This document shows, piece by piece, positions 1-37,443 of a DNA stretch of 37,443 nucleotides (the first letter of the stretch is position 1; each line of letters opens with the position of its first letter). This stretch comes from a bacterium BMS3Abin03. Its GTDB lineage: Bacteria; Bacteroidota; Ignavibacteria; Ignavibacteriales; Ignavibacteriaceae. A program made the translations under genes and the position numbers. The notes beneath the pieces are model-generated. The model saw only the letters and a program-made list of their open reading frames with translations. It made no database searches and was not told the DNA's origin. The DNA lies in contig BDSV01000207.1 in the NCBI GenBank assembly GCA_002898075.1, forward strand, positions 1 to 37,443, read 5' to 3'.

Positions 1-2143
1 AGAAGCGGTAGGTGCCGGGAGACATATTACTAAACCTTACAACATTCTCTTTTGTTTTGAAAACATTTTTTGAATTGTTTTCTAAATTCAGCAGCTCAAT
101 TTCATAAAGGTTTCTTGCTTCATCAATGAAGGAATAACCCTGATAATAAAAAGATAAACTATGCTGGCTGCTATTAAGTTGTATGGTGGATGTCGATTTA
201 TATTTATGATTCTGCGAATCGGATAAATATAGAAAACTTATTTTGGGCCGAATAGATTTTGAAACTGTATTACCCGGACTAAACTTAGATAAACCGCTTT
301 CGGTACCTATCCAAACATTACCTTCTTTATCGACAAAACCTGCAGCCCTATTAGTTTCATTACCGGATAAACCATCAACGGTTGTATAATGGACGGAGTT
401 TGTTCCATCCCATTTGTACACACCATAATTAGTCCCGAACCAAAGCTGACCCTGATGATCTTCAATAATAAAATATACGGGTCTGTCGATACTGAAATTA
501 TTGTAGATAAATTTATGAAGGGAGTCGCCTATAATCACATATAGTCCGGCTGAAGTACCGACAAGAACACCAAATATATTGTGTTTGTATATAGTATAAA
601 TATTATTTGCGTCAAGATTCGGTCCATTGATGATTGAAGATTTAGGGGATTTATACCTTATTAATCCCCTTGGGGTACCGGCGAACAATGTACCGTCATC
701 AGCAAAATATAATCTCCTAATCGTTTTGTTTTGAAATACCGGATTTTTTACTTTTACAAGTTTTGCACCATTGAGCTTAAATAAATCTGTATCGGTACTG
801 ATCCATATTTCGTTATTTGCATCACAAGCAATACTCATATATTTTAATTTTTGCTCATGATTAATCAAGTTAATATTACGTTTATTGTCAATTCTAAAAA
901 CACCTTGTTTCAGAGATATCAAGAAAACATTTCCGTTTAAATCTTTACAAATATCAAGCACCCTATTAATAATGCTGGGATGATAATCGGGATCATTAAA
1001 TTTGATTGGAGTAACTTGCTCATCAGAAAAGAGTGTAAACCCGCTATTATGTCCTAAAACAAGCTCTCCATCTGATAACTCAGATATTGCGGTTACCTCA
1101 TTTTCTAATAGTCCATCATCAGATTTGTAATTATGAAAAGGAACTTCTATTGATTTGGTAATTCCTCTGGCTCGAACAGTCCAAACACTACCTTCATAAT
1201 CAACATAAAGAGAATAAGCCCCTGTTGACACATATCTGGGTCTATTTTCCGCAATGCCAGAATCTCCGACACCAGCATCATAACGCAAATAAAAATAAGA
1301 CACTCCATTACCATAGAAAACACCCTTATTAAAATATTCAGTTAAATAGAAAAAATCCTTTCTTATACCAAACGGCATATTAGTTTTATCTAAGACTAAC
1401 TTAAATTGGTTATTTTCTAAATAGCCGATAAAATCATTACCAAGTAGCCAATATTTTATTTCCGAATCGAGATAATTAATACGTTTGATAAAATAGACAC
1501 CCTTTTGAGGAAAATTTAAGTTTATTTTAGTAAAATCTTTAGAATCAAGTTGTAACAAAAATAAACCCACCCTGGTGGTAACAAAAACGCTATCAGCGTT
1601 CTGAAATGCAATTCCAGTTATTAAACTTTTGGGATAATTATTACTAAAAGATATTTCTTCCCATTTATCTTCTGTATAATAAAAAATATTTCTGCCTCTT
1701 GTTCCGATTACCAATTTTGTTTTTCCTTGATCGTCGAAAAAATCAAAAGAAGAATTTTCACCTACCCACCATGAGTTTTCTAAAGGAATTTTTAGCGAAT
1801 CGATTTTACCTGTTACTCTAATAATTAATATCGGGTTAATAGTAGAACTTGGTAGTCCCCAGATATTTTTCGATACATCTGTTTTTAATCTTATATACTT
1901 TATATTAAAAATATTTTCTTCTTCTGTTATCATCTTCCACTCATTCCCATCATAAGTACAAATTCCCGAGCGGGTAGCAAACCACATTAAGCCGCTGCTA
2001 TCTTGTAATACATCAAATACTTTAGCGTCGGGTAAACCGTCTTCAACAGTGTATGTTCGGGATATAAAATTTTGAGGGGATAAAACTGAATTGCAAAAAC
2101 AGAATAGACTTAGAATAACAAGATAATTTATGCGGTTTATCAT
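1..2143 (-). CDS. Two-component regulator propeller sensor protein, 3' truncated by window edge
   Basis: Hand translation of the minus strand from the ATG at 2143 gives 714 uninterrupted codons running off the left edge, so the ORF track missed it. It begins with a signal peptide (about residues 1-22, 'LVILSLFCFCNSVLS'). Next comes the typical first blade of a two-component-propeller sensor (YTVEDGLPDAKVFDVLQD, then a SGLMWFATRSG-type motif). Further Reg_prop motifs follow, such as QLWFGTNYGVY and NVWIGTESGLSKF near the end. The last residues (LYEIELLNLE...NMSPGTYRF) are the start of a Y_Y_Y domain. In this family the propeller and Y_Y_Y form a periplasmic ligand-sensing region followed by a membrane helix and a cytoplasmic output (histidine kinase, SpoIIE, GGDEF or HTH). 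The output lies outside the window, so its type is unknown. Family call is firm; ligand unknown. Confidence 0.85.
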   Translation of the reverse strand, partial: MINRINYLVILSLFCFCNSVLSPQNFISRTYTVEDGLPDAKVFDVLQDSSGLMWFATRSGICTYDGNEWKMITEEENIFNIKYIRLKTDVSKNIWGLPSSTINPILIIRVTGKIDSLKIPLENSWWVGENSSFDFFDDQGKTKLVIGTRGRNIFYYTEDKWEEISFSNNYPKSLITGIAFQNADSVFVTTRVGLFLLQLDSKDFTKINLNFPQKGVYFIKRINYLDSEIKYWLLGNDFIGYLENNQFKLVLDKTNMPFGIRKDFFYLTEYFNKGVFYGNGVSYFYLRYDAGVGDSGIAENRPRYVSTGAYSLYVDYEGSVWTVRARGITKSIEVPFHNYKSDDGLLENEVTAISELSDGELVLGHNSGFTLFSDEQVTPIKFNDPDYHPSIINRVLDICKDLNGNVFLISLKQGVFRIDNKRNINLINHEQKLKYMSIACDANNEIWISTDTDLFKLNGAKLVKVKNPVFQNKTIRRLYFADDGTLFAGTPRGLIRYKSPKSSIINGPNLDANNIYTIYKHNIFGVLVGTSAGLYVIIGDSLHKFIYNNFSIDRPVYFIIEDHQGQLWFGTNYGVYKWDGTNSVHYTTVDGLSGNETNRAAGFVDKEGNVWIGTESGLSKFSPGNTVSKSIRPKISFLYLSDSQNHKYKSTSTIQLNSSQHSLSFYYQGYSFIDEARNLYEIELLNLENNSKNVFKTKENVVRFSNMSPGTYRF

Positions 2144-2504
2144 TTAACTGTATTTACTTACAATTTATAGTTTCTTAAAGATAATAATTCTTTAGCTTTC
2201 AATACAATTTTAATTTTATTGACCTGTATTTGAATTCGATTTTATGAAACGAGCATGAAAAAACATTTACACACAAAGGAATGATTATAATGAGAGTTCC
2301 ATCTGACCTTTATTTAAAATTATAAGCAGATGAAAAGAATAATATATACTATTTTAATTGGTTTTAGGATTTTACTATAAACTCTCTTTTTACCTGTCCA
2401 GACTTTTGCGGGAAGAGATGATAAAGGTGAGTTTATAATAAAATCAAAACCCGAAAACCAATTTGTAAATGGTATATTTGTGATTAAATATGAAGTGATT
2501 TACC
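2144..2504. other. Intergenic region with repeat copy A
   Basis: 361 bp between the start of the propeller sensor and the stop of the REC-REC-SpoIIE gene. It should hold the sensor's promoter, but I see no convincing promoter boxes. The right half is occupied by a palindromic repeat (separate entry). No supported ORF. Confidence 0.6.
2347..2480 (+). repeat. MITE-like palindromic repeat, copy A (degraded)
   Basis: Left arm TAATTGGTTTTAGGATTTTA... (from 2355) pairs with right arm ending AAAACCCGAAAACCAATTT (to about 2464). The core CTCTTTTTACC...GACTTTTGCGGGAAGAGATGATAAAGGTGAG is shared with copies at 7599-7740 and 31553-31697. The flanks also match (TACTATTTTAATTG on the left; TTTGTAAATGGTATATT on the right). 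The central TCCCG/CGGGA hairpin is partly lost here (TGTCCAGAC). No coding capacity. Confidence 0.8.
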
Positions 2505-4067
2505 CTACTTAACTCTAACTGTTATCAGACTTATATCATCCTCATATTTCATTTCGGTGAATTTATCAAAATCCTGTTTGATAATATTAAGCTCATCCTG
2601 TTCAGCAGAAATTGATTCGACAGCTTTTACAAGACGTTCTAAACTGTATTGCTGATTTTCTTTGTTTCTCGTTTCAATTATTCCATCTGTTGTTAATACA
2701 ATTATATCACCGGAATTTAATTGAAGAGTTAAATTTTCATAGACGCTGTCGCGTGAAAACCCGAGTAGCATCCCCTCCGATTTTATTTTCCTTACCTCTG
2801 ATTTTGAGCTGTCTTTGTAAATGATGGGTAAATCACCTGCGCCGGTATAACTAACTGTTAATGATTCATTATCCAGAATTAAAACAGATAATGTGGTAAA
2901 TACCTCCGAGACTTTAGCATCTTCATACACTGATTGATTAACTTCATTTAGTATCGTTCCCGGAGAATAAACTTTTGAGGATTTTAATGCGCTTCTCAGC
3001 GCACTGCGGACATAACCGGCATACGCAAATGCAAAATACCATGCTTTCCATTTCTTGCCCATTACATCTCCCAAAATAACCGCAAGATGTGAATCGTCTA
3101 TCTGGAAATAATCTATGAAATCACCACCCGGTATTCCCTCATACGGTATATGCCAATGCCGAACCGAAAACTTTTCGAATTCAGGAAATGCTTCGGGTAT
3201 AACTTTCACTCCTAGAGAATCTGCCGCACAATGTAATTCCGAAATAACTTTCTGGCGCTCTTTTATTAAACTTTTAATTATAGCTGATACTTTGGCTACT
3301 ATTACTTTCGGTCCCTCGGTTTTTATAACATAATCTGTTATATCCAATTCATAGCCGTCGAGAATATCCTTTTCTTCGCTTTTGGCTGTGAGAAATATAA
3401 ACGGTATTGATTTTAATTTGGGATTTTGCAAAACCTGTTTTCTGAACTCAAATCCATTTACATGCGGCATCATAATATCAGAAATTATTACATCGGGCAT
3501 GAAAGAGTTTAGAAGCTGGAACGCCTCTTCAGCGCTATTCGCAACCTGGCAATTAAATCCGGCTTTATGCAAATTGTATTGAAATATTTTTGCAAGCGAC
3601 TGATCATCATCTACAAGTAAAATTTGCGGGGTTTTGCTCTGGAGTGTTTCTGATAGTTCTTTCTTAACGCCATAATGTTTGTAAATATCAGCTCTTTTTA
3701 AAAGCGCCTGTACCTTCAGCATCAGTTCATCTACTTCAAATGGTTTTGTAATAATATCATCACCGCCTACTTTCATAGCGCGAGTTTTGTCTTCGAAGGT
3801 GTTTTTTGCCGTTACAAAAATGAAAGGTATGAATCTGTGGTTTGCATTCGTCCGGACTTTTTCGCAGAATGTAAATCCATCCATATTCCCGAGCGTAACA
3901 TCACAAAGAACCAAGTCAATAGAATCATTCTCCAAGATTTGAAAACCCTCTGCTGCACTAACGGCTTCAACTGTTTTCAGGTTATTCAGCTTTAAATGAT
4001 GGGTTATTAATTTGCGAATTGTTATATCATCATCGAGTACTAAAACTTTTTTTTCTTCTTTTTTCAC
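2505..4067 (-). CDS. Dual receiver-domain SpoIIE/RsbU-type PP2C phosphatase
   Basis: A 520-aa response regulator with phosphatase output. REC1 spans about residues 7-125 (acidic DDD at 12-14, phospho-acceptor D56, K108-P109). REC2 spans about 148-270 (DDD at 153-155, acceptor D197 in SDIMMP, K249 followed by Thr instead of Pro). From about 310 comes a SpoIIE/RsbU PP2C domain with the metal-binding GGDFIDYF, GDVMGK, TTDGIIE and EDDISLI motifs. Family members dephosphorylate a STAS anti-sigma antagonist, and the neighbouring gene (4194-4532) encodes exactly such a protein, so it is the probable substrate. The start codon is GTG at 4067; no nearby in-frame ATG fits and the ribosome binding site is weak. 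It is the last gene of the minus-strand signalling block, 126 bp after the STAS gene. Confidence 0.92.
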   Translation of the reverse strand: MKKEEKKVLVLDDDITIRKLITHHLKLNNLKTVEAVSAAEGFQILENDSIDLVLCDVTLGNMDGFTFCEKVRTNANHRFIPFIFVTAKNTFEDKTRAMKVGGDDIITKPFEVDELMLKVQALLKRADIYKHYGVKKELSETLQSKTPQILLVDDDQSLAKIFQYNLHKAGFNCQVANSAEEAFQLLNSFMPDVIISDIMMPHVNGFEFRKQVLQNPKLKSIPFIFLTAKSEEKDILDGYELDITDYVIKTEGPKVIVAKVSAIIKSLIKERQKVISELHCAADSLGVKVIPEAFPEFEKFSVRHWHIPYEGIPGGDFIDYFQIDDSHLAVILGDVMGKKWKAWYFAFAYAGYVRSALRSALKSSKVYSPGTILNEVNQSVYEDAKVSEVFTTLSVLILDNESLTVSYTGAGDLPIIYKDSSKSEVRKIKSEGMLLGFSRDSVYENLTLQLNSGDIIVLTTDGIIETRNKENQQYSLERLVKAVESISAEQDELNIIKQDFDKFTEMKYEDDISLITVRVK

Positions 4068-4193
4068 AGTTCTTTATCTTCTTTTCAACAGAATTATGTT
4101 TTCTTAAAATCATTTAAAGGTAAACTATCTGGAGGATTTTTAATTTAGATTGTACCGTGACAGGGATTAAATTAGTATTATGAAAAATACAGG

Positions 4194-4532
4194 CTAACTG
4201 AAACTTTTAATTGCATCCTCCTTCGTGCTAAATGTTTCAAACACTCGATACATTCTTGTTAATTCGAACATTGAATGCACTGCCGGTTTAAATCCCACCA
4301 ATCGCAAATCGCCGCCGACACTAGTTACCTTTTTTAAAGAAATCACTAATGTTCCAAGAAATGTTGAATCGATAAAATCACAATCAGAAAGATCAACTAT
4401 AATTTTTTTATATCCTTTAGCTATATCTTCTTCTAAAATTTTCTTAAACTCTTCTGCTTCATTTAAAGAGGCGCGAGCTAAATCCACCTTTTCAACTACT
4501 ATATCTTTACTATCCTCTTTTGTGAAAAACAT
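4194..4532 (-). CDS. STAS-domain anti-sigma-factor antagonist (RsbV/SpoIIAA-like)
   Basis: A 112-aa single-domain STAS protein. The signature IIVDLSDCDFIDSTFLGTL contains the serine (S56) aligned with the phosphorylated Ser of SpoIIAA/RsbV, followed by the GGDLRLVGF strand and the C-terminal helix. Such proteins bind an anti-sigma kinase (RsbW/SpoIIAB) when unphosphorylated and release the sigma factor. It sits 23 bp downstream of the sigma-54 regulator with a clear GGAGG site (GGAGGAAATAAGGG before ATG) and upstream of the SpoIIE phosphatase, which should act on S56. No anti-sigma kinase gene is in the window, so the partner must be encoded elsewhere. The antagonist role is inferred from family and neighbour. 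Confidence 0.92.
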   Translation of the reverse strand: MFFTKEDSKDIVVEKVDLARASLNEAEEFKKILEEDIAKGYKKIIVDLSDCDFIDSTFLGTLVISLKKVTSVGGDLRLVGFKPAVHSMFELTRMYRVFETFSTKEDAIKSFS

Positions 4533-4555
4533 CCCTTATTTCCTCCGCATTTTTT

Positions 4556-5941
4556 TTACTCACTGTATGACCTGTTTTCAATACTGTATTTCTCCATCAG
4601 TCTGTAAATAGTTGCTCTTCCTAATTGAAGTCTTTTAGCAGCTTCTACAATATTACCCTTTGTAATTTTTAAAGCATGTCTGATAGCCTCTTCCTTAATT
4701 TTCTCAAACGGAATAATTGTTTCGTCTGAAAATAACGGTCCGGTATAATCAACCGTTGCCATTCTCTCGGCAGTTCTTAAATGAGGGGGAAGGTCATCAA
4801 CATCAATTACATCACTTTCGGTAATGATAATACATCTTTCAATTGTGTTTTCCATTTCCCTTATATTTCCCGGCCAATCATATTCATAAATAAGTTTTAA
4901 AGCGCGTTTAGTAAATCCCTTTATATTTTTACCTAACTTCTCGTTAAATTCAGAAACAAAATGTTCTGCGAGAACCAGGATATCTCCCTTCCGCTGTCTT
5001 AGCGGTGGAATAATTATCGGGAAAGAATTTAACCTGTAATATAAATCTTCCCGGAACTCTTTATTTTCAACTGCTAATTTCAGATCTCTGTTGGTTGCCG
5101 AGATTATTCTTACATTGGTTTTAATAAGTTCGGTTCCGCCAACTCTTTCAAATTCCTTTTGCTGAATTACACGTAAAAGCTTTGCCTGAAGCAGCATTTC
5201 CAGCTCACCTACTTCATCCAAAAAGATTGTTCCGTCTTTAGCTAATTCAAACTTTCCCAACTTTCTCTGGTGCGCACCGGTAAAAGATCCTTTTTCATGC
5301 CCGAATAGTTCGCTCTCTAAAAGTTCTCTCGGTATGCTGGCACAATTTACTACGACAAAAGGTTTGTCTTTTCGTTGCCCGTTATAATGAATTGCCCTCG
5401 AAACTAATTCTTTACCCGTTCCGCTTTCACCGTAAATGAGAACACTTATATCATTATCCAAAACTTTCGAAACCAATCTGAAAACATCCTGCATTTTACC
5501 GTCTGCCGTTATGATATTGTCAAAACTGTATTCTCTTTGAACATTCTCTTTAAGATTCTGAATTTCTTTTTGCAGATCATAACTTTTTATTGCATTCTTA
5601 ATTGCAAGCTCAAGTTTATGCTGATCGATTGGTTTAGGGAAGTAATCATACGCTCCGTAGCGTAAAGATTCAACTGCTACTTCTATACTGCCCTGGGCTG
5701 ATAGCATTATGATGGGTAGATTCACATCAATTTGTTTTACTCTTTTTAATGTCTCAATTCCGTCTAACCCGGGTAGCATAATATCCAGGAGTACAAGATC
5801 AGGTTTTGCACTCATTCTTTTGAGCATTGCCTCACCATTTGAGAATACTTCAACATCGTATCCCCATTTATCTTTCACCCAGAAAGATAACAGCTTGGAT
5901 ATGGCTTGTTCATCATCTACAATAAATATCAGTTTATTCAA
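4556..5941 (-). CDS. Sigma-54-dependent response regulator (NtrC family)
   Basis: 461 aa in three parts: REC (residues 5-118, DDE at 9-11, phospho-acceptor D53, K103-P104), AAA+ sigma-54 interaction domain (about 142-370, Walker A GESGTGKE, Walker B GTIFLDEVGEL, arginine-finger region FREDLYYRLN) and a Fis-type HTH at the C-terminus (GNIVEAAKRLQLGRATIYRLM). The sigma-54 contact loop reads GSFTGA rather than GAFTGA; the Phe-Thr core is kept, so activation of sigma-54 RNA polymerase is expected. Its ATG overlaps the stop of the upstream histidine kinase by 4 bp (ATGA), indicating translational coupling and a cognate pair. Targets are unknown. No sigma-54 promoter was found upstream of this block. 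Confidence 0.95.
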   Translation of the reverse strand: MNKLIFIVDDEQAISKLLSFWVKDKWGYDVEVFSNGEAMLKRMSAKPDLVLLDIMLPGLDGIETLKRVKQIDVNLPIIMLSAQGSIEVAVESLRYGAYDYFPKPIDQHKLELAIKNAIKSYDLQKEIQNLKENVQREYSFDNIITADGKMQDVFRLVSKVLDNDISVLIYGESGTGKELVSRAIHYNGQRKDKPFVVVNCASIPRELLESELFGHEKGSFTGAHQRKLGKFELAKDGTIFLDEVGELEMLLQAKLLRVIQQKEFERVGGTELIKTNVRIISATNRDLKLAVENKEFREDLYYRLNSFPIIIPPLRQRKGDILVLAEHFVSEFNEKLGKNIKGFTKRALKLIYEYDWPGNIREMENTIERCIIITESDVIDVDDLPPHLRTAERMATVDYTGPLFSDETIIPFEKIKEEAIRHALKITKGNIVEAAKRLQLGRATIYRLMEKYSIENRSYSE

Positions 5942-7584
5942 GTTTCAACCTCGTTTTTATTTACCCTGATGCTCTTAAGTAATTTTATAATAAAGGTAGT
6001 ACCGTTCCCTAACTCGCTCTGGACGGAAACTAATCCTTTATGTAAATCGATTATTTGTTTCACAAAAACCAAGCCAATTCCCGTGCCAGGAATTTCTGTC
6101 CCAGGTCTGCTAACACGGTAAAATTTCTGGAAAATATACGGTAAATCTTTCTCAGGAATGCCAATTCCGGTATCACTTACCACTATTTCAACCTCTTTGA
6201 AAAGATTGTTAACAATAATTTTTACGCGTCCTTGTTCATTGGTAAATTTGATGGCATTATTTATAAGCGCATCAAATACTTGTGCTAATTTTTCCTTATC
6301 ACCATCAATAAATATTTCATCATAGGGACGCTCAAAATTTAAGACAACACCTTTTTCACCGGCTGCAGCTTTGTTTTTGAAAATCACTTTTTTTAACATT
6401 TGTACAACATCAAAATTCCTTTTGATGATTGTAATTTTATGCCCTTCAATTTTTGAAAGATCGAGAATATCATTTATTAATTTCGCAAGCCGCTTTCCCT
6501 CGTTAAGAATAACATTGTTGAATTCGTTCTTCATTTCATCCGGGAGATCCGGGTCGGATACAATTGTTTCGGAAAAACCAATAATAGAAGCAAGCGGGGT
6601 TCTAAACTCATGCGAAATATTCGAAACAAATTCACTTTTAAGCCGGTTCAGCTCTTCAACTATCGATTTTTGATTCTGGACTCTCGACCTTTCAATTTCT
6701 ACAATTCTCTGTGCTTCGGTCAGCTTCGGTTTTAACCTATTAATTTCTTCCTCAAATATCTTTAGCTGCGAAATGTCTTTCCCGATCCCGAACATTCCGA
6801 TTATTTTATTCCCTTTTACAATTGTCTTCCCGTTGAATTCAAGCGAGATGATTTTATCAATTCTACTTTTCAGATCAGCTTTAAATGTTATAGGTTCTGC
6901 CGAATGAATAAGTCTGGTAAATGCAGCAGAAACATCTGCTTTATTTTCATCAGAAACAAATTCAAGAAAATGTTTCCCCTTCATTTCTTCGGGATGGTAG
7001 TTTAATAAAAGAGCACCGGAACTATTTATTTTTAGAAAACATCCATCATTGTCAAGCAGAAAAATAATATCATCCGACAGGTTCCAAACATTATAAAAAT
7101 TTTCTTTCCAGTTCTCCGTAATTAATTTTTCATCTACAGTTTCTTCTGAAACCAGGAAATCATAACGTTTACCGGACTGTTCTTCATCGGCTTCCTTTAA
7201 CTGGTTGCTTAAAATGTTTGCAAATGATAAAAGAATATCTTTGGTTATTTGATCGTACTTATCTATTTCATCGGTAAATAAGATTAAATAAACAGTCTCA
7301 TTTCTTTCATTAACAGAAAAAATTGGTTTTACATAACAGGAAGATACTCCGAGATCACTTGAGATAGATTTAAATGACGGAAGATTCCTCACCGATTCGT
7401 TATCTATCCCGGAACTATTATGTAAATGGAATAAGGTATTTCTAAAATTTTTAAGCTTATCCGGATTTTCTCCAATGAACGAAATCAGTCTATCCTCAAG
7501 ATTATTAATTTTTAGCAGCAGCGTAGCCCTGCTTTTAGTTGCTTTCGAAATTATAAAGAGAGTATTATCTATCAAACCGGTCAT
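5938..7584 (-). CDS. PAS-domain sensor histidine kinase
   Basis: 548 aa, no membrane segment or signal peptide, so probably cytoplasmic. Residues 1-135 form a degenerate GAF-like region, about 160-275 a PAS domain (DDIIFLLDNDGCFLKINSSG), then a short coiled coil (about 276-315). The HisKA domain carries the phospho-acceptor H325 in SNISHEFRTPL. The HATPase_c domain shows N box (INNAIKFT, about 441), G1 (DTGIGIP, 471), F box (FQKFYR) and G2 (GTGIGL, about 500). It is the first gene of the block and overlaps the sigma-54 regulator, its likely partner. No Shine-Dalgarno is visible. The start codon lies 15 bp below repeat copy B, which therefore lies in its leader or promoter region. The signal is unknown. 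Confidence 0.94.
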   Translation of the reverse strand: MTGLIDNTLFIISKATKSRATLLLKINNLEDRLISFIGENPDKLKNFRNTLFHLHNSSGIDNESVRNLPSFKSISSDLGVSSCYVKPIFSVNERNETVYLILFTDEIDKYDQITKDILLSFANILSNQLKEADEEQSGKRYDFLVSEETVDEKLITENWKENFYNVWNLSDDIIFLLDNDGCFLKINSSGALLLNYHPEEMKGKHFLEFVSDENKADVSAAFTRLIHSAEPITFKADLKSRIDKIISLEFNGKTIVKGNKIIGMFGIGKDISQLKIFEEEINRLKPKLTEAQRIVEIERSRVQNQKSIVEELNRLKSEFVSNISHEFRTPLASIIGFSETIVSDPDLPDEMKNEFNNVILNEGKRLAKLINDILDLSKIEGHKITIIKRNFDVVQMLKKVIFKNKAAAGEKGVVLNFERPYDEIFIDGDKEKLAQVFDALINNAIKFTNEQGRVKIIVNNLFKEVEIVVSDTGIGIPEKDLPYIFQKFYRVSRPGTEIPGTGIGLVFVKQIIDLHKGLVSVQSELGNGTTFIIKLLKSIRVNKNEVET

Positions 7585-7598
7585 TGATTTATTTTATT

Positions 7599-7740
7599 TA
7601 TGCACTATTTAAATTGATTTTATGATTTTACAATAAACTCCTCTCTTTTTACCTTTCCCGACTTTTGCGGGAAGAGAAGATACAAGGTGAGTTTATAATA
7701 AAACCAAAATCCGAAAACCAATTTGTAAAAGGTGTATTTA
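7599..7740 (+). repeat. MITE-like palindromic repeat, copy B
   Basis: Same family as 2347-2480 and, in opposite orientation, 31553-31697. It opens TATGCACTATTTAAATTG, has the central hairpin TCCCG-acttttg-CGGGA at about 7657-7673, and ends CCGAAAACCAATTTGTAAAA. The two long arms pair imperfectly, with an indel in the left arm. It fills most of the 252-bp gap between the DUF4175 stop and the histidine kinase start. The 83-aa ORF listed at 7620-7871 reads through it and is not a gene. Confidence 0.85.
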
Positions 7741-7836
7741 CAAAAATAACAGGATTTCATGAAAAATCTAACCGATATGCCGTTAATGTAAATTATTATA
7801 GAATAAATATTTAAGGATAGTTCCGAAGTAAAAAAT

Positions 7837-10800
7837 CTATTCGGGAGTATTTTCCTTTTGAAGCGCTTCATAATATTTAATAATCAATTCTTCATAATCT
7901 TTTGTGTAGCCCTCTCCCATTGCTCTTTTCAATTCATCAATAATTTTCTTTTTATCTCCTTCTTCCGATAAGTTAATTTCACCGGGAGATTTTCGCACAT
8001 AATTTTCGCCAGTCTGCGATTTTCTTTCCTTCTCAAAATCTCTTTCATTTATCGAGCGTTGAGCATCAAGCAGTTTTGATAAAATACGCTCCTGCTTTTG
8101 TACCAGCTTATCATCCAGCTTATCGGTTTGCATGTTAGTGATAACTTCCTGCATTTCTTTTAAAACATTGTCCAGGTTTGCCGGTAATTTTTTAGATTCA
8201 CCCGAAACTTTTGCTTCTTCATTAAGCTGTTCCAGTGATTTTCTTATAAGATTTTGCTGCTGTGTAAGCCGTTGTAACTGCGCTTGCTGCTGCGGAGATA
8301 ATTTGCCCTGCTGCATCTGCTGTAACATCTGCGTTAGATTATTTAAATTCATTTGCTGCTGCGCCATTTGCTGAAGCTGCTGCATCATCGACATCATACC
8401 GCCGCCCTGACCACCGCCCTGCATCATTGCTTCCATCATTCCTTTCATCATAGATGCAGCTTTATTCAAATGCATCATTGCTTCACCCTGTGTAATCGCC
8501 GCAAACCCGCCGTTCCTGTTCTGCATCGACTGAATAGACCGTTGCATGCTTTTATTTGCATCGCCAAGTTCTTTACCCATTTCAGGTGTTATTGCAAATG
8601 TTTTTTGTGAAAGTTCAGACATTCGACCCATTATATTTGAAAGGTCTTGCTGAAGGTTTAACTGTTTCTCAGCATTTTGTTTGAAGGACGATGAATTAGG
8701 ATCAGAATTTTTGGTCTCATTCTTCAAATCCTCTTGCTTCTTCGAAAGAGTGAGCATGTTATCTAATATCTTCATCATATCAGTAAATGTCTGCATCTGA
8801 TTTTTCATCATCATCGAGTTTTTCATTTCCTGCAATTGCTGATTTAACCTGCTCATATTATTTGATAGCTGCTGCTGCTGCTGCATTGCGTTTTGCTTTT
8901 GATTCTGCCTGATATCCTTCGATGCTTGTTCAGACTTTTCCTGGTTTTTCTGCTTCTCAAAATCCTTCATCATCTTTTCAAGTTCTTCCTGAGGTGTATC
9001 TTCAACTTCATCCATTTTTTCATCGAGACTTTTCATTTCTTCGGAAAGATCATCGAGCTTCTTTGAGATTTCATTTTGCTTTCTGCTTAATTCATTTTGC
9101 TTCTCTTTGCCGGATAGATCACTATTCTCAGTTTGTTCTTTCAAATCGTTTTGTTCTGATGTCAATTCTTCCGTACGTTTAATTAATTCATCGACCTTTT
9201 GTTCAATTTGAATTTTCTTTAATAAATTCAATGTGCGTTCAATGCTTTTTTTAAACATTTCTTCGTCGAACTTTAAATTTTGCAGTGCCTGCTGCGTCAT
9301 CTCACGGTTCAACTGCTGAAGCACATTCCTCAACTGTTCCATTGCTTTCTTCATCTCCCCGCTTGTCATCTGATCCATCAGCTTCTGAAGCTCCATATAT
9401 TTTTCCAGCGTTTCTTCAGAAAGCAAATTATTTTCCTGCAGTTTGTTTTGCATTTCCTGAAGTTTTTCACCAGCATCATCGACCTTCTCTTGCAACTGTT
9501 TAAATTTTTCTAATGCGTTCTCAAGTTTTTCTTTTTCCTCCCAGCTAAGTTTCTTCTGATCTTTTTTCATTTCCTGGTCAATATCCTTGAGAGTTTTCTC
9601 AAGTTCTTCCGCTTCTTTTAAAGTCTGTTCAAGCTCGGTTTCTGTTTCTTTGTGAACCTGGTCTGCACCGGCAAGTATTTCTTCCAGTGAGGGAACCCTA
9701 ACCGTAAAAACGGATGTCTTAGCCGATTTTGGACCGTTGATGTTATCATTATCGAATACTTCGAGGTAATAGCTTATTGCATCGTCCACTGCCGGATTTA
9801 ACTGAGATAAATTCCAAATATAATTCACATCATTCTCTTTTGTTTTTTTATCAATTGCTATCTCGATCTGCCTGAACTTTTTCTGCGGCGATTCATAACG
9901 CGATGCAGATAACCTGTAATGAAGAATTAATTTCGAAAAACCGTAATCGTCCAAAATCTTTGCAATCAAGTTTACCCGGTTATCATTGGCAAGCGGAATG
10001 TTCATATTCGGAGCGATCATCTCAATAGACGGATAGTTATCCAATAATGCATGCACCTGGTAAGTAATCGGCGATAAATTTATATTATTGCTCTTATCTA
10101 CCAATCTTATTTTATAATTATTATCCTTTTTGATGACAAACTTCCCAGCGGCTTTATTACCCGATAAATCAAGACTGGTTTTAGTTGAATCGTCAAATTC
10201 AAGATATGCATCACTCAGCATTTTTGTAGATGACAAATCGATTAAAACTTTAGTTCCCACTAAAGAAGTAACATTGCCGTTATCTTTCTGAAATATTTTA
10301 TTTAATCCGGAATAAGCCGGCGGAGTAATTTCAACATCAAGTGTTTTAACTATCGGTCTGTCAACTACTTTTACAACGAATTCATCACTTTGTATATCAT
10401 CCGCAGTTGCAAAGTAATTAAATGAAGACCTGACCGAAGATAATACCAGATTAAAATGCCCGCTTGAATCTTCGCTTACTTTTTTAAGCACATACTCTGC
10501 CTGGTCTTCTCTTTTTATTCCGACAAATAATTCCGCTGGCATATCGCCGTCAACGGTAACTGTAATTAAAACGTCATCACCTTTTGTTATTTCAACATTT
10601 CCCGGTGAAACATTAAAACTGAACTTTGGCGGTTCAATAAATTCTTTATCATAATTTATTAAACGGTAGGAAGCGCCCCTCAATCCTGGTACAAAAGAGA
10701 ACAATCCCGCCGTCAGGAAAATTATTGCAGCAACATAAATCAGAAAACTTTTTGCCTTCTTAAAATTAACTATAGACTCGAATGAAATATTTTGAGCCCG

Positions 10801-11226
10801 TTCATATATATTCTTAAATGCGGCGTCGATTAAACCGGAAGAATAAATTTTCTTATTGCGTGATCCGGATAACAACTGCATCGCATTCAGCAGGTCATCC
10901 TTTAATTGCGGAAAATGTTTCCCCACCTTTTCAGCCGTCTGGAAATAAGATTCATTACGTAACAATCCGAAATATCTTAGAACAGGTATAAATAAAAAGT
11001 AAACAATCGTAACTACAATTAAGGCGACCGATAAATAAAACAGAACTGTTCGTACGGTTGAATTCAGATTAGCAGCCAATTCTATTAAAGAAAAAAGTAT
11101 GAATACAGATAACACAATTATAACAGAAAACTGCAAACCTATTACAGCAAGCCGGATGGATTCTTTTTTACAAAGCTTCTCTAACTTTTCTAATATTCTT
11201 TTGTAATATTTTGATTCGGTTCCCAT
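7837..11226 (-). CDS. DUF4175 family membrane protein with long coiled coil
   Basis: I place the start at the ATG at 11226 (MGTESKYYKRILEK, 1129 aa), 32 codons inside the track ORF. The extra N-terminus overlaps the upstream gene, and the TAATG junction is a classic coupled start. Three N-terminal membrane segments (about residues 27-50, 58-86, 158-180) precede beta-rich Ig-like regions (about 190-545). A very long Glu/Lys/Gln-rich coiled coil follows, with Met/Gln/Gly-rich low complexity around 'MMQGGGQGGGMMSMMQQ'. This is the DUF4175 architecture, found in Bacteroidota-type genomes near BatA/DUF4159 genes. Biochemical function is unknown; the layout suggests a large envelope-anchored scaffold. 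It forms an operon with the DUF4159 gene. Confidence 0.88.
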   Translation of the reverse strand: MGTESKYYKRILEKLEKLCKKESIRLAVIGLQFSVIIVLSVFILFSLIELAANLNSTVRTVLFYLSVALIVVTIVYFLFIPVLRYFGLLRNESYFQTAEKVGKHFPQLKDDLLNAMQLLSGSRNKKIYSSGLIDAAFKNIYERAQNISFESIVNFKKAKSFLIYVAAIIFLTAGLFSFVPGLRGASYRLINYDKEFIEPPKFSFNVSPGNVEITKGDDVLITVTVDGDMPAELFVGIKREDQAEYVLKKVSEDSSGHFNLVLSSVRSSFNYFATADDIQSDEFVVKVVDRPIVKTLDVEITPPAYSGLNKIFQKDNGNVTSLVGTKVLIDLSSTKMLSDAYLEFDDSTKTSLDLSGNKAAGKFVIKKDNNYKIRLVDKSNNINLSPITYQVHALLDNYPSIEMIAPNMNIPLANDNRVNLIAKILDDYGFSKLILHYRLSASRYESPQKKFRQIEIAIDKKTKENDVNYIWNLSQLNPAVDDAISYYLEVFDNDNINGPKSAKTSVFTVRVPSLEEILAGADQVHKETETELEQTLKEAEELEKTLKDIDQEMKKDQKKLSWEEKEKLENALEKFKQLQEKVDDAGEKLQEMQNKLQENNLLSEETLEKYMELQKLMDQMTSGEMKKAMEQLRNVLQQLNREMTQQALQNLKFDEEMFKKSIERTLNLLKKIQIEQKVDELIKRTEELTSEQNDLKEQTENSDLSGKEKQNELSRKQNEISKKLDDLSEEMKSLDEKMDEVEDTPQEELEKMMKDFEKQKNQEKSEQASKDIRQNQKQNAMQQQQQLSNNMSRLNQQLQEMKNSMMMKNQMQTFTDMMKILDNMLTLSKKQEDLKNETKNSDPNSSSFKQNAEKQLNLQQDLSNIMGRMSELSQKTFAITPEMGKELGDANKSMQRSIQSMQNRNGGFAAITQGEAMMHLNKAASMMKGMMEAMMQGGGQGGGMMSMMQQLQQMAQQQMNLNNLTQMLQQMQQGKLSPQQQAQLQRLTQQQNLIRKSLEQLNEEAKVSGESKKLPANLDNVLKEMQEVITNMQTDKLDDKLVQKQERILSKLLDAQRSINERDFEKERKSQTGENYVRKSPGEINLSEEGDKKKIIDELKRAMGEGYTKDYEELIIKYYEALQKENTPE

Positions 11227-11885
11227 TACTGCGTCAACGCCCAAACTACTATGTTTGTCCCAAACTTTAATGCCTCTTCCCTTTTTTCCGGCGGATCGTT
11301 GTGCACTCTTGCATCTGCCCAACCGTCGCTCGGGTTCGATTCGTAAGTGTAATAAACTGCGAGCCGGTTGTTTACAAAAATTCCAAAACCCTGTGCCGGT
11401 TTTCCATTATGCTTATGCGTTTTCGGAGGACCGTTTTCAAAACTGAAAACAACATTGTACAAACCATAATTAAACGGCAGCTCAACAAAATCTTTTTCGG
11501 GAAAGATTTTTTTCATCTCCCGTCGGGCTGCTTTATCCAAACCGTAATCATCATCGATATAAAGGAAGCCGCCGTTTTCAAGATAGAGCCGTAACCTTTT
11601 TGCCTCTTCGTTAGAAAACACAATATTTCCATGCCCTGTAAGAAAAAGAAAGGGATAACCAAAAATCTCATCGGAATTAATATCTACAAACCGGTATTCA
11701 GAATCTACTTTTATGTTAGTGTTTTTATTTATAAAGTTTAACAGGTTAACCTCGGCTGACGGATCGTTATACCAATCGCCGCCGCCGTTATACTTTAATC
11801 GTGCAATTTTAAAACCCGTATCGACTTGCGGATACAAATTAACCGTAAGCAAAAGTACAAATATTATGTTAATAACTCTTTTCAT
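11226..11885 (-). CDS. DUF4159 domain-containing secreted protein
   Basis: 219 aa with a signal peptide (MKRVINIIFVLLLTVNLYPQ). The body matches DUF4159: FKIARLKYNGGGDWYNDP near the start, the strand FLFLTGHGNIVF, the acidic GGFLYIDDDYG motif, and the C-terminal AYYTYESNPSDGW-like region before FGTNIVVWALTQ. The fold is thought to resemble a glutamine-amidotransferase-like or ThuA-like domain without a known reaction. It is upstream of and 1 bp overlapped by DUF4175. These families commonly occur with BatA/VWA and MoxR genes; here the BatA gene lies about 9 kb away at 20603-22711. Function not established. Confidence 0.87.
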   Translation of the reverse strand: MKRVINIIFVLLLTVNLYPQVDTGFKIARLKYNGGGDWYNDPSAEVNLLNFINKNTNIKVDSEYRFVDINSDEIFGYPFLFLTGHGNIVFSNEEAKRLRLYLENGGFLYIDDDYGLDKAARREMKKIFPEKDFVELPFNYGLYNVVFSFENGPPKTHKHNGKPAQGFGIFVNNRLAVYYTYESNPSDGWADARVHNDPPEKREEALKFGTNIVVWALTQ

Positions 11886-11996
11886 AACGTGTGGAAATAT
11901 ATTCAGTGATTATTCTAATAGCAATTTACAAATAAAGTGATGATGAAAAATTGTAATTTTATATATTGGTTAAAATGAAAATAGGAAATAATAAAA

Positions 11997-12467
11997 GTGT
12001 CAAAGAAATACTGGCTTTTCAAAACAGAACCGAATGCTTTTTCAATTGATGATCTGGCAAAGAGTCCTGGTAAGAGAACATACTGGGATGGTGTAAGAAA
12101 TTACCAGGCGCGTAACTTCATCCGCGATGATATGCGAAAAGGAGACTACGTTTTGTTTTATCACAGCAATACTAACTCGCTTGCAGTAGTCGGTTATTGC
12201 GAAATTGTTAAAGAAGCATATCCCGATCACACTCAGTTTGATCCAGATAACAAACATTTTGATCCATCGGCAACACAAAAAGAACCGCGCTGGTTTATGG
12301 TTGATATTAAGCTAATAAAGAAATTTAAAAAGCCCGTTACGTTGAAAGAGATAAAAGCAAATCCAAAGCTTAAAAATATGCGGCTAATTCAGAGAGGCAA
12401 CAGATTATCGGTTATGCCGATTACCAAAGAAGAGTTTGATGAGATTTTGAAGATGGGAATGCAATAA
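11997..12467 (+). CDS. EVE domain-containing protein
   Basis: A 156-aa single-domain EVE protein (PUA-like fold). Typical motifs are KYWLFKTEP at the N-terminus, YWDGVRNYQARNFIRDDM, GDYVLFYHSN, the VVGYCEIV strand and the C-terminal RLSVMPIT. EVE domains are known as readers of modified bases and occur both as housekeeping proteins and in restriction or defence contexts. The start is GTG at 11997; the ATG at 11975 is out of frame. The next gene (DUF3800) follows closely on the same strand. A decayed second copy of this gene's 3' third lies at 13440-13606, on the other side of DUF3800, which suggests recombination at this locus. Confidence 0.92.
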   Translation: MSKKYWLFKTEPNAFSIDDLAKSPGKRTYWDGVRNYQARNFIRDDMRKGDYVLFYHSNTNSLAVVGYCEIVKEAYPDHTQFDPDNKHFDPSATQKEPRWFMVDIKLIKKFKKPVTLKEIKANPKLKNMRLIQRGNRLSVMPITKEEFDEILKMGMQ

Positions 12468-12545
12468 ATTTTATCCGGGATATTGACAAACAAAAAGGGG
12501 AAATCTCAAGTTAGAATTTTTAAAAGTAAAATTGTGGATATATTA

Positions 12546-13361
12546 ATGAGTAAACAGAAACCGATTGAATTTTATCATAGGTTTTTAGATGAAGCTGGAG
12601 ATACTACCTTCTTTGGCAAAGGTAAAATCCCAACTGTTGGAAAAGTAGATGGTGTAAGTCTTAGTTTCATTTTAGGTATGGTAAAATTTAAGAAGCCTTT
12701 ACAGGAAATACGAAATAATATCATAACACTTCAGAAAGAAGTTGAAAACGATGAATATTTAAAAGAAATTCCAAGTATTCGAAAGAAAAAAGGTAAAGGA
12801 GGGTTTTTCTTTCATGCAAAAGATGATGTTGCAGAGGTTAGAGAGAAATTTTATAAATATATTAAAACTATAGATTTTAGTTTTGAAGCTGTTGTTGGTA
12901 GAAAAATTTACCAGATATTCGCTAATAAGCATAATTCAAAAGAAGCTGAATTCTACGCTGATTTGCTCTCTCATTTAATAAAAAATAAATTTGAACTTGG
13001 TGGAAAACTTATTTTGAACATTTCTCAACGAGGGAAGTCGACAAAAAATCAAAATTTAATGAAAGCTATGGAAACTGCTCGTAAAAGATTCCAACTAGTA
13101 AGACCAGATAAGGATGCTGTAACAGATTTTGTTTTCAATATTCAATATCCAACAACAGAACCATTACTTACAATTCCGGATTATATTTGCTGGGCAGTAC
13201 AACGTGTTTTTGAAAGGGGAGAAACAAGATATTACAATTTTATAGAAGAAAAAATTTCACTTATTATTGATTTGTATGACAGTGAGAAATACAAAGGAAA
13301 TAAAAACTATTACAATCACAAGAATAAATTAACATCCAAAAACAAATTAAGCCCGCCTTAA
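12546..13361 (+). CDS. DUF3800 domain-containing protein
   Basis: The track ORF begins at a TTG (12483). I prefer the ATG at 12546 (MSKQKPIEFYHRFLDEAGD, 271 aa), which puts the family motif near the N-terminus. DUF3800 hallmarks are LDEAGD (residues 14-19), FFFHAKDDV with a following basic VREKF segment (about 87-102), and the late acidic motif PDYICWAVQRVFERG (211-225). The spaced acidic residues fit an RNase H-like nuclease fold, which is inference. DUF3800 genes are common in mobile and defence-rich regions. The gene is strongly A-rich and lies between an intact EVE gene and an EVE remnant, so it is probably part of an acquired cassette. The last codons form the left arm of the structured repeat at 13345-13423. 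Confidence 0.85.
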   Translation: MSKQKPIEFYHRFLDEAGDTTFFGKGKIPTVGKVDGVSLSFILGMVKFKKPLQEIRNNIITLQKEVENDEYLKEIPSIRKKKGKGGFFFHAKDDVAEVREKFYKYIKTIDFSFEAVVGRKIYQIFANKHNSKEAEFYADLLSHLIKNKFELGGKLILNISQRGKSTKNQNLMKAMETARKRFQLVRPDKDAVTDFVFNIQYPTTEPLLTIPDYICWAVQRVFERGETRYYNFIEEKISLIIDLYDSEKYKGNKNYYNHKNKLTSKNKLSPP

Positions 13362-13423
13362 AACTATTCCGATTACTCGGAAAACGACGTGAAGTCGACG
13401 TTCATAATAAGGTAGGCTTAATT
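13345..13423 (+). repeat. Structured inverted repeat (three-way junction), 79 bp
   Basis: Outer arms AATTAAGCCCGCCTTA (13345-13360) and TAAGGTAGGCTTAATT (13408-13423) pair over 16 bp with one mismatch and one G-T wobble. Inside are two hairpins: TTCCG-attact-CGGAA (13367-13382) and AACGaCG-tgaagt-CGaCGTT (13383-13402). The left arm overlaps the last codons of DUF3800. No T-run follows, so it is not a simple terminator. It may be a REP-like mobile repeat or an RNA structure. Confidence 0.7.
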
Positions 13424-13439
13424 CTCTATTGAACATAAT

Positions 13440-13606
13440 TATTTCTACTACTATTGTCAAGAAATTTAATAAGCCAATTACTTTAAACCAGATAAAAGAA
13501 AAATCCAAAGCTTAAAAATATGCGGTTAATTCAGAGGGGCAACAGGTTATCTGTTATGCCGATCACAAAGAAAGAATGGGATGAGATTTTGAAGATGGGG
13601 AAGTAA
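13440..13606 (+). pseudogene. Decayed 3' fragment of a second EVE gene
   Basis: Translation gives TIVKKFNKPITLNQIKEKSK, then a +1 frameshift (an extra A in the ATAAAAGAAAAATCC stretch), then LKNMRLIQRGNRLSVMPIT followed by KKEWDEILKMGK and a stop. This matches the last third of the intact EVE protein, with scattered nucleotide differences. It is a paralogous or displaced-allele remnant, not a tandem error-free duplicate. The 5' two thirds are absent. Confidence 0.85.
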
Positions 13607-13623
13607 TGTCATTTTATTTTCAT

Positions 13624-13691
13624 TGTCATTCCGCACTTGATGCGGAATCTCCCTATTCACAAATGAGATTCCCGCTTTCGCTGGAATGACA
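13624..13691. repeat. GTCATTCC-type inverted repeat, 68 bp
   Basis: TGTCATTCCGCACTTGATGC...GGAATCTC pairs with GAGATTCCCGC...GGAATGACA: ends TGTCATTCC/GGAATGACA and inner GGAATCTC/GAGATTCC. This end sequence is a widespread small palindromic repeat in bacteria and recurs inside 23838-23966. It lies between convergent genes. Confidence 0.75.
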
Positions 13692-13705
13692 CATATGAAT
13701 GGTCT

Positions 13706-14515
13706 TTAAATTTTTTTCGCCTTAATCGAAAACATCATCGGGATAATATCTTCCATTCCTTTTATTCTCCAAAAACCATCTTCGCCTTTTACTGTGTTAG
13801 GAAAAACATTATAAACACTAAAAGGAAATTCGTGAAAAAATTCAATCTGCAAACCGTTTTCTATCAGGGAATTTATTACTTCGCTTAACGGATGATTCCA
13901 GCCATATTGTATTTGTTTAAGCAGAGCGTCCATATCGGCGTAAGTACCTTCTGCTTCTTCCTTAATTTCGCCAAGATTGAAATAAGAATATTTAAATTCC
14001 TTGAATTCATCATCAAACATCCAGAGCATGGTATGGAAATCAACGATATAAAATACTCCGCTATGTTTAAGGTAGCGGGAAATTAATCTTCCCCACTCTT
14101 TCAAATCGGGCAGCCAGCCGATTGTACCGTAAGAAGTGAACACAATATCAAATTGCTCGTTGAGATGCTGTTCAATATCATAAATATTTGCGCAGATAAA
14201 TTTTGCATCGAGGTTTAATTCATCATTTAAAGATTGCGCTGTTTTAATTGCTTCATCTGAGAAATCAATACCCGTTACCTTTGCGCCGAGTCTTGCCCAG
14301 GAAAGAGAATCCTGCCCGAAATGGCATTGCAGGTGCAGCATTGTTTTATCTTTCACGCTACCGACTTCATCGAGTTCAATAAACTTTAAAGAAGAATTAC
14401 CTTTTTTAAAACCTTCAATATCATAAAGAGATGATTTTAGATGGAACGGTGTTTTATTGTTCCACGCCTTTTTATTTGTTTCGAAAAATTTATTAAACTC
14501 TTTCTGTGTGCTCAT
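13706..14515 (-). CDS. Class I SAM-dependent methyltransferase
   Basis: 269 aa. Motif I is MLHLQCHFGQDSLSWARLGA (about residues 79-98), followed by the acidic end of strand 2 (VTGIDFSDEAI), CANIYD (motif III position) and the FDIVFTSYGTIGWLPDL motif IV region, then the ISRYLKHSGVFYIVDFH strand. The HFG variant of the glycine loop and the TSYGTIGWL motif are typical of an uncharacterised methyltransferase group seen in many bacteria. Substrate unknown. It is the last minus-strand gene before the EVE/DUF3800 locus and is separated from the upstream membrane-protein gene by a terminator hairpin, so it probably has its own promoter. Confidence 0.88.
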   Translation of the reverse strand: MSTQKEFNKFFETNKKAWNNKTPFHLKSSLYDIEGFKKGNSSLKFIELDEVGSVKDKTMLHLQCHFGQDSLSWARLGAKVTGIDFSDEAIKTAQSLNDELNLDAKFICANIYDIEQHLNEQFDIVFTSYGTIGWLPDLKEWGRLISRYLKHSGVFYIVDFHTMLWMFDDEFKEFKYSYFNLGEIKEEAEGTYADMDALLKQIQYGWNHPLSEVINSLIENGLQIEFFHEFPFSVYNVFPNTVKGEDGFWRIKGMEDIIPMMFSIKAKKI

Positions 14516-14545
14516 TCACTTTTCATTCATAATTGTTTCAAGTCA

Positions 14546-14578
14546 GTTAAAAAGATTCCGGTTTTTAAACCGGAATCT
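14546..14578 (-). terminator. Rho-independent terminator of the 14609-16886 gene set
   Basis: Perfect 12-bp stem AGATTCCGGTTT / AAACCGGAATCT (14553-14578). Read on the minus strand it is followed by TTTTT (CTTTTTAACTG), 30 bp after the stop at 14609. Confidence 0.75.
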
Positions 14579-14608
14579 CATTGAAGTATAGCGCCAAATA
14601 AAAACTAA

Positions 14609-15187
14609 TTATACAGATTGAGGTTGTGCTGTTGGTTTAATTCTCCATGCTAAAATCAATCCGGCTAAAAACCATGTAATACAGAAATCAATAACGGCAA
14701 CTATTGTGTAGCTTGTCGGGAAGTGCCACCAGTTCCATTCGATAAACGGACCGATAAATCCGGCGAACAACCCGAGCAGCGTAACAAAAATTACTCTTCG
14801 CCAAAAGGAAGGATTTTGCGCAAGTGTCATCATCAACAAGACACCAGCAATAAAGGCAGCAATAAAATTAATGATGAAACTTTTTATAAACAATGCTGGA
14901 TTCATCGGGTCAAATCCGGTAGGAGAATAAACCATAAAACTTACAACCGGACCGGCTTTAAATGTGTCCATCCATTCTTTCATTCCGGCATTGGTTTCTT
15001 CTTTGGGTTCACCGGGATAAGTATAAATTCCCGGATCATGTAATACGGCTTTCATATGTTCAATTTCAGTTATGTCCGGAAACTCTTTTATGTCTGTACT
15101 GTGCCATGACAAAACTGTCCACGAAATAAACATCCAGATAAATACTACAATTGCAGCAAGAAGAGAGGGGATTATTAATTGTTTCAT
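14609..15187 (-). CDS. Hypothetical four-helix membrane protein
   Basis: 192 aa, not assigned to a named family. Hydrophobic segments are at about residues 5-28, 104-124, 131-150 and 160-182. The loop of about 75 residues between the first two holds conserved-looking acidic, Trp and Pro residues (SWHSTDIKEFPDITEIEH). The topology suggests a soluble domain between helix 1 and a three-helix bundle. A strong Shine-Dalgarno (GGAGGTTGGT before ATG) supports the start. It lies 50 bp downstream of rmuC on the same strand and is followed by a terminator hairpin, so it is the last gene of that transcription unit. No functional inference. Confidence 0.8.
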   Translation of the reverse strand: MKQLIIPSLLAAIVVFIWMFISWTVLSWHSTDIKEFPDITEIEHMKAVLHDPGIYTYPGEPKEETNAGMKEWMDTFKAGPVVSFMVYSPTGFDPMNPALFIKSFIINFIAAFIAGVLLMMTLAQNPSFWRRVIFVTLLGLFAGFIGPFIEWNWWHFPTSYTIVAVIDFCITWFLAGLILAWRIKPTAQPQSV

Positions 15188-15237
15188 ACCAACCTCCTGA
15201 CGGTTTTAGTTTAATTCTTTCCCGAAGATATAATCAA

Positions 15238-16521
15238 TTATTTATTGTTTTCATCACCATCAACACGATTTATAATTGACTGTGGAAGAGACTTAGTAGT
15301 TTTTGCACCGAGCTTTTTTATTTTCTCTGCCCTACTTATTAAATTTCCCTTACCATCAACTAACTTATTCATTGCCTTGTCATAATTATCTTTTGTTAAA
15401 TTTAAATTTCTTCCAACTGAAATGAGATCGTCCACAAATGCTTTAAATTTATCTAATAGATCCCCACTTTGTTTGGCAATTTCTAGTGCATTCTTATTTT
15501 GGAACTCTCTCCGCCATAAACTAGCAATTGTTTTTAAAGCAATTAATAAAATAGAAGGGCTTATCAAAACAATATTTTTTTCAGTTGCCTCATTCATCAA
15601 AGCCCAATCATTCTGGGCCGCAAGACTATAGGCAGGTTCTATAGGTAAAAACATAATAACGAAATCTAAACTTCCAATCTCATAGATTCTTTGATAATTT
15701 TTATTACTTAACTCATTGATATGATTTCGAACAGACGCAATATGTTTCTTTAGTTGTATTCCCCTTTCATTTTCATCCTCAGTTGAACAGTATTTCTCGT
15801 AAGCAACGAGAGAAACTTTGGAATCAATAATTATATTTCTATTCTCAGGTAATTTAACAATCACATCGGGTTGAAGTCGTTTACCATCATCTGTTAAGTG
15901 ACTTTCTTGAACAAAATATTCTCTATCTTTTACTAATCCTGACTTTTCTAAAATACTTTCAAGAATAACTTCACCCCAATTACCCATTGTTTTGGTATCC
16001 CCTTTCAAAGCTTTTGTTAGATTTATAGCGTCCTTGCTCATTTGAAGATTCAAATCTTGTAAACTTTTAATTTCTTTCGCTAATGAAAATCGCTCTTTAG
16101 ATTCTTTGTCATATGTTTCAGTAACTTTTTTTTCAAACTCAGACATTTTTTCTTTCAGTGGATTTAATATTTCACTCAATTTTTCTTTGTTCTGCTCCGT
16201 AATTTTTTTTCCTTCATTTTCAAATATCTTATTTGCAAGATTCTCAAACTTTTCTAAAAGTTGATCTTCGTTTTCTTTTTGTTCTGCAAGTTTTTCCTGG
16301 AGGTTATCATAATCCGCTTTAAGTGAAGAAAGATTAGAGTTAAGTTCGATGACTTTTTCGCGCTCTTCTTTTAGCTGTGCTTCGGTTTCACTATTAGAAT
16401 TTTCAAGTAATTTATTGCGCTCTTCAAGCCGACTGGTTTCACTTTTAGTTATGAGTAATTTAATTACCCAGCCAAATACGATACCGATTACTAATCCGGT
16501 TATGAGATATAAAATTTCCAT
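15238..16521 (-). CDS. rmuC: DNA recombination protein RmuC
   Basis: 427 aa. One N-terminal membrane helix (LITGLVIGIVFGWVIKLL), a long coiled coil (about 25-150), then the RmuC domain with its core motifs: MGNWGEVILESILEKSGL, NIIIDSKVSLVAYEKY, the LDFVIMFLPIEPAY strand and LIALKTIASLWRREFQNKNA. RmuC proteins are PD-(D/E)XK-like nuclease-fold proteins that limit inversions and rearrangements at short repeats; the acidic/DSK signature is intact. It follows the nucleotidyltransferase gene by 29 bp and precedes the membrane protein by 50 bp. Length is normal for the family. Confidence 0.93.
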   Translation of the reverse strand: MEILYLITGLVIGIVFGWVIKLLITKSETSRLEERNKLLENSNSETEAQLKEEREKVIELNSNLSSLKADYDNLQEKLAEQKENEDQLLEKFENLANKIFENEGKKITEQNKEKLSEILNPLKEKMSEFEKKVTETYDKESKERFSLAKEIKSLQDLNLQMSKDAINLTKALKGDTKTMGNWGEVILESILEKSGLVKDREYFVQESHLTDDGKRLQPDVIVKLPENRNIIIDSKVSLVAYEKYCSTEDENERGIQLKKHIASVRNHINELSNKNYQRIYEIGSLDFVIMFLPIEPAYSLAAQNDWALMNEATEKNIVLISPSILLIALKTIASLWRREFQNKNALEIAKQSGDLLDKFKAFVDDLISVGRNLNLTKDNYDKAMNKLVDGKGNLISRAEKIKKLGAKTTKSLPQSIINRVDGDENNK

Positions 16522-16550
16522 AATATTGTTTTATAATTAATCCTTATTTA

Positions 16551-16874
16551 TCAAACCCCATAAAAAATACCTTCTGATTTTACGTTAACTCGAAATGGCG
16601 TGGATGGATTTTGGATCGATTGAAAAGTATAAACCTTAACATCAATTAATATGTCATTCTCAAGTTCGTAGTCATAAACGATACTTATAATATCATCTCT
16701 TAATTGTCTGCTTATTTTATTTCTATCAAACATAAAAACAATATCGTAATCCGAATCTTTTGTTGCATTTCCTCGCGCTTGCGAGCCATAAAAATACAGC
16801 CCTTTAAAATCTGGGTATTGCATTCTTAAATGATTTCTCAGCTCATTTATTATTTTATCAATTATTTTATTCAT
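16551..16874 (-). CDS. Minimal nucleotidyltransferase (MNT/Pol-beta superfamily)
   Basis: The track start (16886) is a TTG; the ATG at 16874 (MNKIIDKIINELRN, 107 aa) is more likely. The core motif GLYFYGSQARGNATKDSDYDIVFMF has the GS-x9-DxD active site of the family, plus a later acidic residue in ILIDVKVYTF. Such small proteins act as antitoxins with HEPN toxins or as stand-alone AMP-transferases. No HEPN gene flanks it: neighbours are the ammonia-lyase (47 bp upstream) and rmuC (29 bp downstream). It is therefore an orphan, or its partner lies elsewhere. Confidence 0.87.
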   Translation of the reverse strand: MNKIIDKIINELRNHLRMQYPDFKGLYFYGSQARGNATKDSDYDIVFMFDRNKISRQLRDDIISIVYDYELENDILIDVKVYTFQSIQNPSTPFRVNVKSEGIFYGV

Positions 16875-16921
16875 TGAACTTGTCAAGAGTTATTATTTAT
16901 TAAAATAAAGTACTAATTACA

Positions 16922-18445
16922 TTACCCCAAACTACCAACTTCCTTTTCAACTTCTTCCAATATCTCACAGGATTCCACAAGCTCTTTCATTTTGTTATGA
17001 TCGTTGTACAGCGGTCGGTCAATATCGAGAAATTCTACATGCCGTCTTATTACTTCTTTAGCTTTAGCAACACCTTTTCCAGTTTTATGATCGCGGAAAT
17101 CGAGCGCTTGTGCAGCCGCCATAAACTCTATCCCCAATATACCGTAAGCATTTTCAATTATCTGCTTATTTTTAATAGCAGTATTCATTCCCATCGAAAC
17201 AAAATCTTCCTGGTCTGCTGCAGCGGGAATTGATTGAACTGATGCAGGCGCGGAAAGAATTCTTTGTTCAACAATTAATGTATCGGCTGTATATTGACTT
17301 AACATTAAACCGGAGAACATTCCTGCACCTTTTGATAGAAAAGGAGGTAAGCCAACACTTAAAGCAGGATTATTTAAACGGTTCATTCTTCGCTCGCTCA
17401 TAACACTAACCATAGTAACAGCAGCGCTAACCATATCCATCGGTAGTGAAACAGGAGTTCCCTGAAAATTAGCACCTGTTAGCGTAAGTTTTTCTTCGGG
17501 AACAAAAACGGGATTATCTCCCACTCCGTTCAATTCGATTTCAATTTGTTTATGTGCATAAGCAATTGCATCATGAGCTGAGCCGATAACTTGCGGAGTT
17601 GAACGCATCGAGTATGCATCCTGAATTTTCTGTTTTATCTTTCCCGTAATCAAATCGCTGCCATCCAAACATTTGCCTATTGCTCTCGAACTTCTCACTG
17701 CACCGGGAAAGCCTCTTAGCTTATGAAGCCGTTCATCGTAGGGAATCATATTTGCGTGAAGCGCTTCGAGCGACATAGCCGCAGCAATTTCCGCCTGCTT
17801 TAACCAACGATTAATGTCATAAATTTGTAATGCACTTATTGCAGTAATAAAGTTCGAACCGTTAATTGTTGCAAGTCCGTCGCGCGCATGTAAACCGGGA
17901 ATTTCAATACCGGCTTTTTCAAGAGCAGCTTTTCCGGATAGTCTTTCCCCGTTATAAAATGCTTCCCCTTCACCCATTAAAAGTAATGCAATTTGAGCCA
18001 TCGGAGCTAAATCGCCGCAGGCGCCAACCGAACCTTTTTGGCAAACAACAGGAATCACATCTTTGTTTAACATCTGAACGAGCATTTGTGTTATTTCGGG
18101 TCTGCAGCCGGAATTGCCGTGAGCGTGAACGTTTATTCTTCCTGCCATCGCACCGCGCACGTACTCAGCCGGCATCGGCTCGCCTATACCTGCAGAATGA
18201 TTATAGATTAAATATTTTTGAAATTCTTTTACTTGTTCATCATCTAAAACTATTTCCGAAAATTCTCCGATCCCAGTATTGATGCCGTACATAATTTCCT
18301 TTGCCGCAATTTTTTCTTCAAGCATTGCACGACAGGTTTTTATTCTTTCAACTGCTTCGCTGCTTAATTCTACTTTTTCTTTGAAGCGGGCAATCCGCAC
18401 TAACTTTTCAATTGTTAATCCCGAACCATCAAGAACAATAGACAT
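16922..18445 (-). CDS. hutH: MIO-type aromatic amino acid ammonia-lyase (histidine ammonia-lyase family)
   Basis: 507 aa, normal length for HAL/PAL/TAL enzymes, which eliminate ammonia from His, Phe or Tyr using an autocatalytic MIO cofactor. Visible motifs are the catalytic-loop tyrosine in YGINTGIG (Y53), NHSAGIG (H83), the cofactor segment GSVGACGDLAP, NGSNFITA, QDAYSMRSTPQV and ADQEDFVSMG. The MIO triad is A142-C143-G144 instead of the canonical Ala-Ser-Gly; the codon is TGC. Replacing this Ser with Cys is known to preserve activity in the studied HAL, so the enzyme is probably active. The segment HAHGNSGCRPE is also unlike classic HutH. No hutU, hutI or hutG is nearby, so histidine degradation is not supported by context and the symbol is only the nearest family label. 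A GGAGG site precedes the ATG. Confidence 0.88.
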   Translation of the reverse strand: MSIVLDGSGLTIEKLVRIARFKEKVELSSEAVERIKTCRAMLEEKIAAKEIMYGINTGIGEFSEIVLDDEQVKEFQKYLIYNHSAGIGEPMPAEYVRGAMAGRINVHAHGNSGCRPEITQMLVQMLNKDVIPVVCQKGSVGACGDLAPMAQIALLLMGEGEAFYNGERLSGKAALEKAGIEIPGLHARDGLATINGSNFITAISALQIYDINRWLKQAEIAAAMSLEALHANMIPYDERLHKLRGFPGAVRSSRAIGKCLDGSDLITGKIKQKIQDAYSMRSTPQVIGSAHDAIAYAHKQIEIELNGVGDNPVFVPEEKLTLTGANFQGTPVSLPMDMVSAAVTMVSVMSERRMNRLNNPALSVGLPPFLSKGAGMFSGLMLSQYTADTLIVEQRILSAPASVQSIPAAADQEDFVSMGMNTAIKNKQIIENAYGILGIEFMAAAQALDFRDHKTGKGVAKAKEVIRRHVEFLDIDRPLYNDHNKMKELVESCEILEEVEKEVGSLG

Positions 18446-18489
18446 TTATTCCTCCATAGAAAGATGAAATTTTTATTACGGAAAATTAC

Positions 18490-18534
18490 ATAATAGAAAA
18501 GCCCCTCCCAAACCCTCCCCGAAGGGAAGGGCTT
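18490..18534 (-). terminator. GC-rich hairpin with T-run, minus strand
   Basis: AAGCCCCTCCC (18499-18509) pairs with GGGAAGGGCTT (18524-18534) with one mismatch. On the minus strand the hairpin is followed by TTTTCTATT. It would stop transcripts from the YCII gene and pseudogene before the ammonia-lyase. The sequence resembles a common dispersed repeat of Bacteroidota genomes. Confidence 0.6.
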
Positions 18535-18600
18535 ATTTAAAAATCAAATAGGTCTCTGAGAAATACTTTTTAATTCACGTTACACAAAGGAATGAATTTT

Positions 18601-18688
18601 GTCATATTGAGCGCAGCGAAATATCTCTAAATTATACTAATTGTAAACCTTGAGATTCTTCACTCCACTCTGTTACGTTCAGAATGAC
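18601..18688. repeat. GTCAT-ended MITE-like repeat, 88 bp
   Basis: Ends GTCATATTGAGCG and CGTTCAGAATGAC are imperfect inverted repeats. Inner GAAATATCTC and GAGATTCTTC also pair. This is the familiar GTCATTCTGAGCG... type of short dispersed repeat. Its right end provides the stop of the broken ORF next to it. Confidence 0.65.
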
Positions 18689-18955
18689 AATTTTACGTAA
18701 CCTGAGTTTTTAAATTCAGACCAACTCGTATCTTCAATTTCAAAATATTCGCATTCTTTAATTATTTCATTTTCAATTGGAAATGTTTTGGGCGGTTCAC
18801 CTATTACCCTTCTGTCATCATAATTATGTAAACCATTGAAAGTGATTTCATTATTAAATTATGAATGGTAATACTTCATCTTCAGCGTAAAACTGTGGAA
18901 ATGTGTTGCCGAATAAAAGGATGGGTAGAATTGTTGTTTTGAAAATAAGCTTCAT
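18679..18955 (-). pseudogene. Disrupted small secreted protein gene
   Basis: From an ATG at 18955 the minus strand encodes a signal-peptide-like MKLIFKTTILPILLFGN followed by about 15 residues and a stop (FII*). In another frame the reading continues as NEITFNGLHNYDDRRVIGEP, then about 40 more residues, and ends in the GTCAT repeat. This pattern fits a frameshifted and 3'-truncated secreted-protein gene. Family not recognised. Confidence 0.4.
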
Positions 18956-18962
18956 CCTGAAT

Positions 18963-19262
18963 TCAAATATTCCTTTGATCTAATCTTATGTCCCATTCCA
19001 TCACACTTTCCAGATAAAGGATCCCATGTTTAATGAACGGATCGTCTTTAAAAGTAATTCTCACTTCACTTTCATTCTTTGCTTCGTAAATAATCACTAT
19101 TCGATCATAATGAATTATCGGTCCCGACATAATTATTCTGCCGTCTGCAAATAAACGATCGGCAAATTCGGTGTGTTCATTCCAGTACTGTTGTTCTTCG
19201 ATTTCTTTTTCACTATTCCAGTTCGGTCCGGGATCGAAAAGTAAAATAAATTTCTTTTTCAT
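18963..19262 (-). CDS. YCII-related (YciI-like) protein
   Basis: 99 aa, a ferredoxin-like-fold YCII domain. It begins with the strand KKKFILLFDPGP, has a helix with HTEFADRLFADGRIIMSGPI, then the IVIIYEAKNESEVRITFKDDPFIKHGIL segment typical of YCII (ESEVR...DPF...G) and ends with a LESVMEWDIR strand. YCII proteins have a putative His/Asp active site and unclear biochemical roles. The gene stands alone on the minus strand, 78 bp downstream of hflX. Confidence 0.85.
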   Translation of the reverse strand: MKKKFILLFDPGPNWNSEKEIEEQQYWNEHTEFADRLFADGRIIMSGPIIHYDRIVIIYEAKNESEVRITFKDDPFIKHGILYLESVMEWDIRLDQRNI

Positions 19263-19340
19263 ATACTTTCTCTATTAAAAATATATTTGGCTGTTTCGAT
19301 AATCATAAAAATAATAAAGGAGTTAATGATTGTTAATTGT

Positions 19341-20606
19341 TTACGGCTTATTTAACATTTTACGAATCTTTTCAGAATTCTCCTTGCTCGTTCTATATTT
19401 GATTACAACAGAATCATGATTATATTTTATCGATACTACTTCTGCAACAGAGTGAATATTTGCAATCAATTTGTTTTCAATGATGGGCAGTTTTACTTCA
19501 TCCTCTACATAAGCTTTTTCAATTATATCGAGCAGCCGTGTTTTTAATTTTGAAATATTAATTCCCTTTTGAGCCGAGATAATTATACTGCCCGGATACG
19601 TGTTTCTTATATAATCAATTTTATTTTTATCGGTAATAGCATCGACTTTATTAAAAACTTTTATACTGATTTTCGATTTACTTCCAAACTCTTCAAGTGT
19701 TTCTTCCACTATTCCTAAATGATCTTCGTAGAACGGGTGGGACATATCAATTACGTGAAGAATAACATCGGCATCTCTTACTTCATTCAACGTACTTTTA
19801 AATGAGGCAACTAAGTGCGGCGGAAGCTTGCGGATGAATCCGACCGTATCGCTTATTAATATTTTTTGATTCCTGTTCAAATCCATCGAACGTGTGGTTG
19901 AATCGAGAGTGGCGAAAAGTTTATCTTCGGCAAAAACATCCGATTGGGTAAGCAGGTTAAACAATGTTGATTTACCGGCGTTCGTGTACCCCGCCAGTGA
20001 GATACGAATGTAATCCTTTCTGCCGCGGCTTTGGGTTACCCGCTGCGATTCTATTTTAATTAATTTTTCTTTCAGATGACTGATACGTGTGCGGATTATT
20101 CTTCTGTCGGTTTCAATCTGGGTTTCACCGGGTCCCTTTGTTCCTATTCCGCCGTATTGTTTTGAAAGGTGAGTCCATGCACGCGTTAAACGCGGAAGCA
20201 TATACTGAAGCTGTGCAAGTTCAACCTGCGTTTTTGCCTCTTTTGTTTTCGCACGAAGAGCAAAAATATCTAGTATCAAACCGCTTCTGTCCAATATTTT
20301 CCTGTTGAACAGCTTCTCCAAATTTCTAACCTGAACAGGCGTAAGATCATCGTCGAATATCACTATGTCGATGTCGTTAAACTCTACAAGCTGGGCAAGT
20401 TCTTCGGCTTTGCCCTTGCCAATATAATATGCAGAATCGAACCGGTTTCTGGATTGCACAATTTTGAAAATAGTATCGGCGCCGGCAGTATCGGCAAGCT
20501 CTTCCAATTCGGAAAGATGTTCTTCGATCACTTCCCTGCTTACTTCCCGATAATTTATTGCTACCAGCATCGCCCGTTCTTTTGTTCTTTTCGGAATATC
20601 GATCAT
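19341..20606 (-). CDS. hflX: GTPase HflX
   Basis: 421 aa ribosome-associated GTPase that splits stalled or heat-damaged ribosomes. The N-terminal HflX domain (about 10-165) has the YYIGKGKAEEL and LDRSGLILDIFALRAKTKEAK motifs and the GGIGTKGPGETQIETDRR signature. The G domain has G1 GYTNAGKS (206-213), G3 DTVGFIRKLP (253-262) and G4 NKVD (319-322). A C-terminal extension of about 55 residues is present. The ATG overlaps the stop of the BatA/VWA gene by 4 bp (ATGA), so they are co-transcribed. Everything expected of the family is present. Confidence 0.96.
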   Translation of the reverse strand: MIDIPKRTKERAMLVAINYREVSREVIEEHLSELEELADTAGADTIFKIVQSRNRFDSAYYIGKGKAEELAQLVEFNDIDIVIFDDDLTPVQVRNLEKLFNRKILDRSGLILDIFALRAKTKEAKTQVELAQLQYMLPRLTRAWTHLSKQYGGIGTKGPGETQIETDRRIIRTRISHLKEKLIKIESQRVTQSRGRKDYIRISLAGYTNAGKSTLFNLLTQSDVFAEDKLFATLDSTTRSMDLNRNQKILISDTVGFIRKLPPHLVASFKSTLNEVRDADVILHVIDMSHPFYEDHLGIVEETLEEFGSKSKISIKVFNKVDAITDKNKIDYIRNTYPGSIIISAQKGINISKLKTRLLDIIEKAYVEDEVKLPIIENKLIANIHSVAEVVSIKYNHDSVVIKYRTSKENSEKIRKMLNKP

Positions 20607-22711
20607 CCTGTAGCTTCCGTTAATTCTTTCTTCGCGCTTCTTGCAATTGTCATTTCTATTAAAGCTAAAATTAATGCGGCAAGCAGAAAATACCGCCAGA
20701 GTTCGGAGCCAAATCTTGCCTGAAGAATAACCTGGGAAATATCTTCATTTAAATCGATCTTCAAATATTTACCGCCGAATTTTATTTCTTTTAAATATTC
20801 ATCAAACCCGCTGCCTTTAAGATACTTAGTAACGGATTCAGCCGGATCGACATTAACACTAATTGTTTCAAGTATTTTATCACCCGAATAAATTTTATAT
20901 AATCCCGCCGAGTATGTATTGCTGTAAGATATAAAATCAGCGGATGTATTTTCATTAATGTTTATAAATTCTTCTTCTTTATCCGGCTTAACAATTTTAA
21001 TCTGCGGTAATGTTCGCCCGGAAATATTAATATTCATCTGTTCCCCGGCTAAATAATCCGCTTCCTGGCTGCGCCCGGATGAGAGATAATAAACAGATTT
21101 ATAAACCAACGGAGCAAATATACTTTTTACCGGAAAGTCGCTCCACCGGAGTACGGGGGCAACATTAAAGAGAAGGATTCTTCCGTCGGACACATCAAAT
21201 TCGCTAAGAAAAGATGAGCCGTCAATTAATTTAATTACAGGTTTTCCCTTTGTACCCGGATTAATTTTATAATAAGAAAATATTTTGGGCGATTCGATTT
21301 CTTTCTTCTTTTTGTCTCTGAAAATATTCTGGAATATAGGATGATTAAAATCAACCTTATCAAAATCAACCACGGAGTTTGAATTTTCGCCTGCATTTAT
21401 CAGTTGAATTTGAGAGGGCAATTTCAAGCTGCTTAACGATGCTTTGAAAACACTTTCATTAAATTCCGCACCGGGAAAAATAACAACCCCCTTGCCCTGC
21501 TGCAGAAATTCATTAACCTTTTGCTTTGAACCAGCAAAGTTATTACCGATAATAAACAGAACATCAAAATTGTTTAACTGTGTAGAATTTAAAAGGGATA
21601 ATTTTTTTTCGGTTATTTTCAGATTGCCGTTAGTACCGCCTGAATTTAATGCCAGCTTAACGAACCGCGAATCATCTTTGTTTTCATAAGCTAATAAAAC
21701 CTGAATTTCATCGGGAATATAAAACGCTGTGTAACGCACATTATCCTGCAGGATGTCGTCATCCTCAATTTCCACCAGGGCATCTACAAACCCCGTCGAT
21801 TTAACATCCGCATCAAGAATTACCGTACTCGATTCGCCCGGCTGGAGATTTATGCTTCTCTGCGCCGATCGTTCATTATTCATGAATAATGAAACTACAA
21901 GATTATTTGCCGGTTCTTGTGAATAATTTGTAATCCCGGTTTTAAAGCTTATCGGTTTGTTCTTTTCAAAAATTTGCGTGTTTATTTTCAGCTCATTCAC
22001 ACCGATATTATAAACATCCCTGCCCGCAAAATCGAATGAATACAATCTGACTTTATCGTTTAGCAGCTTGCTTAAATCCGTAATATTATTTTTATCTGCT
22101 ATTCTGTTTGCCTGAAAATCCGTAAGCAGGTAAATCTCTTTATTAAAATTCTTCGACTGCGAAATTAGATTGGCTGCCCTGATCAATGCATTATTTATAA
22201 ATCCGGAAGCATCGGAAACAGTAATGTTATCAACTTTGCCGGCAAATTTTTTCAGATTAGCCGATAACCCAACCTCTTCAGATTTGTTCCCGGAGACCAG
22301 GATTAAAGCGGCATCGTCACCTTCTTCAAGCTCGTTAATTAAATTCTTTATTATTTGCTTCGCCTGATTAAAATAAGAGCCATTCTGCCCGATAACGGAC
22401 ATGCTGAAAGTATCATCTAAAACAAAAACAGCAGTAGTCTTAGCTGCTGATGTTGTACCGCCGATACTTACTCCTTCAAGTGTGGGTCTGGCAAAAGCAG
22501 TAACCAAAAAAAGGATGATCAGCATTCTTAAAGCAAGCAGCAGCCACTGTTTTAATTTTACTCTTCTTATCTTATTCTTTTGAAGTTCGTTCAGAAACTT
22601 CAGCGTACTGAAATTGATCTTTTTTAATTTTCTTAAATTCAAAAGATGTATAATTACGGGGATAGAAGCTGCAATTAGTCCGAATAACACAACGGGGTTT
22701 AGAAATATCAT
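20603..22711 (-). CDS. BatA-like VWA-domain membrane protein
   Basis: 702 aa. The N-terminus is a BatA domain (IFLNPVVLFGLIAASIPVII with HLLNLRK, then LKQWLLLALRMLIILFLVTAFARP, two membrane helices). A VWA domain follows (about 90-260) with a MIDAS-like DDTFSMS. After that come a beta-rich region and a glutamine-amidotransferase-like segment (about 330-480, VLLAYENKDD..., GKGVVIFPGAEF), and a C-terminal helix (YFLLAALILALIEMTIA). Such proteins belong with MoxR ATPases, DUF58, DUF4159 and DUF4175 in Bacteroidota-type genomes, with roles proposed in envelope or stress functions. It forms an operon with hflX. AAGGT precedes the ATG. Confidence 0.9.
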   Translation of the reverse strand: MIFLNPVVLFGLIAASIPVIIHLLNLRKLKKINFSTLKFLNELQKNKIRRVKLKQWLLLALRMLIILFLVTAFARPTLEGVSIGGTTSAAKTTAVFVLDDTFSMSVIGQNGSYFNQAKQIIKNLINELEEGDDAALILVSGNKSEEVGLSANLKKFAGKVDNITVSDASGFINNALIRAANLISQSKNFNKEIYLLTDFQANRIADKNNITDLSKLLNDKVRLYSFDFAGRDVYNIGVNELKINTQIFEKNKPISFKTGITNYSQEPANNLVVSLFMNNERSAQRSINLQPGESSTVILDADVKSTGFVDALVEIEDDDILQDNVRYTAFYIPDEIQVLLAYENKDDSRFVKLALNSGGTNGNLKITEKKLSLLNSTQLNNFDVLFIIGNNFAGSKQKVNEFLQQGKGVVIFPGAEFNESVFKASLSSLKLPSQIQLINAGENSNSVVDFDKVDFNHPIFQNIFRDKKKKEIESPKIFSYYKINPGTKGKPVIKLIDGSSFLSEFDVSDGRILLFNVAPVLRWSDFPVKSIFAPLVYKSVYYLSSGRSQEADYLAGEQMNINISGRTLPQIKIVKPDKEEEFININENTSADFISYSNTYSAGLYKIYSGDKILETISVNVDPAESVTKYLKGSGFDEYLKEIKFGGKYLKIDLNEDISQVILQARFGSELWRYFLLAALILALIEMTIARSAKKELTEATG

Positions 22712-22861
22712 CTACCTTAAATTTCTTTCATCGTATTTTAAATAAATCAAATTCTAATTTAAATATTAAAATAAGAATATCGGGGTAAGAAAGCTATGTT
22801 GGATTTAAGCGCCTTTGTTAAATAATTACCCGGATAGTATTCAGTCTTTCCAATATTTCAT

Positions 22862-22893
22862 ATTGAAATTGACGGTACTTTAATTTAAATTTG
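22862..22893 (+). promoter_or_regulatory. Bacteroidota-type promoter for the MarR gene
   Basis: ATTG (22862-22865), 20 bp, then TAAATTTG (22886-22893) matches the TTG / TAnnTTTG pattern used by the Bacteroidota primary sigma factor. The start codon follows 33 bp later. Inferred from sequence only. Confidence 0.5.
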
Positions 22894-22926
22894 TTTTACA
22901 ATAAAATTCAATAAAAACGGATTAAT

Positions 22927-23394
22927 ATGGTACTAATCCTAAAAAAGCGATTAAAACAGAAAAAATTCGACAGCGCCGAGCAGGTAGCTTTATTAAACAT
23001 TTTAGTAACAGCTAACTTTTTAAGAATGAAGATAGATAATGCTTGCTCTAAGTTCGGAATAACGGCAACTCAATTTAATATGTTGCGAATACTTAACGGG
23101 AAATATCCCGAGGGCTACCCGAGAAGAGAAATAATTAACAGAATGATAGAACCCGCACCCGATGTAACCAGATTGATTGACAGATTAATTAAACAAGGTT
23201 TAGTAGAGCGATTTACATCAGCCGATGATAGAAGACTTTCCGTAGCGAGAATTACAAAGAAAGGCATAAAAGTTTTGGAAAAGACAAAACCTAAAATTAA
23301 TGATCTTAATAGTTTGATTTCAGATAATTTAACACCCGGTGAGATAAGAAAAATTTCGGACTCATTGGAAAAAATTTATGGACCATATATTTAA
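22927..23394 (+). CDS. MarR-family transcriptional regulator
   Basis: 155 aa winged-helix protein. A dimerisation helix (about 15-45) precedes the wHTH (about 48-120): TATQFNMLRILNGKYPEG, recognition region PRREIINRMIEPAPDVTRLIDRLIKQGLVER, and the wing TSADDRRLSVARITKKG. The C-terminal helix completes the dimer interface. It starts a plus-strand pair with the SnoaL-like gene 81 bp downstream, and is divergent from the BatA/hflX operon across a 215-bp region. Ligand and operator are unknown; control of the adjacent gene is a reasonable inference. Confidence 0.92.
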   Translation: MVLILKKRLKQKKFDSAEQVALLNILVTANFLRMKIDNACSKFGITATQFNMLRILNGKYPEGYPRREIINRMIEPAPDVTRLIDRLIKQGLVERFTSADDRRLSVARITKKGIKVLEKTKPKINDLNSLISDNLTPGEIRKISDSLEKIYGPYI

Positions 23395-23475
23395 AATTTT
23401 TTTAGTATATATGTGTCATAACATTTATTAATAAGCCCAACTAATATTATATCAAAAACAAGAAAGGGAAATTTT

Positions 23476-23823
23476 ATGAATACCAGGGAAATGGTGAGTG
23501 ATTTGAATCAAATGATTCTTGAAAACAAAATGATGGACGCCTTCGAAAAGTATTACGCAGATGATGTTGTAATGCAAGAAATAAATATGGATCCGATTGT
23601 TGGCAAAGAAGCAAACCGTAAACGTGAGCAGAAATGGTTGGATGGAATAACAGAATTCCGCGGTGCAGAAGTAAAGAATGTTGCAGTAGGCGATAATGTA
23701 TCGATGGTTGAATGGTTTATGGATTATTCACACAAAGAATACGGCGACGTAAAAATGAGTCAGGTTGCAGTTCAAACCTGGCAGGATGGAAAGATAGTAA
23801 AGGAAATGTTTTACCACGGGTAA
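23476..23823 (+). CDS. SnoaL-like / NTF2-superfamily small protein
   Basis: 115 aa alpha+beta cone-fold protein. A helix ending FEKYYADDVVMQEINMDPIVGKEA gives the typical NTF2/SnoaL opening. WLDGITEFRGAEVKNVAVGDN and VSMVEWFMDYSHK form the curved sheet, and VAVQTWQDGKIVKEMFYHG is the usual C-terminal pair of strands. These folds serve as isomerases, binding proteins or polyketide cyclases, and the sequence alone does not choose between them. AAGGGA lies before the ATG. Probably co-regulated with the MarR gene upstream. Confidence 0.85.
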   Translation: MNTREMVSDLNQMILENKMMDAFEKYYADDVVMQEINMDPIVGKEANRKREQKWLDGITEFRGAEVKNVAVGDNVSMVEWFMDYSHKEYGDVKMSQVAVQTWQDGKIVKEMFYHG

Positions 23824-23837
23824 ATAATAAATTGTAG

Positions 23838-23966
23838 GAGCTGTCTAATAAGTTCAAATTTTTATGTCATTCCCTTGAAAAAGGGAATCCAAGACCTTTT
23901 TTATTAGTTAGATTCCCACTTTCGTGGGAATGACAAGACATTGAATATTACTTTTTAGACAGCCCC
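23838..23966. repeat. Nested MITE-like inverted repeat, 129 bp
   Basis: Outer arms AGCTGTCTAATAAGT and ACTTTTTAGACAGCC enclose an inner GTCATTCCC...GGGAATGACA palindrome (about 23865-23935) with further pairing of GGGAATC/GATTCCC. No ORF. It separates the convergent SnoaL-like and aconitase genes. Confidence 0.75.
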
Positions 23967-23994
23967 ATAATTGAATAACCAGATATTCAGAACT

Positions 23995-26256
23995 TTACTT
24001 ATTCTTCTGTGCAATCAAATTGAGCGCACTGCCTGCTTTAAACCACTCAATCTGTATTTCGTTCATTGTGTGGTTAAGCATTATTTCATCCTGTGACCCG
24101 TCCTTATGTTTTACTATCATCTTAACCTGTTTGCCGGGTGCAAGCTCCTTTAAACCAACAATGCTTACTCTGTCATCTTCCTGAATTTTATCGTAATCTT
24201 TCGGATCGGCAAAAGTTAAAGGCAGCACACCTTGTTTTTTCAGATTTGTCTCATGGATTCTCGCAAAAGATCTTACGATAATCGCTCTGGCTCCGAGATG
24301 TCTCGGTTCCATGGCAGCATGTTCACGACTCGAACCTTCGCCGTAATTTTCATCGCCAATCACAACCCAATTGATGCCTTCGGCTTTGTAATGCCTAGCA
24401 ACTTCGGGAACGGTTTTATACTCACCAGTTAACTGGTCTTTCACTTTACCGGCTTCATTGTTAAAATAATTAATAGCACCGATGAACATATTGTTCGAAA
24501 TATTATCGAGATGTCCCCTGTACCTAAGCCAGGGTCCAGCCATAGAAATATGATCGGTAGTGCATTTGCCCTTTGCCTTTAAGAGAACAAACATATCGGT
24601 CAGATCATTTCCATCCCAGGGTTCAAACGGAGTTAGCAGTTGTAGTCTTTCACTGTCCGGTGCAATCTTAATTTCAACGCTGCTGCCGTCTTCAACAGGA
24701 GGAACAAAACCGCTGCTACCTTCATCAAATCCCGAGGGCGGTAATTCTTCACCTGTCGGCGGTTCCAATTTTACCATCTCTCCATCTCCATTTTCAATTT
24801 CATCGGTTAACGGATTGAAGCTTAGACTTCCGGCAATAGCAAGCGCAGTTGTAAGCTCGGGGCTGGCTACAAATGCAAGCGTATTCGGATTACCATCGTT
24901 TCTTTTAGCAAAGTTCCTGTTAAAAGATGTTACAATTGTATTCTTCTCTTTATTTTCGGCTCCTACACGTTTCCACATTCCGATACAAGGTCCGCAGGCA
25001 TTTGCTAAAATCAATCCGCCTAAATCGGTTAATTCTTTTAGCTGACCATCACGTTCGATTGTTGCTCTTACCTGTTCGGAACCGGGAGTAACAGTAAATT
25101 GGGCTTTTAGCTTTAATCCTTTTTTCTTTGCCTGTTTAGCAACGTTTGCAGACCGGTCGATATCTTCATAGCTGGAGTTTGTGCAGCTTCCTATAAGAGC
25201 GACACTAATTTTATCCGGATAATCATTTTCTTTTACGGCATCTTTCATCTTTGAAACAGGGCAAGCTTTATCGGGCGAGAAGGGTCCGTTAAGGTGCGGT
25301 TCCAATTCATTAAGATTTATTTCAATCACCTGGTCATAATACTTTCCGGGATTTTCCGTTACTTCCTTATCGGCTGTTAATACATCCGCCAAACCTTCTG
25401 CAAGTGCGGCAACTTCCACCCGGCGGGTAATTCTTAAGTAAGATGACATTTTTTCATCGAAAGGAAATACAGAAGTTGTTGCCCCGATTTCAGCGCCCAT
25501 ATTACAAATTGTTCCCTTGCCGGTACAAGAAATCGACTGTGTGCCTTCGCCAAAATATTCAACAATTGCACCTGTGCCTCCTTTTACCGTAAGGATTCCT
25601 GCTAATTTTAGAATCACATCTTTTGGTGATGTCCAGCCGTTCAGCTTACCTGTAAGTTTAACACCAATAATTTTAGGCCATTTAAGTTCCCATGGCATTC
25701 CAGCCATTACATCCACAGCATCGGCACCTCCAACACCAATAGCAATCATACCTAACCCACCCGCGTTGGGTGTATGCGAGTCGGTTCCTACCATCATCCC
25801 GCCCGGGAATGCATAATTCTCCAACACAACCTGATGGATTATTCCGGCGCCCGGCTTCCAAAATCCAATCCCGTATTTTTTAGATGTACTTTCGAGAAAA
25901 TCATAAACTTCTTTATTTTCCTCCGTTGCCCTAAGAAGATCATCTTTGGCTCCGACCTCTGCCTGAATCAGATGATCGCAGTGAACGGTAGAAGGAACAG
26001 CTACTTTTTTTCTCCCGGCAGACATAAATTGAAGCAATGCCATTTGTGCTGTTGCATCCTGCATTGCAACACGATCCGGTGATAGATCAACATAATTTTT
26101 TCCTCTTTCATATTCTTTTTCTACCCCGTTCCAGAGGTGTGTGTAGAGAACCTTTTCAGTGTAAGTCATCGGGCGGTTTAAAACTTTACGAATTTCATCT
26201 AATTTACTTCTGAATTCTTCATAAACTTTCCGGATCATATCTAAATTTGCAGCCAT
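23995..26256 (-). CDS. acn: Aconitate hydratase (mitochondrial-like type)
   Basis: 753 aa, converts citrate to isocitrate through cis-aconitate in the TCA cycle, with a [4Fe-4S] cluster. Cluster ligands are visible as C358 ([11 protein letters not shown]) and C421/C424 (ACGPCIGMW). Substrate motifs VHCDH (91-95), [14 protein letters not shown] (157-170) and the swivel-domain [19 protein letters not shown] are intact. Length and motifs fit the mitochondrial-type aconitase rather than the longer AcnA/IRP type. It is monocistronic, with AAGGGAT before the ATG. The divergent regulator gene at 26446 shares its 189-bp upstream region. Confidence 0.97.
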
Positions 26257-26391
26257 AATTTTATCCCTTTTGATTTAATTAAATATTAAATTCATTTTTA
26301 TAAAAATAATAAAATAAGCTGAAATTTGCTTTTGGCATTATAAGTGTATAAGATTTAATGTATAATTACTGCACTAAGTGTATTTATAACA

Positions 26392-26399
26392 TATATTTG
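26392..26399 (+). promoter_or_regulatory. TAnnTTTG -7 box upstream of the PilR-like gene
   Basis: TATATTTG matches the Bacteroidota -7 element. The -33 element is poor (ACTG about 20 bp upstream). The start codon is 47 bp downstream, with GGCGG as ribosome binding site. Confidence 0.4.
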
Positions 26400-26445
26400 T
26401 AAAAAAATATTTATTTTCTAGACCGGATTTTAATAAAGGCGGAAA

Positions 26446-27822
26446 ATGTATAGCAACAAAATTTTAGTCGTTGATGACGAGACATCATATCTCGAATTAA
26501 TTAAAGGTTTGTTAGAAGATGAGGGTTATCCGCAGGTAGTTACAGAAAATAATCCTTTAAACGTTCTATCGTTAATCGAGAAGGAAGATATTGACCTGAT
26601 CCTTCTGGATATTTATATGCCGCAGATGAACGGATTAAATTTGCTCGAGAAGATTTACGCACAACATCCTACCATTCCGGTTATCGTTGTTACGGCAGTA
26701 AACGAAGTTCAGATTGCCCTCAAAGCCATTAAGTTAGGCGCATACGAATTTATTACAAAACCACCCGACACTGACAGGTTACTTCTAACTATTAAAAGAG
26801 CATTGGGAACTAAACTGCTTGTTACCGAGCGGGATTCATTAAGAAAGGCATTAAGCGAGGAAGAACCCGAAAGAAAGATCTTCTCGGATATTATTACCGA
26901 CTCGGCTTTGATGTTTAAAGTATTTGAACTTGTTGAGATATTTGCACCGACAAATGAAACTGTGCTTATTGCTGGTGAAACAGGTACGGGAAAAGATTTG
27001 ATTGCAAAAAAGATTCACGACATCTCCCCCAGAAGGAACGGACCTTTTGTTGTCGTAAATTTAGCATCCATATCATCCAGCTTGTTCGAAAGCGAATTGT
27101 TCGGTCATAAAAAGGGAACGTTTACAGGCGCAAGTGAAGATAAATTAGGTTACTTTGAAGCGGCAAACGGCGGAACAATTTTCTTAGATGAGATCGGTGA
27201 GCTTCCCCTGGAATTACAGGGAAAATTATTGAGAACAATTCAGTATAACGAAATCTCACGGATAGGAGATCCGAAGCCGACTAAACTGGATATCAGGATA
27301 ATATCGGCAACCAACAGAAACTTACTCGAAGCGGTGAACAATAAAGAATTCAGAGCAGACCTTTATTACAGGTTGAACAGGGGATATATTCATCTGCCGC
27401 CGTTAAGAAGAAGAGGAGATGATATTTTAATTTTAGCGGATTATTTTTTGGAAATTGGCAACAAAACTTATGACAGACATATAATCGGTTTTTCCGAGCA
27501 GGTGATACATGACCTTCGTACATACGACTTTCCCGGTAATGTAAGAGAACTCGAAAACATTATTCTCAATGCTGTTGCTTTAGCTTCGAACGGTCAATAT
27601 ATTCAATCGATTGACATACCGAAAATTTCAACCCGTGAAGAAGTTAGGGCAATTGAAACCGGAAAGCTTACAACGCTGGATGATGCTATTGAAGAACACG
27701 TTTTGTACGTAATGAACAGGATGGGTAACAGCATTCAGAAGTCGGCTCCCGTGCTCGGAGTAAGCGAAAGAACCCTGCAAAGAAGACTGAAAAAAATAAG
27801 AGATAAACACAGTCAAAAGTGA
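26446..27822 (+). CDS. Sigma-54-dependent response regulator, PilR-like by context
   Basis: 458 aa: REC (DDE at 10-12, phospho-acceptor D55, K109-P110), AAA+ sigma-54 domain (about 150-375, Walker A GETGTGKD, Walker B GTIFLDEIGEL, FRADLYYRLN) and a C-terminal Fis-type HTH (SIQKSAPVLGVSERTLQRRLKKI). The sigma-54 contact loop is GTFTGA instead of GAFTGA. No histidine kinase is adjacent. A sigma-54-like promoter at 27937-27953 and three pilin-like genes lie directly downstream on the same strand. The simplest reading is that it activates them, as PilR does for pilin genes; this is inference from position. It is divergent from aconitase. Confidence 0.93.
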   Translation: MYSNKILVVDDETSYLELIKGLLEDEGYPQVVTENNPLNVLSLIEKEDIDLILLDIYMPQMNGLNLLEKIYAQHPTIPVIVVTAVNEVQIALKAIKLGAYEFITKPPDTDRLLLTIKRALGTKLLVTERDSLRKALSEEEPERKIFSDIITDSALMFKVFELVEIFAPTNETVLIAGETGTGKDLIAKKIHDISPRRNGPFVVVNLASISSSLFESELFGHKKGTFTGASEDKLGYFEAANGGTIFLDEIGELPLELQGKLLRTIQYNEISRIGDPKPTKLDIRIISATNRNLLEAVNNKEFRADLYYRLNRGYIHLPPLRRRGDDILILADYFLEIGNKTYDRHIIGFSEQVIHDLRTYDFPGNVRELENIILNAVALASNGQYIQSIDIPKISTREEVRAIETGKLTTLDDAIEEHVLYVMNRMGNSIQKSAPVLGVSERTLQRRLKKIRDKHSQK

Positions 27823-27856
27823 CGCTTAGGACATTAAAAGCGTCTTAATTGTCACT
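27816..27856 (+). promoter_or_regulatory. Inverted repeat after the regulator gene: terminator or enhancer site
   Basis: GACGCTT-n10-AAGCGTC (27821-27844) begins at the stop codon of the regulator. An overlapping outer pair AAGTGAC/GTCACTT shares the GAC, so the two pairings are alternatives. No strong T-run follows. It lies about 95-115 bp upstream of the sigma-54-like promoter, a normal distance for an activator binding site. Confidence 0.45.
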
Positions 27857-27936
27857 TCCATTTCAATTTAAACTTTTTATTTATCCTAAGACCTACATTT
27901 CAATTAGTAAACCCAACTTTCTTAAATCCCGCAGTT

Positions 27937-27953
27937 TTAGCATACCCTTTGCA
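27937..27953 (+). promoter_or_regulatory. Sigma-54-like promoter of the pilin-like operon
   Basis: TTAGCATACCCTTTGCA places GC at -24 and TTTGCA at -12 with the correct sigma-54 spacing (TGGCAC-N5-TTGCA). The -24 element deviates (AGCAT for GGCAC). The expected start near 27965 leaves a leader of about 60 nt before 28024. Confidence 0.55.
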
Positions 27954-28023
27954 TATCTAAACACGAAAAAAAGCTGAGAAAATAATTCAACAATCAACAT
28001 AATTTTTACAATTATAAATTATT

Positions 28024-28518
28024 ATGAATACTGGTCAATCGTTATTCAGTATAGGCGCTTTACTTCTTCTTTCATTAACTGTGTTACGTGTTAATAATAA
28101 TATATTGATAACCGACAGTGTCTTACAGGATTCGAAACTAGGAGTGCTTGCAATTTCTTTAGCAACTTCGATGATTGAAGAAGCAAACAAAAAGGCATTC
28201 GATGCAGTTACAGCCGACGACGCGGTAGCTAATTTAAGCTCGCTTACATCTCCCGGAAGTTTGGGACCCGGCTCATGGGAAACTCCGGATACATTCAATG
28301 ACTTCGACGATTATAATGGATATACGAAACAGATTACAAATCTTCCTTCTGCAGAGTTTAATATTTCCTGCGTTGTAAATTATATTTATCCAAACAACCC
28401 GGATGGAACTGCATTGGAGCGGACCTGGAATAAAAAGATTACCGTAACCGTAACAAGCCCTTCAATGGGCGATACGTTAAATTTATCATCAGTTTACAGC
28501 TACTGGCATTTTAGATAG
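28024..28518 (+). CDS. Pilin-like (PilV/minor pseudopilin-like) protein
   Basis: 164 aa, family not firmly recognised. The N-terminus MNTG-QSLFSIGALLLLSLTVL resembles a type III (prepilin) signal, with cleavage after G4 and a hydrophobic helix starting directly after, but it lacks the usual Glu at +5. The helix is followed by an amphipathic stretch (SMIEEANKKAFDAV) and a beta-rich, Asp-rich domain, as in minor pilins. It is the first gene of a compact operon with 7-bp and 10-bp gaps, downstream of a sigma-54-like promoter. The missing E5 may mean a special tip or starter subunit, as with GspK-type pseudopilins, or a non-pilus secreted protein. Confidence 0.7.
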   Translation: MNTGQSLFSIGALLLLSLTVLRVNNNILITDSVLQDSKLGVLAISLATSMIEEANKKAFDAVTADDAVANLSSLTSPGSLGPGSWETPDTFNDFDDYNGYTKQITNLPSAEFNISCVVNYIYPNNPDGTALERTWNKKITVTVTSPSMGDTLNLSSVYSYWHFR

Positions 28519-28525
28519 GTGTTTT

Positions 28526-29125
28526 ATGGGTTTTAGTACAATAATAGATATACTCGGTTCAATGATAATAGGCGGTATTTTAATGCTGACCGTCTGGCGA
28601 TTAAGCGATGCTACTACCGAAAAAACTTATAACAACAGCGGTGAACTGGCACTGCAGCAAAATATGGCAACCTTAGCCCAGATGATAGAATATGATTTTA
28701 GGAAAATCGGCTACAGTGCCGATTGGAACAAATTGCCCGATCCAACCCGTGCGATTCTTTCTGCCGATACTTCGAGTATTCAATTTTTAACCGATGTTGA
28801 TTCGGACGGGAACCTGGATTCGATAAGTTATTATTTAGGATCTGCATCAGAACTGACGGAAACAGAAAATCCGAGAGACAGAATGTTATACAGAGTTTTG
28901 AACCATGAAACCCCCGGCGGCTCGAATCTCGGTGTAACACAATTTTATATGGTTTACTATGATGCACTTGGCGATACTATACCTATGCCCATCATAAATA
29001 CCGGTGAAATATCCAGCATAGAAATAAACCTTACGGTAGAAAATGTAGCAGCTTATGATACACTTTATTCCAGCGCATACTGGAGACAAATAAGGTTAGT
29101 GGCAAGAAATCTCAAAAACAGATAG
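28526..29125 (+). CDS. PilW-like pilin-related protein
   Basis: 199 aa. The N-terminus MG-FSTIIDILGSMIIGGILML fits a very short prepilin leader cut after G2, with Phe at +1 and an acidic residue at +6 rather than Glu at +5. The helix leads into LQQNMATLAQMIEYDFRKIGY, which closely resembles the conserved region of PilW/PulJ-type minor pilins (helix, then an F.R.GY motif), followed by a beta-rich domain. It lies 7 bp downstream of the first pilin-like gene. Minor pilin or pseudopilin role is inferred. No assembly genes (pilB, pilC, pilQ) are in the window. Confidence 0.72.
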   Translation: MGFSTIIDILGSMIIGGILMLTVWRLSDATTEKTYNNSGELALQQNMATLAQMIEYDFRKIGYSADWNKLPDPTRAILSADTSSIQFLTDVDSDGNLDSISYYLGSASELTETENPRDRMLYRVLNHETPGGSNLGVTQFYMVYYDALGDTIPMPIINTGEISSIEINLTVENVAAYDTLYSSAYWRQIRLVARNLKNR

Positions 29126-29135
29126 GAATTAAAAA

Positions 29136-30356
29136 ATGAGCGGCAAAGCATCGTTATTGGTTATAGCAGGATTCAGCTTATTATTTATGATAATTGCTAA
29201 GAATTTCGACAGCGTTTCTACAAGAGCTGTAGATAATTATGTTAATTATTATGATGAAACTACGGCGCATAATATTGCAGTCAGCGGTGCCAACATAGCG
29301 GCTAATCAAATTTATTTGGATCCTAACTGGACAACCGGCTATTCCAATATACCGTACCAGGGAGGGAAACTTGATGTTGATGTAAATATAATCGATGCAT
29401 ATCAAAACATCAGACAAATAGTTGTACATGGAGATTACAACGGTTATTCAAGCACCGTTAAGGTTACATTATCACCGAGTAAATTTTCAAAATTCGCCTA
29501 CTTTTCTGTTTATGAAGGAGGAAATATCTGGTGGACTATGAACGATACAGTTTGGGGACCATTTCATACTCAGGATTACATGAGAGTTTACAGGCACCCG
29601 GTATTTTACGGTAAGGCAACTACAAAGAGAAAACTAATTTATTATACCAGTAAACAAAAAGATAAACCTCGCTTCTTCGGCGGTTTTGAAAAAGGTGTCG
29701 ATTTGCCTCTTCCTGCAAATGCAGTAGATAACCTGGAGTTCCCGGCTAATGATAACGGCTGGAAAATTGAAAATCACGACACCGTTTATCTTACATTTGA
29801 TCAGGACAGTATTAAATTCAAATTCGCCTTTAACGATCCCGATTCTACCGTTTATCTTCCAAACGTTGCACCCAACGGATTAATCTTCGCAAAAAATTCC
29901 ATTGTGAGATTGAAAGGGACTGTTAAAGGTCAATATTCTGTTGCAGTTTCAGGAGGCAGCGGCAAAGGTAAGGTATATCTTGATGATGATATAATTTTCA
30001 ATACCGACCCGAGAAATAATCCCGCATCAACCGATTTACTCGGAATAATAGCAAAGAATGAAGTTTTAATAACCGACAACAACCCGAATCATAATAACAT
30101 TAATATTCATGCATCTATCTATGCAGAAACAGGTGGTTTTGGTGCTGAAAATTACAGCACCCGACCCGAAAGCGGTAACATAAACCTTTTGGGCGGAATT
30201 ATACAACACACAAGAAGAGCAGTTGGTACATTCGGGTGGGGTGGTATTCAAACAGGTTTTTCAAAACGGTATCGTTATGACGACAGGCTGATGGTGGCTT
30301 CCCCTCCTATGTTTCCCGGCACCGGCGGATTTGAAATAGTCTCCTGGCTAGAATAG
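29136..30356 (+). CDS. PilX-like surface protein of the pilin-like operon
   Basis: 406 aa. A short N-terminus MSG-KASLLVIAGFSLLFMIIAKN gives one hydrophobic helix, followed by a helix with TTAHNIAVSGANIAANQIYLD, matching the A.SGA..A pattern of PilX/GspK-like proteins. A large beta-rich C-terminal domain of about 330 residues follows (SKFAYFSVYEGGNIWWTM, NGLIFAKNSIVRLKGTVKG, LLGIIAKNEVLI); the last two motifs suggest a beta-helix or polymer-like repeat fold. It is the third gene of the operon (10-bp gap). It is large for a minor pilin and may sit at the tip or act as an adhesin, which is inference. Confidence 0.68.
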   Translation: MSGKASLLVIAGFSLLFMIIAKNFDSVSTRAVDNYVNYYDETTAHNIAVSGANIAANQIYLDPNWTTGYSNIPYQGGKLDVDVNIIDAYQNIRQIVVHGDYNGYSSTVKVTLSPSKFSKFAYFSVYEGGNIWWTMNDTVWGPFHTQDYMRVYRHPVFYGKATTKRKLIYYTSKQKDKPRFFGGFEKGVDLPLPANAVDNLEFPANDNGWKIENHDTVYLTFDQDSIKFKFAFNDPDSTVYLPNVAPNGLIFAKNSIVRLKGTVKGQYSVAVSGGSGKGKVYLDDDIIFNTDPRNNPASTDLLGIIAKNEVLITDNNPNHNNINIHASIYAETGGFGAENYSTRPESGNINLLGGIIQHTRRAVGTFGWGGIQTGFSKRYRYDDRLMVASPPMFPGTGGFEIVSWLE

Positions 30357-30375
30357 CAGCCGGTGTCGGTTGCCT

Positions 30376-30397
30376 GATTTTTTCTACAGGAAAAATC
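30376..30397 (+). terminator. Weak AT-rich hairpin after the pilin-like operon
   Basis: GATTTTT (30376-30382) pairs with AAAAATC (30391-30397). It lies 20 bp after the stop; the stem is AT-rich and the following T-run is broken, so attenuation rather than firm termination is possible. Confidence 0.3.
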
Positions 30398-30466
30398 GCA
30401 CTATTTATTTTTTAATAAGGGGAAACGATTATTAAAAATATTTACTAATAATTTCGTGGAGTTGGT

Positions 30467-30622
30467 ATGGATATTACAAAAACAAACACAAAGTGTGTTA
30501 CATACGCCCCGGCAAAGTTTGCCGGAAGGGTTGATGTAAAACAATTTCCTTTTCATAGTTTTATTAAAGCTATTATTGTGCTCTCTGTGCTTTTTTCAAT
30601 CATTATGATTGCAATCCGGTAA
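30467..30622 (+). CDS. Small membrane protein, 51 aa
   Basis: Below the track cut-off. The ATG at 30467 is preceded by GTGGAGTTGGT, a good ribosome binding site. The protein is a polar 30-residue N-terminus (MDITKTNTKCVTYAPAKFAG) and one C-terminal membrane helix (AIIVLSVLFSIIMIAIR), i.e. tail-anchored topology. It follows the pilin-like operon by 110 bp on the same strand. Family unknown; supported by ribosome binding site and composition only. Confidence 0.5.
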   Translation: MDITKTNTKCVTYAPAKFAGRVDVKQFPFHSFIKAIIVLSVLFSIIMIAIR

Positions 30623-30709
30623 TTATTTAAAGAGAGCGTTAAACATAATACTATGGTTGTTTGGGGCTGTATAAATCAGTATGATAAAATACCGGGCGGA
30701 TTTATCTGC

Positions 30710-31084
30710 TTAGATATTATAGTCATCTTCCCTAATGAGAAGCAAAATGGCAGAGTGCGGAACGATCAATAATTTTTCCCTGTCAAATTCAATTTCAATA
30801 GCTTCTTTCCTTAAGAATATTGCCAGATCGCCCTCTTTTGCCTGAAGCGGAATGTATTTTATTTTTTCGGCTGGCTCTTTCCATGGCTCATCATCTTCCT
30901 GCGCCGATGTTGCATAGCCGGGTCCGACTTTTATTACATAACCGCTCTGCACCTTCTCTTTTTCTTTTACTCCTGCGGGCAGGTACAATCCGCTTGAAGT
31001 TTTATTTGATTCTTCGTGAAGTCTGACTAATACCCTGTCGCCTACTACTATAAACTTATCTAAGCTTTTCAACGCAAGTCCCAT
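30710..31084 (-). CDS. Divergent GroES-family co-chaperonin
   Basis: 124 aa versus about 95 for standard GroES. The N-terminal half matches the family: GDRVLVRLHEESNKTSSGLYLP then KEKEKVQSGYVIKVGPG, including the mobile-loop region (NKTSSGLYLP corresponds to the KT.GGI.LP loop). An insertion of about 30 residues rich in Glu, Asp and Pro (SAQEDDEPWKEPAEKIKYIP) replaces the usual short roof linker. The end (GDLAIFLRKEAIEIEFDREKLLIVPHSAILLLIRED) keeps the GD..., E and final strand pattern of GroES. No groEL is adjacent and no CIRCE element is visible, so it is a second, specialised GroES-like protein rather than the main groES. Confidence 0.82.
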   Translation of the reverse strand: MGLALKSLDKFIVVGDRVLVRLHEESNKTSSGLYLPAGVKEKEKVQSGYVIKVGPGYATSAQEDDEPWKEPAEKIKYIPLQAKEGDLAIFLRKEAIEIEFDREKLLIVPHSAILLLIREDDYNI

Positions 31085-31267
31085 TCTATCTTAAAAAATT
31101 ATTTTATATTTATAAATATAATTATTAAACAGGTATCATTTATACATACCGTGTCAATTTTATTATATGAGGCAATAATGATGGAAATGTTTTTATAAGT
31201 CCGTATCCTAAGTTCTCTAACGACTTTTTTACCAAAAATATTATGAACAAAGCGGTTTTCATTCTTT

Positions 31268-31294
31268 ACCGGAATAAATCTTCCGGCTTTTTTT
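31268..31294 (+). terminator. Terminator-like hairpin on the plus strand
   Basis: CCGGAA-taaatc-TTCCGG followed by cTTTTTTT is a textbook intrinsic terminator shape. No plus-strand gene ends nearby (the closest is the 51-aa ORF ending at 30622), so it may end an unseen short RNA or be fortuitous. Confidence 0.45.
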
Positions 31295-31316
31295 GAATAG
31301 GATATTTCTAAATCTG

Positions 31317-31496
31317 TCAAATTATTTTTTTTGATGATCTATGAGTCCACTTTAAAAAGGTAATCAAAGTGGAAACAAGGATTAAAAATGCAGCCCCATC
31401 CTTAGAAATGCCGGTTCCGCCGGAATATTTGTTAACGAGTTTTAGTTCACTGAATGCATTTTCAGTTCTTTTACCGGTAATAGAAAAGTCGTCCAT
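31317..31496 (-). CDS. Hypothetical small protein, 59 aa
   Basis: Below the track cut-off. Minus-strand ATG at 31496 gives MDDFSITGKRTENAFSELKL, a glycine-containing turn (NKYSGGTGISKDG), one hydrophobic segment (AAFLILVSTLITFLKW) and a basic tail. Codon content looks natural for this genome, but no clear Shine-Dalgarno precedes it. It could be a small membrane protein or a remnant of a larger gene; the ELKLVNKYSGG stretch faintly recalls an N-terminal linker found in some methyltransferases. Confidence 0.4.
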   Translation of the reverse strand: MDDFSITGKRTENAFSELKLVNKYSGGTGISKDGAAFLILVSTLITFLKWTHRSSKKII

Positions 31497-31552
31497 TATT
31501 TTTTTAGTTCTTCCGCTGCTTTAGTTTGTTTAACTTTGTATAGAGGAAATGC

Positions 31553-31697
31553 TGTTATAATATCTTTTACAAATTGGTTTTCGGATTTTGGTTTTATTAT
31601 AAATTCACTTTTATCATCTCTTCCCGCAAAAGTCGGGATAGGTAAAAAGAGATGAGTTTATTATAAAATCCGAAAACCAATTTAAATAGTGCATATA
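31553..31697 (-). repeat. MITE-like palindromic repeat, copy C (most complete)
   Basis: On the minus strand: TATGCACTATTTAAATTGG, the arm TTTTCGGATTTTATAATAAA, CTC, CTCTTTTTACC, hairpin TCCCG-acttttg-CGGGA, then the opposite arm ending CCGAAAACCAATTTGTAAAA. Near-palindromic over its whole length, with arms of roughly 35-40 bp. Same family as copies A and B, inverted relative to them. Confidence 0.85.
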
Positions 31698-31775
31698 TCT
31701 ATTAACACAAGATAGTCCTGTTTTATTGGTAACTCCGCTTAAATATTCAAACTTCAATATGGATTTTAATATTCA

Positions 31776-31783
31776 TAAATTTG
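31776..31783 (+). promoter_or_regulatory. TAnnTTTG box upstream of the methyltransferase gene
   Basis: TAAATTTG fits the Bacteroidota -7 element 27 bp before the start codon. No good -33 element is visible. Confidence 0.35.
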
Positions 31784-31810
31784 TTATCATAATCATAAAA
31801 TAAGAAAGAT

Positions 31811-32425
31811 ATGACAATGAATAATTTCGGCAGCAGTTTTTGGGATGAACGATATTCGACCAAAGAATTTGTCTATGGAAATGACCCGAATACTTTTTTT
31901 AAGAATGAATTAGATAAGCTCACCCCCGGAAAAATAATTATGCTCGGCGAAGGTGAGGGAAGGAATGCAGTTTATGCTGCAACCAGGGAATGGAAAGTAG
32001 ATGCCGTTGACTTTAGCCCGGTAGCAAAGGAGAAAGCATTGAGGGCAGCAAAAGAAAAATCCGTAACTATTAATTATAAAGTGTCTGATCTTTCGGATTA
32101 TGAACCTAAAAAAAATTACTACGATGCTGCCGCAATTATATTTTTACATCTGAATCCCGGGTTAAGAAAATGGGTTCATCCGAGAGTAATTGATTCATTA
32201 AAATCCGGCGGAACATTAATTCTCGAAGTGTTTGAAAAAGAGCAATTGGAAAAATCTTCGGGCGGACCGAAAAATATAAATATGCTCTACTCAAAGGAAG
32301 AATTGGAGAGAGATTTTAAGAAGATGGAAATCTCTCTGATCGAGAAAAGAGTGGTTGACCTTAAAGAAAGCAAACACCACGAAGGTGAAGCAGTTGTGTT
32401 AAGATTGATCGCAGTTAAACCCTAA
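31811..32425 (+). CDS. Class I SAM-dependent methyltransferase (TehB-like)
   Basis: 204 aa. The N-terminus FWDERYSTKEFVYGNDPNTF is typical of the TehB/SAM methyltransferase group that begins with WD.RY. Motif I is IIMLGEGEGRNAVYAA, followed by VDAVDFSPVAKEKA (strand 2), KVSDLSDYEP, and YYDAAAIIFLHLNP (motif IV). SGGTLILEVFEKEQ is the next strand. Substrate not defined; the family includes tellurite- and thiol-related methyltransferases, but the sequence does not tell which. The glycosyltransferase starts 9 bp downstream, so they are co-transcribed. Confidence 0.9.
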   Translation: MTMNNFGSSFWDERYSTKEFVYGNDPNTFFKNELDKLTPGKIIMLGEGEGRNAVYAATREWKVDAVDFSPVAKEKALRAAKEKSVTINYKVSDLSDYEPKKNYYDAAAIIFLHLNPGLRKWVHPRVIDSLKSGGTLILEVFEKEQLEKSSGGPKNINMLYSKEELERDFKKMEISLIEKRVVDLKESKHHEGEAVVLRLIAVKP

Positions 32426-32434
32426 ACAAAAAAA

Positions 32435-33712
32435 ATGAAGAGGGTTTTATTCATAACATATTACTGGCCTCCATCAGGCAAAGCATCTATGCACTGGCCT
32501 TTAAGCATAATAAAAAACCTACCTGATTTTAACTGGCAGCCGGTTGTTTTAACTATAGATGAAGATACGTTTTCGGAAAAAGAGAATGCTTTTTTAAAAG
32601 ATGTCTCACCCGATTTAAAAGTTATCAAAGCAAAATCTTACGAACCGTTTAACTTCTATAAAAAGTTCACCGGGAAGAAAACCGGCGATCAGCTTACCGC
32701 TTCCGAAACAATTTCAAAATCGAATAAAAGCATTGCCCATCGTATTTCAATCTGGATAAGGATGAATTTGTTTGTCCCCGATGCACGAATAGGTTGGTAT
32801 ATTCCGGCGGTAAAAAAAGGTTCTCATCTTTTAAAAAAAGAAAAGTTTGATGCAATAGTATCGATCGGTCCGCCACACACGACTCATCTAATCGGGAAAA
32901 AGCTAAGTAAAAAATTCGATGTCAATCATATTCCTGTTTTTATCGATCCGTGGGTTGATATTGTTTATTACAGGGAATTCAAAAGAAGTAAACTCACACT
33001 GTATTTTGATAATCACCTCGAAAAAAGTGTATTACAGAATTCAAGCTCGGTTGTATTCGTAACAAAGACGATGAAAAACGATTATGTTAAAAAGTATTCT
33101 TTTCTTTCAAATAAATCGTATGTTCTTTATTGGGGATACAGCGAAGATGTATTTGAAAGAGCAGTAGTTAAAAAGGAAGTTAAAGATGAAAAAGTAATTG
33201 TTCACGCCGGTAATTTGTTCGCTTATCAGAATCCGAAAAACTTTTGGAAACAGATAAAAACTGAAATGGAGAAAGGGAACAAATTCAATATAAAATTTAT
33301 CGGTTCGGTAGATGAAGAAATAAAAAGGGAAATATCAGCGGCGGGATTGGAAGAAGCAACCGAATATATTGGCTTCCTTCCTTACGATGAAATGATAAAG
33401 AATATAATTAAAGCAGATATATTACTTGTCTGTGCCACGGAACCGAGGCATGTACCGGGTAAGCTATTTGAATATTTAAGAACCGGTAATCCAATCATTG
33501 CATTCGGAGATAACAACACGGAAGTAAAAGAAATACTATCACAATCAAACGCAGGTATGATGTTTAGTTATGATGAAGCAGGGGAAGAATTTTTTAAACG
33601 TTTCCAATCATTCAAATCACTTCCCGAATATGTAACCAGGTATGATAGAAAAATAATTTCCAAAGAGTTAAGCGGGATATTGGATATCACTTCATCAGGA
33701 TCATCTTCTTAA
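32435..33712 (+). CDS. GT4-like glycosyltransferase
   Basis: 425 aa GT-B-fold glycosyltransferase. The N-terminal domain opens with KRVLFITYYWPPSGKASMHW, the standard start of this group (ITYYWPPSGG.G). The C-terminal domain has VHAGNLFAYQNPKNF, FIGSVDEE, YIGFLPYDEMIKNI and the nucleotide-sugar site PGKLFEYLRTGNPIIAFG. Probably transfers a sugar to cell-surface polysaccharide or lipid; donor unknown. It follows the methyltransferase by 9 bp. Its last 26 nt overlap the 3' end of the convergent T9SS gene, and the odd Ser-rich tail (ITSSGSSS) is simply the antisense of that gene's end. Confidence 0.9.
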   Translation: MKRVLFITYYWPPSGKASMHWPLSIIKNLPDFNWQPVVLTIDEDTFSEKENAFLKDVSPDLKVIKAKSYEPFNFYKKFTGKKTGDQLTASETISKSNKSIAHRISIWIRMNLFVPDARIGWYIPAVKKGSHLLKKEKFDAIVSIGPPHTTHLIGKKLSKKFDVNHIPVFIDPWVDIVYYREFKRSKLTLYFDNHLEKSVLQNSSSVVFVTKTMKNDYVKKYSFLSNKSYVLYWGYSEDVFERAVVKKEVKDEKVIVHAGNLFAYQNPKNFWKQIKTEMEKGNKFNIKFIGSVDEEIKREISAAGLEEATEYIGFLPYDEMIKNIIKADILLVCATEPRHVPGKLFEYLRTGNPIIAFGDNNTEVKEILSQSNAGMMFSYDEAGEEFFKRFQSFKSLPEYVTRYDRKIISKELSGILDITSSGSSS

Positions 33713-35195
33713 CCTCGACATAACTACCCGATTGCAATTTATAATAATATATTCCACTCGAAAGATTCGCTCCGTTAAAATCAACTTCGTAAATACCTGG
33801 CGATGTTTCCTCTTCCCATAAAGTACTCACCTCATTTCCCAACACATCAAATACTTTCAATGTTGTAAACCCGGTTTCGGGAATTGTAAATCTAATTTTT
33901 GTTGTGGGATTGAAGGGATTGGGAAAGTTTTGTTGTAATGAATACCCTTCAGGTTGATTCACTTTCACTTCAACAACCTTTGAATATTCATACGATCCAT
34001 CAAAATCGACTTGCTTTAAGCGGTAAGAAATTACATCCTTAAAAATTATGCTACTAATATTATCTAAAAAAGAGTAATGGTGCATTTGCGTTGTTGTTCC
34101 GTTACCTTCAACAAAACCCAATTTAGTCCAATTGTCATCAGTCGCAGATTTCCTCTCTATCTCAAACCCCTGATTATTAATTTCAGTTGCAGTTATCCAG
34201 GATAGTTGGACTTCATGTCCAGATTGTACTGCAGAGAAACTTACCAATTCAACTGGTACACCGCCATTATTTGTTTTGAGTATAATACCATTTTCACCCG
34301 ATACCCAACCGGTAACATCATTTACAAATGACAAACCGAATAAACTACTTGAAGTATTACTGTTTTGTATATTCCATGAATTCCCCCCATCAATCGAATG
34401 TAAGATTATGCCCCCCAAACCAACAATCCAGCCATTATTTAGATCTGTGAACCTAACATTTCTTAATTCTTCTACTACTCCGGATGGAACTAATTGCCAA
34501 TTTGTACCACCATCTGTAGTTTTCATAATTCTGCCTCCCCACCCGACTGCCCAACCATGATTAGAATCAAGAAAGAAAACCGACATTATTCTATCGTTCG
34601 TTGGTGTACTTTGGGAAAACCAGGTCCAACCTCCATTAGTTGTTTTTAATATCTCCCCGAACAGACCACCACTAATCCAGCCAACTTGATTATCTAAGAA
34701 GCAAATTGAAAAGAGCCAATAAATTGTAGGTGTTATATCAATCCAACTTTGACCACCATTGGTTGTCTTAAAGGTAACTCCGCTACTTCCAACAACCCAA
34801 CCATTTTCTTTATCGGTAAAATAAATTGAATGGAATGTAGCACCATTTATAGATAATTGTGTAAGCCAAGATTTACCACCATCCGTAGTATGCATAACAC
34901 TACCATGCCGCTCCGGGACAAACCCGTAAAGTGCTATCCACCCATTTAATGAATCGACAAAGAAAATTGAATGTATATTATCGGATATATTAATAGACTG
35001 GGAAAACCAGATATCCCCGCCATTCGTAGTCTTAACAATTATTCCATTATTACCGGCTGACCAGCCGGTATTTTCATCAATAAAATAATTAGATAAAAAT
35101 CTTTCTGTTGTCTCGGAATTCTGTGGAATCCATTGAGCAGAATTTTGCGTATTGAAAAAGATTACAAATAATAGAATAGTAAATACGACTTTCAT
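33687..35195 (-). CDS. Secreted YCF48-type beta-propeller protein with T9SS sorting domain
   Basis: The track start (35201) is GTG; the ATG at 35195 (MKVVFTILLFVIFF, 502 aa) has GGGGGTGATT before it and is preferred. Signal peptide to about residue 20. Seven repeats of the YCF48/BNR type (F.D...GW.VG..G.I..TT.GG..W) span about residues 35-312 and should form a seven-bladed propeller. Then come a fibronectin-like module (about 313-415, PVELVSFSAVQSG...) and a C-terminal type A sorting domain (NFPNPFNPTTKIRF... to KKMILMK). It should be exported by Sec, cross the outer membrane by T9SS and be anchored or released. Ligand unknown. The C-terminal 190 residues are nearly identical to those of the next gene. 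Confidence 0.9.
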   Translation of the reverse strand: MKVVFTILLFVIFFNTQNSAQWIPQNSETTERFLSNYFIDENTGWSAGNNGIIVKTTNGGDIWFSQSINISDNIHSIFFVDSLNGWIALYGFVPERHGSVMHTTDGGKSWLTQLSINGATFHSIYFTDKENGWVVGSSGVTFKTTNGGQSWIDITPTIYWLFSICFLDNQVGWISGGLFGEILKTTNGGWTWFSQSTPTNDRIMSVFFLDSNHGWAVGWGGRIMKTTDGGTNWQLVPSGVVEELRNVRFTDLNNGWIVGLGGIILHSIDGGNSWNIQNSNTSSSLFGLSFVNDVTGWVSGENGIILKTNNGGVPVELVSFSAVQSGHEVQLSWITATEINNQGFEIERKSATDDNWTKLGFVEGNGTTTQMHHYSFLDNISSIIFKDVISYRLKQVDFDGSYEYSKVVEVKVNQPEGYSLQQNFPNPFNPTTKIRFTIPETGFTTLKVFDVLGNEVSTLWEEETSPGIYEVDFNGANLSSGIYYYKLQSGSYVEVKKMILMK

Positions 35196-35335
35196 AATCA
35201 CCCCCGTGATAATGATAAAATTATTAATTATACTTTTCCCCGAAGGGAGTCAAAATTCAGAATTATGTTATTAAATTTTATTAAAAATAATCGTTGAAAA
35301 AATCATACTTAAAATAATTTACAAATCGAGCAATT

Positions 35336-37443
35336 TTATTTCAATAATATCATTTTCCTAACTTCAAAATATGTTCCCGATCTAAATCTATAATAATATG
35401 TTCCACTTGATAAATTCTCTCCGTTGAACTCAACCTCATATAACCCTGCCGGTTTTTCTTCGTTAACTAATGTTGCAACTTCATCGCCCAGAATATTATA
35501 AACTTCTAATGATGTATGCCCTGCTTTCGATATTGAAAACTTTATCTTGGTCGAAGGATTAAAGGGATTGGGATAGTTTTGCTCTAATGAATATTTTTCA
35601 GGCTGATTTACTTTTACCTCAATAACTTTTGAATATTCATACGATCCGTCAAAGTCAATCTGCTTTAAGCGGTAAGAAACTACATCCTTAAAAATTACGC
35701 TACTAATATTATCCGAAAAAGAATAATAGTGCATTTCTGTTGTTGTTCCGTTGCCTTCCATAAAACCTAATTTAGCCCAATCATCATCGTTCGCAGATTT
35801 CTTCTCTATTTCAAATCCCTGATTATTAATCTCTGTTGCCGTTATCCAGGAGAGTTGGACTTCATTTCCCGTTTGTTCCACAGAAAAGCTAACTAATTCA
35901 ACGGGGATAGGATTAAGCAAATCATTATTTACAATTCCTAAACCGTAATCCCAATTAGCAATATAAGAGATACCATCCGAAACATCTAAATCCCTGCATT
36001 TTCCCGGAGTAATATAATAACCTACTTCCTTCATGTTAGCCGGATCGCTGATATCAATTATTCTCAATCCTCCATATTCCCAGGCGGCAACATACGCATA
36101 ATCACCTTCGATCTTAAGTCCTAAAAACCAAAATGGACTGCCCAAAGATCCAACTGGTTGAATATTAAGCGGATCAGAAATATCAACTACTTTAAGTCCT
36201 TCAAAGCCATCAGTAAAAAACGCATAATTATCTTTGATTTCTACATCAATTACATCACCTTGCGTCTCAAAAACATTTACTTCTGTTGGATTATAGGGGT
36301 CAGTAATATCAACTACTTTCAAACCTTCTGAATAGTCAGCAATGTAAGCATAATTATCTTTGATTTCTAAATCAAATATTTGCCCGGGAGTATTTAAAAA
36401 CCCAACTTCAATCGGATTCGTCAAATCTGTTATATCTATTACCCTCAACCCTGCTGACTGAGTAGCCACGTATGCATAGTTATTAAATATTTTTACATCA
36501 CGTGCAGTTCCCGATAAACTATAACTGCCAATTTGAAACGGGCTATACGGGTTTGAAACATCTATAATTTTCAAACCTGCAAAACCATCAGCAACAAACG
36601 CATAATTACCATTTACTGTTACGCCGTAAGAATCTGATGTTATAATATTGCCAAGAGAGACTGGATTTGAAGGGTCTTTCACATTGATAAGTTGCAAATT
36701 GGCATCATACCAACTAACTACATACGCAATACTATTAGATAAACTAACATCAAATGATCTTCCCAATACATTTGCAGAACTAAGGTATGTAGTATTTGGT
36801 TGAGGCAACATTAAGTCATTACGAATAACTTCAATTCCCGGATCCCAATCGGCAATATAGATATAATTTCCTCTTACATATAAGTCTCTTGATTTACCAG
36901 GTGTTACATAGTAACCAACCTCGGTCATATTACCCGGGTCGCTAATATCAATTACACGCAGCCCACCAAATTCCCAGGCAGCAACGTACGCATAATCACC
37001 TTCAACCTTTAACCCCAAAAACCAAAAAGGACTGCTTAAAGATCCGACCGGTTGAATATTTAATGGATCAGTTATATCAACTACTTTTAACCCCTGATAT
37101 CCATCAGTAAAAAAAGCCAAATTATCTTTAAATTCAATATCTATCACATCTCCCGATGTATTATAAACATTAACTTCTACCGGATTAGTCACATCACTAA
37201 TATCAATTACTCTTAATCCCCCTGAATAATCTGCTAGGAATGCATAATGCCCTTTTAATTCAACATCGAATGTTTGTCCGGGTGTATCATAAAACCCTAT
37301 TTCAATAGGATTTGATATGTTTGAAATATCCAATATTCTTAGTCCCGCAGTTTGATCAGCTACGAATGCATAATTTCCAGAGATCTTAACATCCCTTGCA
37401 GTACCGGGTGTATCAAAAGACCCAACTAGATATGGATAAAGCG
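35336..37443 (-). CDS. LVIVD-repeat beta-propeller protein with T9SS sorting domain, 5' truncated by window edge
   Basis: The frame is open to the right edge. The track start at 37333 is an internal TTG, and upstream codons (LYPYLVGSFDTPGTARDVKI) continue the repeat, so the real start lies outside. The visible 700 or so residues consist of roughly 42-residue LVIVD repeats (NY.Y.AD...GL.VIDISDP.NP.EVG...TPG.A.D), followed by the PVELVSF module and a type A T9SS sorting domain (NYPNPFNPSTKIKF... to RKMILLK). A block of about 174 residues is duplicated within the propeller. Extracellular, probably surface-attached; binding partner unknown. It lies upstream of the YCF48-type gene on the same strand, 140 bp apart. 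Confidence 0.9.
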   Translation of the reverse strand, partial: LYPYLVGSFDTPGTARDVKISGNYAFVADQTAGLRILDISNISNPIEIGFYDTPGQTFDVELKGHYAFLADYSGGLRVIDISDVTNPVEVNVYNTSGDVIDIEFKDNLAFFTDGYQGLKVVDITDPLNIQPVGSLSSPFWFLGLKVEGDYAYVAAWEFGGLRVIDISDPGNMTEVGYYVTPGKSRDLYVRGNYIYIADWDPGIEVIRNDLMLPQPNTTYLSSANVLGRSFDVSLSNSIAYVVSWYDANLQLINVKDPSNPVSLGNIITSDSYGVTVNGNYAFVADGFAGLKIIDVSNPYSPFQIGSYSLSGTARDVKIFNNYAYVATQSAGLRVIDITDLTNPIEVGFLNTPGQIFDLEIKDNYAYIADYSEGLKVVDITDPYNPTEVNVFETQGDVIDVEIKDNYAFFTDGFEGLKVVDISDPLNIQPVGSLGSPFWFLGLKIEGDYAYVAAWEYGGLRIIDISDPANMKEVGYYITPGKCRDLDVSDGISYIANWDYGLGIVNNDLLNPIPVELVSFSVEQTGNEVQLSWITATEINNQGFEIEKKSANDDDWAKLGFMEGNGTTTEMHYYSFSDNISSVIFKDVVSYRLKQIDFDGSYEYSKVIEVKVNQPEKYSLEQNYPNPFNPSTKIKFSISKAGHTSLEVYNILGDEVATLVNEEKPAGLYEVEFNGENLSSGTYYYRFRSGTYFEVRKMILLK

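Follow-up and report, generated by a model that had tools for sequence, protein, structure and literature searches.

A DUF3800 gene and its convergent structured RNA: a putative RNA-restrained nuclease module inserted at an EVE gene of an Ignavibacteria genome

The real partner of the DUF3800 gene in the genome of bacterium BMS3Abin03 is a structured RNA gene convergent with it, and not the EVE gene next to which both were found. We analysed computationally the DUF3800 locus in a stretch of 37,443 nucleotides (the window) together with its relatives in other genomes. According to our main reading, to which we assign a probability of roughly 55%, the locus holds a mobile, defence-associated DUF3800 nuclease that is restrained by the convergent RNA in the manner of a type III antitoxin. 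The inserted unit comprises the gene of a predicted RNase H-fold nuclease and a convergent, independently folded small RNA. On this reading it is a module of the defence type that spreads horizontally, stays at low copy number and often resides in restriction-modification (R-M) operons. With a defined RNA, a defined strand and ends and a nuclease-fold partner, all in about 0.9 kb, it offers a compact and testable case.

The locus consists of four pieces, each of which was already recognised in a preliminary description of the window and is confirmed here. An intact, resident EVE gene (11997-12467, plus strand, 156 aa; Pfam EVE, E 6e-60) is followed on the same strand, after a gap of 78 bp, by the DUF3800 gene (12546-13361, plus strand, 271 aa). 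The third piece, originally termed a structured repeat, is indeed strongly folded but is not a repeat: it is a conserved gene for an RNA read from the other strand (13345-13423, minus strand), and the 3' end of this RNA overlaps the DUF3800 stop codon. The fourth piece is a frameshifted remnant, apparently the displaced EVE 3' end (13459-13606, plus strand). Outside the cassette lie a DUF4159 gene (11226-11885, minus strand; Pfam DUF4159, 4.7e-64), which also precedes EVE in the relatives, and a SAM methyltransferase gene (13706-14515, minus strand; Pfam Methyltransf_31/11/25), which synteny likewise identifies as a flanking gene and not as part of the module. A dispersed intergenic repeat of the GTCATTCC...GGAATGACA type occurs at 13625-13695, directly after the EVE remnant, and at 23911-23935, and a similar element is found 3' of EVE in the same-genus genome G004. 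Further downstream, a small minus-strand ORF (16551-16886) resembles a nucleotidyltransferase (GSQARGNATKDSDYDI) and is possibly half of an MNT-HEPN pair.

All five same-genus genomes (G001-G005) contain a single EVE orthologue in the same place, and no DUF3800 hit spans the EVE orthologue in any of the five. In G001, G003 and G004, the methyltransferase of the window directly follows the lone EVE gene. This is the empty site that the preliminary description had predicted, and it places the insertion between EVE and the methyltransferase; the G002 piece examined contains only a short part of the methyltransferase, and the G005 piece contains none of it. The remnant matches the final third of the intact gene (84% over 159 bp, E 7e-45), carries one extra base, which causes the frameshift, and has retained the EVE stop codon. 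The two EVE 3' ends in the window are 85% identical and belong to different allele types, the remnant ending in KKEWDEILKMGK as in G002 and G004 and the intact gene in KEEFDEILKM, similar to G003. Different allele types fit the arrival of a foreign EVE 3' end on the inserted DNA, and the 3' third of the intact gene is probably the incoming allele, in a comparison that spans about 150 bp, too short to place the crossover, and has modest branch supports. A recent in-place duplication of EVE is less likely given the 15% divergence and the different allele types, on the same short alignment and the same modest supports. In this genome, the cassette would thus have recombined into the resident EVE gene, together with a 3' piece of another EVE allele, and have left the old EVE 3' end downstream; the empty site and the allele types support the insertion at EVE and the displaced 3' end that were proposed earlier.

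The preliminary description had also regarded EVE as the partner of DUF3800 within the cassette and the two as a modified-DNA-sensing defence pair. Both genes are adjacent on one strand in the window, yet tblastn searches with three EVE protein queries revealed no EVE near DUF3800 in about 100 other fetched loci, which refutes a recurring linkage: among these loci, there is no other genome in which DUF3800 travels with EVE. Because each of the five same-genus genomes also has a resident EVE and lacks DUF3800, a sensing pair is very improbable, and the cassette brought along at most a 3' piece of an EVE allele in its flank. The earlier interpretation is accordingly partly supported, its history being partly right and its partner and function being wrong.

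The association of DUF3800 with the RNA, by comparison, is recurrent. The homologue set, comprising the best 80 of 364 candidates in GTDB contigs, forms one clear family and is distributed over at least eight phyla (Bacteroidota, Ignavibacteria/Chlorobi, Chloroflexi, Spirochaetes/Leptospiraceae, Verrucomicrobia, Hydrogenedentota, Neomarinimicrobiota and Acidobacteria-type bins). All 80 of these best-matching loci have the RNA, always at the 3' end of the gene and on the opposite strand; 69 of them, whose RNAs were picked by position behind the DUF3800 gene, were used to build the covariance model and match it by construction, while the remaining loci, the genomes of the phylum and the divergent loci L028, L031 and L032 lie outside model training. 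Across 396 genomes of the phylum, DUF3800 is present in 21, the RNA in 24 and both in 17 (Fisher p 7e-21). No tblastn match was obtained in plasmid and phage collections, and none of seven remote viral relatives is accompanied by the RNA. The source genome has a single copy of the cassette, and most other genomes also have one, unlike a transposon or insertion sequence, for which multiple copies and defined ends would be expected. A second RNA copy lies close to the first in three loci (L049:6979-7065, L073:1052-1138 and L102:6092-6179), possibly reflecting repeated insertion or partial duplication.

The RNA was found without an intact DUF3800 gene in about 17 places, which do not amount to 17 independent events as some contigs are short, one genus is over-sampled and some flanks are shared; an intact DUF3800 gene of the window's clade without the RNA was not seen. 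Chlorobium-like genomes, for instance, have kept RNAs with high scores in places where the DUF3800 gene is truncated or missing. Such persistence of the RNA, with the converse unseen, is what one would expect if the RNA were an antitoxin. The RNA could also have been retained for another function, and part of the solitary RNAs have a changed P3 loop, which counts against the antitoxin reading. Solitary RNAs whose P3 loop is changed and whose flanks are shared (L144, L145, L146, L147 and L153) are located in toxin-antitoxin-rich regions, with PemK and Abi_2 genes upstream in L146; the relation of PemK and the other toxin genes to these RNAs is one of proximity.

The RNA is 80-90 nt long across loci, lies on the minus strand relative to DUF3800 and is built of a closing helix P1 (13345-13358 pairing with 13411-13423), a helix P2 and the hairpins P3 (13385-13397) and P4 (13367-13382). 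The window element folds far more stably than its shuffles (z = -4.87), and the covariance model R1 matches it at 13334-13423 on the minus strand (66.7 bits, E 9e-14). In an alignment of 90 related RNAs, which was fitted to the model structure and leans towards it, 22 of the 23 pairs show changes on both sides, double-change cells number 415 versus 110 in shuffles, and 93.5% of the cells are paired, whereas shuffles reach 71.7% and slid structures 34-48%. An unfitted alignment with an independent RNAalifold fold gave double changes in 18 of 19 pairs. Conservation extends to the unpaired positions of the core (GAA, UNCAN and UUAG).

An initial reading of the RNA on the plus strand was ruled out by the wobble cells, of which the minus-strand reading gives 242 as G-U and 24 as A-C. 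Upstream of the RNA, a TAnnTTTG box of the Bacteroidota type occurs in 27 of 81 loci (1.4 expected) and sigma70-like sites in 25 (10.9 expected). In the window, the promoter-like site forms the right edge of the cassette (13432-13460, minus strand) with a -35 element TTGACA (13460-13455), a spacer of 17 nt and a -10 element TATGTT (13437-13432), and displays CTTGACAAT, which is also found in L041, L043, L044 and L108. On the other side, P1 is followed by a U-rich, terminator-like tract (13334-13346, minus strand; UUUGUUUUUGG after GGGCUUAA), and over 69 loci such 12-nt tracts contain 8.9 U on average. The promoter-like motifs and the U-tract are, at the level of sequence, signs of an independent RNA transcript.

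Rfam 15 contains no family matching the RNA of the window or its relatives, and permissive thresholds likewise yielded no match (E up to 10 for L058 and L071, E up to 3 for 11 loci), weak hits such as STnc150 falling far below gathering scores. The DUF3800-I motif (RF02969), intended as positive control, is absent from both the phylum genomes and the controls and is therefore uninformative. The RNA family thus appears to be new. Genes of a second DUF3800 branch (L048:5998-6813, L095:3436-4239 and L027:1474-2277) are followed by another convergent structured RNA, distinct from that of the window, which also has no Rfam match. Its P1 is formed around GAGCAAT..ATTGCTC with compensatory changes between L048 and L095, and in L095 a TATATTTG box precedes it. 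These examples, three in number, suggest that each DUF3800 branch has its own cognate RNA.

The DUF3800 protein of the window matches the PADLOC profile DUF3800_VII (E 2.3e-17) and has no significant match in Pfam, which marks it as a divergent branch. Its AlphaFold2 model, computed with 58 homologues, reached a pLDDT of 93.8, and the best PDB matches were RNase HII (1eke, E 1.2e-4, probability 1.0) and RNase HIII (4py5, E 5.2e-3); matches at E < 0.01 were confined to RNases HII and HIII, the Foldseek similarity being remote (TM 0.40-0.46). D15 and E16 of the DEAG motif are invariant among the homologues, and D15-E16-x-G resembles the DEXG motif of RNase HII. The comparison with RNase H-like nucleases, which the preliminary description had put forward as a check, thus predicts with high confidence an RNase HII-like fold with a conserved acidic motif. 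The RNase H fold is also shared by RNA-guided enzymes and by enzymes of housekeeping. For another DUF3800 protein, an RNase H fold with catalytic rearrangement has been described (PMC10910872).

In about 27 of 80 loci, as assigned by hand, an R-M gene adjoins the cassette. Eight of nine spot-checked assignments were confirmed by Pfam, the exception being the upstream gene of L056. The Pfam tallies for 115 immediate neighbours, in which one protein may count under several families, include N6_Mtase (9), ResIII (6), Eco57I (6), Methylase_S (5), HsdM_N (5), Type_ISP_C (4) and N6_N4_Mtase (4). The window cassette and many others have no R-M gene as neighbour. In L066, L073, L088 and L110, the cassette adjoins separate Type ISP pieces, and in some of these it lies between the N-terminal methylase and the C-terminal specificity parts, as if the enzyme gene had been split. 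Direct repeats flank the cassette in eight of 69 loci versus two of 216 control places on the same contigs. Besides EVE, the duplicated gene ends include an OEP 3' end (L107), an hsdM 5' end (L047) and an hsdR 5' end (L053), with 77-85% identity; other flanking repeats are ordinary (e.g. L095 and L101). The gene-end duplications may have arisen if one end of the cassette recombined with a related allele while the other was joined illegitimately.

We propose that the DUF3800 protein is bound by the RNA, which would keep the nuclease in check as in a toxin-antitoxin system whose antitoxin is an RNA, and that the nuclease would be released once the RNA is lost, either when a phage takes over the cell or when the locus itself is lost. 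The decay asymmetry points to an RNA antitoxin, and the home in R-M operons suggests when the module acts. Tentatively, the pair may be a widespread, hitherto uncatalogued module in which an RNA-restrained RNase H-fold nuclease, preferentially placed in R-M operons, forms a second line of defence and triggers suicide if restriction fails. Next in rank after the RNA-restrained nuclease, and clearly less probable, is an RNA that acts as obligatory activating cofactor or scaffold of DUF3800, the ribonucleoprotein cutting foreign nucleic acid. The strict DUF3800-RNA linkage would suit such an effector, as would the RNase H fold, which guided nucleases share, and some systems link DUF3800 to Cas12a2 (PMC10910872). 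Against it, RNAs persist without the nuclease, and this RNA has no hypervariable unpaired stretch that might serve as guide, its unpaired core positions being conserved.

Two further explanations were weighed. In 65 of 69 loci, the DUF3800 gene stops between -12 and +27 nt from the outer P1 end, so that the two transcripts would overlap, and the RNA might control DUF3800 in cis as a type I-like antisense RNA that pairs with the 3' end of its mRNA, or by transcriptional collision. The overlap with the reading frame, however, is limited to the closing helix and the tail, the strongest covariation is found in P2-P4 beyond the stop codon, and RNAs remain where DUF3800 is gone, all of which renders antisense control improbable. 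Slightly more improbable still is a small mobile element in which the RNase H-fold protein is a recombinase, the RNA helps integration and the gene-end duplications are its footprint. The patchy spread over phyla and the duplications at unrelated sites would agree with it; one copy per genome is the rule, however, neither shared terminal inverted repeats nor a fixed target-site duplication was noticed, most loci have no duplication, and the 15-23% divergence between duplicated ends rather resembles the outcome of homologous recombination between related alleles.

Several known systems come close to the locus. EVE-HNH enzymes are modification-dependent restriction enzymes (PMC7897488) that likewise place an EVE domain beside a nuclease-like protein, but EVE and DUF3800 of the window are neither fused nor recurrently linked. 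A link of DUF3800 to non-coding RNAs is already known (PMC10910872), and the Rfam motifs DUF3800-I and DUF3800-IX have been named (PMC11701678). These motifs (RF02969, RF02968 and siblings) are similarly structured RNAs linked to a DUF3800 gene, but none matches the RNA of the window, which is convergent and has its own promoter-like site and a terminator-like tail; DUF3800-linked RNAs are thus a known kind, within which the family at the window locus appears to be new. DUF3800-linked RNAs have been listed since 2017, and we know of no function reported for them in the literature. AbiF and its RNA RCd22 (abiF motif RF03085) provide a precedent for an RNA-restrained DUF3800, as a structured non-coding RNA beside a toxic, RNA-binding phage-defence protein neutralises that protein directly (PMC12373285). 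AbiF, however, is an Abi_2 protein with a co-transcribed upstream RNA, whereas DUF3800 has a predicted RNase H fold and a downstream, convergent RNA. Type III toxin-antitoxin systems (ToxIN, CptIN and TenpIN) share the possible RNA antitoxin for a nuclease and differ in that their antitoxins consist of tandem repeats that precede the toxin gene and are co-transcribed with it, the DUF3800 RNA being single, downstream and on the opposite strand, and the DUF3800 protein fold being RNase H-like. PrrC, a HEPN anticodon nuclease encoded within type I R-M operons, resembles the module in that its gene lies inside or beside hsd genes; PrrC has no partner RNA gene, whereas DUF3800 does.
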